Below, piece by piece: positions 1 through 64,000 of a DNA stretch of 64,000 nucleotides; position 1 is the stretch's first letter; the number at the start of each line of letters is the position of its first letter. The stretch comes from Lentisphaerae bacterium WC36 (lineage in GTDB: Bacteria; Verrucomicrobiota; Lentisphaeria; Victivallales; SZUA-371), in assembly GCA_020683205.1 (NCBI GenBank), contig CP085689.1:992001-1056000 (forward strand), written 5' to 3'. Both the position numbers and the translations under genes were made by a program. The notes beneath the pieces are model-generated. The model had not been told where the DNA came from, did no database searches, and saw only the letters and a list, made by a program, of their open reading frames with translations.

Positions 1-165
1 ATGTGGTCTGAATTAAAGCTTCAAGGCGTAGAAGAATGGTATCTTCAGCAGTATCATGACGTTGAAGTTTTAGACCTCAAGTTAAGTAATGAAACATGGA
101 CAAATAGTGAATTAGAAGATATTGCTCAAAATATTTCACCAAAAATAAAAATTAGAAATATTTAA
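1..165 (+). CDS. C-terminal end of an unidentified protein
   Basis: An open frame runs from the first base to a TAA at 163-165 and gives 54 residues ending in SPKIKIRNI. The first codon happens to be ATG, but the gene probably starts to the left of the window, so this is treated as a 5'-partial fragment. No motif is recognisable: the piece is mixed charged and hydrophobic with no membrane segment. A 22-bp perfect palindrome follows directly and may end its transcript. Confidence 0.45.
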   Translation: MWSELKLQGVEEWYLQQYHDVEVLDLKLSNETWTNSELEDIAQNISPKIKIRNI

Positions 166-168
166 ATT

Positions 169-190
169 GCAAATTAAATATTTAATTTGC
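169..190. terminator. Perfect AT-rich palindrome after the first gene
   Basis: GCAAATTAAAT is followed immediately by its reverse complement ATTTAATTTGC, a 22-bp perfect dyad 4 bases after a stop codon. There is no clear T-tract, so it may be a weak terminator or a binding site. Confidence 0.3.
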
Positions 191-232
191 CGACTAAAAC
201 TCATACCAAAAATATTTTGTCAAAATAAATTG

Positions 233-260
233 TTGTCAATTTACATGCAAGAAATATAAT
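233..260 (+). promoter_or_regulatory. Probable sigma-70-type promoter of the RND operon
   Basis: TTGTCA (233-238) and TATAAT (255-260) are separated by 16 bases and lie about 90 bp upstream of the adaptor gene. The -10 hexamer is a perfect match. In AT-rich DNA such matches arise by chance, hence the moderate confidence. Confidence 0.4.
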
Positions 261-350
261 ATATAAATATATACTAATAAAAATGCTTTAGAGAAAAATT
301 ATCTAATGGTTGATAAATTTGTGAAAAAGCAAGGAGTTTTTATTATAATT

Positions 351-1490
351 ATGATTATTGTAAAATTAAAAAATAAGAGATTTATATTAATCCCTTTATT
401 ACTATGTTTCATGATAATTGGGTGCGATGCCAGCAAAAAAAATGTTGACACTAAAATTGCAGTAAAAATAAAAAATGTTAAATTGTTCAAGGTTGAAAGT
501 AACCTTGACTCATTTGAGCGTATGTACCCATGCATAATTTATGGCTCAAAAAGAGCTAAATTGGCATTTCAAATTCCAGGAGTGATAAACGAACTTAATG
601 TTAAGCGAGGAGAATTTGTTGAAAAAGGCAAATTAATAGCAAAATTAGATTCTCGCGATTATTATAATGACTTTACAGCCGCGACAGCGCAGCTAAATCA
701 AAGGAAAAAAGATTATGAACGGCAGAAAAAACTGACCGAAAAAAATGTAGTTTCAAGATCTTATTTTGAACAAGCAGAACGTAATTATGAAATTGCTAAA
801 GCTCATTATGAAAAAACCAAAAAAGCTTATGAGGATACTTTTTTAAATGCGCCATTTGCAGGAATTATTACCGAATTATACATTGAAAATTTTCAAAATG
901 TGGCTGCAAAGGAAGATATTGTTTATTTACAAGATGTTGATAACTTAGAAGCTAGAGTTGATTTGCCTGAGTCAGATGTAGCAAGAATCCCTCCACATAT
1001 TCCTGCTGATAAAATTGAAGAAATATTCAAACCAAGAATTTCATTTGCGGTATATAAAGGTGAAACATTTCCTTTAACAGTTAAAGAATTTGAAGCGCAG
1101 GGCGATCCTGAAACACATACTTTTAAAGTTACATTTATTTTTCATCGTCCCAAAGATAGGAGTATTTATCCAGGAATGACTGCTTGGGTTACTATGAATG
1201 GAATTTCACTTGAAAAGCAATATTTAAAAAATTACTATTCAGTTCCAGTAGAAGCTGTAATAGAAAAGAAAAATGGATGCAGTGGAGTTTGGCTTGTTAA
1301 CAAAGATATGACATTAACTTTCAAAAAAGTTGAAGTTGGAATGATAGAGGGAGGAAAAATTCTTGTGAAAGGAGTTAAAAGTGGAGATATTTTAGTTGCT
1401 TCTGGAGCAAACTATATTAATCCCAATGATAAAGTAAAAGAACTCAGTTATATGGGAAATAAAAAACTAACAAAAACTACAGGTAAATAG
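351..1490 (+). CDS. RND efflux periplasmic adaptor (membrane fusion lipoprotein)
   Basis: Periplasmic adaptor subunit that links an RND pump to an outer-membrane channel. The frame is open from an ATG at 306, but starting at 351 (379 aa) gives a clean lipoprotein signal: Lys/Arg, a hydrophobic stretch, then a lipobox ending IIGC. AAGGAG lies at 331-336. After the signal come a biotinyl/lipoyl-like half (GVINELNVKRGEFVEKGKLIAKLD), an alpha-hairpin rich in Gln, Lys and Glu, the second lipoyl half (LNAPFAGIITELYI) and beta-barrel and membrane-proximal domains, as in the HlyD/AcrA family. The pump gene starts 3 bp after the stop, so the two form one operon. No outer-membrane factor gene is present here. 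The substrate cannot be told from sequence. Confidence 0.9.
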   Translation: MIIVKLKNKRFILIPLLLCFMIIGCDASKKNVDTKIAVKIKNVKLFKVESNLDSFERMYPCIIYGSKRAKLAFQIPGVINELNVKRGEFVEKGKLIAKLDSRDYYNDFTAATAQLNQRKKDYERQKKLTEKNVVSRSYFEQAERNYEIAKAHYEKTKKAYEDTFLNAPFAGIITELYIENFQNVAAKEDIVYLQDVDNLEARVDLPESDVARIPPHIPADKIEEIFKPRISFAVYKGETFPLTVKEFEAQGDPETHTFKVTFIFHRPKDRSIYPGMTAWVTMNGISLEKQYLKNYYSVPVEAVIEKKNGCSGVWLVNKDMTLTFKKVEVGMIEGGKILVKGVKSGDILVASGANYINPNDKVKELSYMGNKKLTKTTGK

Positions 1491-1493
1491 ATT

Positions 1494-4400
1494 ATGAATT
1501 TAGCTGAATTTTCTATAAAGAAAAAAGTTATTACAATTGTTTGCACAGTTTTTGGGTTAATTGCAGGAATTCTTTTTTATCAAAAATTACCACGCTTAGA
1601 AGATCCAGAATTTACAATTAAAGATGCTCTTATTATTACCCAATATCCTGGGGCAAGTGCTCAAGAAGTTGAAAATGAGGTGACTGAAGTTATTGAAAAA
1701 GCTTGTCAACAACTTGGGCAACTTAAAGAATTATCTTCTATTTCAATGCGTGGACAATCAATTGTTACTGCATCTATAAAAGATAAATATGACAAAAACT
1801 CATTACCGCAAGTTTGGGACGAGTTGCGCCGAAAAGTTAACGATGCTCAAGCTTTACTTCCACCAGGTGCAAGTAGAAGTTATGTTAATGATGATTATGG
1901 AGATGTTTTTGGGATTTATTATGCTATTACTGGCGATGGTTATTCTATGGCAGAGTTAAAAGAAATTGCCAAAGCCTTGCAAAAAGAACTTTTACTTGTT
2001 CAAGATGTTAAAAAGATTGAATTATATGGTGTTTTGAGTGAAGCTATTTATGTTAAAATCTATCGTGAGAAATTAGCTGCACTTGGGATTAATGTTCAAG
2101 AAATTTTTAATTTGTTAGCTCAGAAAAATATTATTGCTGATGCAGGTCGCGTAAAAGTTGGTTCAGAATATATCGCAATTACTCCAACAGGGGCTGTTAC
2201 AACAGTTGAAGAGTTAGGCGAATTATTAATAAGTAACAATACTAGTCAACTGATACGCCTCAAAGATATTGCTAAAATTGAACGAAGTTATATAGACCCA
2301 GCTACAAATAAGTTGCTTTTTAATGGAAAAAACTCAGTTGGAATGGCAATATCAACTGTTCTTGGAGGAAATGTTTCAGTCATGGGAGATGCCTTGAAAA
2401 AGCGTCTTAAGGAATTAGCTCCGATAATACCTACTGGTGTCAAGCTTAATATTATTTCAATGCAATCAGATAGTGTTGAAAAAGCTGTTAGTGGTTTTGT
2501 TGTAAATTTAATAGAGGCAATTGCTATTGTGATAATTGTTTTACTAATTTTTATGGGGCTCAAAAGCGGTTTATTAATAGGATTTGTGTTATTGTTAACT
2601 ATTTCATTTTCCTTTATTATAATGGGAGTTTACTCAATAACATTAGAACGAATTTCGTTGGGAGCATTAATTATTGCACTAGGGATGCTTGTTGATAATG
2701 CTATTGTTGTAACAGAAGGAATGATGGTAAAAATTAAGGCAGGCGCAGATAAAATGACAACTGCAAAAGAGGTAGTCGGACAGCAATCACTTCCTTTATT
2801 GGGGGCAACTATAATAGCAATTCTGGCTTTCGCTGCTATTGGTTTATCTCAAGATTCTACAGGAGAGTTCTGTCGTTCATTATTTTATGTATTGTTAATT
2901 TCATTATCAATGAGTTGGATAACCGCTGTAACAGTTACTCCGTTATTGTGTTATTATGCATTTGATGATGATAAAAATATTAAATTACCAGTCATAACAA
3001 GAGTTTTAGGATTGTTTATTCCAAATAAAAAACGACAATCATATTATGAGAATAAATTAAAAAAAATTGCTCTTAAAATTGAAAAACAACAACAGAAAAC
3101 TCAAGGCATGGCTCCATATAGTACTGGCTTTTTTAAATATTATCGTAAATACCTAGCTTTAGCTATAAAATGGCGTTATTTAACCCTCTTAACAATGGTT
3201 ATTTTATTATTTTTTAGCATTCAGGGTTTTAGTAAAATTGAAAATAATTTTTTCCCAAATTCAACACGACCTCAGTTTATGATTGACATATGGTTTTCTG
3301 AAGGAACTCACATTAATAGTACAACTCAGCAAGCAAAAGAAATTGCTAAAGAAGTAAAAAAATATCCACAGGTTACTGATATTACTTCTTTTGTTGGTGC
3401 TGGAGGGAAGCGCTTTATTTTAACATATGCGCCAGAGAAGCCAAATACAGCATATGCACAATTGTTGGTTTCAGTGAACGATTGGCGTGAAATTGATTCT
3501 TTAATGTTAAAGTTACAAAAGGAATTGAGTAGTAAATTTAGCAATGCTAATATTTTAGTTAAAAAATTTATCTTAGGACCAGGAGATGGTGGAAAAATTC
3601 AGGCTAGGTTCAGTGGTCCTAATTATGATATTTTACGTGATTTAGCAGAGCAAACAATGGCAGTAATGCGTGCTGACGACCAAGCTGTTGGAATAAGAAG
3701 CGATTGGCGGCAGTTAGTAAAAATTATCAAACCAGTCATGTCTGACATGCAAGCAAGAAGAGTAGGAATAACATATCATGATGTTTGTAAAGCTATAAAA
3801 GAGGCTTTTCAAGGTATTGAAATTGGAATTTTTAGAGATAATGATGAAATAATTAAAATTTATGCTCGCTCAAATAATAGTTTTAATAGTAATGTTAAGA
3901 ATATTTCCAATATTGATATTTGGAGTCCAATTGCTCAGAAGTATATTCCTTTACGGCAAGTTGTTGAAAAATTTGAAACAGTGTGGGAAAATCCTATCAT
4001 TTGGCGCCGAGATAGAGTTCCGACAATTACAATTCATTGTGATAGAAGTGATGGAGTACCAAGTATACTTTGGGAACGTTTAGCGCCAAAAATTGCCGCA
4101 ATAAACTTGCCAGAAGGATACAAGCTAGAGTGGGGTGGAGAAAAAGAAAATTCAGCTGATGCACAAGTTGGTTTAGCAGCTAAAATTCCAGTATTTATCA
4201 TTATGATGATATTAATAGTAATATTTTTATTTAATTCAATTAAAAAACCGTTAATTATTTGGTTAACTGTTCCGTTAGCTATTATTGGTGTGACTGTAGG
4301 ATTGTTAGTCTTTAATCAGCCGTTTGGTTTTATGTCGTTACTAGGTTTCTTAAGTTTATCTGGGATGTTAATTAAAAATGCTATTGTTTTAATAGATGAA

Positions 4401-4649
4401 ATTACAATTCAGTTAACTAATGGCATAGAACCATATCGAGCAATTATGGATTCTTCAGCGAGTAGAGTTCGCCCTGTTTCTATGGCTGCTGCGACAACAG
4501 TTTTAGGGATGATTCCTCTCTTAACTGATGCGTTTTTTGTTTCAATGGCAGTAACAATTATGTTTGGTTTGACATTTGCTTGTATATTAACCTTATTAGT
4601 TGTGCCAGTTATGTATGCTACTTTTTACGGAATTAAAAAAATAGCTTAA
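1494..4649 (+). CDS. RND family efflux transporter, inner-membrane pump
   Basis: A 1051-residue proton-driven resistance-nodulation-division pump, the usual length for AcrB/CzcA-type proteins. The N-terminus (FSIKKKVITIVCTVFGLIAG) is the first membrane helix. It is followed by a porter domain with PGASAQEVENEVTEVIEKA, a membrane block with the GALIIALGMLVDNAIVVTEG motif containing the Asp of the proton relay (about residues 390-412), a second porter region, and a final membrane block with LLGFLSLSGMLIKNAIVLIDE. This motif pattern is closer to hydrophobic/amphiphilic efflux pumps with a single adaptor than to heavy-metal CzcA pumps. That placement is inference. The gene is coupled to the adaptor upstream and followed by about 200 bp of AT-rich non-coding DNA. 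Confidence 0.93.
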   Translation: MNLAEFSIKKKVITIVCTVFGLIAGILFYQKLPRLEDPEFTIKDALIITQYPGASAQEVENEVTEVIEKACQQLGQLKELSSISMRGQSIVTASIKDKYDKNSLPQVWDELRRKVNDAQALLPPGASRSYVNDDYGDVFGIYYAITGDGYSMAELKEIAKALQKELLLVQDVKKIELYGVLSEAIYVKIYREKLAALGINVQEIFNLLAQKNIIADAGRVKVGSEYIAITPTGAVTTVEELGELLISNNTSQLIRLKDIAKIERSYIDPATNKLLFNGKNSVGMAISTVLGGNVSVMGDALKKRLKELAPIIPTGVKLNIISMQSDSVEKAVSGFVVNLIEAIAIVIIVLLIFMGLKSGLLIGFVLLLTISFSFIIMGVYSITLERISLGALIIALGMLVDNAIVVTEGMMVKIKAGADKMTTAKEVVGQQSLPLLGATIIAILAFAAIGLSQDSTGEFCRSLFYVLLISLSMSWITAVTVTPLLCYYAFDDDKNIKLPVITRVLGLFIPNKKRQSYYENKLKKIALKIEKQQQKTQGMAPYSTGFFKYYRKYLALAIKWRYLTLLTMVILLFFSIQGFSKIENNFFPNSTRPQFMIDIWFSEGTHINSTTQQAKEIAKEVKKYPQVTDITSFVGAGGKRFILTYAPEKPNTAYAQLLVSVNDWREIDSLMLKLQKELSSKFSNANILVKKFILGPGDGGKIQARFSGPNYDILRDLAEQTMAVMRADDQAVGIRSDWRQLVKIIKPVMSDMQARRVGITYHDVCKAIKEAFQGIEIGIFRDNDEIIKIYARSNNSFNSNVKNISNIDIWSPIAQKYIPLRQVVEKFETVWENPIIWRRDRVPTITIHCDRSDGVPSILWERLAPKIAAINLPEGYKLEWGGEKENSADAQVGLAAKIPVFIIMMILIVIFLFNSIKKPLIIWLTVPLAIIGVTVGLLVFNQPFGFMSLLGFLSLSGMLIKNAIVLIDEITIQLTNGIEPYRAIMDSSASRVRPVSMAAATTVLGMIPLLTDAFFVSMAVTIMFGLTFACILTLLVVPVMYATFYGIKKIA

Positions 4650-4847
4650 AATTTTTTAAAGTTTTATATCTAAAAAAAAATAGAAATGGCTACTACTGAT
4701 AATAGTACAAATTATTTTTGTGATTCATATTGCTAGTTCGTAAAAATATAAATAATCAATTTTTTTTTATTTTTTATATGGAAATTTATTGAAAATACAT
4801 TATTCTATATATAGATATAATTTTGTTAGATAGAAAAAGGTGAGGTT

Positions 4848-5225
4848 ATGAAAATTTTAAAAATTAGAACGATCGTAGGTTTGATGGCAACTATCCCATT
4901 AGCAATGAAAGCTAATAGTGATAAAATAATTTGGAATTTTACAAACAATAATATGCACCATTGGCAAAAGGTTAGTGGTACAGGAACATTGCGTGGAACA
5001 ACCAAAAAAGATCATTACACTAAAACTAAACAAAAAACAATTTTGTCAACACTATATGTTGGGCGGCGTACCCCTAATCATGTGATCACTATGCGCTCGC
5101 CAGTATTTCAAGTCAATTCAGGAGATTTCACATTTTGGATTGGCGGAGGTAGGTTTGATGTAGGAGTTGATATTTATACTATAAGATGGCAAAAAAGTTT
5201 ATTCAGCAGTTGGCGATTATACTAA
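4848..5225 (+). CDS. N-terminal piece of frameshifted HzsA-related protein 1
   Basis: Begins with a good ribosome site (AAAAGGTGAGG) and a signal peptide cut near PLAMKA. A beta-rich domain follows, with GTLRGT, YVGRRTPNH and FWIGGGRFDVGVDI, resembling a lectin/CBM-like sandwich. The frame ends early at 5225. Dropping one A at 5183-5184 (ATAAGAT) restores a continuous reading, TIDGKKVYSAVGDYTKKL, that runs straight into the frame of the next entry and completes the domain (GPWTAGDITIADVQF). This is therefore the 5' end of the gene at 5281-7884, split by a +1 insertion that is either real or a sequencing error. Confidence 0.75.
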   Translation: MKILKIRTIVGLMATIPLAMKANSDKIIWNFTNNNMHHWQKVSGTGTLRGTTKKDHYTKTKQKTILSTLYVGRRTPNHVITMRSPVFQVNSGDFTFWIGGGRFDVGVDIYTIRWQKSLFSSWRLY

Positions 5226-5280
5226 AAAATTAAAGAAAAAAGTTTGGAATGTTGGGACATATCATAATCAGGATTTATTT

Positions 5281-7884
5281 ATGGTTATGTATGATAATGC
5301 ACGAGGTCCGTGGACTGCGGGAGATATTACTATTGCTGATGTACAATTTACAGGTAAAGTTTTTCCAGATAAAACTGTTGACGCTTCAAAAATTATTGCT
5401 GAAGACAAAAAAGCTTCAGAAATTAAAAAGTATGTTGATAAAGTCAAAAACAGTAAAACATTAATTAATAGTATTGAATACCTAGCAAACACTTACCAAC
5501 ATTACAACAAAGAAAAATATATTTCTTTGGTTGAAAAATTTGATAAAACTATTGATAATAGTAATATTACCTATAAAGATTATGAGCGTTTTTTAGCTCT
5601 AACAAAAGAAGTGCTATTATCTCACCCTTTAATGCAAAAATATCCTTTGCTTTATAATAAAAGAGCTCAGTACCTGGAGGATCACCATAATACTGCAACT
5701 ATGTTTCAAAAAGGGGAAATCAATACAAATAAATTTCGTGGGAATAGTTCATTTAAGGTCATAAAATTTTCTGATGGGCAAAATCCAACTCCTAAAATAT
5801 TATTGGATAAAGGAGAAAATTTTGCAGTTCGTGATCCAGAAATTAGCTATGATGGTAAAGATATAATTTTTTCAATGCGAAATGGAAAAAGAGGTAGTTA
5901 TCATATTTACCGCATGAATATTGATGGAACTAATATTAAACAATTAACAAAAAATAATTTTGTTTCAGATATAGATCCAGTATTTTTACCTGATGGCAAA
6001 ATTGTTTTTTCATCTACTCGTGAACCAAAATATTGTATGTGTAATCGGCATATTATGGCTAATTTGTATAAAATGGATGGTGATGGAGCAAATATCCATC
6101 AAATAGGAAAAAGCTCCCTCTTTGAAGGGCATTCAGTAGTATTGCCTGATGGACGTATTTTGTATGATCGCTGGGAATATGTGGATCGTAATTTTGGTGA
6201 TGCACAAGCATTATGGACGGTTAACCCTGATGGTACTAACCATGCTCTTTATTGGGGAAATAATACTGCTTCTCCAGGAGGTGTAATTGATGGGCGCCCA
6301 ATTCCTGACACAGACTTAGTTGTTTGTGTTTTTGCGGCTTGTCACGATGTTCCTTGGGGAGCACTAGCAATTATTGATAATAAAAAAGCTTATGATGGAG
6401 AAAAGGCTGTAGTACAAATTTGGCCTAAAGAAATTCGGAGATACATCTCAATTGAAGGAGAGGGGCTTGACGCTTTTCGCCGCATGAAAATAAAATATGA
6501 AGATCCATATCCGATTGATAGTCATTTTATTTTAGCATCTCGTATGACTGGTAATAGACATCAAACTGCAATAGTTTTATTGGATAGATTTGGCAATGAA
6601 GCTGAAATTTTACGTGATGGAGCAGGGTGTTTTGATCCTATGTTAATTCGTCCGACAAAAAAGCCAAATGTTATTGCAGAGCGTCGTAATTATGAGAATA
6701 AAGAAGCTAAAGTATATGTTCAGGATGTATACACAGGCACTCATTTAAAGGGCGTAAAGCGTGGAGATGCGAAGTATATTCGTGTTGCTTCATCGTTAGA
6801 AAAACGTGCCTATGATCGAGGTGCTTGGGACGGCTATGGGGTACAGGCTCCAGCAATTAACTGGGAGGATTATAGTGTTAAACGTGTTTTAGGTGTTGTT
6901 CCAGTTGAGGATGATGGTTCAGCTTATTTCTCAATTCCGTCAGACTCATTTGTATTTTTCCAACTCCTTGATAAAGATAAAAAAATGATTCAGACAATGC
7001 GCAGTGGAACTATTTTTCAGTCAGGGGAAACTTTTGGGTGCGTAGGTTGTCATGAGAGTCGTATTGAAGATGCGCCTCATATGAGTGGGCGCTTGAAAGC
7101 GTTAACTAAAGCGCCTCATAAATTAAATGGTAACGCCAAAGGTGAATTTACTTCAGTTAATTACGCTAAAGATGTTCAGCCAATTTTTGACAAGCATTGT
7201 GTAAATTGTCATGATTTTGATAAACCAGCTGGAAATAAATTAATTTTAGCAGGAGATAAAGGTTTAATTTTTAATGCATCATATCGTGACTTGCAACAGA
7301 AAAAATATATCAGCACCATTGGAGCGGGGCCTGCTGAATTGTTAAATGCTTATACTTGGGGTTCTACACAGAGTAAAATAGTTCAATTAATTGATGCTAA
7401 GCATAAAGGAGTTAAATTATCGCAACTCGAAAAAAATGTTATCAATGAATGGATTGATATGAATGCGACTTATTATCCAACTTATTATTTTACAAATGGT
7501 TATAGTGGGAATTTGGGAGGTCGTTGTCCTTTAAATTCTAAAGAACTTAATCGCTTAAGTAGATTGTCAAAAGTTCCTTTTGTATCGTTACAAAGTAAGA
7601 TTAAAAGCTTGAATTTAGGTTTAGGACCACAAATTTCATTTACTCGTCCAGAAATTAGTCCAATTTTGAAGAGGTTTGAAAAGGATTCTCCTGAATATAA
7701 AGAAGCGCTAGCAATTATAACTTTGGGTAGTAATAGACTAAAAGCAAATCCACGTGCTGATATGAATAATTTTAAGATGGGCAAACGTTCCACTAACTTT
7801 GAAAATCGTTATCAAAAATTTAGAAAATTAGAAAAGAAAAATCGTGATGCAATTCGTGAAGGTGAAAAAAATTATGATAAATAA
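5281..7884 (+). CDS. HzsA-related di-heme beta-propeller protein 1 (main part, frameshifted)
   Basis: Continues the preceding frame. Coding actually resumes at about 5185, and 5281 is only the first ATG after the shift. A helical linker leads to a TolB/PD40-type propeller (DPEISYDGKDIIFSMRNG, DPVFLPDGKIVFSSTR, VVLPDGRILYDRWEY). A cytochrome-c-like part has two heme motifs, CVGCH (about residue 586) and CVNCH (about 639), the second preceded by AKDVQPIFDKHC. This is the architecture of proteins related to hydrazine synthase alpha that PVC bacteria carry in many copies. The signal peptide on the upstream piece implies export. No hydrazine synthase beta or gamma subunit is visible, so hydrazine chemistry should not be assumed. 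A polysaccharide or redox role is equally possible. A terminator follows at 7920. Confidence 0.8.
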   Translation: MVMYDNARGPWTAGDITIADVQFTGKVFPDKTVDASKIIAEDKKASEIKKYVDKVKNSKTLINSIEYLANTYQHYNKEKYISLVEKFDKTIDNSNITYKDYERFLALTKEVLLSHPLMQKYPLLYNKRAQYLEDHHNTATMFQKGEINTNKFRGNSSFKVIKFSDGQNPTPKILLDKGENFAVRDPEISYDGKDIIFSMRNGKRGSYHIYRMNIDGTNIKQLTKNNFVSDIDPVFLPDGKIVFSSTREPKYCMCNRHIMANLYKMDGDGANIHQIGKSSLFEGHSVVLPDGRILYDRWEYVDRNFGDAQALWTVNPDGTNHALYWGNNTASPGGVIDGRPIPDTDLVVCVFAACHDVPWGALAIIDNKKAYDGEKAVVQIWPKEIRRYISIEGEGLDAFRRMKIKYEDPYPIDSHFILASRMTGNRHQTAIVLLDRFGNEAEILRDGAGCFDPMLIRPTKKPNVIAERRNYENKEAKVYVQDVYTGTHLKGVKRGDAKYIRVASSLEKRAYDRGAWDGYGVQAPAINWEDYSVKRVLGVVPVEDDGSAYFSIPSDSFVFFQLLDKDKKMIQTMRSGTIFQSGETFGCVGCHESRIEDAPHMSGRLKALTKAPHKLNGNAKGEFTSVNYAKDVQPIFDKHCVNCHDFDKPAGNKLILAGDKGLIFNASYRDLQQKKYISTIGAGPAELLNAYTWGSTQSKIVQLIDAKHKGVKLSQLEKNVINEWIDMNATYYPTYYFTNGYSGNLGGRCPLNSKELNRLSRLSKVPFVSLQSKIKSLNLGLGPQISFTRPEISPILKRFEKDSPEYKEALAIITLGSNRLKANPRADMNNFKMGKRSTNFENRYQKFRKLEKKNRDAIREGEKNYDK

Positions 7885-7919
7885 AGATTTTAAAGTTTGA
7901 TATCATATAATTTTTAGAC

Positions 7920-7957
7920 AATTCAGTAATTCAAATGTTTTACTGAGTTGTTTTTTA
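7920..7957 (+). terminator. Rho-independent terminator of HzsA-related gene 1
   Basis: AATTCAGTAA and TTACTGAGTT form a 10-bp stem with one G-T pair around a 10-base loop, followed by GTTTTTT. It lies 35 bp after the stop codon. Confidence 0.7.
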
Positions 7958-8462
7958 AATACTTATATTGATATTTAACAGTTTGAGTGGTTCCATCATC
8001 ATATAAAACATTTATTGTTTTATTGGGGGTGATTCGTATGGCTATCAATTATTAGTATATTTTTATTTTGATTGATTCTATTGAGAATTAAAATATCCTT
8101 GAAATATTGAGGTGCAGTGGGATAGTAGATGTAATGAATCATTCTTTTTACGATTTGCTTTGTTTAATATTGTTGCAGTGCATTTTTTATTATACTCATT
8201 CATAATAAATTCTTCATAATTTACCACTTCTGCAAAACTAGTTGGAGTTTTATTTATATTATTGTTTATAAACTTGGAGGTGGGTATAAATTTGTTCTAG
8301 TGTATGATTGCAACTGCGTATTTGTATTTCATGAGTGGAAATTATAATTGCTTGTAGACCAAAAAGGACGAAAGTGATCGCAACTATTAGCCAAAAAATA
8401 AATTTTGACGTTTTAATTTTACTATTATTTGCTTTTATTTTTTATCCATTGTTTAAATGATT
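7923..8462 (-). pseudogene. Decayed small membrane-anchored protein
   Basis: Reading right to left, the minus strand has pieces of one coding sequence in shifting frames: a hydrophobic N-terminal helix (KFIFWLIVAITFVLFGLQAI), a middle part (PTSFAEVVNYEEFIMNEYNK) and a C-terminus (NVLYDDGTTQTVKYQYKYLK) that ends at 7923. At least three shifts or stops separate them. The product is not identifiable; the layout is that of a short anchored protein. Its 3' end overlaps the neighbouring terminator. Confidence 0.4.
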
Positions 8463-9301
8463 GTTCCTCATATTAATAATATCACTAATACTAAATACTA
8501 ATTTAAATTAATATTGTAATGATTCTTTGTAAATTAAATTATATGAGCATAATAATTGCTTTTTGAAATGAAATTTTTACCTTTTTTTATATTTCTACGA
8601 TTTTTCTTTTGATATTTTTAAAAATTATTTTTTTTCATCAAAGAGCTTAAATTTAATGTATTTGTTGCACTACTATATTTTTTTAGTGTGCTATACAGAT
8701 TTTAATTAATTTAGTCTGTATATATATTGTCTAAAATATTTTCAATATACTTTTTTAGGTTTATTTTTTCTGACTAAAATGTTAGAAATATATCTTTAAT
8801 ATATACAAAACTATTTTTTGTCAAAATATTACTAATTGTAAAATAAATGCTAGTTAATTATTAATTAAGGTAATAGAATGTTTCTATAACTTTTGCGAAT
8901 TAACGATGTTTTTAAGAGTGTTGATCTATATCAAAAATTAGTTTTTTAAATTAGATTAATTTTTTTGTATCTAGTTAATGAATAAAATGTTAACGTTATT
9001 TTTTATAGCATTTTTTCTATTTTTTTTTATCTTAAAAACTATTTTTTTTATTAGTTTGAAACTTTAAATAAAAAACTTATCTACTTTTACTTGAAAATTA
9101 TTTATTAGGGTACTAATTGTTATAAAATAAAGTTTGAACTTTTATTTTTAGAAACTGCCTAAATAGTAATATACTAACCTAAATCTTTATTGAAGTTGAA
9201 ATTATATGTAGTGTAATATTAATACCTAATGTAACAAAAATTAAGTGAAAAATTTAAAGCATCCTTATTAAACCTAAACAAAAATCGAGGAAATAATTAT
9301 T
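8463..9301. other. AT-rich gene-free stretch
   Basis: Very AT-rich DNA with many T-runs and no sustained frame on either strand. I see no RNA gene, repeat or clear promoter in it. It serves as the upstream region of the sphingomyelinase-like gene, whose ribosome site (CGAGGAAAT) lies at its right end. Confidence 0.4.
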
Positions 9302-10624
9302 ATGACGTCCTATTTACAAAAATTTAGAAAGTTAGTATTTTCAGTAGTTATCGCATCTAGCTTTACTACTTTGCTTTCACAAGTAGCAAAAGCTGCAGAT
9401 GGTAAAATTAGTTTTTTAACTTATAATATAGCAGCTCTTCCTTGGCCTGCATATTATGATAATGCTGCAGGCAATCCAGCCGATAGATTACAGTATATCG
9501 GTCAAAAAATTCATCCTTTTGATGTTGTTGGAGTTCAAGAGCAATTTACTGAATTTGATTTGCTTAGACAAGATATTGATCATCCATATTATACTACTGG
9601 AGAGCATCTTTATACAGGTGGAAGTGGTTTAGACTTATTTTCTAAATATCCTATGTATGGCACTTCTAGAATAGAATTTAATGATCACCCATTTTATGTA
9701 GACAAAGGTTTTACTAAAACAACCGTAGTATTATACCCTGGTGTAATTATAGATGTTTATAATACTCACACTGGTGATGATGAAGATGAAATTGAAAATC
9801 AATTAGATCAACTGAGTCAATATATTCAAAATAATAGTCCAGCAGATCGTCCAGTAGTTGTAATGGGAGATTTCAATGCAACTCTAGATGGTCGTGGTAA
9901 TATGAGAACAAGATTACTTGCGCCAAACAATCTTGTTGATGCGTATGAAGAGCATTATGGTAATGCTGGGCATGATTACTGGGAAATTGATCGTATCTTA
10001 TATAGAAATGGAACACACGTGACTTTTTCACTTTCACATTTTGAGAAAATGAGTTATGACCAACAACCAACAACAGACAAGCCATATCAATCTTATTTTG
10101 TTCACAATGGAGTAAATTTATCAGATCATAGAGCAGTTTTAGCTGAGCTCACTTTTACCGTAAGTGATGCTAAGAGAATGCATTCTGGATACAAGCGTTA
10201 TATTTCTGATATAAAACTCGATTCTGGAATAAATGGCTGGGGACCAATTGGGCAAGACCAAACTGTCGGAGGAGATGATATCTGGGATGGGCAAAAAATG
10301 CGCATGGATCCAAAAAGTTATGATAGAGGATTAGGTGTGCACGCTCCTTCACTAGTAAAAATAAAACTCGATTCAAAATACAGTCGTTTTTATGCTGAAG
10401 TAGGGATTGATGAAGAAGTTGGAGCTCATGGTAAAGTTCGTTTTAAAGTATTTACTGATGGGACAAAAGTTTTTGATAGTGGAGCAATGGAGCCTTGGAC
10501 TTCAACAAAAATTGTTGATATAGATGTTAGCAATACAAATATGTTGTCGTTAGAGGTTGAACCTGAAGGAAGCAAAGATTATGATCACGCTAACTGGGCA
10601 GATGCTTACTTAATATTAAAATAG
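9302..10624 (+). CDS. Secreted sphingomyelinase-like EEP phosphodiesterase with NPCBM domain
   Basis: 440 residues. A signal peptide (about 1-31, ending SQVAKAA) precedes an endonuclease/exonuclease/phosphatase fold at about 36-285. Its metal and catalytic motifs are visible: LTYNIAALPWP, VGVQEQFTEFD, VYNTHTGDDED, VVMGDFNATLDGRG and NLSDHRAVLAEL. This pattern is that of bacterial neutral sphingomyelinase/phospholipase C-like members, which cut a phosphodiester headgroup using Mg2+. From about 300 to the end there is an NPCBM/NEW2-type carbohydrate-binding domain (MRMDPKSYDRGLGVHAPS, FYAEVGIDEEVG). The pairing suggests a secreted enzyme docked on a glycan or cell surface. It is a single-gene unit with its own terminator. 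The substrate is inferred from the family only; DNA or inositol phosphates are alternatives. Confidence 0.82.
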   Translation: MTSYLQKFRKLVFSVVIASSFTTLLSQVAKAADGKISFLTYNIAALPWPAYYDNAAGNPADRLQYIGQKIHPFDVVGVQEQFTEFDLLRQDIDHPYYTTGEHLYTGGSGLDLFSKYPMYGTSRIEFNDHPFYVDKGFTKTTVVLYPGVIIDVYNTHTGDDEDEIENQLDQLSQYIQNNSPADRPVVVMGDFNATLDGRGNMRTRLLAPNNLVDAYEEHYGNAGHDYWEIDRILYRNGTHVTFSLSHFEKMSYDQQPTTDKPYQSYFVHNGVNLSDHRAVLAELTFTVSDAKRMHSGYKRYISDIKLDSGINGWGPIGQDQTVGGDDIWDGQKMRMDPKSYDRGLGVHAPSLVKIKLDSKYSRFYAEVGIDEEVGAHGKVRFKVFTDGTKVFDSGAMEPWTSTKIVDIDVSNTNMLSLEVEPEGSKDYDHANWADAYLILK

Positions 10625-10671
10625 GCATTATAGAGATAGCCTAACAAACAAATTTTTAAGGATGCTTTATT

Positions 10672-10707
10672 AACATATCAGTAGTTGTCACTATTGATAT
10701 GTTTTTT
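10672..10707 (+). terminator. Rho-independent terminator of the EEP/NPCBM gene
   Basis: AACATATCAGTAGT and ACTATTGATATGTT pair with one mismatch around a 4-base loop and run into TTTT. It lies about 48 bp after the stop. Confidence 0.7.
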
Positions 10708-10903
10708 ATATTGGAAATAATTTTTTACTGTTAAATATTTAACTTGATTTTTGTAAATATAAAAATTACTGGTACGATAAATTAGCAAATTAAATTGTTG
10801 TGAAAAAAATTTAAATGTTAAAAATTTTGACTAAAATCTTATACATTTTTTTAAAATAAAAGAGGCAATATATAAATATAATTTATGCGAGTTGCATTTT
10901 TTT

Positions 10904-12043
10904 TTAATAGATAATCATCAAAGCTGTTATAACTAGAAAGAAAAAACCGAGAATTAGTTTTTCTTTTAACTGATTTTTTGTGAAAAAGTTTTCAATAATT
11001 GAGAATTTTAATCCTTTATAAACCAGTAAGAAAATTATTATTAATGGTAAAATACATGCTAGATTATAAATTAAAATATATCCTGTTGCGGTATAGCGTG
11101 AAAGATTATTTTTTATTAAATATGCTAGCACTGGAATATATACTTGCCCTGTACAAACTGATTCAAAAATTGTTATAGTCATACCACTAAAAAGTGCGCC
11201 ACTAATTAAGAATTTAGTTTTAATACCTCTTTGAATCGATTGACGAATTTTACTAATTAAAGATAGTGGTAAGTTACACGCGTCACCTGGGATGTAACCT
11301 AAGTTTTTTAGTTTTATTGCATCTTTAAAGGAAACAAAAGCAAAATAAATTAACATTGCGATAATGGTATATTTGAGTATATATTGCATAGTTTTGAATC
11401 CATTTAATTCATAAAGTGAATTAAAAATACCTAATCCCATTAACGTATAAGTTATGAAAGAACCAGAACAAAAAGTCAGTCCAGTAATTAGCATTTTTTT
11501 ATTTTTAACACCAATCGTCGACAGCAATCCCATTAAGAACACAATAGTTGAGAAAACGCACGGATTTACACCATCAATTAGACCTGCGATTATTAAGCCT
11601 AAAATTGAAAATTTTTTGAATTTTTCATCCACTAGATTCTTAGTAATATTACCTTTTTTTTCTGATTTAACAATAATTTGATTGTTTTTAAATTTAGTAA
11701 TTTTCGTCAATAATTCTTTTTCAATTCGATTAACTCCAGCCAAACAAATCACGTTGTCAGGAAAATAACCAATGAAAATTTTTACTGCAGCGTTTGGATT
11801 ATTATCATCACCGTAACGTTGTTCAAATTTGAGCAATTTCTCAAAATTAACAGTTTCGTCAATGATAAACTTCTCAATTTTTAAGTCAGAGTACAAATCT
11901 TTAACTTCCTGCAAAATTTCTTTTTCAATACGTTCACACTTTAGGCAATTATTTGATCCGAAAAGAACAATTTTGAGTTCTTTTGCCGATAAACTTAGTG
12001 CAAAAAATAATCCCAAAATAACCAATAAAAGCTTACTTTTCAT
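10904..12043 (-). CDS. DsbD/CcdA-like thiol transporter with N-terminal thioredoxin-like domain
   Basis: 379 residues. A signal-like helix is followed by a thioredoxin-like domain (about 20-115) with a CLKC redox pair in LFGSNNCLKCERIEKEIL. Six or more membrane helices follow from about 145. The membrane part carries the paired-cysteine signatures of the CcdA/DsbD family: LIDGVNPCVFSTIVFL and ESVCTGQVYIPV. Such proteins pass reducing equivalents from cytoplasmic thioredoxin to the periplasm for cytochrome c maturation or disulfide repair. The domain order (thioredoxin first) differs from classical DsbD. The start overlaps the DUF1573 gene end by 11 bp, so the pair is translationally coupled. 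A supply of reductant for the two heme-binding HzsA-related proteins is a reasonable but unproven link. Confidence 0.8.
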   Translation of the reverse strand: MKSKLLLVILGLFFALSLSAKELKIVLFGSNNCLKCERIEKEILQEVKDLYSDLKIEKFIIDETVNFEKLLKFEQRYGDDNNPNAAVKIFIGYFPDNVICLAGVNRIEKELLTKITKFKNNQIIVKSEKKGNITKNLVDEKFKKFSILGLIIAGLIDGVNPCVFSTIVFLMGLLSTIGVKNKKMLITGLTFCSGSFITYTLMGLGIFNSLYELNGFKTMQYILKYTIIAMLIYFAFVSFKDAIKLKNLGYIPGDACNLPLSLISKIRQSIQRGIKTKFLISGALFSGMTITIFESVCTGQVYIPVLAYLIKNNLSRYTATGYILIYNLACILPLIIIFLLVYKGLKFSIIENFFTKNQLKEKLILGFFFLVITALMIIY

Positions 12044-12728
12044 CTTTAACTAATCCTGTAATTTTGAGTTTAATTGTTGGCTGTTGTTCTGGAGAAATAA
12101 TTGGTATTTCAATGCTGGATTTAATTCTTGTAATTTTAGTTTTGACGGTTTCATCATTACTTATTGTTAACGTTAAATTATTGGCTTTTTTATCAATGGT
12201 TTTATCAATTTTTAATTTTAAATTTCCCTTCTGAATCAACTTCCCAAACTTAATTGTAGAAATATCTTCATTGAATTTAACAATGAATGTTTTCTTGAAG
12301 TTTTGATTTTCTTTTATGAAACCTAAATAAAAATTAGACCTAGGTGTTATGGTATATAAAACTTTTGCAGTACCTGTTAAGTTTAGTTTCATAAAGCGGT
12401 TTTTGGGGTCATTTGTTTCAATAAAAATGATTTTATTGAATGATCCTGATAATGAGTTTTTATTCAAATTGATGGTAAGTTTAGTTGTTTCACCTGGATT
12501 AATATTTTTTGATAATATATTAATTTTTGAACAACCACACGTCGTGCGAATATTCTTAATAATTAAATTTTCATCGCCACTATTTTTAATAGTAATAATT
12601 TTTTTTTGAGCTAAGTTAGCCTTAAATTTACCAAATTTAACATCTTTGCCTTCAACAATTTTAATAACACTTCCAGCAAAACAATTTATGGTCAAAAGAA
12701 CCAGCAACAATCCTAAAAACTTCTTCAT
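12033..12728 (-). CDS. DUF1573 domain exported protein
   Basis: 231 residues with a signal peptide (MKKFLGLLLVLLTINCFAGS). A DUF1573-type immunoglobulin-like domain follows, marked by KIITIKNSGDENLIIKNI and TTCGCSK. A second beta-rich half reads TPRSNFYLGFIKENQNFKK. DUF1573 proteins are exported and of unknown function, and in PVC and Bacteroidota they often sit near redox or surface genes. The TTCGC motif could be a partner for the coupled DsbD-like protein downstream. That is suggested only by the 11-bp gene overlap. The ribosome site is AGGAG, about 6 bases before the ATG. Confidence 0.78.
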   Translation of the reverse strand: MKKFLGLLLVLLTINCFAGSVIKIVEGKDVKFGKFKANLAQKKIITIKNSGDENLIIKNIRTTCGCSKINILSKNINPGETTKLTINLNKNSLSGSFNKIIFIETNDPKNRFMKLNLTGTAKVLYTITPRSNFYLGFIKENQNFKKTFIVKFNEDISTIKFGKLIQKGNLKLKIDKTIDKKANNLTLTISNDETVKTKITRIKSSIEIPIISPEQQPTIKLKITGLVKDEK

Positions 12729-12874
12729 AACTCCTCCAATTATATCTTATTAAAATACACACATATAATATAGCACGTTTCAACATAAACACAAAAAGAG
12801 GTCAGTATTGAAATCAATCTCTTATATTTTATAAAAGTAATTTTTATCAATCCATCTTAATATCATTATTGAAT

Positions 12875-13345
12875 CTAATTAACTTCTTTGCCTTTTTTGC
12901 TTATAACAGCATATGCATCATTGTTATTTAATATCAAGATATCATTTTTTAATGACCAGCCTATTTCAAATTCTTTAATTTTATAGCAATTTTGTCCTTT
13001 GTATTAAAAAAAACATAACGATGAAAACCTCCTTCTTCATTTTTTTATCAAGGTATACCGCTATGCCATTTGAAAAAGATCCAATTGAGCCATTAATTAA
13101 ATGAAAAAATAGTTTTACATTTTTTATCAATATAACCATCAAGATTATTATCCCCCTTCAACAACTGCTAATTTCCCCAGTGAAAAAATAAATGATTCTT
13201 CATCTCATACTAATTTAGTTGAAAATTTACATGGTATTACTTCTTCTCCTTTGGCATTAATAAATCTATATCTTGTTTCACCATTGACATTTTTGAAAAG
13301 AGCTGCTAAACCCTCTGGAAAGTTTGAAAAAATTTTAAATTTTTT
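12875..13345 (-). pseudogene. Decayed WG-repeat protein
   Basis: Minus-strand fragments in at least three frames read as WG/beta-hairpin repeats: FPEGLAALFKNVNG, YRFINAKGEEVIPCKFS, then KIKEFEIGWSLKNDILILNN and YAVISKKGKEVN before a stop at 12875. Internal stops and shifts are frequent. Intact WG-repeat proteins are usually surface or toxin-accessory proteins; nothing more can be said for this relic. Confidence 0.5.
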
Positions 13346-13429
13346 TAGACAGTATATTATTATTTTAATTCATTTTAAAATTAAAATTCAATGTATTATT
13401 TAGCAAATGCATTAAGTCTAAATTACTAA

Positions 13430-13800
13430 AAGGATCTCTTATCAATTTGATTACTCTTACTCATTACTCTAGCATTACTATTTATACTAAAAAACTGTTA
13501 ATTAATGGCTGGGTAGGGGGACTATAACCATTTATCTTTAATAGCTACATTAGTAATAAAAGAAACTGTAATTAAGTTTTTTAAATTTTTCTAATTTATA
13601 AGTTCATCAATTGGTAATTGGCAGCCTTTTTCTGTTTAAGTTACTTTTGGCAATGGTTTTTCTGTTTTAAATAATTTTAAAATGTATTTTTTGATTTTAT
13701 CATTATTGAGTTTTATTTCTCAAGTTAATTCTGATATGCCGTAATTAAAATTTTCTTCTGAAAATTTTTTGATTCTTTTAGTGATCTCAAACGACACCCT
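13430..13800 (-). pseudogene. Unidentified decayed coding region
   Basis: The minus strand gives a mostly continuous peptide interrupted by four or more stops: RVSFEITKRIKKFSEENF, EIKLNNDKIKKYILKLFK, LKNLITVSFITNVAIKDK, then NSNARVMSKSNQIDKRS. The length and stop density fit a pseudogene. No family is recognised. Confidence 0.3.
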
Positions 13801-13811
13801 CTGAATAATCA

Positions 13812-13849
13812 AAAAACTGGTTAGCTTAAAAATAAACTAACCAGTTTTT
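13812..13849 (-). terminator. Strong terminator hairpin
   Basis: AAAAACTGGTTAG (13812-13824) and CTAACCAGTTTTT (13837-13849) are perfect complements around a 12-base loop. Read leftward the stem ends in a T-run. It sits 10 bp beyond the stop of the lipoprotein pseudogene. The A/T ends make it potentially bidirectional. Confidence 0.75.
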
Positions 13850-13858
13850 ATTTTACAC

Positions 13859-14300
13859 TTATTTATTTAAGTTTATTATTTCATTATCTTTAAACCCATA
13901 AATTTTTTTTATTACTTCTTTTACGAATGTTTCATTTTTATAGCCTTTAATAGTCCATTTTTTATTGCTCAATTTATAAGATTTTAATTTTAAATCGTAT
14001 TTGATTATTGGACCTTTTTTTCATTAATTTGTTGATTATCTAATTTTAAGAATAACTTACTTTCTTTTAGTGTCATTGATACAAATGGATCCTTATAATC
14101 TTCCTTAGAGTATAAATACATCAAAATAGCTTCCTTCACCCTTCTGCATAAGTTACAATTTGCACTACACAGATTTTACCATTAGGCGTTTTAAACATAT
14201 ATCCACAGTTATTAGATCCTGATATAATAGTTTCTTTATCACAACCATTAGCAATAAAAGTGAAAATAACAATAATCAATAACCTTATAATTTTCTTCAT
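13859..14300 (-). pseudogene. Small lipoprotein gene broken by two frameshifts
   Basis: Starts at an ATG at 14298-14300 with a lipoprotein signal (MKKIIRLLIIVIFTFIANGC). The first frame stops at 14136. A shift at YAEG leads into VKEAILMYLYSKEDYKDPF and MTLKESKLFLKLDNQQINEK. A second shift in an A-run leads to GPIIKYDLKLKSYKLSNKKW, ending INLNK at 13859. Joined, it is about 150 residues of a lipid-anchored protein of unknown role, sitting just downstream of the BlaR1-like gene on the same strand. Confidence 0.55.
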
Positions 14301-14445
14301 TTTTTTTAAATTATCTTCTTTTAAGTTGCCTTTTTTTACTATATTATCGTACATCTTATAATTATGGATACAAGGAATATCTTTAAAATCACAATTTTGA
14401 AATTTTACTTTCAAACGACTATTTTCTGAGTAAAAATTAGTGATT

Positions 14446-17400
14446 TCAGCCTTTTTTCCTATTTTTATTAATTATTAAATTGGGGTGTGGAATACTTCCA
14501 GTGTCTAGGTAGTTTCGCTTTCCATCTTTAATTTGTTTAATTAATATTTTAACATTTTCTGGCATAAAATTGATATTTTTTGCATAATTTGTTAGAAATT
14601 TAATAACACATTCTTTTTCTCCATTTTCTAAGAGAATATTGGCTAATGTTAAGTCATTGGTATAACCAGTCTTAATATTTTGGTGTGGAAAATCACTTGA
14701 TTTTAGCAAATATTTTTTTGCTTTTGATAGAGATGAATCTCGGTAGAAGGCTACCTGACCCAAGATACTATTACAGTGATAAATTAGAGTGCCATACGCA
14801 AAAAATCTCGACGTGCTTCTATCTTTTTTTGATTCAGCAATTAAATCATTTGCATATTTTTCAGCAATATCATATTTCTTAAGAGAAAATGCTACTTCTG
14901 CAATATCAATTAATATATGAGTTTTGTTTTCGTAAATGCTTTTATCATATGCAGTTATTAAAGATGATAATGCCTTCTTTTTTTCACCTCTCGCTAAATA
15001 TAATGAAGCTAAGTCTTGATCCCACCAACCGTTATATGGTTCGAGATTCATAAGCATTTTTATATACTCTACAGATTTGTTGCTGTTACCTAGGTTTCTT
15101 CTTGCATTACTTAAAATATCTCTGTTTTTAGGATTCTTTTTTGCTTGATCAGCCCAGAGTTTTGCAATTTTATTAAAAATTTCAGTTTGTTGCGAATCAA
15201 AACTAAAATTTACTAAAATAGGACTATCAGGATATTTTTTTATTAAAAAAGATGCAATATTATATAGTTCAGCATTATTTTTGTTATACTTATAATAACC
15301 TACTAATAAAGCCGCAGTTTTTAAATCATCTTGGTTCTTGGCATATTTTTTTGATAATTTAGTTATTTCATCATTTTTTAAGTTAGTACCTTTTGATACT
15401 AATTTTTGAAATAAAGAGTGTTTTTTTTGAATCGCTTCATGCTCTAAATCTCTTTTTGTTTCACTGGCGTTTGTGAACGAGTATAACTTTGTATCTTGAC
15501 CTGCCTCAATTTTTTTTATATCTATTAAAGCTTGTTGTGAAAATTTTGGAAACAATTTAGCATATTTTTTTAAATATTTAATAACGCACTCTTTTTCACC
15601 ATGTAGCAAAAGAATATTTGCAAGATCAAAGTTAAAACCAGTTGTGGTTTCAATAGGATATTTTTCTGGAATGTCAAGGGATAATAGTAGATATTTCTTT
15701 GCTTCTTCAACATTTCCACGCTTAAATGCAATTTGACCCAAAACTTCATTAATCTCAGGATAAAAATTGTAGAAATATTTTTGTTTAGTTGTTTCTTTAT
15801 CTAATAAATCAAGGGTTTTTTTAGCATATTCCTCAGCAATTGCAAGTTTATTTCCTTCTAATGCACAATTTGCAATAGTCCTACTAATGGAAGCTTTGTA
15901 CTTTTGTTCATTATTATTGTACATTTCTTGATAATACTTAATTGCTTCATCATATTTTTTCATTTTGTATAAAATACGGGCAATGTGAAAATCCCAAGCA
16001 ATACTGCCTTCAATTTTTTTAATCATTTTATAAAATTTTATTGATTCTTGTGGAGCAATATATTTAATATTTGATGCCGCAATTTTTAAAATTAACGTAT
16101 TATTGGGATTTTTTTGAACTTGTTCATTCCATAATTTTACAAATTTACTATCTTCTTTAGAAGAACGTAAACTTGCAAAACTTTGTATTAAAAAAAAGTT
16201 TTCGGGATCATTTTTTATAAAGAACTCAATAATCTTGTTTACCTTTGCATCATATTTCTTGCTAACACCATGGTTTGGGTATCTTACAATAAGTAAAGTA
16301 GCAGTTTCGGTATCACTTGGGTTGTTTGCTAATTTAGCTTCTAATTTATTAATTTCACCTTGAGTAAGGTCTAGTCCTTTTGCTCTAATTTTGCGATATT
16401 TTATTTCCTCTTTTCTATATTTAATGGCTAAGGATTGATTTTCATTAGTCGTTTTTGTTGTTTTTTTATTTTCTTGAGACCTTTGCTTGCTATGTTCTTT
16501 TAGGTCTTTTGGCATTAACATACTAAGTCCATCCAAATGATTTCTTTTTCCTTCCTGAATTTGTTTAATTAATAATTTAACAGTATCTGGACGATGAGTA
16601 TTTATTTGCGAATATTTCGTTAAAAATTCAATGACGCACTCTTTTTCGCCATGTTTTAAAAGCATATCTGCCAAAGTGAAATCAATTCCTCCGCTCATCA
16701 AAGTTGGTGATCCTGGTGTTTCAATTGATTTAAGCAGATATTTTTTTGCCTCAGCTATTTTTCCCTGTTTGAAAGCAACTTGACCAAGCACACTGTTCCC
16801 CGTATAAATTTGATTTCCTAATGGGAAATATGGGTATTTTTTACTGCTTATTTTTGATGCCTCAAGTAAATCAGTGGCATATTTTGTTGCTAATTGAAAT
16901 TTATCTAAGGAAATTGCTATTGGAGCTAAATATTGTAAGATGTTAATTTTCTTTTTGCTGTCACTTTTTTTATAAGCATTTTGATAATGTTTAAATGCTT
17001 TATCCATTTTTTCAATAGAAGGTAAAGCATATAAATGCCCTAACGTTTCATCCCATTTGGGATTGTTTGGTTCAAGTTTAGCACACTGAGTCATATATTT
17101 TATTGCAATATCCGTATCATATAATGTCAAGTTGCTTGCTGCATTACTTAAGATGGTAGTATTTTTAGGTTTTATTTGTATTTGTTCTTCCCAAAATGTC
17201 AAAAATCTATCGCTACTACCTGTTTTACAAATATTAGTTATTGGATCTTGAAAAATAGGACTTTCTGGATAATTTTTTATTAAATATTCAACGATGTTAT
17301 TTGATTTAATTTTATACTCTTTATGACGGATTCTTTTTTGCATATAGCTACCTAGAAGTAATGCGGCTGTTTTTATATCATCTTTGTTTTTAGCATATTT

Positions 17401-18600
17401 TTCTTCAAGTTTAGCAATATCCTTGTCGGAGAGTTTAATTCCTTTTAAGTATAGGCTTGTAAAGTCTAAATCTTCTTTGTCTGCTAATTTTTTCTTTATT
17501 TTTTTGTCATTGTTTTCGGCAAAAGTGCAATGTATGCCCCCAATTAACGCTACGAAAAAACAGACAACTACAGCTGCTGAATACTTCAATGAACGTGAAT
17601 TTTTCATTTGTTTGTTCCTTTTTGTTGATAAAATGTTTTTAATGCGCACTTTTAAGTTTAAATGGCTACTAGCCATCCCTGCCGTCGCAGGTAAATTATA
17701 ACTATTCAAAGATGTTGCTCGATCTGTTAGATCTACCAAGCACTTTGAGTAAGTCACTGAATCTAATTGCGATAAAACGTAGTTATCGCAGACATCTTCG
17801 CGAGCAATAGAGTGAATATTGCTGATTTTATAAAGAATTGGATTCCACCAATAACACGCAATAATAATACGTTTAAATATGCCAAAGAGGTGGTCACGGT
17901 GATAAATATGTGAAAATTCATGCAAGGCAATACTTGCTAATTGATCATTAGTTAGTGAATCCAAATCATTTTCTGGCAAAACTAAAATGGGTGAGAAAAG
18001 TCCTAAAGTAAGCGGCGATTCGATTTGTTTGGTTTTATAGACTTTAGGTATTTGTTTCATCTTAAAAATCACACTAGTTTTTTCAAAAATTGTGAAGCTA
18101 TGCTGATTTTTTAACAACTTTAGATTACGTTTAAAGTTTGTTAAAAATTTTAACCCTAATATTATTTCTGATAGCATAAAAATAATACCTGCACCCCATA
18201 AATAATAACTGCAATCTAATAATTTGTTGAAAAATTCTGAATCAAATTTTGGCATTGAATAACTTTTTTTTGCAATAATTCTTTTAGGTCTCTGATTTTT
18301 TGTATTGCTAATATCAGTTAAGGTTTTGCTCTGTAAGTTTGGTATGATAAAATTTTGATTAGAAGCAAAAGTTTTCTTTACAAGCGGGGTGGCATTGTAA
18401 CTCGCAACTTGAATTTTATTGGATATTGAAAATAATGTTAGAAATGGTAAAATAGTCAATGCGATAAATATGCTCATAGCTAATAAGCTACGCTTTGGAG
18501 CTGATAAATTACGCAAAACTTTTAATAAAATAAAACCAATCACAGTAATTGCCGCTGATTGCCAAAGGATGTTTAAAAATATTTTTGAAATGTCACTCAC
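14446..18600 (-). CDS. BlaR1-like M56 metallopeptidase receptor with threefold TPR array
   Basis: 1384 residues. The N-terminal 360 are a BlaR1/MecR1-type membrane zinc peptidase: several helices, then SIALHEFSHIYHRDHLFGI with the HEFSH zinc motif, YWWNPILYK, and the third ligand region AREDVCDNYVLSQ. After another membrane helix the C-terminus is not a penicillin-binding domain. It is three similar copies of about 330 residues starting GIKLSDKDIAKLEEKYAKN, GLDLTQGEINKLEAKLANN and GTNLKNDEITKLSKKYAKN. Each copy holds TPR-like helix pairs (LLKSIETPG, HGEKECVIEFL). In this class a signal activates the peptidase, which cleaves the paired repressor. It overlaps the BlaI-like gene by 4 bp. The ligand is unknown; a TPR array suggests sensing a protein or peptide. 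Confidence 0.82.
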   Translation of the reverse strand: MSDISKIFLNILWQSAAITVIGFILLKVLRNLSAPKRSLLAMSIFIALTILPFLTLFSISNKIQVASYNATPLVKKTFASNQNFIIPNLQSKTLTDISNTKNQRPKRIIAKKSYSMPKFDSEFFNKLLDCSYYLWGAGIIFMLSEIILGLKFLTNFKRNLKLLKNQHSFTIFEKTSVIFKMKQIPKVYKTKQIESPLTLGLFSPILVLPENDLDSLTNDQLASIALHEFSHIYHRDHLFGIFKRIIIACYWWNPILYKISNIHSIAREDVCDNYVLSQLDSVTYSKCLVDLTDRATSLNSYNLPATAGMASSHLNLKVRIKNILSTKRNKQMKNSRSLKYSAAVVVCFFVALIGGIHCTFAENNDKKIKKKLADKEDLDFTSLYLKGIKLSDKDIAKLEEKYAKNKDDIKTAALLLGSYMQKRIRHKEYKIKSNNIVEYLIKNYPESPIFQDPITNICKTGSSDRFLTFWEEQIQIKPKNTTILSNAASNLTLYDTDIAIKYMTQCAKLEPNNPKWDETLGHLYALPSIEKMDKAFKHYQNAYKKSDSKKKINILQYLAPIAISLDKFQLATKYATDLLEASKISSKKYPYFPLGNQIYTGNSVLGQVAFKQGKIAEAKKYLLKSIETPGSPTLMSGGIDFTLADMLLKHGEKECVIEFLTKYSQINTHRPDTVKLLIKQIQEGKRNHLDGLSMLMPKDLKEHSKQRSQENKKTTKTTNENQSLAIKYRKEEIKYRKIRAKGLDLTQGEINKLEAKLANNPSDTETATLLIVRYPNHGVSKKYDAKVNKIIEFFIKNDPENFFLIQSFASLRSSKEDSKFVKLWNEQVQKNPNNTLILKIAASNIKYIAPQESIKFYKMIKKIEGSIAWDFHIARILYKMKKYDEAIKYYQEMYNNNEQKYKASISRTIANCALEGNKLAIAEEYAKKTLDLLDKETTKQKYFYNFYPEINEVLGQIAFKRGNVEEAKKYLLLSLDIPEKYPIETTTGFNFDLANILLLHGEKECVIKYLKKYAKLFPKFSQQALIDIKKIEAGQDTKLYSFTNASETKRDLEHEAIQKKHSLFQKLVSKGTNLKNDEITKLSKKYAKNQDDLKTAALLVGYYKYNKNNAELYNIASFLIKKYPDSPILVNFSFDSQQTEIFNKIAKLWADQAKKNPKNRDILSNARRNLGNSNKSVEYIKMLMNLEPYNGWWDQDLASLYLARGEKKKALSSLITAYDKSIYENKTHILIDIAEVAFSLKKYDIAEKYANDLIAESKKDRSTSRFFAYGTLIYHCNSILGQVAFYRDSSLSKAKKYLLKSSDFPHQNIKTGYTNDLTLANILLENGEKECVIKFLTNYAKNINFMPENVKILIKQIKDGKRNYLDTGSIPHPNLIINKNRKKG

Positions 18601-18992
18601 TTTGTCTTATCCTCAAAATCATTAATCATTTCACGGATTTGTACGATTTCTTCTTTGCTGATTTGGTTGTCTTTGCTTAATAAAGCTTTGACCAAATCTA
18701 AACATGAACCACCAAAAAGTTGTTTTTTGACATCATTTACAATTTCAAAAGATGCATCTTCTTCTGAGACCGTTGCAGAGTAGAATAACCTATTACCTTT
18801 TTGGCTTTGTGTTAACCAACCTTTTTTCAATAGTCTTAATAACTGCATATTTAGTGTTGAACGGTTAAAGCTTTTCTGAGCAGCATCATTTACTTTTTCG
18901 AGAATTTCTGTTAATGATTGACCATCTTGAATCCATACTGCTTTCATAATGCGAATTTCAGGTGGTGTTAATTTAGGCATTTTTTCTTTCAT
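18597..18992 (-). CDS. BlaI/MecI/CopY-family transcriptional repressor
   Basis: 131 residues, the normal size. The winged-helix N-terminus has LTPPEIRIMKAVWIQDGQSL and LEKVNDAAQKSFNRSTLNMQ, typical of BlaI/MecI recognition helices. The C-terminal helix provides dimerisation and the cleavage region. It is the first gene of the pair, directly behind two BlaI-type dyads at 19053-19082, so autoregulation is expected. The gene end overlaps the receptor start by 4 bp (ATGA-type coupling). No beta-lactamase gene lies nearby, so the regulon is elsewhere or is this pair itself. Confidence 0.9.
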   Translation of the reverse strand: MKEKMPKLTPPEIRIMKAVWIQDGQSLTEILEKVNDAAQKSFNRSTLNMQLLRLLKKGWLTQSQKGNRLFYSATVSEEDASFEIVNDVKKQLFGGSCLDLVKALLSKDNQISKEEIVQIREMINDFEDKTK

Positions 18993-19052
18993 AGTAGGTA
19001 GGTCTCCCTTGATATCAATAAAATTATGTTTTCTGATTATATAATTAATATA

Positions 19053-19082
19053 TTTACAACTGTAAATATTTACAAGTGTAAA
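19053..19082 (-). promoter_or_regulatory. Tandem BlaI/MecI-type operators
   Basis: Two 14-bp dyads, TTTACAACTGTAAA (19053-19066) and TTTACAAGTGTAAA (19069-19082), lie 2 bp apart and about 60 bp upstream of the repressor start. The TACA-N2-TGTA core is the established BlaI/MecI half-site pattern. Two adjacent copies imply two dimers over the promoter. Confidence 0.8.
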
Positions 19083-19205
19083 TAAGAAAAATATTATTAT
19101 TTTTAAAATTTAAGCTCAAAAATATTTAATGGACAAGAGTATTTTTTTTCTAACTAAACTATAGTTGAGCAAAAGAAGAGCATCAAAAATTTATAACCAT
19201 ATCAG

Positions 19206-19265
19206 AAAAAAGGAAATTTTAGAAAAACACCAAGAGGGGGCAAGTGTTTTCTAAAATTTCCTTTT
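19206..19265 (-). terminator. Long terminator hairpin of HzsA-related gene 2
   Basis: GGAAATTTTAGAAAA plus CAC on the left pairs with GTGTTTTCTAAAATTTCC on the right, about 18 bp with one bulge, around a loop of about 13 bases. Read leftward it ends in a T-run (A-run at 19206-19211). It lies 35 bp after the stop at 19300. Confidence 0.8.
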
Positions 19266-19299
19266 ATGTTTTATGTAGAAAAATATTTTTTATACGATG

Positions 19300-22041
19300 T
19301 TATTTATTTATATCCTTTAAAAAAATAAATTTGTCTTCGGGAATAATTACTTCACCTTTTACACCATCTACTGAGTAAATAATTTTTAGACTTTTTTTAA
19401 TTTTTGGTGCTGGATCTCCGTCAAAAGCATTATTGAAATCTCCAATTGTAGCGTAAACTTTGTTGCCTAGTTTTTCTTTTAATTTTGAAGTAACATCTTT
19501 AACTCTATCGCCAGCGCCATAAGTTGCTTTTATAATTTCTATACTTTTGCCCTTTGACCAATCTTTTAGTTTTAAGTTATCAATAAATGTTACTGCAGGA
19601 CAACCAGCTACTTTGCTCGAATCACCATCTTGACGTAGGTTAAAGCGATTAATCGTCGGCGCAGTTTTAACGCGAGGGCGAACTGCAACTCTTTCAACAT
19701 CAGGTAATAAAGGGTCGTTCATTTGACGAATCTCTTCTAAACCTAAATATGGGCCATTACAATCTACCCAAGCACGAAGTCTTCTCAATTCATCATTATT
19801 CATTTTTATATCATGATGTTTTCCGCTAGCAGCAATTTTTACTAACTTACTAACTGGAGAAAAAGATGAATATGCTGGCAATGTTCTTAAACTTGCGGGA
19901 TCATTTCTATCGTATGCTTCAACAATAAGAACACCCGCAATATTATTACTTTTAGCTCCTAGTTTATTCATAGAAGATTTATTTTTTCCCCAGAGAAGAA
20001 AACCACCGACTAAATCTACATACGGCTGAGCAAAAATTGGTTCGTCACTCAAGCTCACTTCATTTCGTGGTTTTATCTTAAAGTCTCTAAATTTTAAATT
20101 AATTGCCTTAGAAGCTTTTGAACCACTTTCGTCATGACAACTAATGCAATATTTATCCAATAGTGGTTGCACAAATCGTTTATAGCCTATTGTTTCATTT
20201 CCCCATGGTGCTGGTTTAATTATCGCAGGTGCTTTTTTAAACGCAATGCCAAAACCTTTTGTTTTTTTAGATTTAGCAACACTTGGTGCATTTGTTTGAC
20301 CTTCATGGCATCCTACACAACCACGAATTTCACCTGGCATTACACCTGTAAATGAGCGCATATTTTTTATACACTGATAATCTTCATCTAGAACTTGAAA
20401 ATATACTGCTTTGCCTGCTGGTAATTTGAAATAAATTGAACCATCTTTTTCTATTGGAATAGTCCCTAGTATGCGTTTAACGCTTTCCGCTTGAGTAATA
20501 CCAACAGATGGACCATCATGTTGTGCTTGTTTTTGCCAAGAAGTATATGTTTTTGGATCCATTTCAATAATACGCAAATATTTCGCTTTTTCTCTAGGAA
20601 TATCATCGGCATTTTCAAAAAAATTTTGACTATAAAGAATACCATCTGCAACTTCAATATCTTTTTTGCTGTTGTCAATTTTTGGCCAGTTAACACGGTC
20701 AGGTAATACTGGAGGTTTTTTACGTGCCTTTAATGGAATAGCATGGTAAACATTTTTATCACCCTTATAAATCAATTCTTTATTTCCATAAGTATCCATT
20801 AAATACAAACCAAAAGAGTTTTTAGGTTCATAATTTTGGCTGTAATAATGACCGCCTGTGCGAACAGAAACCAAGAATAATTCTTCACTTAATGGATATG
20901 GTGTTTTATATGCTTTAAATTTACCGCTCCTGTGGTAATCTTTTTTTTCTGGTTCATCCTTAGGACCTCTGCCAGTTTCAGTCCAAGCGATCTCCCTTGT
21001 CACATGTGTTAACCCATCAGGGTAATTCATGCCCTTTTCTGGATTAACAATTCCAATTGTACCATTAAACCAAGCATGATGCCCATTCCCTGTAAAAATT
21101 ATACGTGGGGAGTTAGGAATTTGACGTGCTTCAGTTAGCATATCGGGCCAAACGCTTTGATTTCCCCATACGTGCACCGTATTTGTGCCATCAGGATTTG
21201 TTGCCCATAAACTTTGTACACGCCACAACCCTTTATCTGTATATTCCCAACGTGTGTAAAGAATTCTTCCATCATTCATAACAGCAGGTGTATAGTCACA
21301 TTCATTATTACGGCTAATCATATAAATGTTTTTACCATCTGCGTCACAACGAGCTAATTGAAATGATGGAGTTTGCGGCATACAGCGAATATAAGTATTT
21401 CCACGAGTTGATGAAAATATTAATTTTCCATCTGGCAAGAAAATTGGATCTAAATCATCATAATCACCAAATGTTAATTGTTTAAGATTAGTTCCATCAC
21501 TATTAATTTCATATAAATGATATGATTTATCTTCTTCGGGCTTAAAACAAAAAACAATTTTTTTACCGTCATAAGAAACATCTGGGCGGTATAATGCACC
21601 GAATTTATTTGGTATTAGGTTAGTAATTTTTCCGTCAGGGTTTAAACCATCTAATACAAGTAATTTCCCACCAGAGAGTGCTGATAATCCAATACGATGT
21701 CGCGCTTCATGTCCCCATGCTCTTTTATCTCCACCCCATTCTCCATATTTTTTATTAACAGGATATGGTTGGTCAATAAAAAGTATTTTTTTGAAATCAA
21801 TAGCAGGGTTACTAAACATTATTTTACGTTTTAATTTTCTAAGTTTAAAATATAAAGGTTTAAGTTGATTTTCATTAAAAGTGTTTAGTAAATTTTCTTC
21901 TATATCAACTAATTTTTGAGCACCTTTTGTAAAATCTAAAGTTTTATATTTTTTACTCAGCCTAGCAATCATCTTTCTTGTATAGTTTAATTCATTTATG
22001 ATTGTTTTTTTGTTATTTTGTTGTCTGCTTGAAATAACCAA
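19300..22041 (-). CDS. HzsA-related di-heme beta-propeller protein 2 (main part, frameshifted)
   Basis: 913 residues read from 22041, but the true start is an ATG at 22166 in another frame (next entry). It shares its architecture with the gene at 5281-7884: a PD40/TolB-type propeller (RPDVSYDGKKIVFCFKPEED, DPIFLPDGKLIFSSTRGNTY, PAVMNDGRILYTRWEY), then heme-binding motifs CVGCH (about residue 573) and CISCH (about 633) with FVQPLLDKYCISCHDES. It has an extra C-terminal beta domain (KATYGAGDRVKDVTSKLKEK) that copy 1 lacks. This is an exported redox protein of the hydrazine synthase alpha-related family. The chemistry is unknown. It faces the same direction as the iron-boxed operon behind it and has its own strong terminator. 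Confidence 0.8.
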   Translation of the reverse strand: MVISSRQQNNKKTIINELNYTRKMIARLSKKYKTLDFTKGAQKLVDIEENLLNTFNENQLKPLYFKLRKLKRKIMFSNPAIDFKKILFIDQPYPVNKKYGEWGGDKRAWGHEARHRIGLSALSGGKLLVLDGLNPDGKITNLIPNKFGALYRPDVSYDGKKIVFCFKPEEDKSYHLYEINSDGTNLKQLTFGDYDDLDPIFLPDGKLIFSSTRGNTYIRCMPQTPSFQLARCDADGKNIYMISRNNECDYTPAVMNDGRILYTRWEYTDKGLWRVQSLWATNPDGTNTVHVWGNQSVWPDMLTEARQIPNSPRIIFTGNGHHAWFNGTIGIVNPEKGMNYPDGLTHVTREIAWTETGRGPKDEPEKKDYHRSGKFKAYKTPYPLSEELFLVSVRTGGHYYSQNYEPKNSFGLYLMDTYGNKELIYKGDKNVYHAIPLKARKKPPVLPDRVNWPKIDNSKKDIEVADGILYSQNFFENADDIPREKAKYLRIIEMDPKTYTSWQKQAQHDGPSVGITQAESVKRILGTIPIEKDGSIYFKLPAGKAVYFQVLDEDYQCIKNMRSFTGVMPGEIRGCVGCHEGQTNAPSVAKSKKTKGFGIAFKKAPAIIKPAPWGNETIGYKRFVQPLLDKYCISCHDESGSKASKAINLKFRDFKIKPRNEVSLSDEPIFAQPYVDLVGGFLLWGKNKSSMNKLGAKSNNIAGVLIVEAYDRNDPASLRTLPAYSSFSPVSKLVKIAASGKHHDIKMNNDELRRLRAWVDCNGPYLGLEEIRQMNDPLLPDVERVAVRPRVKTAPTINRFNLRQDGDSSKVAGCPAVTFIDNLKLKDWSKGKSIEIIKATYGAGDRVKDVTSKLKEKLGNKVYATIGDFNNAFDGDPAPKIKKSLKIIYSVDGVKGEVIIPEDKFIFLKDINK

Positions 22042-22166
22042 TCTTTTTGTAGTTGTTGTTCTCCCTCTTCACTCAATGTTCCAGCATTGCTAATTTTAAC
22101 ATTTAATAAAAGACTTGACCCCAATAATAACACACTTAAAGTTTTTTTGTTTAAATTCTTACTCAT
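21996..22166 (-). CDS. Signal-peptide piece of HzsA-related protein 2
   Basis: From the ATG at 22166 (GAGA upstream) a signal peptide, MSKNLNKKTLSVLLLGSSLL, is followed by SNAGTLSEEGEQQLQKDWLF and a stop at 21996. One missing A in the run at about 22025 explains the break. Restoring it joins DWLFQADN to NKKTIINELNYTRKM of the main frame. Copy 1 is likewise broken by one base, so a shared sequencing problem or parallel inactivation are both possible. Confidence 0.65.
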   Translation of the reverse strand: MSKNLNKKTLSVLLLGSSLLLNVKISNAGTLSEEGEQQLQKDWLFQADNKITKKQS

Positions 22167-22376
22167 TCTCTTTTTTCCTATTATTATATTACTGAATTTT
22201 AAATATAAAATTTAAATTCTATATTCCAATATAATGTAAAAAGGATATAAAACCTTAACTATTGTATCAAAAAATAGTATTATTGTGTCAAAAATGATAT
22301 TTATGTGTTTGCATTTACAAAATATAAAACTATTACTTCAGCATAAATGCATAGTCTAATGAATAATTATAAGCTA

Positions 22377-22388
22377 AGTTAGCTAACT
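22377..22388. promoter_or_regulatory. Perfect palindrome upstream of HzsA-related gene 2
   Basis: AGTTAGCTAACT is a 12-bp perfect dyad in the 350-bp gap between the operon end (22525) and the HzsA-related start. It recalls the DtxR-type boxes at 27213 and 27387 but has one base fewer at the centre, so the assignment is tentative. Nothing else is evident in the gap. Confidence 0.3.
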
Positions 22389-22524
22389 ATCCCCCTAGAT
22401 TTACTTCAAAAAATTGTGGAATATTCAATTAGGTAAGTTCATTTATTGACGTATAACACTTAATTTTATCAATTGTGATTTAATGGTAAATTTATTGAAA
22501 GTGACTCTGTAACCTATAAAAATT

Positions 22525-23205
22525 TTAAACCAAAAAAGATTTCAGAACGAAATTTGTTCCCATTAAAATGATAAAAGTTGCATTTAATTTTAAAAGAATA
22601 TTTCGATGTTCCGGAATTTTTTTTGCAATACTGCCAGCAATCCATCCCATTGCTCCGCTTAAAATGAGCAACGGAGAAATAATATTACCAAGTCCAAACA
22701 TTGTTGTTGATAAAATTCCGTATGAGATTGACCCTGAAGCTGCAGCAACTGACATGACTGCCATATATGGTAAGCAGGGCATTAGCCCAGTTGTTAGTCC
22801 TAGAATTATTAATTGCCAAATATTTTGTTTAGGTTTACTATTATTTTGACAGCACGATTTGGTACGTTTATTAAGACATAATGAAATACCAACAATAATA
22901 AATACAAATCCAGAAATTGCAGTTAAAATATTTTGATTAAATAATTGCTTGATTAAAATTCCGCCTAAAGCACTAATAGTTCCAGCTATAATGTAACCAA
23001 ATAATCTTGCAAAGGAAAAAATAACACATGAGTAAAAACCTTCTTTGAATGTTTTTTTTGTCCCTAAAACGTAGGTCGCAACAACAGGAAAACATGAATA
23101 ACTACAAACTGTAAAGCCATAAAATAATCCCATTAAAAATAATCCAAACAACGAGGTTGAATTAAAGTCGATATTATTTAATTCCATTGGTGTACAACTA
23201 GGCAT
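22525..23205 (-). CDS. TauE/SafE- or DsbD_2-like membrane protein
   Basis: 226 residues with six predicted membrane helices. Helix 1 contains FYGFTVCSYSCFPVVATYVL and helix 4 LGLTTGLMPCLPYMAVMSVA. This repeat of a G-x-x-x-C/P-C-x-P pattern in two halves is typical of the DsbD_2/UreH-like branch of the TauE/SafE superfamily (thiol or sulfite transport, metal export). A Cys-rich loop (KSCCQNN) sits between the halves and could bind metal. It is the last gene of the five-gene operon and overlaps the activase by 8 bp. The role is inferred from family only. Confidence 0.65.
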   Translation of the reverse strand: MPSCTPMELNNIDFNSTSLFGLFLMGLFYGFTVCSYSCFPVVATYVLGTKKTFKEGFYSCVIFSFARLFGYIIAGTISALGGILIKQLFNQNILTAISGFVFIIVGISLCLNKRTKSCCQNNSKPKQNIWQLIILGLTTGLMPCLPYMAVMSVAAASGSISYGILSTTMFGLGNIISPLLILSGAMGWIAGSIAKKIPEHRNILLKLNATFIILMGTNFVLKSFLV

Positions 23206-24001
23206 TTTGTTGATATTCCCATTCGTTACGAGCTAAAATAGCAGCCCCAATTGCAGTCGTAATTTGTGGCCATTTTGGGACATGAATTTCAATAGCTAAT
23301 TCATCTTCAAACGCTTTTACTAAACCTTTATTTAAGGCTGGACCACCATCAAAAACTATTGACTCTTTTATGCCCATTCTGCGTGCCATTTTGCCAATGC
23401 GTCTGGCAATAGAGAAATGTGCGCCAGCAATAATATCAGCGGATGTTTTTTTACGAGCCACTAGCGAAATAATTTCACTTTCAGCAAACACAGCGCAGGT
23501 ACTGTTGATTTTTAATGGGATTTCAGATTGTTTTGATAACGGTCCTAAATCTTTAACATCAATTTGTAGAATTCTTGTAATAGTTTCTAAAAACCTTCCA
23601 GTTCCAGCGGCACACTTGTCATTCATTGCAAAATTTTGTGTAACACCGTGTTCGTCTAAAGATATAACTTTGCTATCTTGTCCACCAATATTAATTATTG
23701 TTCGAACATTACCATTTAATTCAGGACACGACCAAACTGTACCTTTAACATTAGCAGTAATTTCACTGATAATATCATCTGCAAAATCAATTAATCTGCG
23801 ACCATAGCCTGTTGCCATTACACGTTTGATTTCACTCCGTTCTAATGAATGTTCTTTTAAAATAGACTCGAGTAATGACAATGAGGTTTCTTGACAGCTA
23901 ACTCCAGTTGCAGTAACTCTGTATGCCAACAATTCATCATTTTTAAGTAACGCCATTTTTGTTGTAGTAGAACCAATATCTATTCCTAAAAAATAACTCA
24001 T
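23198..24001 (-). CDS. BadF/HgdC-type ATPase activator of a dehydratase-like enzyme
   Basis: 267 residues of the ASKHA-fold ATPase family (BadF/BadG/BcrA/HgdC). Visible motifs are GIDIGSTTTKMALLKND (phosphate 1), INIGGQDSKVISLDEHG (phosphate 2), and the cluster ligands NDKCAAGTGRFLE and NSTCAVFAESEI. Two monomers share one [4Fe-4S] cluster through these cysteines. ATP hydrolysis drives a low-potential electron into the partner enzyme. It overlaps the partner gene at 23998-24001 (ATGA), the normal arrangement for activator/dehydratase or YjiL/YjiM pairs. Confidence 0.9.
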   Translation of the reverse strand: MSYFLGIDIGSTTTKMALLKNDELLAYRVTATGVSCQETSLSLLESILKEHSLERSEIKRVMATGYGRRLIDFADDIISEITANVKGTVWSCPELNGNVRTIINIGGQDSKVISLDEHGVTQNFAMNDKCAAGTGRFLETITRILQIDVKDLGPLSKQSEIPLKINSTCAVFAESEIISLVARKKTSADIIAGAHFSIARRIGKMARRMGIKESIVFDGGPALNKGLVKAFEDELAIEIHVPKWPQITTAIGAAILARNEWEYQQNA

Positions 24002-25290
24002 TTACTATATCTCCTACCTTTTAATGTTTCTAGAAATGCTTCAATTCTAGTTCTAAGCTGTTCTTTATCTTCAGGATTATAATCGGTTTCAATTTTTAAC
24101 TGAGAAATCCCTCTGTCTGCTAACATTTTTTCAATGCTACGTAATTCAGTATCATAAGGGTGACATCCTTTGAAAACATGGTATATTACTCCTTCAATGT
24201 TGTATTCGTTAATCATGTTCAGCAGCTTATTTTTGCGATCATCATTATTAGAAAATACAGGACAACTGCATGGTTGCAGGTAACGGTCCGCAACCGCATT
24301 AATTAAATCAACCATACTCTTTTCATCAATTGCAACCATATCATTTAGATAGCGGTTTGAGGTACATATTTCATCGCAGACCAAGGCGCCACCTGAAGAT
24401 TCTATTAAATTAGGAATTTTCCAGTTTGGGAATACAAATGGTGAACCTGTCAACAAAACTCTTGGTGATGAATTTGGAACTATTGAAACTTTTTCTTTTA
24501 TTCGTTGTTCCAATTCATCATTTAAATTTTTCATAGCTTGAGTCCAACTTTCAGCATTATCATAAAAATATGCGTTAATAACTGCTCCTGCATCTCGACC
24601 TGAAATGGTATGGATGTTTGATTTTCTAATTTTTTGTAACCTTTTAAATTCATACTGCGCATGATGAATTAAATTTATTGCATTTAACAATCTTTTTTTA
24701 GTTATTTTCTTTTTTGTGTTTTTTTCAATAATTTTTTTAAGTTTAACAATTTCATTGAACCAAAATTGTTTAGAATTTTCACAATTTTTAACTCGAGGAA
24801 TGTCCAAAATAGCTACCGGAATAAATTCCTTTAAAATTTCAGCTAATTTTATTTTCCAGTCACAGGTTGCTGGAATGATTACAAGGTCACATTGCTGGTA
24901 AATTCCTAGGACTGAAGTTGATGCAAAGCCTACTGCAGACTTGACCATTGGGCAGGAGACTTCTGGGAAATAACTTTCACCTATTTCAGCTGAGTCAGCA
25001 GATCCTGCGCATAACCTTACAGGTATAGCGTCTGCGGCATAAATTAGTTCTTCAGGAACGCTCATACAAAAATATCCAATAATCTTTTTTTTGTTTGGAT
25101 TATTAATAATATTTTTTTCCTTAGTTGCGAAGTTTTTAAAGAAGTTATCAAAATAATTCATATTTTTTGGTCTAGCCATTTCACAATCTATTTCTTCAAA
25201 AATTTCTCTAACAGTCATTGATAAATGAAGGTCTAAGCGATTTTCCAAGCGTTCATTTTTCTCTTTATTTTTTGTATTTTTTTTTAACAT
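23998..25290 (-). CDS. 2-hydroxyacyl-CoA dehydratase family or double-cubane cluster protein
   Basis: 430 residues of the HgdB/FldB/YjiM family. Motifs include GYFCMSVPEELIYAADAIPV, RLCAGSADSAE, VSCPMVKS, QQCDLVIIPATCDWK, LQPCSCPVFSNN and FKGCHPYDTELRS. A single subunit rather than an alpha/beta pair, with its own activator, and without CoA-transferase or acyl-CoA genes, fits the double-cubane cluster protein branch better than a fermentation dehydratase. Members of that branch accept electrons from the activator and reduce small molecules such as azide, acetylene and hydrazine in vitro. The cysteine count (about a dozen) allows two cubanes. The substrate here is unknown. It follows the polyferredoxin by 15 bp. 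Confidence 0.75.
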   Translation of the reverse strand: MLKKNTKNKEKNERLENRLDLHLSMTVREIFEEIDCEMARPKNMNYFDNFFKNFATKEKNIINNPNKKKIIGYFCMSVPEELIYAADAIPVRLCAGSADSAEIGESYFPEVSCPMVKSAVGFASTSVLGIYQQCDLVIIPATCDWKIKLAEILKEFIPVAILDIPRVKNCENSKQFWFNEIVKLKKIIEKNTKKKITKKRLLNAINLIHHAQYEFKRLQKIRKSNIHTISGRDAGAVINAYFYDNAESWTQAMKNLNDELEQRIKEKVSIVPNSSPRVLLTGSPFVFPNWKIPNLIESSGGALVCDEICTSNRYLNDMVAIDEKSMVDLINAVADRYLQPCSCPVFSNNDDRKNKLLNMINEYNIEGVIYHVFKGCHPYDTELRSIEKMLADRGISQLKIETDYNPEDKEQLRTRIEAFLETLKGRRYSK

Positions 25291-25305
25291 ATAATTATAC
25301 TATAT

Positions 25306-26289
25306 TTATTTTTTTGTTTTATTTTTTTTAATTTGACGTTTAATAAACCCTTTTGCACTTGATTTAAAAACGGTTTTGCCACAAATAGTAGCTTTTAATG
25401 CATTATTTTCAGGGCAATCTTCGATGCATTTCATACATAAAGTGCAATCAGAAGTTACCATATTAGTTTTAGTTCTTTCCGTAGCAATTTCTTGAATATC
25501 AAGAGGACAAGCTTTAGCACAATTATTACAGTGTGTACATTTGCTGCCATCTTTTTTAAGTTTGATTAAACCAATTTTTTCAAAAAGAGTAAGTAATGCA
25601 GACATTGGACAAAACGTACAAAAAAATCTTTTTTTAAAGAATGATCCAACAATGAATAAACTGAAAATTATTACAGATAATGTTGATAAACTAATTTTAA
25701 TAATGCTTTTAAAATCAATGCCAATTCCGGCATTACCGAAAACTTTAACTTCTTCAAAATTGCCTGTCAACATTGGTGCTGCTGTTTTCGCGGGACAAAT
25801 ATTACAATAAGGAATTGCAAGCTCTTTTGGCAATGTTGGTAGTCCAAAAAATGAATTACTGATTAAAATCGGAATCATTATTAAAAGTAGTAATACAATA
25901 AATTTTACACATGATAATTTTTTTCTTCTTGATTCTGAAAATTTTACAGCAGAAATTCCTAAAAAATTACGAATTCCAGATAAAATATCCTGAATAAAGC
26001 CCATAGGACAAACCCAACCACACCATGCTTTATTGAATAAAAACGCCCAGAAACCAAAAATTAAAATAGTAATTGCAAAGCCCATAAAATATGAAGTAAA
26101 TAATGTTTTTAAAGGAAATCCTAGTAATACTTGGAAACTATATAAAGCGCAAATTCCACCTCGATAATCGTTATACCTACAAGCAAATGTTGGTAAGGAT
26201 GACCCTATTTTCAGAGAGTAAAGACCTCCATAAATTAAAAACATGAAAAAAAAGAGTTGGACAAAAAATCTTAATCTACCAATATTCAT
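25306..26289 (-). CDS. NapH/YccM-like membrane polyferredoxin
   Basis: Chosen start is ATG 26287-26289 (327 aa), which overlaps the upstream stop as ATGA. An upstream in-frame extension to 26331 is less likely. About five membrane helices carry CGWVCPMGFIQDIL and FCTFCPMSALLTL, the paired CxxxCP motifs of NapH/NosR-type proteins. Two soluble [4Fe-4S] motifs follow near the C-terminus: CTHCNNCAKACPLDIQ and CTLCMKCIEDCPENNA. Such proteins move electrons between quinol and periplasmic or cytoplasmic partners. In this operon it could feed the activase/double-cubane pair or a periplasmic reductase. That is inference. Confidence 0.85.
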   Translation of the reverse strand: MNIGRLRFFVQLFFFMFLIYGGLYSLKIGSSLPTFACRYNDYRGGICALYSFQVLLGFPLKTLFTSYFMGFAITILIFGFWAFLFNKAWCGWVCPMGFIQDILSGIRNFLGISAVKFSESRRKKLSCVKFIVLLLLIMIPILISNSFFGLPTLPKELAIPYCNICPAKTAAPMLTGNFEEVKVFGNAGIGIDFKSIIKISLSTLSVIIFSLFIVGSFFKKRFFCTFCPMSALLTLFEKIGLIKLKKDGSKCTHCNNCAKACPLDIQEIATERTKTNMVTSDCTLCMKCIEDCPENNALKATICGKTVFKSSAKGFIKRQIKKNKTKK

Positions 26290-27179
26290 ACCCTGCGTCC
26301 TTTTGCTTTTATCACAATGAAAAATCCACAAATAGTTAAGCAGCTTATAACAAAAATAATGTATCCAGTTTTTCTACTATACCAGTCATAAGGTGAGGGG
26401 TAGATACTTAATATTGTCGATGTTTTGTAAACTTCTTGGTCATAATTTTTCTTTTTAATGTTAATTTTATACTCAACTAATATTTTACACTTCATTGCGT
26501 CAGCCATTCCTAGCATAGATTTAGAAATTTTATTTTCAAATGAATCCCTTATTATAGTAAATTGTGCTATTCCATCTGCGTTAGTCATTATGCTTTTTTG
26601 CCATTTTTTTTCAGAAATAAAAGTTACTTTAGCATTTTTAATTGGATTATTTTTAAAATAAACTTTAACTGGTAAAATTCCGCCAGTGATGCGATAAGTT
26701 GAATCTTTATTATTTTTTTTATCTAATAATTCAAAATAAATTAGCGGTTTGCCATTAGCAATATTTTCATTATCTAGATTTTGTAATGTTTTGCCCGGAG
26801 GAGGTTGTTCACCTTTTGGCTTTCCACGCATGAAGAAAACTCGAAAATTTGCTTGACTATATATAAAATATTTAGTATTATTTTTTACATTGCAATTATA
26901 AAATGTATAAAGGTTGTGATAACCTTCTTCAGGAGTTTTAAAATTAATAGTGTAACTATCTTTATTATTTTTTGTGGGAATTTTGAATAATTTTTGTGCA
27001 GGGTCTTCAAGCCAGCAGAAAAATTGTTTATCAATATTTTTCTCTTTGAACTCACCACTTTTTATTTTGTAAGTTTTACCACTTCTCGAATAATTTTGTT
27101 CTAAAAATATATTTTGTGCCAATACATTATTTCCTAAAAAAAATGTTATATAGGCTGTTATTATTAAAAAAAATTTCAT
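26286..27179 (-). CDS. Exported DUF4198-like protein with C-terminal membrane anchor
   Basis: 297 residues. A signal peptide (MKFFLIITAYITFFLGNNVLAQ) is followed by beta-rich domains with YKIKSGEFKEKNIDKQFF, LPVKVYFKNNPIKNAKVTFI and TNADGIAQFTII. One membrane helix (GYIIFVISCLTICGFFIVIK) and the basic tail AKGRRV end it. The K-x-x-F-N-x-x-P-x-x-x-A-x-V pattern plus NADG is that of DUF4198/NikM-like carboxypeptidase-regulatory folds, which are often tied to metal uptake. It is the first gene of the operon, directly behind an iron box at 27213, which supports a metal-related role. Confidence 0.55.
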   Translation of the reverse strand: MKFFLIITAYITFFLGNNVLAQNIFLEQNYSRSGKTYKIKSGEFKEKNIDKQFFCWLEDPAQKLFKIPTKNNKDSYTINFKTPEEGYHNLYTFYNCNVKNNTKYFIYSQANFRVFFMRGKPKGEQPPPGKTLQNLDNENIANGKPLIYFELLDKKNNKDSTYRITGGILPVKVYFKNNPIKNAKVTFISEKKWQKSIMTNADGIAQFTIIRDSFENKISKSMLGMADAMKCKILVEYKINIKKKNYDQEVYKTSTILSIYPSPYDWYSRKTGYIIFVISCLTICGFFIVIKAKGRRV

Positions 27180-27212
27180 AAATTACCTCACTAAAAATGA
27201 ATCTTTATTGCT

Positions 27213-27231
27213 AATTAGGATTGCCTAATTT
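27213..27231 (-). promoter_or_regulatory. DtxR-type iron box 1
   Basis: AATTAGG-ATTG-CCTAATT is a perfect 7-bp dyad with a 4-base spacer, 34 bp upstream of the first operon gene. Against the classical DtxR/IdeR consensus TTAGGTTAGSCTAACCTAA it matches 14 of 19 positions by hand alignment. It is placed to block transcription of the 27179-22525 operon when metal is replete. Confidence 0.6.
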
Positions 27232-27386
27232 AGCTTGTTTTCTTAAAAAATCAATGGAGTTATGTATTATTGCAAGTATTTGCAATGATTTGGCTTTTAG
27301 GTAGTTCATGCAAATAATTGCAATTTAAATCAATCTTTAAATCTTTAGTTGTAACTAGAAAAAAAAAGACTATTATAAATCTTAAG

Positions 27387-27405
27387 TTAGGTTAGCCTAA
27401 CTATT
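27387..27405 (+). promoter_or_regulatory. DtxR-type iron box 2
   Basis: TTAGGTTAGCCTAAC matches the first 15 positions of the 19-bp DtxR/IdeR consensus exactly. The dyad is GTTAGG-TTAG-CCTAAC at 27386-27401. It lies 54-72 bp upstream of the pseudopilin-like gene and in the shared divergent region, so it could serve either direction. Confidence 0.6.
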
Positions 27406-27458
27406 AGTATTGATTTTAAATTTTTATTAAACATAAACAAAATAAAAGGATTATAAAG

Positions 27459-28271
27459 ATGAAATTCAAAAAATTTACACTGATTGAATTATTGGTTGTT
27501 GTTGCGATTATCGCGATATTGGCAGGCATGCTTCTTCCAGCATTGGGGGCTGCAAGAGAAAAGGCAAGGGGAGCATCTTGTGCTTCAAATTTAAGGCAAA
27601 TTGGTTTAGCTGATTCAATGTATCAAAATGATTATGAAAGATATGTACCTGTGGCTACTACAATGATATCCGCGGGATTGAAGCCTGACGATGAATATCA
27701 AGCTTGGTTGGCAGGAGGAAGTGAATCGAACCTTGATTTTAGTAAAGAGGGATATTTAACTTCTTATATTACAGGGGTTAAAACAGGTACTAATAATGAG
27801 AATTTGCGTTCAATTGCTTATAGTAATATTTTTTCATGCACTAATGCTTTTGTGAAATTACAAATTGAAGATGCTGTTGGTTCAGATAGTTTAAATGCCA
27901 CAGGATATGGGGCTAATAGCTATGTTCATACAACAGAATATAACCCAATATTTTTCCCGCCAACATATTCACAGCCAAAAGCAGTTTTGCCAGGAAAAAT
28001 AAAGCGACCTACTGAAATTGTTAGTTTTGGAGATTCTGCAGGAAAAGGGATGAATAGTTCAGGGTCAGCAGTTATTGATTTATATAAATACATAGACAAT
28101 AATAGTACTGCATTTCGCCACGGTGGCAGAGCAAATCTTTGTTGGGCAGATGGTCATGTTTCATCTGAAAAGGGTTATCACCATGATGGCAATAAAATTC
28201 AAGTTGGTGGTTTGTCTCAAGTTAAAACAAATCAGTATTATTTCGATGATAGTGAAATTAGTAAAAATTAA
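27459..28271 (+). CDS. Type II secretion pseudopilin-like protein with H-X9-DG-type C-terminus
   Basis: 270 residues. The N-terminus [20 protein letters not shown] is a class III prepilin signal, cut before the Phe and methylated there. It leads into [20 protein letters not shown] and [15 protein letters not shown]. The C-terminus has the [20 protein letters not shown] signature of the PVC-type pseudopilin families. These proteins are expanded to many copies in Lentisphaerota and Planctomycetota and are thought to be exported surface proteins. No secretion apparatus genes are nearby. The ribosome site is AAAAGGA. Confidence 0.88.
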
Positions 28272-28290
28272 TAAGATATTGGAATTTAAA

Positions 28291-28695
28291 ATGTTTAAAA
28301 AAATATTAATAGCTCTCTTCTTAGTTCTTAGTATATCTTTTCTAACAATTTCATTATGGCCAAAAAAATTGAGTGGTAATTTCGAGGATGTTTCAAATGA
28401 ACAAAGTAATCAAGCATGTAAATATGTGGATGAATTGTTAAATAAAGTAGCGAAAAGGAGACAAAGAGATTTTATTAACTCCAGAGGGAGTTTAAGTATT
28501 CAAAATATGAAGCTGTGTTATACTGTTTTAAGCAATTATAAGTCTGCATCTGCAGACGAGAAGAGTGTTCAAACAGTAAAAAACTCAGATAGATATCAAT
28601 TAAATATTGTAGGTGAGAATAATAAAAAAATTCTTTGCTATTTAAAATATGATCAATCTAACCAAAAATGGCTTTTTGACGGCCTGAATATCTAA
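28291..28695 (+). CDS. Small membrane-anchored hypothetical protein
   Basis: The frame is open from 28123, but the plausible start is ATG 28291 with GGA upstream, 17 bp after the pseudopilin stop TAA plus TAA. The product is 134 residues: an N-terminal anchor (MFKKILIALFLVLSISFLTI) and a soluble domain ending KWLFDGLNI. A single anchor with a short alpha/beta domain resembles DUF4878/SnoaL-like or lipoprotein-type folds, but no motif decides. It is probably co-transcribed with the pseudopilin. Confidence 0.6.
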   Translation: MFKKILIALFLVLSISFLTISLWPKKLSGNFEDVSNEQSNQACKYVDELLNKVAKRRQRDFINSRGSLSIQNMKLCYTVLSNYKSASADEKSVQTVKNSDRYQLNIVGENNKKILCYLKYDQSNQKWLFDGLNI

Positions 28696-28841
28696 AATAC
28701 TCATAAATGGGGGGAAGTATTTTAACTTTTTATATGATTTTGAGACAAAATTTCTCAGTTGTTATGAATTTTTGACACATTATTTAATATTTTTGACTCA
28801 CTAAATTCTTTTTCATTTAAAATTTTACCCACAAAATAAAG

Positions 28842-28858
28842 TTGGCATCGGCTTTGCT
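28842..28858 (+). promoter_or_regulatory. Possible sigma-54 promoter of the Hsp20 pair
   Basis: TTGGCATCGGCTTTGCT carries GG and GC 12 bases apart within TGGCA...TTTGC, the sigma-54 -24/-12 pattern. It ends 77 bp upstream of the first Hsp20 start. It stands out as a GC-richer patch in AT-rich DNA. I see no enhancer-binding site. An alternative is simple chance. Confidence 0.4.
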
Positions 28859-28934
28859 CTATATATTTTCAGAAACAAAAATTAAGAGTATTAAAAAATA
28901 CTTCTTTTAAAATAAAATGTAAGGAGATATAAAA

Positions 28935-29378
28935 ATGTTAGTAAAAAAAGTAAATAATAATTGGGATTTATTTAATCCATGGCGTTCAGTTGGAGATTTA
29001 CATTATGATTTGAGTTCACTATTTGACATGATGAATGACCAGTTGACCAATAGTCGAGCCAGTTATCCAAAGTTAAATGTCCAAGAAACTGATAAAGAGT
29101 TTATAGTTCAAGCATTTTTGCCAGGTTGCAAAAAAGAAAAAATTAATGTTCAAGTTCTGAGTAATTATTTAACAATTTCTGCAACTCGTGAAGATAATCC
29201 TAAATCTGATGATGAAAAATATTTGCGCAAAGAGCGCAGTTTTGGAATTTTTGAAGAAAGTTTAAATTTACCTTCAAAAGTTCAAAATGATAACATTACT
29301 GCTGAGTACAAAAATGGTATTTTGACAGTAACTTTGCCTAAATTAGAAAATAAAATAACATCAGTAAAAGTGCTATAA
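28935..29378 (+). CDS. Hsp20 small heat-shock protein 1
   Basis: 147 residues of the alpha-crystallin family. An N-terminal arm (NNWDLFNPWRSVGDLHYDL) is followed by the crystallin domain (about 42-140) with YPKLNVQETDKEFIVQAFLP and KYLRKERSFGIFEESLNLP, and the closing signature EYKNGILTVTLPK. The C-terminus SVKVL is short and has an I-x-V-like tail. It acts as an ATP-independent holdase for unfolding proteins. The ribosome site is AAGGAGATA. The second Hsp20 gene begins 23 bp later. Confidence 0.93.
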   Translation: MLVKKVNNNWDLFNPWRSVGDLHYDLSSLFDMMNDQLTNSRASYPKLNVQETDKEFIVQAFLPGCKKEKINVQVLSNYLTISATREDNPKSDDEKYLRKERSFGIFEESLNLPSKVQNDNITAEYKNGILTVTLPKLENKITSVKVL

Positions 29379-29401
29379 ATTGGAAAAAAGGAGATACAAA
29401 A

Positions 29402-29731
29402 ATGACTAAAGAAATTGAAAAAAAGTTAGAATATGTGACATTCACTCCGCCTGTTGACATTGTTGAAAAAAGCGATGGTCTAGACATATTTTTGGATGTT
29501 CCTGGAGCTTGTCAAGAATGTTTAGATGTCAATATTGAGGATAATGTGCTCTCAATCAAGGCTGAAACAAATACTAAATATAATGATAAATTTATCAAAT
29601 ATGAGCGAGCTTTCAGCCTGTCAGATGATTTAGCGGCAGATAAAACTTCGGCGAAAGTTGAAGATGGTCAACTAAAAATGCACATTCCAAAAAATGAAGA
29701 AGCAAAAATAAAAAGAATTACGGTCACTTAA
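29402..29731 (+). CDS. Hsp20 small heat-shock protein 2
   Basis: 109 residues, shorter than its neighbour because the N-terminal arm is nearly absent. The crystallin fold is shown by FTPPVDIVEKSDGLDIFLDV, KYERAFSLSDDLAADKTSAK and VEDGQLKMHIPK. The tail (RITV) provides the I-x-V-like contact. Paired Hsp20 proteins of unequal length often form mixed oligomers. It shares transcription with the first copy and is closed by a hairpin at 29766. Confidence 0.9.
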   Translation: MTKEIEKKLEYVTFTPPVDIVEKSDGLDIFLDVPGACQECLDVNIEDNVLSIKAETNTKYNDKFIKYERAFSLSDDLAADKTSAKVEDGQLKMHIPKNEEAKIKRITVT

Positions 29732-29765
29732 ACCAATAATTCTTAATTAAATCCTTAAAAATTAT

Positions 29766-29800
29766 ACTGTGAAGTTAAAATTTAGCTTCACAGTTTTTTG
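29766..29800 (+). terminator. Terminator of the Hsp20 operon
   Basis: TGTGAAG and CTTCACA pair around a loop that includes TTAAAATTTA and run into GTTTTTT. It overlaps the last codons of the convergent AraC gene. A very similar hairpin occurs at 31473-31498. Confidence 0.7.
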
Positions 29801-30584
29801 CTAAATATTTGACTGGTGGGAGTCCAAGCTCTTTGCGAAACATTTCAATAAAAGAACTTGAGTTATGGTAGCCTAGTTCACAACTGACCTCATTTACACT
29901 TTTTCCTTGAACTAGAATTTCAATGGCCTTTTGTAACTTCATTCTTTTACGCCAATCAGAAAATGATAACCCCGTTTCTTTTTTAAAAAGCCGTAATAAT
30001 GTCCTTGAACTTGCTCCAGAGTGCTTGGCATAGTCATTTAAAGATTTCTGGGAGCTGGGATTGTCTAATAAGGCGTTAATTGTTTTCATTAAACGGGTGT
30101 CAGACCCCAAAGGTAAAAAAAGTTCATCTTTTTCTGCTTGCGCTATTTCATCAATAACGACCATCATAAGGCGAAATTCAGGGCTGTTTAATTCATAATT
30201 ATCACCAATTTTTGCAGCTTTATAAATTAATTCCTTTAAAAGTTTTGAAACTTTTATAACAATGCAACTTGTAGGTAATGTTGACACCGCAGATTCATCG
30301 ATGAAAATATTTAACAATGAAACTTTGTTTTGAAAATAAACTTGATGTTCATAATGTGGAGGCACCCATACTGCTTGAGTTGGAGGCACTAACCAAGACC
30401 GCTTTTCACAAAAAACTCTCATGATACCAGATTCTGCAAAAATAAGTTGTCCTCGTGGGTGGCTATGAGGATTCGCACAACAAGTCTCAAATACTTGCCT
30501 TGCTAGTGGAATTACTGGAATTTTTTTATTTTTCCGAAAGCCTACTTCAATTGGATTTAATTTTGTCTTTTTTTCTATATTCAT
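29775..30584 (-). CDS. AraC-family transcriptional regulator with cupin sensor domain
   Basis: 269 residues. The N-terminal half is a cupin-like sensor (SHPRGQLIFAESGIMRV, PPTQAVWVPPHYEHQVYF). The C-terminal AraC DNA-binding domain shows two helix-turn-helix motifs: LNDYAKHSGASSRTLLRLFK and VNEVSCELGYHNSSSFIEMF with LPPVKYL. It is divergent from the methyltransferase with an 80-bp shared promoter region, so control of that gene is likely. Its promoter is placed so that transcription may begin at the start codon. Confidence 0.92.
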   Translation of the reverse strand: MNIEKKTKLNPIEVGFRKNKKIPVIPLARQVFETCCANPHSHPRGQLIFAESGIMRVFCEKRSWLVPPTQAVWVPPHYEHQVYFQNKVSLLNIFIDESAVSTLPTSCIVIKVSKLLKELIYKAAKIGDNYELNSPEFRLMMVVIDEIAQAEKDELFLPLGSDTRLMKTINALLDNPSSQKSLNDYAKHSGASSRTLLRLFKKETGLSFSDWRKRMKLQKAIEILVQGKSVNEVSCELGYHNSSSFIEMFRKELGLPPVKYLAKNCEAKF

Positions 30585-30590
30585 TGTCTT

Positions 30591-30619
30591 AGTATAGATA
30601 TTATGACAAGTAAAGTCAA
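30591..30619 (-). promoter_or_regulatory. Promoter of the AraC gene, possibly giving a leaderless mRNA
   Basis: On the minus strand TTGACT (30614-30619) and TATACT (30591-30596) are 17 bp apart. Transcription 6-8 bases past the -10 would start at 30583-30585, the ATG itself (30582-30584). A dyad TGAC-N7-GTCA (30604-30618) overlaps the -35 and could be the operator. A TATAAT at 30622-30627 may be the -10 of the divergent gene. Confidence 0.55.
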
Positions 30620-30663
30620 GCTATAATAGAAATATAGTAAAGAATAAATAAAAGGAGTTTAGT

Positions 30664-31449
30664 ATGTTTAATAAAAATGAAAACCAGTCTCAACATGAGA
30701 AACAAATATTAAAACAATTTTCGTATCAAGCTATTCCATTTGCTGAATTACCTAGTCATATGAGTGGCATTGATATTTTATTGGAGATGTCCAAAGTAAA
30801 GATAACTGATAAAGTTTTAGATGTTGCCTGCGGCCCTGGTTTAGTTAGTTGTGAGTTTGCTTTTAATTCAGCTTATGTTACTGGAATAGATATTACCCCT
30901 GAAATGATAATTCAAGCAAAAAAAAGACAACAGGCAAATAATCTTAAAAATCTTGAATGGATTCAGTCTGATGCTTTTCCTTTGCCTTTTGAAGATAACA
31001 GTTTTGATGTGATAGTTAGTCGTTATAGTTTTCATCATATGCTAAATTATGATAAAATATTTGATGAGATGTTTCGAGTATGTAAAACTGGTGGTAGAAT
31101 AGTTATTGCTGACGTGTCTCTTGAGGAAAAATATTCTCAAGCTTATGATCAAATGGAAATTTTAAGAGATTCATCTCATGTTCACGCATTAACGCATGAA
31201 GAGTTTAATACTCTTTTTATTAATGGCAATTTAATAAATTGTCAGCAAATTTCATATGATGTTGAATTAGAGCTTGAAGCACAACTTAATGCATCTTTGC
31301 TAGCTACAGAAAATCAAGAAAAATTAAGGCAATTGATTAAAGATGATATAAATAAAAACACTTTAGGTATCAATGCGCACCTAAAAGATAACAATGTTTA
31401 CTATTATGTTCCTATAAAAGTTTTAGTGGGAGAAAAGGTAATTAAATAA
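30664..31449 (+). CDS. Class I SAM-dependent methyltransferase
   Basis: 261 residues. The Rossmann motifs are clear: KVLDVACGPGLVSCEFAF (motif I), YVTGIDITPEMIIQAKKRQQ (motif II), WIQSDAFPLPFEDNSFDVIV (motif III) and the Methyltransf_11-type SRYSFHHM. This is the general small-molecule or UbiE/Coq5-like group; the substrate cannot be assigned. It has a good ribosome site (AAGGAG). It lies divergent from an AraC regulator and is closed by a hairpin at 31473. The pair looks like a regulated detoxification or modification unit. Confidence 0.85.
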   Translation: MFNKNENQSQHEKQILKQFSYQAIPFAELPSHMSGIDILLEMSKVKITDKVLDVACGPGLVSCEFAFNSAYVTGIDITPEMIIQAKKRQQANNLKNLEWIQSDAFPLPFEDNSFDVIVSRYSFHHMLNYDKIFDEMFRVCKTGGRIVIADVSLEEKYSQAYDQMEILRDSSHVHALTHEEFNTLFINGNLINCQQISYDVELELEAQLNASLLATENQEKLRQLIKDDINKNTLGINAHLKDNNVYYYVPIKVLVGEKVIK

Positions 31450-31472
31450 TTATTTAATTAGCATAATTACAA

Positions 31473-31498
31473 TGTGACGTTATAAATTTAGCGTCACA
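31473..31498 (+). terminator. Terminator of the methyltransferase gene
   Basis: TGTGACG and CGTCACA pair around TTATAAATTTAG. Stem, loop and about 25 bp of following sequence resemble the Hsp20 terminator at 29766, and the minus-strand reading TYAKHCDAKF echoes the AraC end YLAKNCEAKF. It appears to be a duplicated copy of the AraC 3' end. Confidence 0.5.
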
Positions 31499-31984
31499 GT
31501 GTTTCGCATAAGTAGTTAATTGATAATTTTTAAATTTAAAAAAATTATTTTTGTAAATAAGGGGGAGGGATATTAGCAAGGTGGTTGATGAACTCGTTAA
31601 ATATTGATTTGCACTGTGAATGTGTATTATTAGAATTGGCTGAATAAACATCCTTAATTGCTTCAGCTTTTTAGTCGTCTGTATAATGACGGTTTTGTGC
31701 AAACCCTTAAGATGATAACGATATTAAAAAATTCTCCTAATTTTTTTTCTGATAAACAGTTAAAAAAACTCATTCGGGTACTTAATTTTCCCACAATAAG
31801 AACTCTTCTGATAAAGAAACTAACCCTAATAAACAAAATATTAGTACCAAAATAACTTTAAATCTTTATTGAAAGAGGGCGACTATGTAATAACTTCTTG
31901 TAAGGATAATAGCAAATTATTATGGGGGATTATAAGCTATGTCTCCAATGAAGACAATTTAACATTTAGACATTGCAAAGGTGT

Positions 31985-32330
31985 TTGATGGACGAGAATA
32001 ATGAAGAGCCGATTTAATTCAAAAATTTTAAAAAATACATTAATAATTTAGCAATTATTGAAGACTTTAAAAATTTAATGATAAAAAAATATTAAAGCTG
32101 AAGTTGAAAGAATGTCGAAAAGTAATTCCAGCATAAATCCAGAAAAGTTACTCAAAGATGCTTTCAATCATGTTATTGAGCTGAGCTGGCTGGAGGAACT
32201 GAAAAAGTTGTTGGTAATATTTTAAAGAGTATCTATATGGCAAATCAGCAGGTGAAGCCGTAAAAATGTTTTATGATTTTATCTGACAGTGAAAAATTTA
32301 CGATTACAGCATTAAAATAAGGTTATAATT
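31985..32330 (+). pseudogene. Relic of a helical protein
   Basis: Frameshifted plus-strand fragments join into one helical peptide: KAEVERMSKSNSSINPEKLL, KDAFNHVIEL, then AGGTEKVVGNILKSIY and GKSAGEAVKMFYDFI. Upstream (31510-31985) only short, stop-rich frames are present. No family is recognised; the setting suggests old mobile or toxin-related DNA. Confidence 0.35.
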
Positions 32331-32444
32331 TAATTGTTCATTATGCAGTTTACTTAGTATATGGTATATTATATTACTATTTATTAACTTATCTTTTTAA
32401 TGTTTTTCGATTAGGCTACAATCTAAATACGACTAGTTATGTAA

Positions 32445-32570
32445 GAATTTACATGGTGATTTTAAGGTAGGTGCTGGAATCACTGCAAAATTATTAAAAA
32501 AATATTGGTGCTACTGTAGATGAAGTAGCAAAAATTGCTCAAAAATTATTTAAATATAACGCACTTTAAT
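32445..32570 (+). pseudogene. Short coding relic
   Basis: GDFKVGAGITAKLLK in one frame continues as IGATVDEVAKIAQKLFKYNA in another, broken by one extra A in an A-run, and ends at two stop codons. It may be the C-terminus of a small helical protein related to the relic before it. Confidence 0.3.
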
Positions 32571-32622
32571 AAGGGATGTTTAATAACATCAGCCTTAGTA
32601 ACGAAAAATAGGAATAGCGAAA

Positions 32623-32856
32623 ATGAATATTGATTTTTCTTTTTTTGCAGGATATGAAGGCTTTTATTTAAGAAGTGGTTGGCTATCAAAAGGAATTGAA
32701 GATGAAAGACCAAAATATGGGAAATATGGCAATGCAAAGAATGTGGCAAAAAAAAATTTGAAAGTGGTCTACACCAAACATGAAAAAAACGGCATCTACC
32801 GCCGCCGCCAATGTAGTTGCGGCAACACCTTTGAAACTTTTGAAAAATTTGTGTAG
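32623..32856 (+). CDS. Small zinc-ribbon-like protein, probably frameshifted
   Basis: 77 residues as read. The C-terminus VYTKHEKNGIYRRRQCSCGN plus TFETFEKF resembles the second half of a zinc ribbon of the NrdR/Ogr-Delta kind (RRR-x-C-x-CG-x-x-F-x-T). The first CxxC pair is missing in this frame. It appears in another frame just upstream as IWQCKECGKKKFE (about 32717-32756), ahead of a nine-A run. A one-base shift there probably broke an intact zinc-ribbon regulator. The 3' part is GC-richer than its surroundings. Confidence 0.35.
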   Translation: MNIDFSFFAGYEGFYLRSGWLSKGIEDERPKYGKYGNAKNVAKKNLKVVYTKHEKNGIYRRRQCSCGNTFETFEKFV

Positions 32857-32983
32857 AAATTAAAACTAATTAAGCAATTTCTTGTATATATTTGTATAAT
32901 TATGATTTCGTGTTATATTATGATAAGCTCAATTCGGGGATGAGTAATTAATAATAGCAAACAAACAGAAGGAGAAGTTAAAT

Positions 32984-33340
32984 ATGGCTATAAAAAGAAG
33001 AAAAGGTGCAATGACTGTTTATAAAGGCAGTTCGTGTAACGTCACAAAAACAACAAAAAGCAAAAACAATCGCAAATCGACAGGAAAAAAGCAAGCCTCA
33101 AAATCTACTCCTGTAAAACCAAAACGCCCCGTTGCATTTTGTGGAATGAATAAAGGTTTTTTTACTATGATGAAAGAGGATTTTTATGGTGCTAATTCTT
33201 GTACGCTAAATAATAACAAGCCAAATAAAGCTCAATTTGAAATATTTAGAAGCTTAGAATTTCAATATTTTCAATGTGGTCAAAATATTATGATGCGAGT
33301 AATGGCTAATAAAAGTAAATTGAATTTTTTAAAATATTAA
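32984..33340 (+). CDS. N-terminal part of a toxin-like protein (before an in-frame stop)
   Basis: 118 residues with a good ribosome site (GAAGGAGAAG). The first 50 residues are strongly basic (KRRKGAMTVYKGSSCNVTKT, KKQASKSTPVKPKRP), like a low-complexity leader. A segment FCGMNKGFFTMMKEDFYG follows. It ends at TAA 33338-33340. The next ORF lies in exactly the same frame with no stop between and no ATG of its own, so the two are best seen as one gene of about 466 codons split by a single nonsense codon. Confidence 0.55.
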   Translation: MAIKRRKGAMTVYKGSSCNVTKTTKSKNNRKSTGKKQASKSTPVKPKRPVAFCGMNKGFFTMMKEDFYGANSCTLNNNKPNKAQFEIFRSLEFQYFQCGQNIMMRVMANKSKLNFLKY

Positions 33341-33361
33341 TTATATTATAGATGGAAATTT

Positions 33362-34384
33362 TTGGAAGCTTTCAATACATGGTATGGTCAAAATACATTA
33401 TCCAGTGGGACTGCATGTTATGAAGAGGCTGTAAAAATTTTTGATGAAATATTAGAGTTATATAAAGATCATGGTAAAACTGGCGGTTTCATGGTTGAAG
33501 AGGCTGAAATTAGTGCTAATAAAGATCGCCGTATTTGTGCAGCGGTACAGACGGAATGTTCAAATGAAAAATTAGCGGAGATTGTTGGTTTAGAAAAAGA
33601 TAAAATTAATAGTTGGTTAAAAGAATTTTATGCTAAAGGAAACAGCTTGACGCAAAATATGGCAATGGGTGACACTGAGGTTAAGTTAGGTCAATGTTAC
33701 TCAGTTCCAAATGTATTAATAATAATTGATGTATCCACTTTGGCATCATTTAAAGATATAAATACTATTGCTCAATTATGTAGCATTATTAGCATAAATT
33801 CTACTAATAAAGAAGGTTATAAAGGGATTGTTGCAAACAAGCAAGAATTAAGTAACTTGCAATTTATAGATAGAAGTTCAATTTGGGGGTTTAGTGCGTT
33901 TGGCAACAAAATACCACTTCATCTAGGCATAGCAAAAAAAGAAAAAGCGATAACTTTAAAAGATATTATTACTGCTCATTATTATCGCAATCTTTTGAAT
34001 AAAGCTCCTAAAACTGAAGATGAAGCTAAGGCTGCAGGATATATAAAATTATCTGCTTGGAAAAGTAAGTATCATAGTCATCCTGATAATGGTGATTCAG
34101 GAAAAACTAATGGGAAAAAAAATAAGAAATATGTCTCGAAAGATGGCAAACATGAGGCTGTATATGATGAAAATGGAAAGTTGGTTACAAATAATAGAAA
34201 TCAGGGGACATATAACTATGCATCGCCAGATGATTGGTTTGGACATTTTATTTATGATATGATACCATATTTTATTTTTGGGAATACTCCTAATGATCCA
34301 ACGCCTTTTATAAACAGGGTTTCAGGACCAAATCCTGAAAAAGATAGCCCTATTTTCGGATCGCATGGAATTCCATATCACTAG
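33362..34384 (+). CDS. C-terminal part of a toxin-like protein (after an in-frame stop)
   Basis: 340 residues from a TTG at 33362, open in frame back to the TAA at 33338. A CAA-to-TAA change would explain the break. The middle is helical (FNTWYGQNTLSSGTACYEEA, IFDEILELYKDHG, then KLAEIVGLEKDKINSWL). The C-terminal 110 residues read KKYVSKDGKHEAVYDENGKL, VTNNRNQGTYNYASP and HFIYDMIPYFIFGNTPND. I have the impression of similar D-G-x-x-E-A-V-Y-D and G-T-Y-N-Y...D-x-x-P-Y stretches at the ends of polymorphic toxins, but I cannot name the family. Two anchored proteins downstream would fit immunity partners. Confidence 0.5.
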   Translation: MEAFNTWYGQNTLSSGTACYEEAVKIFDEILELYKDHGKTGGFMVEEAEISANKDRRICAAVQTECSNEKLAEIVGLEKDKINSWLKEFYAKGNSLTQNMAMGDTEVKLGQCYSVPNVLIIIDVSTLASFKDINTIAQLCSIISINSTNKEGYKGIVANKQELSNLQFIDRSSIWGFSAFGNKIPLHLGIAKKEKAITLKDIITAHYYRNLLNKAPKTEDEAKAAGYIKLSAWKSKYHSHPDNGDSGKTNGKKNKKYVSKDGKHEAVYDENGKLVTNNRNQGTYNYASPDDWFGHFIYDMIPYFIFGNTPNDPTPFINRVSGPNPEKDSPIFGSHGIPYH

Positions 34385-34427
34385 TAGTCAAGCAGAAAAT
34401 TTTTAATTTACAAATAGCAAGGAGTAT

Positions 34428-34994
34428 ATGAAAGTGTTTAAGAATCGAAAAATAGTATTAATGTTATGTTTTGCAGTCACTTTGGTCTTAAATATTATAG
34501 CTCTAAAATTTTATTTAAGTCTGAAATATATCAGCATTGATAAGGTTTTTTCACCGCTTGTTTTTAAAGGTGAGAAATCTGACTTGCAATATAAGTGTAG
34601 AATTGATTTGAATAGCAAAAGAAAGTGGTATGATCAAGCCTCAATATCAGTTATAACTGGTAGTGAGCCTTATGAACTTTTTTTAGCATTAAGCTCTAAA
34701 AAGGTTGTTGATGTTGAAGTTAAAAATATAACTTTTGCTTGTGATAATGTTAGTTATACTTGTAAGAATTTAAAGTTTAAAAAGAAATTTAACTCTTCAC
34801 TACAAACTTTTTATTTTACGATAGATAAAATTTTTATCCCATTTGTAGAAAATAAAAAATTAAAAGTAACTTATAATTTAAGTATTAAAGATAGTAATGG
34901 AAATACAAAAAATGAAACCATCAGTGCTTTTTTTACTCCTATAATAAATATTGAAACAGGTTTTAAATTTGTTGAAGAAATGAAAGGAATTTAA
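34428..34994 (+). CDS. Anchored beta-rich protein, possible immunity protein (copy 1)
   Basis: 188 residues with AAGGAG 4 bases before the ATG. One N-terminal membrane helix (IVLMLCFAVTLVLNIIALKF) is followed by a predicted extracytoplasmic beta-rich domain ending INIETGFKFVEEMKG. It is paralogous to the next gene (same length, the pattern I-x-x-x-F...SGFKF-IE, and the motif EPYELFLALSSKK against APYRLCFYIESDK). Two copies directly downstream of a toxin-like gene suggest periplasm-facing immunity proteins. This is context only. Confidence 0.5.
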   Translation: MKVFKNRKIVLMLCFAVTLVLNIIALKFYLSLKYISIDKVFSPLVFKGEKSDLQYKCRIDLNSKRKWYDQASISVITGSEPYELFLALSSKKVVDVEVKNITFACDNVSYTCKNLKFKKKFNSSLQTFYFTIDKIFIPFVENKKLKVTYNLSIKDSNGNTKNETISAFFTPIINIETGFKFVEEMKGI

Positions 34995-34995
34995 G

Positions 34996-35559
34996 ATGAA
35001 AACATTTATGAAGCATTTTTTAATAAGTTTTGCGATAACAATTATTTTAGTATTATGCTTACAATCTTGCTACCATAATAGTAAATATATTGATATAAAT
35101 AAAGAATTTGGAGCAACATTTAAGAAAACAGAAAATGGTATAAGTTATTTTGGTAATATTATAAATAGGGTTCATGAAATTGAATATTATAAAAATACAC
35201 CTATTGAGATAAGATTGTCTTCAGCTCCATATCGATTGTGTTTTTATATTGAATCTGATAAAATTAAAGATGTTAAACTTGAAGAGTTATTTATTGAATG
35301 TGATGGAATATCCTATTTTATTGACTTAGATTTTGAAAGTAAATATTTTGAAAAAAGGGTAAAAGATAAAAGAATTTCATTTGATTTTTCAAAAATTATT
35401 TTGCCACATATTAAGGGTAAAAAATTGAATATAAACTATAAAGTTAAGATCATTTTAAAAAATGGTGAAATAATTAACAAAGAAGTCAAAATGGATTTTG
35501 AGCCAACTTATAAAATAGAATCAGGATTTAAATTTATTGAAATGATGATGAGTGCTTAA
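34996..35559 (+). CDS. Lipoprotein paralogue of the preceding gene, possible immunity protein (copy 2)
   Basis: 187 residues, starting 1 bp after the previous stop. The N-terminus has a lipobox (VLCLQSC) instead of a plain anchor. The soluble domain aligns with copy 1 along its whole length: DINKEFGATFKKT, SSAPYRLCFYIESDKIKDV, KGKKLNINYKVKI and ESGFKFIEMM. Divergence is high, so the duplication is old. A terminator at 35598 closes the transcript. Confidence 0.5.
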   Translation: MKTFMKHFLISFAITIILVLCLQSCYHNSKYIDINKEFGATFKKTENGISYFGNIINRVHEIEYYKNTPIEIRLSSAPYRLCFYIESDKIKDVKLEELFIECDGISYFIDLDFESKYFEKRVKDKRISFDFSKIILPHIKGKKLNINYKVKIILKNGEIINKEVKMDFEPTYKIESGFKFIEMMMSA

Positions 35560-35597
35560 GAATTAAAGCATTTATGAAAAATTTGTGTAAAAATAAA

Positions 35598-35630
35598 AAA
35601 GTCCCACGTAAAATAAATTGCTGGGACTTT
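35598..35630. terminator. Bidirectional terminator between convergent genes
   Basis: AAAGTCCCA and TGGGACTTT pair perfectly around a 15-base loop, with A-run on the left and T-rich DNA on the right. It serves the plus-strand lipoprotein gene and the minus-strand KAP gene. Confidence 0.75.
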
Positions 35631-35650
35631 ATTATATTAAAAATATCAAT

Positions 35651-38590
35651 TTATATTTGCTTAATTGAATTATCCTTAGAAGTTGGGGCAGGTACAATAT
35701 TTATTATTTGTTGAACTATCTTTGGTAAAATTGCTGTTTTTTCTTTTTTAAGTTTATTTATTTTATTAATAAAATTACCGTTGCTTATTAAACCATTTTC
35801 TATGAACATAAGGGCAAGTTTTCTCCAAAAATTAAGATGGTTAATGCGGTCTTTTAAATAATTATATCTCGACGGCTCATCGCGAGGGTCTTCAATAATA
35901 ATCTCGACTTGATTATTTAATGTTTCTATAACAAAATTATTTATTTTTTTTGTTAAATTATTTTTTATTTTTATAGAATAAGTAAAGAATTCTATATCTA
36001 AGTAATTTCCAAACTTGAAGCGCAATATATTATCGCTGAGTTGATCTTCATAAAGGTTTAAAAAATTTAAAATTGTTTCAGCGATTATTTCCTTATCATC
36101 TATATTGATATATTTTACTATATTCCGATATTTCTCAAAAAAAGTTTGAAGGTTGATGCTAACAGGAGTAGAGTCATTTTTTATTAAAAGGTAAAAAATA
36201 TTGGCTAAATTACTTGATAGTGGTTGCGTAATGAAATAGTCACATAAATTTTGTTTGAAATCATAAAACTTATTATTTTCAGCTATTGAATAAATTAGTT
36301 CGTTATTGATATCATTGCAACAGATTTTATTTATAGTATGATAAATATTATATTTTAGACTCAATGAGATATAGTCCGCATAACCTAACTTATCAGAAAC
36401 TAAATTCATTCTTGTTATAATATCTTTACTAGGTAAATTTTCTTTAGGAAGAGGTCTTTCTTTTTCTAGCTGTTTATATGCATGAATAAGTGGCGTAAAA
36501 TTTCTATAATTTAACTGAGGAATATATTTTTCTAATTCATCTTTAAAACTTTCTAAATCATAATCTTTTTCAGCTAAGTGAGTAAAAAGATCAGTCCTTG
36601 ATAATAAATTAGCGTTATCTTCATTTAATCTGCCAATTAAATATTTATTGAATTTCTCAGAATCACAATGAAGTTTGTATTTGTCAAAATCAGATTTTAC
36701 AATATCCATATAATCATAAAATTGAACAGGTGTGACTGCTTGCTTCTTTAAAGAAGAAGTTAAGTTTAAATTTAGCTCTTTTTCTTGAATAAATTTGTCC
36801 AATTCATTAATTTTAGTAAAATAGTATTTTATATCTTTTATAGCATTTTTTTGATAATGATAGCAAAAAAAGTTACAAATTTTGGATTTTTTAGGAGCAG
36901 GGCTTTTTTCTAACAACATTTGAAATTCTTTTGAAAGTTTATAATTTCTTAAATCGTGTGCTTCTGTAATTTTACAATCAGCTAAGTGTGCCCAATGGCG
37001 ATTCAATTCGGTTCTATTATTATTGCTAATCGAGTATAATCGATTAATTTTTGCGTTTATATTGAGAACATTGTCATGAATAATTATTTCATCTAAAATA
37101 GGAAGAAAATGTTTATTATCTAAATGTTGGTTAATATCATACTCATAGCTTTCATTATTAAATGAATGCTCTAACTCTTGCTGTATTGGAATTAGTAAAG
37201 CTTTCTTTTTGGGAATATTATAGCTTAATGCTGAAATACTAGCTTGTAATTCATTAGGTTTTTCAGTAAAATTAAATATTGGTTTATTTTCGTCTAAATA
37301 TTTTTCTTTAAGAATATTTTTGGCAATTGTAGATTCTTTATCTTCTAGCAGAATATTATCTTTTCGAAGTACGAATAATGCAATATGCGTTAATGGTATT
37401 TCATTTTCTCCAGTTTGATCTTCCCAAGTTTTGTATAAAACAACCATTTCGTTGATAAAATTGATAATATTTCTAACACTAGGGTTGCTTTTAAAAGTTC
37501 TAAATAACTGATAAATATTGTTTTGATTTTTCTCGTCTACTATTTTTGTTCCAAACGCTTTCTTAAAGTATTTTGAAAATATTCCATTGAAATCCGAAAT
37601 AATTGGTTTTGCAACTCTATAAATAATTGGGAATGTTTTTTCAATAAACTCCTTTGTTAAATCTTTGTTGCCTTCTGATTCGCCGAAAGCATTAGCCAAA
37701 TGTTTTTCATCAAATGGAATAATGACCCAGATATTGTCGTAATGCTTTTCTGCAAAGAATGTATGAATTGATGACCATAATTGTTTTACTTTTTCTCTTG
37801 GCAATCGATCCATGTTATCAAAAACAATGATTAGTTTTTTACCTTTTAAAGATTTTGAAACTTCCTCCATCCAAGCTTTGAATTGAGGTACAGATGGTTC
37901 CTGTGTGTAAACTGTTTTATAATCTACCTTGCTAGTTATTTTATTTGAAAAAACTGCAAACAAATAATCCCACCGATTGTCAAATTTTTTCTTACTATCT
38001 TTTTTTACTGTAACATTTGTATAACTTTTATATCCAATTATTAAACACCATACTATTATTAGACCAATATAACTTCCCAATCCCCAACCTGGTAATTGAA
38101 TATTATTAAAAAAATCTTGAATTGTACCCGCAAACATAAGGATAGTTGGTGTTAATATGAAAAAGATGAATCCTACATTAAGTCTTGGAAAAGAATCACT
38201 ATCAATTTTTGATGTTTTTGCGAGAAGTTGACACAGTTCTTTTTCCCATTTGTCTTTTTCAAGTAATTTGTTGTCCATTAAATTTTTTGTCAGAGTTTCT
38301 AAAAAAGTTCTTCTTTGTAAGTCTTCCTGATGACCCCATGCATCATACTCAAAAATATGGCACTCATTTTCGTTTAAATACTCAGCATTGCCAAGTATTT
38401 TTATAACATTTGATTTGCCACTTCCCCAGTTACCTTCAAGACCAATAATTTTTGTATAATTATCTTGTTCTTTATGTTCTTTTATGTGATTTGATATTGC
38501 TTGTGCAATACGCTGTTGAGACTTTCCTTTAAAAAAATCTTCTCCGTAAGGTTTGCTTGATATTATTTTTGGAAATTTCTGTTCACTCAT
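35651..38590 (-). CDS. KAP family P-loop NTPase
   Basis: 979 residues. Walker A is GLEGNWGSGKSN (about 50-61). Two membrane helices are inserted in the NTPase domain (FIFFILTPTILMFAGTI and YIGLIIVWCLIIGY, about 140-190), the hallmark of KAP NTPases. Walker B is KLIIVFDNMDRLPREK (about 255). After the NTPase part (to about 470) comes a long helical C-terminus with Lys/Asn-rich repeats and no known domain. KAP NTPases are membrane-tied and occur on plasmids and in defence-related islands. This one lies between a toxin/immunity-like group and the orphan Rhs array, which favours a conflict-related role, unproven. Confidence 0.85.
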   Translation of the reverse strand: MSEQKFPKIISSKPYGEDFFKGKSQQRIAQAISNHIKEHKEQDNYTKIIGLEGNWGSGKSNVIKILGNAEYLNENECHIFEYDAWGHQEDLQRRTFLETLTKNLMDNKLLEKDKWEKELCQLLAKTSKIDSDSFPRLNVGFIFFILTPTILMFAGTIQDFFNNIQLPGWGLGSYIGLIIVWCLIIGYKSYTNVTVKKDSKKKFDNRWDYLFAVFSNKITSKVDYKTVYTQEPSVPQFKAWMEEVSKSLKGKKLIIVFDNMDRLPREKVKQLWSSIHTFFAEKHYDNIWVIIPFDEKHLANAFGESEGNKDLTKEFIEKTFPIIYRVAKPIISDFNGIFSKYFKKAFGTKIVDEKNQNNIYQLFRTFKSNPSVRNIINFINEMVVLYKTWEDQTGENEIPLTHIALFVLRKDNILLEDKESTIAKNILKEKYLDENKPIFNFTEKPNELQASISALSYNIPKKKALLIPIQQELEHSFNNESYEYDINQHLDNKHFLPILDEIIIHDNVLNINAKINRLYSISNNNRTELNRHWAHLADCKITEAHDLRNYKLSKEFQMLLEKSPAPKKSKICNFFCYHYQKNAIKDIKYYFTKINELDKFIQEKELNLNLTSSLKKQAVTPVQFYDYMDIVKSDFDKYKLHCDSEKFNKYLIGRLNEDNANLLSRTDLFTHLAEKDYDLESFKDELEKYIPQLNYRNFTPLIHAYKQLEKERPLPKENLPSKDIITRMNLVSDKLGYADYISLSLKYNIYHTINKICCNDINNELIYSIAENNKFYDFKQNLCDYFITQPLSSNLANIFYLLIKNDSTPVSINLQTFFEKYRNIVKYINIDDKEIIAETILNFLNLYEDQLSDNILRFKFGNYLDIEFFTYSIKIKNNLTKKINNFVIETLNNQVEIIIEDPRDEPSRYNYLKDRINHLNFWRKLALMFIENGLISNGNFINKINKLKKEKTAILPKIVQQIINIVPAPTSKDNSIKQI

Positions 38591-38754
38591 TTGTTTTTAC
38601 CTCGATAAATACTTTCAAAAAGAAAAATTGCACAGACAGTATAAAATGGCTTCTTAATGTAACGCTAATTTTTATTAATATCAAGGATTGTATTAGGTAT
38701 TCTCTAAAACTTTTTTGGTAGTTTTTTGAGGTGGTTATTTCATATATGGAATAG

Positions 38755-38940
38755 CTATTTTTTTTTGTATTGCTCCAAGTTTTCATCTACAACTGGCATT
38801 TTGCTAAAATCTACAAGAATTAATTTTTCTCTCTCAGCCATATTTTGATTTTTATTATTTAAACAATAAAATATCGCCACAAATGCTATAGTTATAAAAA
38901 ATAGTAAAACAATTAACAATAATTTTAATTTTTTCTTCAT
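38755..38940 (-). CDS. Small membrane protein, candidate immunity protein of Rhs tip D
   Basis: 61 residues: a basic start (MKKKLKLLLIVLLFFITIAF), one helix, and a short tail (VDFSKMPVVDENLEQYKKK). It begins 22 bp after the stop of Rhs tip D, the position of immunity genes in this array. It is shorter than the others and may be truncated: sequence after the stop stays open in another frame past a nine-A run. Confidence 0.4.
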   Translation of the reverse strand: MKKKLKLLLIVLLFFITIAFVAIFYCLNNKNQNMAEREKLILVDFSKMPVVDENLEQYKKK

Positions 38941-38962
38941 TAGTAAAATTCTCCATATATAT

Positions 38963-39994
38963 TTATTTATAACGATTTTTACACCATTGATCTTTATCTT
39001 TAGGACACTTTTCTTTAATAACTTTATTTTTTGCTTCTTCTGTAACTTTACAATAAGGATAACCTTGAAGCGGGTAAGGAGCTAAATGACCTTCAACATA
39101 TATTTTATCATTTCCTGTATCTTCCACATCATATTCAAAAGCTACGTTATTACAACAAGTAGAACACTTTTGTTTACATTTATATCTTTTCCTACATCTA
39201 TATACATGCAATTCTTTTAGTTGATATTTATTAAATGCTCCTGGCAACATCCAACCAACTGGTCCTGGAAAATTTGAAACCAAAGTTCCTGAATCAAATT
39301 CTCCTTTAGTATTCATTCCTGCTATTTCAATAGTATAATAAATCTGGCTATATACCTCATAATTTACTCTATGACGAACCCATTCAGTTGCGCCACGTAA
39401 ATTTTTTTTAGGCACCAGAATAGTTTGCCATTTATAGTGTTCCTCTAAGGTAGAGTCACCTACAGCTTTCGCATTTGCATACATTTGGAGTTGAGCTTCT
39501 TCAGCCATAGCAGCGGCATATGCGCCTGCCGCACCACTGTTTGATACTCCAAATGCATGTCCAAATACTGAAAAACCACTTAACCCTAATAAATCAATAT
39601 TATTTACGGGTTTGTTGTTTACAAAGCCGTACAGATTCAATCCGCCTTGTTCGGCGATTGGGTCGTGGGTTTTCCATTTTCCATTTTCAGGATCATAATA
39701 TCTATAGTTGTAATAGATTAGACCTGTTTCAGTGTCGTGGTATTCGCTACTGAATTTAAATGGTTGTTCGATGCTCTCAACTTCGTTGCTCGTTTCGTCT
39801 ACATATTTTACAATATTTCCATTACCGTCATACATTGAATAATAATCCTCAGTTGTATCATTCACCACTAGCAACGCACCAACTCCCCCAGCTCCAGCCA
39901 TCGAACCTGAAACATCTTCACCCCAAAGGTATTTTTTATTTAGAGTGTTATCTTCATATTCTGCTACAACGCTATTACCGTCATAAACAAACAA
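38963..39994 (-). CDS. Orphan Rhs core fragment with toxin tip D
   Basis: 343 residues. The first 140 are the end of an RHS core: VYDGNSVVAEYEDNTLNKKY, YYNYRYYDPENGKWKTHDPI and LNLYGFVNNKPVNNIDLLGL, the last being the conserved motif before Rhs toxin domains. The reading frame is blocked by a stop just before the first codon (TTG), so the piece has no secretion or shell part and is an orphan cassette. The tip (about 143-343) contains a Cys-rich patch (CRKRYKCKQKCSTCC) and an end GYPYCKVTEEAKNK. No toxin family is recognised. The frame is intact. Confidence 0.7.
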   Translation of the reverse strand: MFVYDGNSVVAEYEDNTLNKKYLWGEDVSGSMAGAGGVGALLVVNDTTEDYYSMYDGNGNIVKYVDETSNEVESIEQPFKFSSEYHDTETGLIYYNYRYYDPENGKWKTHDPIAEQGGLNLYGFVNNKPVNNIDLLGLSGFSVFGHAFGVSNSGAAGAYAAAMAEEAQLQMYANAKAVGDSTLEEHYKWQTILVPKKNLRGATEWVRHRVNYEVYSQIYYTIEIAGMNTKGEFDSGTLVSNFPGPVGWMLPGAFNKYQLKELHVYRCRKRYKCKQKCSTCCNNVAFEYDVEDTGNDKIYVEGHLAPYPLQGYPYCKVTEEAKNKVIKEKCPKDKDQWCKNRYK

Positions 39995-40041
39995 TTAAGT
40001 TTTAACCATTGTATCTTTTTCGAATTTAATTTATAAAAAAA

Positions 40042-40515
40042 TTAAAAAGATATACTAAGCTGCGGTTCACTTATAAACTCCAAATATTTTACATTAAAGG
40101 GGTTTTCAGGCAATTCTTTAAGAGGAACTGTTTTAAAATGATTTTTATAAAAAACTACTCCTATATAATTATATTCTTGGTTTTCCTTCTTATTTAACTT
40201 CAAAAAAAATAAAAACTTATCATACTTCTTTTTAGTAGCCACGTCTCTCCAAATTAAAATATTAGTATTTATCAACTTTATGTCAAGATTCTTAAAAGAA
40301 TGACTAATGTAATTTTTTAAATCTTCTTGAGATTTTATATCATCTTCAAAGACAACAAAAACCAAATATTTTGCTACACTTAATGCATATCTTCTTTTTG
40401 AATAATAGTTATCACTTTTGTCATAAAAGACTTTGTAATCAATCATTATAAAAGCCAAGACAACTAGAAAAATAGATATCATGAGTTTAATAAATAATTT
40501 TTTATAATTTTTCAT
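40042..40515 (-). CDS. Membrane-anchored immunity-like protein C
   Basis: Start taken at ATG 40513-40515, since it overlaps the toxin-tip stop (ATGA, 40512). An upstream extension to 40548 lies inside toxin sequence. 157 residues: an anchor helix (KLMISIFLVVLAFIMIDYKV), then a soluble alpha/beta domain (VAKYLVFVVFEDDIKSQEDL, YDKFLFFLKLNKKENQEYNY). Overlap with the tip, small size and anchoring fit an immunity protein against a toxin that acts at the outer face of the inner membrane. No family is recognised. Confidence 0.5.
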   Translation of the reverse strand: MKNYKKLFIKLMISIFLVVLAFIMIDYKVFYDKSDNYYSKRRYALSVAKYLVFVVFEDDIKSQEDLKNYISHSFKNLDIKLINTNILIWRDVATKKKYDKFLFFLKLNKKENQEYNYIGVVFYKNHFKTVPLKELPENPFNVKYLEFISEPQLSISF

Positions 40516-40618
40516 TTTAACCTTTCTCCCTTTGTATAATATCGCCAATTATATAAAGATTTCATTCTTACTCTGGAAGTATATAAAATAACCTCTACAT
40601 TTTCTCCAAAAAATTCTT

Positions 40619-40855
40619 TTAAATATTGATACGTTTTTTACCTCCAGTCCCCATCCCGACAGAACATTGAAAGAATTCTACTGTTGCTTTGTCCTTACAC
40701 AAATATTGTTTTATAAAACTTAAATAGTTTTTGCTATCCTGTTTTAAAAATTGTTCTTTAGTATAAGTTATTGTTTCATATGTTTTAGTTTTATAATTTC
40801 TTCTCCTATGTTGTACAAATAAAGTTTCTTCAAAAAGTTTTAATGCCCCCTCCAT
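40619..40855 (-). CDS. Frameshifted C-terminal half of Rhs toxin tip C
   Basis: Continues the tip of 40840-41589 after a shift in a G-run (GGAGGGGGC): LWRG joins ALKLFEETLFVQHRR. It carries LCKDKATVEFFQCSVGMGTG, the part shared with tip B. A second shift in an A-run then leads to YQYLKEFFGENVEVILYTS and ends at TGA 40512, overlapping the immunity start. Undoing both shifts gives one tip of about 225 residues after the DLLGL motif. Confidence 0.55.
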   Translation of the reverse strand: MEGALKLFEETLFVQHRRRNYKTKTYETITYTKEQFLKQDSKNYLSFIKQYLCKDKATVEFFQCSVGMGTGGKKRINI

Positions 40856-41589
40856 AAATTGGAATTTCTTTCATCTTTAGTAAAACCGTGTTGAATAAGC
40901 ACAATTCTTTCAATACAATGGCAATTTTTATCATATTTTTTCTTTGCGAATTTTTCATTAATAAATCTTTTAAAATGCATTGCAGCACTAATTAACTGAT
41001 CCTTATGACCAAATCTATCGAGAACAATTGCGTCATCAGGTATACCAATAAGTTCATTTTTTTTGTCATTTACAATACCATCAACTTCAAAGGTAAAATC
41101 ATATCTAATAGCAGAGTTATCAGGAGGCGTATAATCATAATAACCTTTTGGTGCAGGTGGGTTATTAGGAGAAGGATATAAACCTAATAAATCAATATAA
41201 TCTATTGGGTTATTACCTACGAAACCGTATAAATTATACCCGCCATTTTCAGCTATTGGGTCGCGTTTTAGCCATTTACCTGTATTTGGGTCGTAATAAC
41301 GGTAATTATAATAGCATAAATTTGTTTCAGAGTCAAAGTATTCGCTTGAAAACTTAAATGGTTGCTCCACGCTCTCAACTTCGTTGATTAGCTTGCCGAA
41401 TGGACTATATTCGTAATTATTAGCTAATGCTCCAGTTTCATCAACTAATTTTATAACGTTTTTGTTGCCATCAAGCATATAATAATAATATTCGCTGTCT
41501 GATTTCATCCACATTGGTGTATCTAAATCAGTGTTGCTCCACGCATATTGACGTAAAACTTCATCACTGTTTAACACGTCATTATACAA
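40840..41589 (-). CDS. Orphan Rhs core fragment with first half of toxin tip C
   Basis: 249 residues. It starts right after the stop of immunity gene B: the Rhs reading (NDVLNSDEVLRQYAWSN) begins without its own upstream core. The core end shows NNYEYSPFGKLINEVESVEQ, YYNYRYYDPNTGKWLKRDPI and YNLYGFVGNNPIDYIDLLGL. The tip has NCHCIERIVLIQHGFTKDER, then a frameshift. Tips B and C share the HCIE-x-I...H pattern and the later KDKATV-x-F-x-QC pattern. HG followed by QC at a distance of about 90 residues recalls the His/Cys dyad of caspase-like (clan CD) peptidases. Confidence 0.6.
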   Translation of the reverse strand: MYNDVLNSDEVLRQYAWSNTDLDTPMWMKSDSEYYYYMLDGNKNVIKLVDETGALANNYEYSPFGKLINEVESVEQPFKFSSEYFDSETNLCYYNYRYYDPNTGKWLKRDPIAENGGYNLYGFVGNNPIDYIDLLGLYPSPNNPPAPKGYYDYTPPDNSAIRYDFTFEVDGIVNDKKNELIGIPDDAIVLDRFGHKDQLISAAMHFKRFINEKFAKKKYDKNCHCIERIVLIQHGFTKDERNSNLWRGH

Positions 41590-41607
41590 TAATAAATTAT
41601 TATCTGT

Positions 41608-42126
41608 TTAATCAAAATTTGGTTTTTCATTGAAAAATAGTTGTTTTCCATCAAATGTCATTCCTATATAAACAATTTTCTCATATTTGATTTCTTTAAT
41701 TTTTTGCAAATTAGTTTGTTTTAATTCAGGTAAATCAACTTTTCGATATATAGCCAATTGATTTTTTATTTTATTATTTTTAATCCCGTCCTTTAACATT
41801 CGAAATATATCCAAATTAGGATTTATTTCATATTTATCAAGTTGTTCAAGTATAGTTTCAAGAAATTCATCTTTAGTGTCAGCTTTTAATTTTCTTAATT
41901 TTGAAACACTATCTATTAAAATGTTCTCATCGTCACAAATTAACAATGTTACACTAATATGATTAATTAAGCCATATTGTTGATATTGTTCTGCTTGTAT
42001 TATATGTGTTCTATGAAAAGTTTCATAATTAGGAGATAGAGAAAATTCTTCATAAAAAAAAGTTATAAAAGCTATGAAAATTAATAAAACACTTATAAAA
42101 TATTTCTTTTTATTTTTCATATTCAT
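41608..42126 (-). CDS. Membrane-anchored immunity-like protein B
   Basis: Start taken at ATG 42124-42126 with AAAGGA upstream. The frame is open to 42213, but that part overlaps toxin sequence. 172 residues: an anchor (KKYFISVLLIFIAFITFFY), then a soluble domain with VTLLICDDENILIDSVSKLR and YEKIVYIGMTFDGKQLFFNE. Size and layout match immunity C. It stays intact although its toxin is frameshifted, as expected if protection still matters after toxin loss. Confidence 0.5.
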   Translation of the reverse strand: MNMKNKKKYFISVLLIFIAFITFFYEEFSLSPNYETFHRTHIIQAEQYQQYGLINHISVTLLICDDENILIDSVSKLRKLKADTKDEFLETILEQLDKYEINPNLDIFRMLKDGIKNNKIKNQLAIYRKVDLPELKQTNLQKIKEIKYEKIVYIGMTFDGKQLFFNEKPNFD

Positions 42127-42234
42127 GTCCTTTGTTTTTTTAAATTTAAAAATTAAACTATTTTGGATAAAGTTTTTCTTTAGTATCCCCATTATATACA
42201 GTCCCTCTATCATATATGATATCTACATCATACA

Positions 42235-42828
42235 TTATAACATCAACATGTTTACCAAAAAATCTTCCAAGTATTTTTTTAATACTTCACCAGATTTATT
42301 TTGTGAAGAGATACATTGAGCAAAGTGAACAGTTGCTTTATCTTTACATAAATATTTCTTAATAGTATTCAAAATTTTCATCGCATTATTATATGCTATT
42401 CTTTCAGCCTCAATAACTGTTTTCGATGCACTTGATATAGATTTATTATTTTTCAATTTATCATCAAAATACGTTAAGCCGTCATACGATAAACTAGCAA
42501 CATCATTTGGGCCTATACCGTCATAATGATTATCATAAAATCGAACAAAAGGTCCACCGGCATGAGCATGAATCATTATATATTCTATACAATGACATTT
42601 TCCATCATATTTTGAATCTTTAAATTTATTCTCTATGTCATTTATTAATTGATCTGCAGTTCGCAATCTTTTAGCATATATATTTTTCATAAATTCTGCT
42701 ATTGGATTACTTTCTTGAACAAAAGTATAACTTAATCTATATCTCTTTATTTTGCAAGGATCCGTTGCTACATATGGAGTACCATAGACTTGCTCATATT
42801 GCCATTTCATAAACTCTGACAATCCCAA
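42235..42828 (-). CDS. Rhs toxin tip B (frameshifted)
   Basis: 197 residues in this frame. The preceding bases read NIDLLGLSEFMKWQ, joining it to the RHS core at 42833-43183 across a small deletion. The tip has KCHCIEYIMIHAHAGGPFVR and LCKDKATVHFAQCISSQNKS, matching tip C. Near the end an A-run shift diverts it. The restored reading FFGKHVDVIMYDVDIIYD runs on to TAG 42158, about 30 bp before immunity B. The His-rich HAHAGG and the FAQC segment are the candidate catalytic dyad of a caspase-like peptidase. Confidence 0.55.
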   Translation of the reverse strand: MGLSEFMKWQYEQVYGTPYVATDPCKIKRYRLSYTFVQESNPIAEFMKNIYAKRLRTADQLINDIENKFKDSKYDGKCHCIEYIMIHAHAGGPFVRFYDNHYDGIGPNDVASLSYDGLTYFDDKLKNNKSISSASKTVIEAERIAYNNAMKILNTIKKYLCKDKATVHFAQCISSQNKSGEVLKKYLEDFLVNMLML

Positions 42829-42832
42829 TAAA

Positions 42833-43183
42833 TCAATATTGCTTATTTACAAAGCCGTAGAGGTTAAATCCGCCTTGTTCGGCGATTGGGTCGCGTTTTA
42901 ACCATTTACCTGCGGTTGGATTGTAATTACGGTAATGGAAGACGATTAGGTTTGTGCTATTATCGAAATATTTCGTGCTAAAGCGATAATGTAATTTATC
43001 AACCATTAAATCACTCGTACTTTTAATCGCTCTAAATGGAGTGTATTCGAAACTTGCAACTTCGTGGCTCGTTTCGAATACATATTTTACAATATTTCCA
43101 TTGCCGTCATACATCGAATAATAATCCTCAGTTGTATCATTCACCGCTAACAAAACACCAATGCCTCCAGTTTCACTTAACAT
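42833..43183 (-). CDS. Orphan RHS core fragment preceding tip B
   Basis: 116 residues of the RHS core end: GVLLAVNDTTEDYYSMYDGN, NIVKYVFETSHEVASFEYTP, HYRNYNPTAGKWLKRDPIAE and FNLYGFVNKQY before a frameshift. The VNDTTEDYYSMYDGNGNIVK stretch is nearly identical to the core fragment of cassette D, so cassettes B and D derive from the same Rhs family. The parental full-length gene is not in the window: the Rhs at 58503 has a different core. Confidence 0.65.
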   Translation of the reverse strand: MLSETGGIGVLLAVNDTTEDYYSMYDGNGNIVKYVFETSHEVASFEYTPFRAIKSTSDLMVDKLHYRFSTKYFDNSTNLIVFHYRNYNPTAGKWLKRDPIAEQGGFNLYGFVNKQY

Positions 43184-43236
43184 CGTTTGAGGTTTATAAC
43201 ATGATTTCTGCTTCCATTTGCAACATAATACTCTAT

Positions 43237-43593
43237 TTAATAATTTTTATTAGTATGTTTTCCTGTCGCCAGTAAATTTTGCATTTTATAAATTGGCTTA
43301 CCTTCAGATATTATTACACAGTAATCTTTATGCTTTGGAACAGGTATGATGTCTATAATATAATTATTAAACTGGACCTGCTGGAAAATTTGTATAAAAG
43401 TCACTCAAAATTTCAGTAAGTAATTTAGAACTTAAAATTTGATAATTTTTAGCCTAACACTCTTACTATTAAAAAAAAGAGGAAAAAGACTTAAAGACAC
43501 TACAACAGAGGCTGGTAGCATTAATTTTTTACATTTAAAACTTTCGGTATTTATTATTCCTTTATTTATAGTTATATTGCCTTTCTTTTTCAT
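43237..43593 (-). pseudogene. Decayed membrane immunity-like gene A
   Basis: Starts at ATG 43591-43593, overlapping the end of tip A. The first frame (MKKKGNITINKGIINTESFK, then LMLPASVVVSLSLFPLFF) has one membrane helix. Shifts lead to LSSKLLTEILSDFYTNFPAG and NNYIIDIIPVPKHKDYCVII, ending TGKHTNKNY at 43237. Joined length is about 120 residues, similar to the other anchored immunity-like proteins. Confidence 0.4.
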
Positions 43594-43984
43594 ATCCAGT
43601 CCAAACATCTTTAGCATACTGCTTTTTGTATTTAGAACCATTGTAATTTTCGATTGCTTTTTTTAAGATTGTATTATCACAACATTTATAATCTTTTGAA
43701 AGTTTTATTTTTTGTATGAACCACATTATTCCATAAAAAACAGACTGTGGTTCAGTTATATTTTTATATGTGTATTTTTCTGATATTCCTTTTAGAGGCT
43801 CGTTTAGAACTAGATCTATAAGTCTCAGAAATTTTATTGTGTATTGCAAGGTATCCTGTATTACCAACCTGCATGACATTTCCTGTATGAATACGTATTT
43901 TAGGGAATTTATTCTTTTTATGTTTATTATTTCCCCCCCAGCATTATACCCTAATAGACTTTCTTTACAACCTATAGATTTCAT
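43562..43984 (-). pseudogene. Relic of Rhs toxin tip A
   Basis: A 140-residue open stretch (ITEPQSVFYGIMWFIQKIKL, KKAIENYNGSKYKKQYAKDV, ending YEKERQYNYK) on the array strand, overlapping the next gene as the other tips do. A second frame holds GNVMQVGNTGYLAIHNKISE in the 5' part, so at least one shift is present. No RHS core precedes it and no family is recognised. It is assigned as the most upstream cassette by position only. Confidence 0.35.
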
Positions 43985-44076
43985 TATTTTTGCAATTTTA
44001 CATAAACATCTTTCAGATTAGTTTAACCATAATTCATTATTCCAACAATTTAGAGAAGCAATAAAATGGTATTTTC

Positions 44077-44296
44077 TGGCACCAAACGGCTATGATTTTT
44101 TTGAGTTAAAAAACACTGTAAAATCAGCAGTTTTCAATGATCACCAACAAAGTAATTTATTCCACATACCATAATTATTACAAGCAGTTCTTATTGCACA
44201 GTTTTTTAATAATTTATATTTTTGATAACGGTTATGTGGTTTATCGATAGTAGCCATTACTACTAAATTTTTCTCTATTGTAACTTTTGGCAAACA
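44077..44296. repeat. Left copy of a 220-bp diverged direct repeat
   Basis: Aligns along its length with 53982-54215, with blocks such as CATACCATAATTATTA and TTTTTGATAACGG conserved. The minus strand encodes KVTIEKNLVVMATIDKPHNR and YQKYKLLK, the end of a winged-helix domain like that closing many AlbA/ATPase-type and Fic proteins (M-T-I-x-x-K-P-x-S-R-x-Q-K-Y). The rest is its 3' flank. Together the two copies bracket the six-gene operon. The 560 bp from here to that operon show no gene. Confidence 0.6.
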
Positions 44297-44863
44297 GGCT
44301 CCAAATAGTTGTTATAGTAGGTGATAAGTGCAATTTTACAGCGCCTTTATTGGAACGGACGTGATTCCTGTCAAAGGGTTCAATGTGCACAATGGAGTAG
44401 TGCTCTCAGCAAGATTATAAACTTTATATTTGAAATTAAATTTTTATGAAATTCATCAGAAAATTAAACCTGAATTTTGTTAGAAAAAATAGCCCCCATG
44501 GGTGCAAATAATCTTCCTAATTTCACTCTTTGAAACGATCACTATCATTTATGGCAAAAGCTAAAATTTATTACAAAAAATCAAATCCACTAATATAAAA
44601 GTTAAAACTATCATCATTATAAATTACCTTGAACATCTATGATGTATACTGTAATTAAAAGAAAACATAAATATTTACTATTTTTTAGCATAAATACATG
44701 ACATTTTAAAATTTATATTTGAATTAAGTTACTAATTGCTATATTTTAACATGTAATTAGTATTAGGAATATGGTTAAAATTTTTGATTACTAAATTACT
44801 TTTTACAACGGCGGTATTTATAATTCTTTATGAAAAGTACTTCTCTTAAATAAGTAGAAGTAA

Positions 44864-45976
44864 TTGAAGTTTAATTTTGGGGGTTTTATATTTAGAATAG
44901 AAAAGAGAACTAGTTTTGAATTTATCCGTTACGCAAACTGCTGGGAAGATGCCGATATTTTATTCAAGGCATTAGAACCTAAAGCTGGAAAGCGTATTCT
45001 ATCTATTGCATCTGCGGGGGATAATTCATTAGCATTATTGGCAGGAGGAGCTGAAGTTTTTGCGTTGGATTTAAATAAAACTCAACTAGCTTGTACAGAA
45101 TTACGAAAAGTTGCAATAAAAAATTTGGATTATGAAGAGTGTCTATGTTTTTTAGGTTTCAAGGAATGTCAAAAGCGAATAGGTATTTATAAAAAATTAG
45201 AAAGCTCTCTTTCCAAAACGACTAAAATTTTTTGGAACAGTAATTTAAAAATAATAGAAAACGGACTCATTTATACAGGAAAGTTTGAAAAGTATTTTCA
45301 ATTTTTTAGGAAACATATTATCAGCTTAATTCATTCTAAAACTAGAATTCAACGGCTTCTACAGCCTAAAAATTATGAACAACGAGTTGAATTTTATGAG
45401 AAGGAATGGAATAATTTCAGATGGCGTCTACTTTTTAAAGTTTTCTTCAGCCGTTTTGTAATGGGTCGAATGGGACGTGATCCAGAATTTTTTCGTTATG
45501 TTGATGTACCTGTGGCAGAAAATATTTTAAACCGCACGAAATTTGCATTAACCGAGCTAACTACAGATGATAATCCGTACCTTGATTTTATTTTGACTGG
45601 TGGTTTTCAAAATAACCTACCTTTTTATATGCGTGAAGAAAATTTTTCTAAAATCAAAGCCAACATTGACAATTTGACATTGATTCATGGAGCAATTGAT
45701 AGTTTGCCTAGCAATTATGAATCAAGCTTTGACGGCTTCAATTTATCCGACATCTTTGAATATATGCCAAAAGAGCAATTTTTAACTACCTATCAAACCA
45801 TTCTAAAATATGCATCTTCTAACAGCAAAATCGCTTATTGGAATATGCTCGTGCCACGCAGTTGTCCTGAAGAGCTTGCAAACAGTGTGAAATTAAACGA
45901 AGAACTTTCTGAAAATCTTTTTAAGCAGGACAAAGCATGGTTTTATAGTCGATTTATTGTTGAGGAAACACTATGA
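44864..45976 (+). CDS. DUF3419 / BtaA-like SAM:lipid 3-amino-3-carboxypropyl transferase candidate
   Basis: 370 residues from a TTG start (AGAAG upstream); no internal Met is close to the N-terminus. The N-terminal signature FIRYANCWEDADILFKALEP and the SAM-binding RILSIASAGDNSLALLAGG, then VFALDLNKTQLACTELRK, define the DUF3419 family that includes BtaA, which moves the aminocarboxypropyl group of SAM to diacylglycerol. A C-terminal NLSDIFEYMP segment is also typical. It is the first gene of the coupled cluster. Without a BtaB-type N-methyltransferase beside it, plain betaine lipid synthesis is not indicated. The acceptor may be another lipid or alcohol. Confidence 0.8.
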   Translation: MKFNFGGFIFRIEKRTSFEFIRYANCWEDADILFKALEPKAGKRILSIASAGDNSLALLAGGAEVFALDLNKTQLACTELRKVAIKNLDYEECLCFLGFKECQKRIGIYKKLESSLSKTTKIFWNSNLKIIENGLIYTGKFEKYFQFFRKHIISLIHSKTRIQRLLQPKNYEQRVEFYEKEWNNFRWRLLFKVFFSRFVMGRMGRDPEFFRYVDVPVAENILNRTKFALTELTTDDNPYLDFILTGGFQNNLPFYMREENFSKIKANIDNLTLIHGAIDSLPSNYESSFDGFNLSDIFEYMPKEQFLTTYQTILKYASSNSKIAYWNMLVPRSCPEELANSVKLNEELSENLFKQDKAWFYSRFIVEETL

Positions 45977-47322
45977 TTTTACATAATGATTTATTAGGAG
46001 CATTAATTTTAATATCTTCATTTGTAATTTTAATAATTATTGCCGAATTATTGACAAAATTAGCGAAAATATCCCCAGAAATTAGTCGTAAATTTGTTCA
46101 TTTCTTTTGTGGAATTTCCTGCTTAGCATTTCCTTTTTTAGTTATGAAAGTGTTGACGGTATTTTTTATTGCAACGCTATTTGCATTATTTTTATTTATT
46201 AGTGGCAAAATGGGAAAACTTAAATCTATTCATGGTGTAAAACGTGATAGTTTTGGTGGTGAATTGTATCCGTTTAGCGTTTTTGCAATTTTTTATATAT
46301 GTCAAGACCATCTTTGGTTATATTTTATATCAATCTTAATTCTAACTACCGCAGATGCTGGAGCAGCTATTATAGGTAGTAATTACGGAAAAATTTTTTA
46401 TAAAATTGACGAAGTTAATCAAAAAAGTCTCGAAGGTTCAACCATATTTTTCCTTTTAACTTTACAAGTTATTCAGTTGCCCTTACTTTTAATGACTGAC
46501 ATTCCAAAAGCAACTGTGGTTTTATCTTCACTATTAGTTGCCCTGTTATTAACTGGAGTTGAAGCTATTTCTAGCAGGGGAACGGACAATATTCTTGTGC
46601 CAGTCATTGCTTGTTATGTATTACTGAAAATTACGACTAAGCCATTTTCAGAAGTTGCATTTCAGTGTATTAGTTTAAGCTTACTGGCAACTATAATGTT
46701 TACAATAAATCATTTTGTTAAGTTTTACAGGCTACGTGATACAATTATAATGCTGTTATTTTTCTATGCAGTTTGGTCACTATGCTCAATTTACTGGGCT
46801 CTTCCCCTATTCGCAGCCTATGCTGTCTACTTACTAAGTAAAAGTGTTATTCCAAATAAAAATAACTACAAAATCATTCATGGAGCTGTTTCAAAATCTC
46901 TAATTACGCCTTTATTAATTGTTTTTATTGCCAATTTCTACTCAAACTATAACTTTTTTTATGAACCGTTTGTTGTCGCAATTGCCCTAACAGCCATTAA
47001 TAGCCATATGAACTATTTCTGTAACCAGTTGGATTTGAAAAAATTTTCCAATAAACTTTTAATTATTGGTTTAACACTGCTTTGCATAGTTGCAGTATTT
47101 GGTGTTACATGCTGGACAGTGTCATCATTTAATATAACTGCTATTGCTATTGAAATTGGTGTGGTGATAATTTTTGCTATTATATTTAAAGTTTACCTAG
47201 GTAAGCCTAACGGACTTCCTTTAAATATGCGACAGGCACATATGGTATGGATTTTATCATTTATTGCTTCTGCTATTATTAGTATGTTGGAGTTTGCAAA
47301 CATATTTAACGTTTGGAGATAG
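45973..47322 (+). CDS. CTP-dependent lipid/polyprenol kinase-like membrane protein
   Basis: 449 residues and about 12 membrane helices. The N-terminal half has family signatures of the SEC59/DGK1/VTE5 (dolichol, diacylglycerol or phytol kinase) group: EISRKFVHFFCGISCL, LTTADAGAAIIGSNYGK and the nucleotide-site KSLEGSTIFFL. Kinases of this group phosphorylate lipid alcohols using CTP. The C-terminal half (from about 230) is a second hydrophobic module with no clear match, so this is an extended or fused form. It overlaps the previous gene by 4 bp (ATGA). Confidence 0.75.
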   Translation: MILHNDLLGALILISSFVILIIIAELLTKLAKISPEISRKFVHFFCGISCLAFPFLVMKVLTVFFIATLFALFLFISGKMGKLKSIHGVKRDSFGGELYPFSVFAIFYICQDHLWLYFISILILTTADAGAAIIGSNYGKIFYKIDEVNQKSLEGSTIFFLLTLQVIQLPLLLMTDIPKATVVLSSLLVALLLTGVEAISSRGTDNILVPVIACYVLLKITTKPFSEVAFQCISLSLLATIMFTINHFVKFYRLRDTIIMLLFFYAVWSLCSIYWALPLFAAYAVYLLSKSVIPNKNNYKIIHGAVSKSLITPLLIVFIANFYSNYNFFYEPFVVAIALTAINSHMNYFCNQLDLKKFSNKLLIIGLTLLCIVAVFGVTCWTVSSFNITAIAIEIGVVIIFAIIFKVYLGKPNGLPLNMRQAHMVWILSFIASAIISMLEFANIFNVWR

Positions 47323-47327
47323 AATTT

Positions 47328-48434
47328 ATGAGTGACTATCAAATTTACTGTCTGCATGAAAACCCCAATTACTACAGTTTTTTTTCAGAGATTCCAAAGA
47401 AAATATATGAAAATGACTCAAATTATACAAAAGAGGATTCAAAAAAAGTTTTAGCTGAAATTAACCGATTTAGTGATGATAGTTGCCTACCATTAGTAGC
47501 TGTAAAAAACGGCATGGCATGTGCTCGACTTTGTGCTATTATCCCCGATATTCCGCTCAAAGGGTATGAAAAAGAAAAGGTTGGCTTGATTGGTTACTTT
47601 GAAGCGTGCAATGATTCAGACATAATCAAGGCGATCCTTGACGAAGCGATTGAATGGTTTGCGAAAAAAAATATTTCTAAAGTTATTGGACCAATGGATG
47701 GAGACACTTGGCATCGTTATCGTTTTGTTTCAGAACAAAGTGATAATCCAGTTTTTTTATCGGAACCTTATAACCCTGATTATTATTCAGAACTGTGGGA
47801 AAATTATGGTTTTAAAAAACTTGCAGGCTATTATTCAAAGTTTATTCCAAACGTCGAATTTGCGCTGCCAATTATGGAAAGGTTTTATAAACGTGCCGTT
47901 CGTAATGGGTTTACGTTTCGTACCTTTAATACCGATGATTTCGAAAATGAATTGAAGAAAATTTATGAGATTTCATGTGATTCATTCAGCGACAATTTTC
48001 TCTATAAAGAAATTGATAAAAAAGAATTTATAGCATTATATGACAAAGCGAAAAAAATTATTAAGCCTGAATTAATTTGGTTTTGCTATGATAAGAATAA
48101 TGTTCCTTGTGGTTTTGCGTTTGCAATTCCTGACTATGGAGAAATGTTACGAAATTTACTGCAAAAATCGTTAATAGCAAAACTCAAAGCGCTCTGGAAA
48201 TTTCATTTTTACGACACTGTAAACTTAAAGTCCATCGGCTCGCTAAAACGCTATAAAAATAAAGGTGTAGGTCCTGCTTTAACTTATAAAATTTATGAGA
48301 GCACTAGGAAGTTAAAGAGAAAAAAAGTAAATATGTGTTTAATTCATGATAATAACGTTTCAGGTCGTCTAGATGGCGACCATGGTGAGGTTTTTCGCAG
48401 GTATACCATTTATGAGAAGGATATTAAAAAATGA
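47328..48434 (+). CDS. GNAT-like acyltransferase family protein
   Basis: The frame is open from a TTG at 47313, but GGAG at about 47315 fits ATG 47328 (368 aa). Two-domain GNAT-like layout: SFFSEIPKKIYEND and an acetyltransferase core with IGPMDGDTWHRYRFVSEQ and FLSEPYNPDYYSELWENYGF, and a second part with ELIWFCYDKNNVPCGFAFAI and LKRYKNKGVGPALTYKIYES. The GPMDGDTWHRYRF signature is found in E. coli YghO-like proteins of unknown substrate. Acyl or aminoacyl transfer to the pathway intermediate is plausible. It starts 5 bp after the upstream stop. Confidence 0.7.
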   Translation: MSDYQIYCLHENPNYYSFFSEIPKKIYENDSNYTKEDSKKVLAEINRFSDDSCLPLVAVKNGMACARLCAIIPDIPLKGYEKEKVGLIGYFEACNDSDIIKAILDEAIEWFAKKNISKVIGPMDGDTWHRYRFVSEQSDNPVFLSEPYNPDYYSELWENYGFKKLAGYYSKFIPNVEFALPIMERFYKRAVRNGFTFRTFNTDDFENELKKIYEISCDSFSDNFLYKEIDKKEFIALYDKAKKIIKPELIWFCYDKNNVPCGFAFAIPDYGEMLRNLLQKSLIAKLKALWKFHFYDTVNLKSIGSLKRYKNKGVGPALTYKIYESTRKLKRKKVNMCLIHDNNVSGRLDGDHGEVFRRYTIYEKDIKK

Positions 48435-50005
48435 ATATTGTAAGTTATCTTGATGAACATGCAGAAAAAATTCCAGACAAAATTGCGCTCAGCATGCGTT
48501 TAAATAATAAAACTGAAATGATAACCTTTAGAGAGTTGCATGAAAAAAGTGCAACCTTTGCTTCGGCAATGAAAAAAATTGGTTTGAAGCCAAAAGATAG
48601 AGTTATTTTGATGATTCCAATGTCAATTGAACTTTATGTTGCAATGTTAGGTTTAATTAGAATGGGTGCTGTTGTTATTTTCATAGACCCATGGATTAAG
48701 TTACGTCAAATTGCTGCATTTGCGACTTTTAGCGAGGCAAAGGCCTTTATTGGCATTGGTAAAAGTCACATTTTACGACTGCTAGATAAAAGGTTATTCA
48801 AGTTGCCAATTACAGTAACTACAACCAATTCTTTTTGTGGGTTCCCTGCAAAATATTCATACAACAAAATAATGGGCAATGCCAAAGCTGATTACTCTAT
48901 TTTTGACTGCTCAGTTGAGGATTCAGCTCTAATTACATTTACAAGTGGTTCGAGTGGATTACCTAAAGGGGCTAACCGTACACACGGTTTTTTAAATGCT
49001 CAGCACAAAGCTTTGCAAAGTGAATTTAGCTATAATGATAATGATGTTGATATGCCTATGTTTCCAGTCTTTGCTCTTAATAATTTAGCACGCGGAATCA
49101 CTTCTGTGATTCCTGATATTGACTTCAAAAATATTTCTAATATTGCAGTAGATAAAATAATAGATCAAATAAATGAATTTAAAGTCACAACCGCAACGGC
49201 TTCACCGCCATTTTTCCTGCAACTTGCAAATTCAAAGGAAGTAAAAAATATGAATTTACGCCGTATTTTAACTGGTGGAGCGGCAATTTCTGCATCTGAG
49301 CTTAAAATTTTACGCAAAGCATGGGAAATAAGCGATATACAAGTTGTCTATGGTTCAACTGAAGCGGAACCCGTTGCGCATCTAACTCTTGAAGAACGGC
49401 TTGAAATCGAAGAGAAAAATTTTAAAGGCTACTGCATTGGTAAGCCTATAGAGAAACTTAAAACTGCTGTTATTGCAATTACTAAAGAAGATGTAAAGTG
49501 GAATCAATCTTATAAAAGTTTAGCGTTACCTCAAGGAGAAGTTGGCGAACTAATTGTTAGTGGCGACCATGTTTGTAATAGCTACTTCAAAAATGATGAA
49601 GCAGTTAAGTCTAACAAAATTATTGATAATGAAAATCAGCTTTGGCATCGTATGGGAGATACAGGTTATTTTGACGAAAATGGCTATTTTCATCTTGTTG
49701 GCAGAGTTCATAGTACAATTTTTTGTAAATCAGGGCTGGTTCATGCTCAACTTATAGAAAAAAAGGTACAGAATTTTTTAAGCGTACGAACAGCTTTATT
49801 AGCTTTGCCTGCGGAAAATGGGTTTGAAAAATCCGTATTAATAGTCACAGGGAATGAAGATTATGAAATTAAGCAAAAACTGCTAGCAATTTCTGAAATT
49901 GATGAGGTAATATTCATAACGAAAGCATTTCCACTTGATCCTCGTCATAAAAGTAAAGTTGATTATATAAAACTTAAAGAAATGATTATGGAAGGAAAAA
50001 TTTGA
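48431..50005 (+). CDS. AMP-forming acyl/aryl ligase (ANL superfamily)
   Basis: 524 residues. The adenylation motifs are complete: phosphate loop LITFTSGSSGLPKGANRTHG, the YGSTEAEPVAHL region, and GDTGYFDENGYFHLVGR before the hinge. A C-terminal lysine candidate is in RHKSKVDYIKL. It activates a carboxylate as the acyl-adenylate, then passes it to CoA, a carrier or an amine. The N-terminus (YLDEHAEKIPDKIALSM) is like fatty-acyl or OleC-type ligases. No carrier protein is present in the cluster. It overlaps the GNAT-like gene by 4 bp (ATGA). Confidence 0.88.
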   Translation: MNIVSYLDEHAEKIPDKIALSMRLNNKTEMITFRELHEKSATFASAMKKIGLKPKDRVILMIPMSIELYVAMLGLIRMGAVVIFIDPWIKLRQIAAFATFSEAKAFIGIGKSHILRLLDKRLFKLPITVTTTNSFCGFPAKYSYNKIMGNAKADYSIFDCSVEDSALITFTSGSSGLPKGANRTHGFLNAQHKALQSEFSYNDNDVDMPMFPVFALNNLARGITSVIPDIDFKNISNIAVDKIIDQINEFKVTTATASPPFFLQLANSKEVKNMNLRRILTGGAAISASELKILRKAWEISDIQVVYGSTEAEPVAHLTLEERLEIEEKNFKGYCIGKPIEKLKTAVIAITKEDVKWNQSYKSLALPQGEVGELIVSGDHVCNSYFKNDEAVKSNKIIDNENQLWHRMGDTGYFDENGYFHLVGRVHSTIFCKSGLVHAQLIEKKVQNFLSVRTALLALPAENGFEKSVLIVTGNEDYEIKQKLLAISEIDEVIFITKAFPLDPRHKSKVDYIKLKEMIMEGKI

Positions 50006-50943
50006 TGCTAAGCAATTCTTCACCCTTTTTAAGCCGTTTAAACGCCTATTTTAAAGAGCGTTTTCCGTTATTCAGTCATGGAATTTTAATCATTAGTTAT
50101 TATTCCTCAAATCAATTTTTAGCGCAAATTTTGCAAAACCCAGATCAGCCAGTTAAATATAGTTTTAACTCTCTTTTAGGTGTTATTACTTTGTTCATGA
50201 TTTTTTTGCATTTGCGAGTTTTTGACGAACATAAAGATTATCAGGAAGATTGCAAATATTATCCTGAACGGCTTCTTTCTCGTGGTATTATTACTTTAAA
50301 AGAACTGAAATTTCTTGGAGCAATTGCGATTGGATTTGAATTATTAATCGCATGTTCTTGCGGCTTCAATGTTTTGTCAAGTGTACTCTTAGTGCTGGCA
50401 TTTTCTGTATTAATGTTAAAAGAATTCTTTGTTGGTAAGTGGTTAAAAAAACATTTTTTAATTTATGCCACGAGTCACATGTTAATTATGCCTTTAATGT
50501 CATTAATGGTCTTTAGTTTTACGACATCTTTTGCTCCTTGGGAAGCTCCAGCGTGGTATTGGCTTTATGCATTTGTAGGTTTTTTCGTTACTTTTAACTG
50601 GGAAGTTTCAAGGAAAATCAGAACGCCTGAAGATGAAAAGAAAGGGCTTGATAGCTATTCAAAAATATTCGGCACCTATGGTGCTGCTTATATGGTGATT
50701 TTAATTCGTGTCATTGATACGCTAATGGTTGCATTTGTAGGTTGGTATTTAAATTTGAGCTATCGATTTTATTTAGTTTTAATTACACTTTTTCTAGTGT
50801 GTTGCATTGGTTTATATCAGTTCCGCTTTAACACTTGCAGAAAAACTGCCCGCAGAATGGAAACATATGCGGGGATGTATATTATTGTTTTTGACTTAAC
50901 TTTAGCTATAGAAATATTACTTCGTTATTCTATTCAACTTTGA
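50002..50943 (+). CDS. UbiA-family prenyltransferase-like membrane protein
   Basis: 313 residues with eight or nine membrane helices. The first Asp-rich site is LRVFDEHKDYQEDCKYYPER, a D-x-x-x-D variant of the UbiA NDxxDxxxD. The second is WEVSRKIRTPEDEKKGLDSY, matching the DxxxD of the other half, with K-G-L-D-S-Y-S-K as in chlorophyll synthase/UbiA relatives. It probably moves a prenyl or other pyrophosphate-activated chain onto an acceptor in the membrane. It overlaps the ligase by 4 bp. Confidence 0.8.
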   Translation: MMLSNSSPFLSRLNAYFKERFPLFSHGILIISYYSSNQFLAQILQNPDQPVKYSFNSLLGVITLFMIFLHLRVFDEHKDYQEDCKYYPERLLSRGIITLKELKFLGAIAIGFELLIACSCGFNVLSSVLLVLAFSVLMLKEFFVGKWLKKHFLIYATSHMLIMPLMSLMVFSFTTSFAPWEAPAWYWLYAFVGFFVTFNWEVSRKIRTPEDEKKGLDSYSKIFGTYGAAYMVILIRVIDTLMVAFVGWYLNLSYRFYLVLITLFLVCCIGLYQFRFNTCRKTARRMETYAGMYIIVFDLTLAIEILLRYSIQL

Positions 50944-50954
50944 GGTTTTTTATT

Positions 50955-53669
50955 ATGGATTCAGCATTTTACTATTTTGAAAACAGCTCCGCCACAGTAT
51001 CAACTATTGGTGGAAAAGGTTATAATTTAGCACTTTTATCACGAGAAAAATTTTCAGTTCCTGCTTGGTATGCAGTCAAAGCGTTATCTTTTCGAGACGC
51101 TTTAAAGAATAATAACTTAGAGATTGAATTTGAACAAACTCTTGCATCGCTTGATTCATCTATGAATTCTGATCAAATTGACAAAAAATTGAATGAATTA
51201 AGGGGAAAAATTCTTTCTATGAATTTGAGCACTAACTTTTGTGACGAACTGAAGAATTTTCATCAAAAATTAATTGGTAACGAAAAGTTTTTTTCAGTGC
51301 GTTCTTCTGCAGTTGACGAAGACAGTGGAAATGCCTCATTTGCTGGAATGCACGAAAGTTTTATGTACGTTAAAGGCATAGATCAACTTCAATATGCGAT
51401 AAAAAAAGTCTGGCTATCATTAATCAGTACGCGGGCATTAGCTTATCGTCTAAAAGGAGGACTAAATCTTAAAAATTTAAGTATTGCTGTTGTTATTCAA
51501 GAGATGATTAACGCTAAATCCAGTGGCGTAATATTTACAGCAAACCCAAATTCAGGCAATGTTAGAGAGTTAATTATTTCATCACTTTTTGGAGCAGGAG
51601 AAGGACTTGTTAGCGCAGGACTGGAAGCAGACGATGTTACTGTCAATAAATTTACGGGAGAAAATGACTGGAATGTTGCAGTTAAAAAATTTCAACTGGT
51701 GCATGATAAAAATGATGCAGGGTTAGTACAAGAAGCATTGTCTGAGGAGAAAACACACACTCCGTCCCTTAATGAGTCGGCTGTTAAAGAATTAACTTCT
51801 ATTGGAAAAAAAATAGAAAAATTTTACCGTTGTCCTCAAGATATTGAATTCTGTATAGACTATGAAAATAAAGTAAAAATTCTACAAAGCCGACCAATAA
51901 CGACTTTAAAAGAAGACGGACCTGCGGCAGGAAATCGTTTAATTTGGGACAACTCAAATATTGTTGAAAGTTATTCAGGCCCAACAACTCCAATGACTTT
52001 TAGTTTTATAAGACGGGCATATAGTAGTGTTTATAATTGCTTTTCAGAAGTCATGGGCATTCCACCTGAAATAATAAAGGAAAACAGTACCGTTTTTGAA
52101 AATATGCTCGGATTGATTCACGGTCAAGTCTACTACAACATTTATTCATGGTATGAGCTAATCAAACAATTCCCTGGTTTTAATTATAATAAGACTTTTA
52201 TGGAGTCGATGATGGGAGTTAAAGAAAAGACAGATACAAATAAAAATGATGAATCTGTTTCTTTTTTTAACAGATATTTCATTGAACTTCCTAAATTAAT
52301 TAAATTAGTATTACGTTCGGCAAATAATTTCCGCAAAATTGATAAGCTTGCAAACCAATTTGATGACCATTTCATGAAGCACTACAATCATTGGGAGGCT
52401 CTTGATATGTCAAAAATGTCGCCTCATGAATTAATGGAAAATTTTCAAAAAATGGAAACGGCTCTGCTCTCTAACTGGAAAGCTCCTATTATTAATGACT
52501 TTTACGTTATGATTCATTATGGTGTATTGAAAAAAATCTGTACAAAGTGGTGTAATGATGAAAATGGTACATTGCAAAATGATTTAATTTGCGGTGAAGG
52601 AAATATTGAAAGCACAAAGCCAACTCATTTACTTATGAGCATTGCTCAAAAAATTAAATCAGACAAAAATTTAAGTGATAGTTTTAGTAAAAACTCTGTT
52701 CAAGAATTAATTGACATTGTTAACACAGATCCTAATTTTGAATGGCTGAAGCAAAAAGTTGATTTTTATCTAAAAGAATACGGTTTTCGTTGTATAAATG
52801 AACTAAAATTAGAAGAGCCTTCACTGCGAGAAATGCCTGATTTTATATTTCAAATGATAAAGAATTATCTCAAAATGGATGATGAATCTATTAACTCTGA
52901 GGTGATGAAAAATAAAGAGATAAAGATTAGAAGAAGGGCTGAAAAAACTGCTTTTAGTAAAATGTCATTTTTAAAACGAAGCATTTTTAAATATTTTGTC
53001 AAAAGTTCGCGCAAAGGAGTTCGCAACCGTGAAAATATGCGCTTTGCAAGGACAAGAATTTATGGCAAAGTTCGAGAAACGATGAATAGCATTGGTAATA
53101 TTTTCGAAAAAGAGGGCATTTTAGATAATTGCCAACATATTTATTATCTTACAGTCGATGAAGTTTGGGATTTTGTGCGTGGAACTGCAGTTTGTACTAA
53201 TTTAAATGGATTAGTTAAATTAAGAAAAGAGGAATTTGACTTTTATAACTCGAATGAAATTGATCCCATTTCTGATAGATTTGAAACCTATGGCATGGTT
53301 TACCACCATAATCTTTTCAAAAATTATAGCGTGCAAATCGAAATAAAAGAAGGTGAACTTCAAGGTGTTGGTTGTTGCCCAGGAGTTATTGAAAAAGAGA
53401 TTAGAGTGTTGCATTCTCCTCAAGATGGCGCAGACCTTAATGGTGAAATCCTTGTTGCTGGAAGGACTGACCCTGGTTGGGTTCCACTTTACCCTGCAGT
53501 ATCAGGGATTCTTATTGAACGTGGAAGCATTTTGTCGCATTCGGCAATTGTTGCTCGTGAAATGGGTATTCCAATTATCGTTGGCATTCCAAATTTAATG
53601 GAAACTCTCGAAAATGGTCAAATTGTAAAAATGGATGGTAGTTCAGGTATTATCATAACCACACCTTAA
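50955..53669 (+). CDS. PEP synthase/rifampin phosphotransferase-like dikinase
   Basis: Start at ATG 50955, preceded by GAGG; the TTG at 50940 is rejected. 904 residues. An N-terminal ATP-grasp PPDK_N domain has TIGGKGYNLALLSREKF, SVRSSAVDEDSGNASFAGMH and IQEMINAKSSGVIFTANPNS. A long middle domain (about 330-800) has no clear match. The C-terminal swivelling His domain has GRTDPGWVPLYPAVSGIL and RGSILSHSAIVAREMGIPII, with the phospho-accepting His. There is no PEP-binding barrel, so it resembles rifampin-type phosphotransferases that split ATP and phosphorylate an alcohol of a small molecule. In this operon it could phosphorylate the lipid or prenyl product. Confidence 0.82.
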   Translation: MDSAFYYFENSSATVSTIGGKGYNLALLSREKFSVPAWYAVKALSFRDALKNNNLEIEFEQTLASLDSSMNSDQIDKKLNELRGKILSMNLSTNFCDELKNFHQKLIGNEKFFSVRSSAVDEDSGNASFAGMHESFMYVKGIDQLQYAIKKVWLSLISTRALAYRLKGGLNLKNLSIAVVIQEMINAKSSGVIFTANPNSGNVRELIISSLFGAGEGLVSAGLEADDVTVNKFTGENDWNVAVKKFQLVHDKNDAGLVQEALSEEKTHTPSLNESAVKELTSIGKKIEKFYRCPQDIEFCIDYENKVKILQSRPITTLKEDGPAAGNRLIWDNSNIVESYSGPTTPMTFSFIRRAYSSVYNCFSEVMGIPPEIIKENSTVFENMLGLIHGQVYYNIYSWYELIKQFPGFNYNKTFMESMMGVKEKTDTNKNDESVSFFNRYFIELPKLIKLVLRSANNFRKIDKLANQFDDHFMKHYNHWEALDMSKMSPHELMENFQKMETALLSNWKAPIINDFYVMIHYGVLKKICTKWCNDENGTLQNDLICGEGNIESTKPTHLLMSIAQKIKSDKNLSDSFSKNSVQELIDIVNTDPNFEWLKQKVDFYLKEYGFRCINELKLEEPSLREMPDFIFQMIKNYLKMDDESINSEVMKNKEIKIRRRAEKTAFSKMSFLKRSIFKYFVKSSRKGVRNRENMRFARTRIYGKVRETMNSIGNIFEKEGILDNCQHIYYLTVDEVWDFVRGTAVCTNLNGLVKLRKEEFDFYNSNEIDPISDRFETYGMVYHHNLFKNYSVQIEIKEGELQGVGCCPGVIEKEIRVLHSPQDGADLNGEILVAGRTDPGWVPLYPAVSGILIERGSILSHSAIVAREMGIPIIVGIPNLMETLENGQIVKMDGSSGIIITTP

Positions 53670-53981
53670 AAATGTTTAATCATTTTAAATTTATCAAAAT
53701 ATTGATTCATATAAAATAAGTTTAAGTGTGATATATCTATATGCAATTACCATTTTGAGCAGAAAATACCTGATTTAACTCGATTTGAGTATATTTCGAT
53801 TCACAGAAGATTTCTTTTTGTAATTTTGAGTATAAAATGGCACTCCGGGAATGGCTGCCTTATTTTAAGATTAACCTCAAAATTTGTAATTTTTAAGTTC
53901 AAAATGTCTGATTTAGCTAAATTAATGTGAAAAATAAAATCATTAAAAAACGGTACTTTTTGGCACTGAAAAACTCTTTTA

Positions 53982-54215
53982 TGGCACCAAATGGTTACGA
54001 TTTTTTGAGTGCAAAAAACACTGTAAAACCAACAGTTTTTCAATGATAACCAATAAACTAATTTACCACCATACCATAATTATTATAAGCAGTTTAATGA
54101 TTCTTTTATTATTAAACAGTGTTCTGTTAATTTACTTTTTTTGATAACGGCTTCGTGGTTTATTAGATATTGTCATTGCTACTAAATTTTGCTCTATTGC
54201 AACTTTTAAGTAAAC
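53982..54215. repeat. Right copy of the diverged direct repeat, with gene relic
   Basis: The same order of blocks as at 44077-44296. The minus strand here extends further into the parent gene: VKKLLFALDGECSINELLEK, LSLKD, a stop, KSFREVYLKVAIEQNLVAMT and ISNKPRSRYQKK (54330 down to about 54130). That is the C-terminal winged helix of an ATPase/Fic-type protein. The copy lies 310 bp beyond the six-gene operon. The gap 53670-53981 shows no gene. Confidence 0.6.
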
Positions 54216-54568
54216 CTCACGAAATGACTTTCAATCTTTCAAACTCAACTTCTCTAATAATTCATTAATTGAGCATTCACCATCCAAAGCAAAAAGTAAC
54301 TTTTTAACATAGGGGGTGACTTGATGACTGACTTGAGGAGATCGTAATAATTAAAATAACACAATCAAGCATAAACTCGATAAATGGCATGCAATATTCT
54401 TGAGAAGTGCTCAAATTTAAAGCATTGTAATATTTTTGCTAATAAGTATGAACAATTTATAAAAATTTACCGGCACTGATTTAATTTACAAAAGTTGAAA
54501 ATAATAAAAATTTATGCTAATTTGTTTACAAAAAGATTAAGATTATCATTTTGAGGGAGAAATATATT

Positions 54569-54955
54569 ATGAATAAATTTGTGATTTTTATTATTAGTTG
54601 GATAGTAGCTATATATATGTAACATGTTTTATTATGCTTTTTTGTCATTTTCCTAAAGATTATTTAGGATTTAATAGTATATACAACATGGTGTTATTTT
54701 TTTGTTATAAGCACTGTGATTGCAAGTATTATTGCTGGATTTAATAGTGATAATTCATCTAAAATATCTTTCTTTATTATTGCGAGTACTATTGTAGGCT
54801 CTATTTATTGGATTTTTGCCGGTATTATACTCCCTCCTTTTAATACAACTAGTTGTGGGAATACCAACATCGATTATCATTTACAAAATTATAAATCATT
54901 AAATAAAGAAAAATACTCTACCTTTAAAACGAAAGTCTTTTTTTCTATTAATTGA
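54569..54955 (+). pseudogene. Broken small membrane protein
   Basis: A ribosome site (GAGGGAGA) precedes MNKFVIFIISWIVAIY. Two shifts are needed to read on through VTCFIMLFCHFPKDYLGFNS and FVISTVIASIIAGFNSDNSS to SIYWIFAGIILPPFNTTSCG and the end at 54955. About 128 residues with three helices when joined. No family is recognised. Confidence 0.4.
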
Positions 54956-54979
54956 CAATATAAATCTAATACAAAGCCC

Positions 54980-55545
54980 ATTCTCAAGAATTAAAAAGCT
55001 AGAGCAAAGTCAAGAGAAATGTGAAGCATTTTCACCAGACGAGTTAACCCTAATATTTGAAAAAGCAAACGACTTTATTATAGGTTTATTTATTATAGGT
55101 TTATACATAGGATTATGTGAAGCTGATATCTGTTTGTTGAAGTGGGAGTATGTCAATCTTAATGAAGGTTTAATCACCCGTATGATTTTATGCCACCATT
55201 AGCAACTTTTTTGCAAGAACAAGCATTTAAAGGCAAATCTGAATACATATTGCCAGAACAACCCGAAATGTATAAGAAAAATGTTTCAGGGATTTCTCAT
55301 CGAGTTAAAAAGTTCCTCGAAAGCGTCAATATCATTACAAGCAAAGTTCCTAAAGGTCGTACACGAGCAGTAAATGTAAAAGATGTACATAGCCTGCGCC
55401 ATTTATTCTGTTATTATGCTGGGATGCAACAACGTTCCTCTAGCAGTAGTGCAAGCCGTAGTCGGTCATATGTCTCCAGAAATGACAAAACATTATTCAA
55501 TTCACGCAAAAGAATGCATTTAAAAAATATGAATGTTTAACTTTA
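54980..55545 (+). pseudogene. Broken tyrosine recombinase (integrase) C-terminal domain
   Basis: Fragments in three frames line up with the catalytic domain of a tyrosine recombinase: EAFSPDELTLIFEKANDFII, GLYIGLCEADICLLKWEYVN, then VKDVHSLRHLFCYYAGM and, after a shift, NNVPLAVVQAVVGHMSPEMT with KHYSIHAKE. The H-x-x-R, the GH and the nucleophilic Tyr are recognisable. The first catalytic Arg (GLR in intact enzymes) is Cys here. With shifts near 55190 and 55430 it is inactive. Its presence marks this boundary as an old integration site. Confidence 0.7.
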
Positions 55546-55647
55546 GCAACCGTAAAATTACGTACTTTTAGCAAAATATAAGTTGCGATTAGTTTAGTAT
55601 CGTTACTCTGTTTTTAACTCAAATCAATAGCTTTATTGAAATAATAA

Positions 55648-55810
55648 TCAACTAACCACGCAATATTCAAGAGAATATATTTTATTAACTGAGTATAAAT
55701 AATTATTTGGGCCGTTTGGATATCCTGCTAGGTCACGTGTTAGGAATCTACACAATTCATAGTAATAATAACGGAATCCAAAGTTATCTAAGCCGAAATC
55801 ACTCTGCGAA
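55648..55810 (-). pseudogene. Displaced RHS core fragment G
   Basis: The minus strand reads FGLDNFGFRYYYYELCRFLT and RDLAGYPNGPNNYLYSVNKI, nearly the same as IGLDNFGFRYYDYELGRFLT and RDPAGYPDGPNNYLYCNNNP in the large Rhs at 58503. It is thus a displaced copy of that Rhs core, with conserved positions lost (Asp, Gly, Pro) and no tip behind it. Confidence 0.65.
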
Positions 55811-55985
55811 ATCGTTAGATAAAGCAATATCAAAAATTTTCAAAAACGTAATATTAATCTACCACAAAAACAGCAAATTAACAAAAATTAAAGCATAAAA
55901 CAACTGATTGATTCTGCAAAATAAAACCAATCAATAATTATTTTATTCATAAAATATTATCAACGCCACAAAGAATTTTGATTCT

Positions 55986-56845
55986 TTACCAATTCCTCAT
56001 AATCGACAAAGTGACTATGAAGATATTTTTTATATTTTTCATGCAAAAAACGTACTGCAAGCCAGTTATTTCGTTTAAGACTGTAACATTTTTTATTTTT
56101 AAACCACTTTCTATTAAAGAAAAACGTTCTAAATATGGTTGCGTTTTTAAAAAATCTAAAGATTCAATATTTTTACATGTTTCAAAAAATAACTTCTTCA
56201 AATGAGGAAAATTAAAGTAAGGTAACTTAACGATTTTATTGCAAGTTGTGAATTCTATTTGTTATAATTTTTGACAAGCAACCATGTCATTGACATTGGC
56301 TAAATTAAAACAAAAACTAATATAAAGGTGCTTTAAGTTTTTGAAATTTTCAATGCCATTCAAGCTTTTTAATTTATTTCGCGATGTTATATTTAGATAT
56401 TCAATATGGACCATTTTTTCAAAAGGGTTAAATATTTATATGGATATCTATCAATATTTAAATACTTTAAATTTATCAAATCTTCAAAATTTTCTAATTT
56501 TTTATTCCATGTTAAAAATAGAGACTCTAAATTAATTAATTTTGCTAAATCAACTTTTGTTGTTGGCTGACAATTAGTACTGAAGCTTTATAGCCAGTCA
56601 CATTGTCCTAGTAAGGAAAAATCAACTTTATCATAAAAATCATAGAATTCAATTGACTTCAAAAAGGGCATCCTTGAAATAATTTCTAAATCTTGTGTAT
56701 AACACCCACAATAGGGTGTTATACGAAGACCTTCGAATTTTTTACGCTGTATCTTTTTGACATTTTTTTCTTTAAGGTCAAACTTAGGTAACATAACTCT
56801 AAGCCTAGTACAATCTGCTTTTTTATCTAACTCATATCTCATCAT
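55986..56845 (-). pseudogene. Broken leucine-rich-repeat immunity-like gene F
   Basis: Starts MMRYELDKKADCTRLRVMLP at 56845, with the ATG overlapping the stop of tip F. The first frame ends at 56588 (LLGQCDWL). Leucine-rich-repeat-like units follow in shifted frames: VDLAKLINLESLFLTWNKKL, FEDLINLKYLNIDRYPYKYL, LKKLFFETCKNIESLDFLKT and TQPYLERFSLIESGLKIKNV, down to 55986. About 285 residues in all. Its place directly after a tip fits an immunity protein. Confidence 0.5.
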
Positions 56846-57230
56846 TTTCGGTAAGCCTTCTTAGTATGTTTTTCATGAACTCTAAATTGTTTTTGACGCT
56901 TTACTCCAAGCGGATCAACTTTATTGGCAACTCTATTTGATTGCTTAGCTGGTATTTTTCTGATTCTTTTAAATTCAGCAATTTCCCCAGCAGTTTTTCC
57001 TCCTAACACCTCTTTCGTTTTTACTTTTGCTCGCTTAGTAAGCCTTTCTGCTTTTCAATGTCTGACTGTCCAACATAAGCATTAATACCTTCATTAGCCT
57101 GCTTTTTGGTAGCCCATTAATACTATCAGCATAAATATGATGTGAATCTAAGCCATCACCAACTGGCAGACTTGTTTCCTTATGAAATCCTTCTTTGTAT
57201 TTATTTGCAGGGTTCTCACAATCATTATGA
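56842..57230 (-). pseudogene. Displaced Rhs toxin tip F with HINT-end remnant
   Basis: The first part repeats the large Rhs after its HINT domain: HNDCENPANKYKEGFHKETS and LPVGDGLDSHHIYADSINGL. It then switches, with two shifts, to a different C-terminus: NEGINAYVGQSDIEKQKGLL, then VKTKEVLGGKTAGEIAEFKR and DPLGVKRQKQFRVHEKHTKK, ending at TGA 56842-56844. The junction of a conserved lead-in with a new tip is the signature of tip exchange by recombination. Confidence 0.6.
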
Positions 57231-57284
57231 ACTTGTTGACTATTACATATATATGTGTGAAGTTAATTAGTAATTCAAACCAAA

Positions 57285-57324
57285 TAAAAAAACTCAGCTG
57301 GATTTTATTCCAACTGAGTAATTA
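57285..57324 (-). terminator. Terminator after immunity gene E-prime
   Basis: ACTCAGCTGGA and TCCAACTGAGT pair around a short loop. Read leftward, the stem runs into a T-run (AAAAAAA on the plus strand). The same hairpin follows immunity gene E at 57962-57997. Confidence 0.65.
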
Positions 57325-57342
57325 TTTGAAGTTAAAATTTAT

Positions 57343-57810
57343 TTAAATATCGTCATAACTTCCCTTTGTAAAAATAAATATTGTTTCAGGATGCAATAAT
57401 GGTTCTTCAAAATAACCTAGACCGCACCACGTTCCAATTCCTAGTTTAAGAGATACCAAGCCTGTAGCCTCTTCCTTTAAATCTTCATCTCTTTGCTTAA
57501 GTATTTTATATAATTCGAAGTGATTTTGTTTAAATAGTCTTTTATTTTCAAATATAATATCAAAATCAGCCTCTGTTGTATTCTGCCTCATACATAACTC
57601 AATGGAATTAACACAATCATTCTGATCAAAATAAATAAACATGGCATGCTCGACACAAATTGTTAAATGTCCCTCATATGTTACCCTAGTATCTTCCTCA
57701 TTGTACTTTAAGTTATATTGACTTAGTAATTTTTTTATTTCACTTCTTGGAGAACTTAATTTTAGCTCTCCAATTCCTTCATAGGGTTTGAATTCAAAAC
57801 TTTTTATCAT
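57343..57810 (-). CDS. Duplicated immunity-like protein E-prime
   Basis: 155 residues, a paralogue of the gene at 58020-58487 (roughly four-fifths identical by eye). Shared parts include MIKSFEFKPYEGIGELKL, NTTEADFDIIFENKRLFKQN and GLGYFEEPLLHPE. Differences cluster at 19-75 (SSPRSEIKKLLSQYNLKYNE against GSSRDEIKNILNKYQLNYKE). It is cytoplasmic with no signal peptide. It is preceded only by the last residues of a toxin tip, so it is an orphan immunity gene that may have drifted to meet another tip. GAGGAG upstream is a good ribosome site. Confidence 0.65.
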   Translation of the reverse strand: MIKSFEFKPYEGIGELKLSSPRSEIKKLLSQYNLKYNEEDTRVTYEGHLTICVEHAMFIYFDQNDCVNSIELCMRQNTTEADFDIIFENKRLFKQNHFELYKILKQRDEDLKEEATGLVSLKLGIGTWCGLGYFEEPLLHPETIFIFTKGSYDDI

Positions 57811-57824
57811 TTTTGTTACTCCTC

Positions 57825-57902
57825 TTTATTTACTTAAATCATAAATGTTGTCATCTTTAACTCTTTGCAGCATCTGTTGCATTGCCTTATTATATTTAGT
57901 AC
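57825..57902 (-). pseudogene. 3' remnant of the SHH-type toxin tip
   Basis: Encodes YNKAMQQMLQRVKDDNIYDL plus SK and a stop, the same as the end of the large Rhs protein, in front of the duplicated immunity gene. The rest of the tip is missing, cut at the duplication boundary. Confidence 0.65.
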
Positions 57903-57961
57903 GGTATGAACTTGTTGACTATTACATAATATGTGTGAAGTTAATTAGTAATTCAAACCAA

Positions 57962-57999
57962 ATAAAAAAACTCAGCTGGATTTATTCCAACTGAGTAAT
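57962..57999 (-). terminator. Terminator after immunity gene E
   Basis: CTCAGCTGGA and TCCAACTGAG form the stem, with a plus-strand A-run on the left giving the T-tail. It is the duplicate of the hairpin at 57285. Confidence 0.65.
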
Positions 58000-58019
58000 T
58001 ATTTGAAGTTAAAATTTAT

Positions 58020-58487
58020 TTAAATATCGTCATAATAACCTTTTGTAAAAACAAATATTGATTCAGGATGCAATAATGGTTCTTCAAAATAACCTAGACC
58101 ACACCAAGTTCCAATTCCTAACTTAAAAGATGTCAATCCCGTTGCTTCTTCTACTAAGTCTTCGTCATTTTTCTTTAATATTTTATATAACTCAAAATGA
58201 TTTTGTTTAAATAATCTTTTATTTTCAAATATAATATCAAAATCAGCCTCTGTTGTGTTTTGATCCATCCCTAGTTCAATAAAATTGACACTATCATTCT
58301 GGTCAAAATGAATAAACATGTTATACCCGACACAAATTGTTAAATGACCTTGATGTTCAACTCTAATATCAGCCTCTTTATAATTAAGTTGGTATTTATT
58401 TAAAATATTTTTAATTTCATCTCTAGAAGAACCTAATTTTAGTTCTCCAATTCCTTCATAGGGTTTGAATTCAAAACTTTTTATCAT
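58020..58487 (-). CDS. Immunity-like protein E for the SHH-type Rhs toxin
   Basis: 155 residues, soluble, with no signal. It starts 15 bp after the toxin stop behind GAGGAG. The sequence is alpha/beta, with MFIHFDQNDSVNFIEL and FKLGIGTWCGLGYFEEP, and is acidic at the C-terminus (YYDDI). The small size, coupling to the toxin gene and duplication argue for the cognate immunity protein. A cytoplasmic immunity protein agrees with a nuclease toxin. I do not recognise the family by name. Confidence 0.7.
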   Translation of the reverse strand: MIKSFEFKPYEGIGELKLGSSRDEIKNILNKYQLNYKEADIRVEHQGHLTICVGYNMFIHFDQNDSVNFIELGMDQNTTEADFDIIFENKRLFKQNHFELYKILKKNDEDLVEEATGLTSFKLGIGTWCGLGYFEEPLLHPESIFVFTKGYYDDI

Positions 58488-58502
58488 TTTTGTTACTCCT
58501 CT

Positions 58503-61500
58503 TTATTTACTTAAATCATAAATGTTATCATCTTTAACTCTTTGTAGCATCTGTTGCATTGCCTTATTATATTTAGTACGGTCTCCAGAAACTTTTTGTG
58601 CCGCTTTTCTCACACCTCTTATTTCATTTGCCATCGCTTTTCTGTATTCTCCTTGCTCTAGTAATTTTTTCTGCGAAGCATTAAATTGCTGAGATGTTTT
58701 TTTATTACCCCAACTTGGAGTAGCTTTATGATCCCAAGGATCCATTTGTATTGCAGGCCCCTTACTTTTTGGTAGACCATTAATACTATCAGCATACATA
58801 TGATGTGAATCTAAGCCATCACCAACTGGCAGACTTGTTTCCTTATGAATTCCTCCCTTGTATTTATTTGCAGGGTTCTCACAATCATTATGAACTAGAA
58901 TTGAGGTATTGTTGACTGTTACATAATATGTATGAGCTTGGTCAATAGTCAAGTTATACGTTGCACATTTGTTGTCTTCAACGCTGACATTGACAATATC
59001 AACTAATTTACCATCAACAGTAAATAATTTATCCTCAACGTTTAAATCAACTGCATCAATCCAACCTCGATTAGTGGTATAGAATGGATGCTCTTCAGTC
59101 GCTTGAATAACTCCATCACTAATTCCATCATGATTATAATCAATTGAGACATTAACTAAAGTTTTCGTATTATTACGTAATAATGCAGTAACTTTATACG
59201 CTGTTGGTGGTAAATCATCTTCTGGGTTAAGAGCAATAACATAATCACCTAAGCGAATTTCTTCAATTGGCTTTGATGTTCCATCAGCCATCAATACTAA
59301 TGTTCCAGCAGGGAAACATTTAATTTTGCTGAATTTTGTCATCGGAGCCATACTAACAGCACCACCAAGCATCTGTAATGAATTTTGCCAGGTAACACCA
59401 TTCTCAATCATGTCGGCTCCAGCACGACCTACGTCAGCAGCTCCCTGTAGAGCATCCATGACTGTAAGTGTTTTTTGGGCATTACATACTAACTTTCCAC
59501 CATTTGAAACATTTCCCAAACCCATCGTCGCGGTAGCAGCCAAGATTTCTGTTCCAACACGACTAACACCATAGGCAGCATCATAACCATTGGCACGGTC
59601 TTCTGCTGTAACTTCAAATACCTCTACTTTGTCAACGAAACCTAATGTAGCAGTACTCACAACTGTATCAGCTGCTGCATTAGTAACAGCTTTAGCACCT
59701 GTTTTTAGTCCACTATTAAAAGCCTCGCTCATGCTTCTAGGGTCTTGAATGAACGCATCAGCCATCATTTTGGCATCGTCAACCAGGCTTTTCACACTTT
59801 TCTTTAAAGATTTCCACCAACCCCATAATCCAAGAGGATCTATTTTATTAACAGGGTTGTTGTTGCAGTATAAATAGTTGTTAGGGCCGTCTGGATACCC
59901 TGCTGGGTCACGTGTTAGGAATCTTCCTAATTCATAATCGTAGTACCTAAAGCCGAAATTATCTAGACCAATCGACTCTGAACGTTCTTTCGTACAGAAC
60001 TTACGTGTTTCGGTATCTTCACCATCTGTTAATGATGCAACAACTTTACCGAATGCGTCGTAACAATTAGCCGACATTACTTCGCTAACAGCATTTGTCA
60101 ATGCTACCGTTGACCCAATTGCATTATAGATAAAGAATCTTCTCTGCTCAGATTCTCCGTCTTCATCATCAGCACCATCTTCGCTTGAATCTGTATAAAG
60201 AACTGAACCAATACCGCCACCCATGCCTGAACCACGAATTAACTGCTTTGTCAATGAACCAGTCGCACTACGCTCTTGAATATTAGTACCACCATCATAA
60301 ATATAATGCTTAACTGTATTATTTTCAAATGTTTCAGTACGGCGCATACGGTAATCGTATTTCGCACTAAAAATCTCACTTGAATTTTCTAAAACTTTTA
60401 TTAAACGTCCATCGCTATCGTATTGATATTCATGGGTATTTCCATCGAATGTTTTACTTATACGGTTACCATTTGCATCATAAATGTAATTGACGGTATT
60501 TGTGTCGTCATTATAGCTTAACACGCGGTTTAACTTATCAACATTGTAGTTGGTTGTGACTGCGTCAACTTGTTTCGTTAAACGGTTACCAAGTAAATCA
60601 TAACTATAAATAGTTACAATTTCATTACCACTAATATCGTCAATTTCTGTTGATAATTGACCTACAGCATCATAAGCGTATTTCATAGTACGAACCAAAC
60701 CATTTTCGGTAATCCCAGTTAAACTTGGACGTTGTTCGGTCACTCGCACGCGCTCACCATTTGCATTTAGGTAATAGCGCGACTTGTAAATAACGTTACT
60801 ATTAGTAGTATTAATAGTGTTTAATTCTAATACTCGCTCAGCATCATCGTAGCTAGTTATTGTTTGATTACCATTTGGCAATGTTAATTTAATTCTTGAG
60901 CCATTCTCATTATACTCGTAAGTTGTAACTTTGTTAGCATCTGTTGATTTTATTAAATTATTGCGCAGATCGTATTCACTAGTAATGAAACGACCTCCTG
61001 GATATGTTACTTTTATACGGTTTCCAACCTTATCGTATTCACTTACTACTAAATAATTTTGTCCTGAGGTTGTTAACTTATTTTCTGTAACAACTTGCTC
61101 TAAATTATTATATGTATAGCTTGTAGTTCCCGTCGAATCAACAGCCTTAGTTACATTACCATTAAGGTTATATTCGAAACTAATGTCATTTAAACTTTCA
61201 CTTGGATAATGTTTTTGAGAAACACGGTTTAATGCATCGTAGCTTAATTCAACACGAGTTCCGTCTGGCTTAATATTGGCAGTTTGGTTACCACTTGCAT
61301 CATATTCATAGCTATAAGTACGCTCTAAGTCTTCTTCATTTGGATTAAGAGTTTCAGTTAAGCGTTGGTTTAATTTATTATAGCTATAAGTAGTGACTTG
61401 GTCTCCTGTAAAACCTAATGATGTAGAGTTCAATACTGTTTGTTTAACAATATTTCCAGTTTGATCATACTCATAATTAGTTTTTTGACCTGCATCATTA

Positions 61501-64000
61501 CGAACTTCAACTTTGCGATTTGCTGCATCATATATTGAATAAGTGTTATTGCCCATCGCATCTGTAACTTTTACAATATTACCCAACTTATCATATTCAT
61601 TGGTTACTGTTGAACGCTGAGTCGTTCCTGTTACATCATACATATCTTGATAATTAAAAGTTGATGGCAACATTGTAGTTATCAAACGATTTGCCTTATC
61701 ATAGCTGTAGAATGTAACCTTACCACGCTTATTTGTTGAAGAAATCTTGTTACCAACCAAGTCATATGTAAAGTTTTCAGTGAAACCTCCCGAATCCGTT
61801 ACTGAAATTACACGGTTAAAGTTGTCATAAATATTAGTTGACACTAAATCTTCTGTATCAGCACTACCACGTTTAATTGTGGTTTTCACAACATTGTCTA
61901 ATGCATCATACTCAGTTAATGTTCTGAAGTTTGCATCATCTGGATCAATTGTTACAGAGATCAAACGATCAAGAATATCATATCCATTAACAGTCTTCAC
62001 CCCACGAGTGTTAACGACCTCAGTAACATTACCATTTTTATCATATTTTTTAGTATCAAAAGGTTGAGTATTATTACCTGATTCGCCATTTAATACAATT
62101 GGGTAAATTGTTTTTACTAGACGATTTAAACCATCATATTCAAAATTAGTAACATTATTTCTTTTATCTGTATGTGAAATTTTATTGCCCGCCACATCAT
62201 AAGTGAATGATTCACTATTTTGCAATGGATCAATTGTCGAAACCAAGCGATTTAGGTTGTCATAAATATTAACAGTGACTTGATCAGCTGTATGAGTATT
62301 TTTTACTGTAGTACTTAAAATATTACTATTTTTGTCATAAGAGTAAGTTGTTACAAAATCTTGTTCCGAAACTGTAACTGCAAATTGGTTCCCGCTATTA
62401 CTTACCGTTGTTGGATTATTATCAATATTAATAACCTCTTTTACTTTACGACTCATACCATCGTATTCATATTGAACAGTGTTTCCTTTTGGGTTTGTAA
62501 CTAAAATCTGATTACCTGAGATATCATAACTATAACGTGTAACTAAGTCATCGGCATCATCTTTATTAGCGCCATTGCCATTCATATCGATAACTTGTAA
62601 TGTCATTTTGTTAAAAGCATTATATTCATATGCAACTTCTTGATCCCCAGAACCACTCTCTACCGTTGGATTTTTAACAATCTTTTTAGTTAAATTACCA
62701 TTTTTATCATATTCATAAGTCTCTAATAATTTGCCATCACGCATTTTTGTTAATGGACGATAATCATTATCATAAGTAAAAGTATCAATAACACCTTTTG
62801 CATTAGTAATTTGTGTAGGACTACCAGATTCATCTGTATAAGATTCGTAACCACTATTAACTCCATAAGCATATGAAGAAACAAATTCTCCTCCAGCTGG
62901 ATTTGGGCGAATTGACTTTACTAAACGATTCCAATAATCATATTCTTTTCTGTAAACTGTACCATTTGGTTTGGTAATTTTATTTTTATTTCCTGCTACA
63001 TCATAACCATACTCTGTTACGAGATAGTCACTAATGTTACCATTTAATTCAACAGTTTCTTTAATTAATCTTCCTAGAATATCATATTCAAAATTTGTCC
63101 AAGTTCCATTTAGATTTTTTTTGCGCGCTACAGTTCCATTAGCATTATAAACAAATTCTTCTGTTGCAACTATACCATTAACAGCCGGGTATTCTTTTTT
63201 AATTAAGGCATTTAATTTATCATAAGTATAGTTTGTAAGATTCCCCTTTGGGTCTGTTTCTTTTAACAGATTTCCTTGAAAGTCAAATTCTTTGATCGAA
63301 ACAATATTTAATTCATCGTTATAACCTTTTATAGTTGTTGTATCAGTCCATCCCTCACTAGTATACTGACGATTCATTAACGTTTTACGACCATCACCAT
63401 CAATACTTTGAGTCATCAATCCTTGAGAATCAAAATTAAAGTTCATTGTTTTAACAATTGAACCATTAAAAATAGTAGTCTCCTTAGTTCGATCACCATA
63501 TTGATTCATTTCATAAACACTTACTGTTCCTTTTGAATCAATAATCTTTTTCATGCGTTTTGTTGCTAAATCATATTGGAATGTCTTAGTTAGTTTTGTT
63601 CCATTTGATAATGTTTTAATTTCTTTATAAATATCTTTATTTTGAGCATATGGATATGGATCATTTTCACTAGTATTATGATATAAATATTTAGTACCAT
63701 TCCCGTAAGCATCAGTATATTGACTTAAATAAACAAAGCCTGCATTAGTTTCATCATAAGCCCAATATTCATTCTCTTTAGTAGTATCATTTTTAATTAA
63801 AGTACGGCGAATTTTTGTATATTTGTTGTGAAAATTGCTTAAAACTCCATAAAAACAGTATTGCCATTTATTATTATAAGCATCATAAATATTCGTGTAA
63901 TGATTGCGCTCAACTTGAGAATTAATCAAAGCATAGCGAGATAATAATTTTTGCTCATTACCTTCTGTGTAATAAATTCTACTTAAAGGAAAATAATTAC
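58503..64000 (-). CDS. Large Rhs/YD-repeat protein with pretoxin HINT and SHH-type nuclease tip (5' partial)
   Basis: The frame stays open to the right edge (the TTG at 63929 is not a true start), so at least 1830 residues. YD repeats fill most of it (TNYTYDKLN, YEYDGMSRKV, TYEYNENGSR). The RHS core ends FGFRYYDYELGRFLTRDPAG and NNNPVNKIDPLGL (about residue 1365 from 63929). A pretoxin HINT domain follows (about 1540-1680): CFPAGTLVLMADGTSKPIEE, EHPFYTTNRGWIDAVDL and AHTYYVTVNNTSILVHND. Autocleavage there may free the tip. The tip (about 1690-1808) has GDGLDSHHMYADSINGLPKS and DPWDHKATPSWGNK, the SHH signature of HNH/EndoVII-type Rhs nucleases. No secretion gene is visible in the window. Confidence 0.9.
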   Translation of the reverse strand, partial: NYFPLSRIYYTEGNEQKLLSRYALINSQVERNHYTNIYDAYNNKWQYCFYGVLSNFHNKYTKIRRTLIKNDTTKENEYWAYDETNAGFVYLSQYTDAYGNGTKYLYHNTSENDPYPYAQNKDIYKEIKTLSNGTKLTKTFQYDLATKRMKKIIDSKGTVSVYEMNQYGDRTKETTIFNGSIVKTMNFNFDSQGLMTQSIDGDGRKTLMNRQYTSEGWTDTTTIKGYNDELNIVSIKEFDFQGNLLKETDPKGNLTNYTYDKLNALIKKEYPAVNGIVATEEFVYNANGTVARKKNLNGTWTNFEYDILGRLIKETVELNGNISDYLVTEYGYDVAGNKNKITKPNGTVYRKEYDYWNRLVKSIRPNPAGGEFVSSYAYGVNSGYESYTDESGSPTQITNAKGVIDTFTYDNDYRPLTKMRDGKLLETYEYDKNGNLTKKIVKNPTVESGSGDQEVAYEYNAFNKMTLQVIDMNGNGANKDDADDLVTRYSYDISGNQILVTNPKGNTVQYEYDGMSRKVKEVINIDNNPTTVSNSGNQFAVTVSEQDFVTTYSYDKNSNILSTTVKNTHTADQVTVNIYDNLNRLVSTIDPLQNSESFTYDVAGNKISHTDKRNNVTNFEYDGLNRLVKTIYPIVLNGESGNNTQPFDTKKYDKNGNVTEVVNTRGVKTVNGYDILDRLISVTIDPDDANFRTLTEYDALDNVVKTTIKRGSADTEDLVSTNIYDNFNRVISVTDSGGFTENFTYDLVGNKISSTNKRGKVTFYSYDKANRLITTMLPSTFNYQDMYDVTGTTQRSTVTNEYDKLGNIVKVTDAMGNNTYSIYDAANRKVEVRNDAGQKTNYEYDQTGNIVKQTVLNSTSLGFTGDQVTTYSYNKLNQRLTETLNPNEEDLERTYSYEYDASGNQTANIKPDGTRVELSYDALNRVSQKHYPSESLNDISFEYNLNGNVTKAVDSTGTTSYTYNNLEQVVTENKLTTSGQNYLVVSEYDKVGNRIKVTYPGGRFITSEYDLRNNLIKSTDANKVTTYEYNENGSRIKLTLPNGNQTITSYDDAERVLELNTINTTNSNVIYKSRYYLNANGERVRVTEQRPSLTGITENGLVRTMKYAYDAVGQLSTEIDDISGNEIVTIYSYDLLGNRLTKQVDAVTTNYNVDKLNRVLSYNDDTNTVNYIYDANGNRISKTFDGNTHEYQYDSDGRLIKVLENSSEIFSAKYDYRMRRTETFENNTVKHYIYDGGTNIQERSATGSLTKQLIRGSGMGGGIGSVLYTDSSEDGADDEDGESEQRRFFIYNAIGSTVALTNAVSEVMSANCYDAFGKVVASLTDGEDTETRKFCTKERSESIGLDNFGFRYYDYELGRFLTRDPAGYPDGPNNYLYCNNNPVNKIDPLGLWGWWKSLKKSVKSLVDDAKMMADAFIQDPRSMSEAFNSGLKTGAKAVTNAAADTVVSTATLGFVDKVEVFEVTAEDRANGYDAAYGVSRVGTEILAATATMGLGNVSNGGKLVCNAQKTLTVMDALQGAADVGRAGADMIENGVTWQNSLQMLGGAVSMAPMTKFSKIKCFPAGTLVLMADGTSKPIEEIRLGDYVIALNPEDDLPPTAYKVTALLRNNTKTLVNVSIDYNHDGISDGVIQATEEHPFYTTNRGWIDAVDLNVEDKLFTVDGKLVDIVNVSVEDNKCATYNLTIDQAHTYYVTVNNTSILVHNDCENPANKYKGGIHKETSLPVGDGLDSHHMYADSINGLPKSKGPAIQMDPWDHKATPSWGNKKTSQQFNASQKKLLEQGEYRKAMANEIRGVRKAAQKVSGDRTKYNKAMQQMLQRVKDDNIYDLSK

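Follow-up and report, generated by a model that had tools for sequence, protein, structure and literature searches.

The window analysed here, a 64,000-nucleotide stretch of the Lentisphaerae bacterium WC36 genome, contains six uninterrupted open reading frames on the plus strand at positions 44864-53669. The first gene, g1 (44864..45976; 370 aa, putative TTG start), encodes a DUF3419 protein (PF11899, E = 1.4e-61) and is followed by g2 (45973..47322; 449 aa) for a polytopic membrane protein with motifs of the CTP-dependent lipid or prenol kinase type, g3 (47313..48434; 373 aa) for a predicted tandem-GNAT N-acyltransferase, g4 (48431..50005; 524 aa) for an AMP-forming acid ligase (PF00501, E = 8.4e-51) of the PRK09274/OleC-like branch, g5 (50002..50943; 313 aa) for a UbiA-superfamily prenyltransferase (PF01040, E = 1.2e-11) and g6 (50940..53669; 909 aa) for a three-domain dikinase of the PEP synthase/rifampin phosphotransferase/PigC type, with Pfam matches to PPDK_N (E = 1.7e-72) and PEP-utilizers (E = 1.1e-23). 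With the first possible start codons, neighbouring genes overlap by 4, 10, 4, 4 and 4 bp, and the alternative in-frame ATGs at 47328, 50005 and 50955 turn three of the junctions into a 5-bp gap, a 1-bp overlap and an 11-bp gap. The preliminary description had proposed six coupled genes that overlap by 4 bp or lie within 12 bp of each other; the coupling is real, and the spacing is fairly described given both choices of start.

The operon is bracketed by a direct repeat of about 235 bp, with copies on the plus strand at 44058..44288 upstream and 53963..54207 downstream that are 77% identical (E = 4e-39); two further copies are located elsewhere in the genome. On the 3' side, reading of the DNA revealed a decayed, frame-broken tyrosine-recombinase (integrase) remnant (55020..55530, plus strand), of which positions 55383-55520 matched PF00589 below the cut-off (E = 0.0025), a weak sign of past mobility of the operon. 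The GC content within the window gave no mark of foreign origin, with 30-34% in the operon versus roughly 25-35% across the rest, and a viral contig search gave no match. Selection on the operon had been argued from intact genes amid pseudogenes; the genes are indeed intact, but their conservation across relatives is a better argument than the decay of the flanks.

Among 198 related genomes, operon-type homologs of g1 (E < 1e-170), g2 (E < 1e-38) and g3 (E < 1e-60) were confined to six, each of which had all three. Across phyla, the full six-gene set was found at 35 of 82 non-duplicate loci, and many of the remaining loci are interrupted by contig ends. The genes were adjacent in three pairs, g1-g2 (67 of 70), g3-g4 (45 of 49) and g5-g6 (all 52 loci with both), and the order within the adjacent pairs was constant except in two of these cases. 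The evolutionary distances correlated for all gene pairs, with none of 199 permutations yielding values as high. The gene set is thus conserved far beyond chance and is one system of three fixed pairs; a scattering of the neighbours among relatives, named in the preliminary description as evidence against it, was not what we found. The bacteria with loci of this kind belong to over a dozen phyla. The cultured Roseinatronobacter sp. S2 carries all six genes on a plasmid (NZ_CP121116.1), and the copies in the Victivallales fell into two distant clades on the g1 tree; both observations point to mobility of the set.

Conservation of the DUF3419 motifs, a check suggested at the outset, was seen across the 73 aligned g1 sequences, which keep CWED, SxxSxGDN, GRDPxFF and NLSDIFEY. 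The protein is predicted to be of the SAM 3-amino-3-carboxypropyltransferase type, although it could transfer a methyl or other group given its motif differences from BtaA. One alternative is that g1 acts as BtaA on diacylglycerol in a betaine-lipid pathway of the DGTS type, with the other genes modifying the product. BtaA is the characterised function of this Pfam family, and g1 shares with it the SAM-binding core and the CWED motif. As a comparison set we used six paralogs from the same taxonomic class, identified as BtaA-like by sequence and neighbour rather than by assay. These carry SAGCN, GVPRxQ, LLDHxDW, R(S/G)A and DRVxTYG, whereas the operon proteins have SxG(D/E)N, GRDPxF, LSxIFEY, (Y/F)WN and DKAxFY or DKGFFY at the five motif positions. 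Nor was an open reading frame for a BtaB-type methyltransferase found in the operon or among the recurrent neighbours of the loci, and the operon contains five additional enzyme families. Since both the signature motifs and the missing BtaB set the operon apart, we rejected the betaine-lipid pathway, which we consider highly improbable; moreover, a separate BtaA-like gene is present in 3 of the 6 related genomes with the operon. By motif alignment, the operon DUF3419 is a subfamily apart from BtaA, and the earlier term "BtaA-like" placed it too close. No solved structures close to g1 were found.

The GNAT match of g3 in the window was weak in Pfam (E = 0.0044), but 32 of 36 members of the family matched. 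The AlphaFold model (pLDDT 94.9) is a tandem of two GNAT domains, with the tandem GNAT 7q3a as its best PDB match (VIA-align, Z 22.3, rmsd 4.1 over 304 residues) and with N-myristoyltransferases at Z of about 15; it may also resemble bacterial ceramide synthase. At six loci (L030, L044, L052, L054, L057 and L090) we observed a formyltransferase gene, and none of these had the GNAT gene. The GNAT versus formyltransferase table for loci with at least four of g1, g2, g4, g5 and g6 was 0/5/49/3. Four changes were placed on the g1 tree, and the independent-pairs test of the mutual exclusion of the two enzymes is underpowered at only 2-4 pairs. The replacement of the GNAT by a formyltransferase points to N-acylation of an amine, which the DUF3419 protein could supply from SAM. 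The g4 ligase is retained where the formyltransferase replaces the GNAT, so that chemistry offers no ready explanation for the close pairing of g3 and g4 in that branch, an observation that speaks against the explanation we favour below.

The g2 protein of the window had no Pfam match, and PF01148 (CTP_transf_1) was matched by 3 of 44 family members. The motifs RKxxH, DAxA, KSxEGS and DNxxVP in the polytopic membrane domain are kept in 44-59 homologs, with E36, R39, K40, H43, D128, K151, S152, G155, E197, D205 and N206 as conserved residues. Based on its Dgk1/Sec59/VTE5-like motifs, the N-terminal half is predicted to be a CTP-dependent lipid or prenol kinase, while the C-terminal half is an additional membrane module. 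Foldseek yielded a local similarity of the model to CDP-DAG synthetase (4q2e/4q2g; prob 0.9) with a non-significant E-value of 0.3, and the whole model had no significant fold match.

For g4, in which the FTxGxxGxPK region, D503, R505, H506 and K509 are conserved, the closest models were PRK09274 (398 bits) and OleC (about 240 bits), all below the equivalog cut-offs. The scores were less than a third of the cut-offs of the OleC NCBIfam equivalogs (241/850 and 238/900 bits), too low for an OleC or olefin identity, which we rejected; the partners OleA, OleB and OleD were not seen in the operon. In g5, the first Asp-rich motif (D75, D79, D83) as well as R204, K205 and E212 are conserved in 45 sequences. 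The g6 protein shares the domain order and the phosphotransfer histidine (His867 in a conserved SHSAIVARE motif) with rifampin phosphotransferase, PEP synthase and PigC dikinases, but it differs from these in being adjacent to UbiA and scored below every equivalog cut-off. The PRK06241.2 models gave 802 and 727 bits (cut-off 883 for PRK06241.2-2), and the scores of 317/999 bits for RIF_Ptrans_rph and 269/740 bits for PEP_synth led us to reject an Rph or PEP-synthase identity.

A seventh gene, coding for an HMG-CoA-reductase-like (HMGR-like) protein, is present at 50 of the 82 loci and is the usual additional member. The six genes of the preliminary description are conserved together as proposed, but this gene had been missed. 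It is absent from the plasmid region in Roseinatronobacter, and some further loci also lack it; a search of the window genome identified no HMGR gene, and no remnant was found within the window. The cluster proteins belong to the class I family of the mevalonate pathway enzyme and share all four catalytic residues with it (E, K, D and H, invariant among the members), but they score below the class I equivalog cut-off. Among 24 hosts, IspH was over the cut-off in 18, whereas HMG-CoA synthase and mevalonate kinase were so in 2 each. The window genome has IspH, no HMG-CoA synthase and a kinase match only below the cut-off. With the MEP pathway in use and HMG-CoA synthase missing in the majority of these hosts, we rejected the mevalonate pathway as the role of the cluster HMGR, which on this host gene content does not feed it. 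At two loci, L058 and L090, the gene is fused to an APH/choline-kinase-like domain, which suggests that the alcohol product of the HMGR is probably phosphorylated.

Two further alternatives turn on this gene. HMGR, AMP ligase and GNAT form a trio in fungal siderophore biosynthesis (SidI/SidF), and with intact catalytic residues the HMGR might likewise make mevalonate as an acyl unit, to be activated by the ligase and transferred to an amine by the GNAT. This is very improbable, though slightly less so than the betaine-lipid pathway, considering that in 22 of the 24 hosts HMG-CoA synthase did not exceed the curated cut-off, that the HMGR falls below its own cut-off and is missing from the window, and that the ligase persists without the GNAT. 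Alternatively, the operon could salvage prenyl diphosphate from an acid: the ligase would act on a prenoic acid, a reductase would yield the prenol, g2 and g6 would convert this to the diphosphate, and UbiA would build a quinone- or tocopherol-like redox lipid decorated by g1 and g3. VTE5 and VTE6 convert phytol to its diphosphate and are the model for g2 and g6 in such a scheme. As in the VTE5, FOLK and Sec59 salvage kinases that feed UbiA, CTP-dependent lipid kinase motifs occur together with UbiA, whose Asp-rich motif is kept; the HMGR-kinase fusions and the lack of a tie to the mevalonate pathway also fit. Yet VTE6 (DUF92, PF01940), a candidate for the C-terminal half of g2, was unmatched in all 44 g2 homologs in Pfam, no aromatic-precursor gene was seen within the cluster, the window has no reductase, and the operon adds the dikinase, DUF3419, GNAT and ligase to the known systems, with g1 and g3 as constant members and not late additions. 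Overall, we regard salvage as unlikely.

The best explanation, to which we assign a probability of roughly 0.4, is a horizontally transferred operon for a lipid-like product with a SAM-derived aminocarboxypropyl core, N-acylated or in some relatives N-formylated, and linked to a lipid alcohol such as an isoprenoid. The product, the substrates and the order of the steps are our inference. In this scheme, g4 would activate a carboxylic acid and, at loci that have it, the HMGR-like enzyme would reduce an acyl-CoA to an alcohol. This alcohol would receive one or two phosphates from g2, the membrane kinase, and g6, the dikinase. UbiA (g5) would use the resulting diphosphate and attach the chain to an acceptor, g1 may add the 3-amino-3-carboxypropyl group from SAM, and g3 would acylate the amine of this group. 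The final phosphorylation envisaged in the preliminary description was not supported. The window genome, having no HMGR, must obtain its alcohol from another source. The HMGR-like gene is missing at several loci, so that the way in which the alcohol is made differs between loci, which counts against this explanation.

Searches of the open-access literature with combinations of DUF3419, HMG-CoA reductase, UbiA, BtaA, dikinase and aminocarboxypropyl retrieved no published description of the gene set, in line with the earlier statement that no known pathway uses it; the Lipocone paper (PMC12419801) describes other operons. The gene set probably builds a lipid-like molecule that has not been described before. 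With the same tentativeness as above, it may represent a new class of lipid or lipid-like metabolite with a pathway of its own, in which an N-acyl or N-formyl aminocarboxypropyl head sits on a chain built by UbiA, two phosphorylating enzymes and an HMG-CoA reductase put to a new use, all encoded by a mobile unit spread over more than a dozen phyla. If true, this would account for the presence of HMG-CoA reductase genes in bacteria that make no use of the mevalonate pathway. The seven-family set is conserved in many uncultured phyla, the operon defines a branch of DUF3419 separate from BtaA, and the six-gene core on the plasmid of a cultured alphaproteobacterium makes Roseinatronobacter sp. S2 a direct experimental handle on the new lipid or metabolite.

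From the gene families and the neighbours, a product that is lipid or prenyl in nature is plausible. Some loci have MFS-acyltransferase-AMP ligase (LplT/Aas-like) and MMPL genes as neighbours, suggestive of lipids, and g2 is a membrane kinase of lipid type. Both features argue against the alternative that acyl, prenyl and aminocarboxypropyl chemistry of the same kind yields a small exported secondary metabolite, such as a signal, an antibiotic or a metal-binding compound, as does the absence of a transporter or tailoring gene at most loci. The patchy, horizontally spread distribution is in favour of this alternative, as are three Pirellulaceae-type loci in which the cluster runs on into genes for MFS efflux, a P450 and a sulfotransferase, and we consider it rather doubtful but less so than salvage. 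Taken by itself, the Pirellulaceae-type variant is equally compatible with a membrane lipid and a secreted metabolite.

The candidate operon consists of six unbroken open reading frames in the same direction on the plus strand (44864-53669 of the window), which overlap by 4-10 bp at all junctions when the first possible starts are taken. The window lies in a single contig of 3.66 Mb and has a GC content of about 30%. Strong Pfam scores were obtained for the first gene, g1 (DUF3419), and for g4 (AMP-binding), g5 (UbiA) and g6 (PPDK_N/PEP-utilizers dikinase). The g2 protein of the window had no Pfam match and CTP_transf_1 was matched by few members of its family, but the motifs of CTP-dependent lipid kinases were invariant in an alignment of 44 homologues, and the structural model (pLDDT 93) had a local likeness to CDP-diacylglycerol synthetase that was not significant by E-value. 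The GNAT score of g3 was weak; GNAT was matched by 32 of 36 homologues, and the model (pLDDT 95) was a tandem GNAT that had 7q3a as its best match and N-myristoyltransferases lower in the ranking. On this evidence, the gene identities assigned in the preliminary description were correct.

The six genes are one system, as their co-inheritance shows. Among 198 related genomes, the operon-type DUF3419, g2 and g3 were present in the identical six genomes, lesser DUF3419 matches being BtaA-like paralogues where checked, and the operon was absent from G001-G003, the three genomes listed for the family of the window host. When named genomes were scanned with the g1 alignment, 309 stretches encoding a relative were identified, of which 80 loci were fetched. 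The complete set was present in 35 of 82 non-duplicate loci, many of the others being cut by contig ends. Gene order was variable across loci apart from three constant modules, g1-g2 (adjacent in 67/70), g3-g4 (45/49) and g5-g6 (52/52), within which the order was uniform in all but two cases. Across loci, the pairwise distances of all six genes were correlated more highly than in any of 199 permutations.

A usual seventh member had been overlooked in the preliminary description. This is a class I HMG-CoA-reductase-like gene of about 427 amino acids, present in 50 of the 82 loci and mostly adjoining g1 or g5. HMGR (PF00368) had no match in the window genome, and a search for a remnant in the window found none. 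The HMGR-like proteins of the loci share invariant Glu, Lys, Asp and His residues for catalysis, but score below the HMGR equivalog cut-off. A role in the mevalonate pathway is unlikely in most hosts, since IspH of the MEP pathway was above the cut-off in 18 of 24 host genomes, and HMG-CoA synthase and mevalonate kinase were above theirs in 2 each. Fusion to an APH/choline-kinase-like domain at two loci (L058:4612-7359 and L090:7257-10010) suggests that the alcohol product is phosphorylated.

An alignment of the operon DUF3419 proteins to six same-class paralogues that are BtaA-like led us to reject g1 as BtaA. The paralogue motifs SAGCN, GVPRxQ, LLDHxDW, R(S/G)A and DRVxTYG were replaced by SxG(D/E)N, GRDPxF, LSxIFEY, (Y/F)WN and DKAxFY or DKGFFY in the operon proteins, with which no BtaB was present. 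Because of these differences, aminocarboxypropyl transfer by g1 is a putative activity that we infer from its family rather than an identification.

A formyltransferase (PF00551) was present at six loci (L030, L044, L052, L054, L057 and L090), none of which contained the GNAT gene. Among loci with at least four of g1, g2, g4, g5 and g6, 49 had GNAT only, 5 formyltransferase only, 3 neither and 0 both (Fisher p 1.3e-5, ignoring relatedness). On the g1 tree the pattern requires four changes, and an independent-pairs test had too few pairs for adequate power. Read most simply, this replacement means that an amine receives an acyl group in one branch and a formyl group in the other. Such an amine is made from SAM by BtaA-type DUF3419 enzymes.

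In the proposed route, g4 would activate an acid, the seventh enzyme would reduce it to an alcohol, g2 and g6 would phosphorylate, the UbiA protein would transfer, g1 would add the aminocarboxypropyl group and g3 would N-acylate. We slightly prefer a membrane lipid as the product, but it could also be a lipid-like metabolite that is exported. At three Pirellulaceae-type loci (L026, L027 and L043), in which g2 and HMGR were not detected, the cluster runs on into genes for an MFS exporter, a P450 and a sulfotransferase. LplT/acyltransferase/ligase fusions or MMPL proteins are encoded near some loci. The enzyme families are known, and the pathway has, as far as could be found, not been described previously; no description of the combination was found in the open-access literature, to which the search was confined. 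We regard the set as a lipid-type biosynthetic operon, and there is a substantial chance that its product class is new.

Further genes were observed at individual loci: a BadF/BcrAD-type CoA-enzyme activase fusion of 1441 amino acids between g2 and g4 at an Omnitrophota locus (L069:12459-16781), and a radical SAM/SPASM gene with an adjoining conserved membrane protein beside the cluster (L009:5058-7354 and L049:10833-13195).

The hosts include Planctomycetota, Verrucomicrobiota, Kiritimatiellota, Lentisphaerota, Thermodesulfobacteriota, Myxococcota, Acidobacteriota, Bacteroidota, Omnitrophota, Deinococcota, Chloroflexota and Fibrobacterota, among others, where single placements may be binning errors because most hosts are MAGs. 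In the g1 tree, the window sequence clusters with Desulfobacterales-type sequences and that of L009, far from the copies at L011 and L012, which are from the same order as the window host and belong to a distant clade; the tree thus points to transfer or deep paralogy. All six genes are located on a plasmid of the cultured alphaproteobacterium Roseinatronobacter sp. S2 (L101; NZ_CP121116.1, 128207-136191) in the order g5-g6-g1-g2-g3-g4, which offers an experimental handle.

The operon in the window is bracketed by direct repeats of about 235 bp (44058-44288 and 53963-54207; 77% identical), with two further copies elsewhere in the genome, and a frame-broken remnant of a tyrosine recombinase is located just downstream (55020-55530). 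As signs of mobility these features are suggestive only. Upstream of the operon, the minus strand at 40840-43183 contains fragments that had no Pfam match at E 0.01 and carry RHS/YD-repeat-like signatures, such as RYYDPNTGKWLKRDPI, looking like decayed RHS genes.
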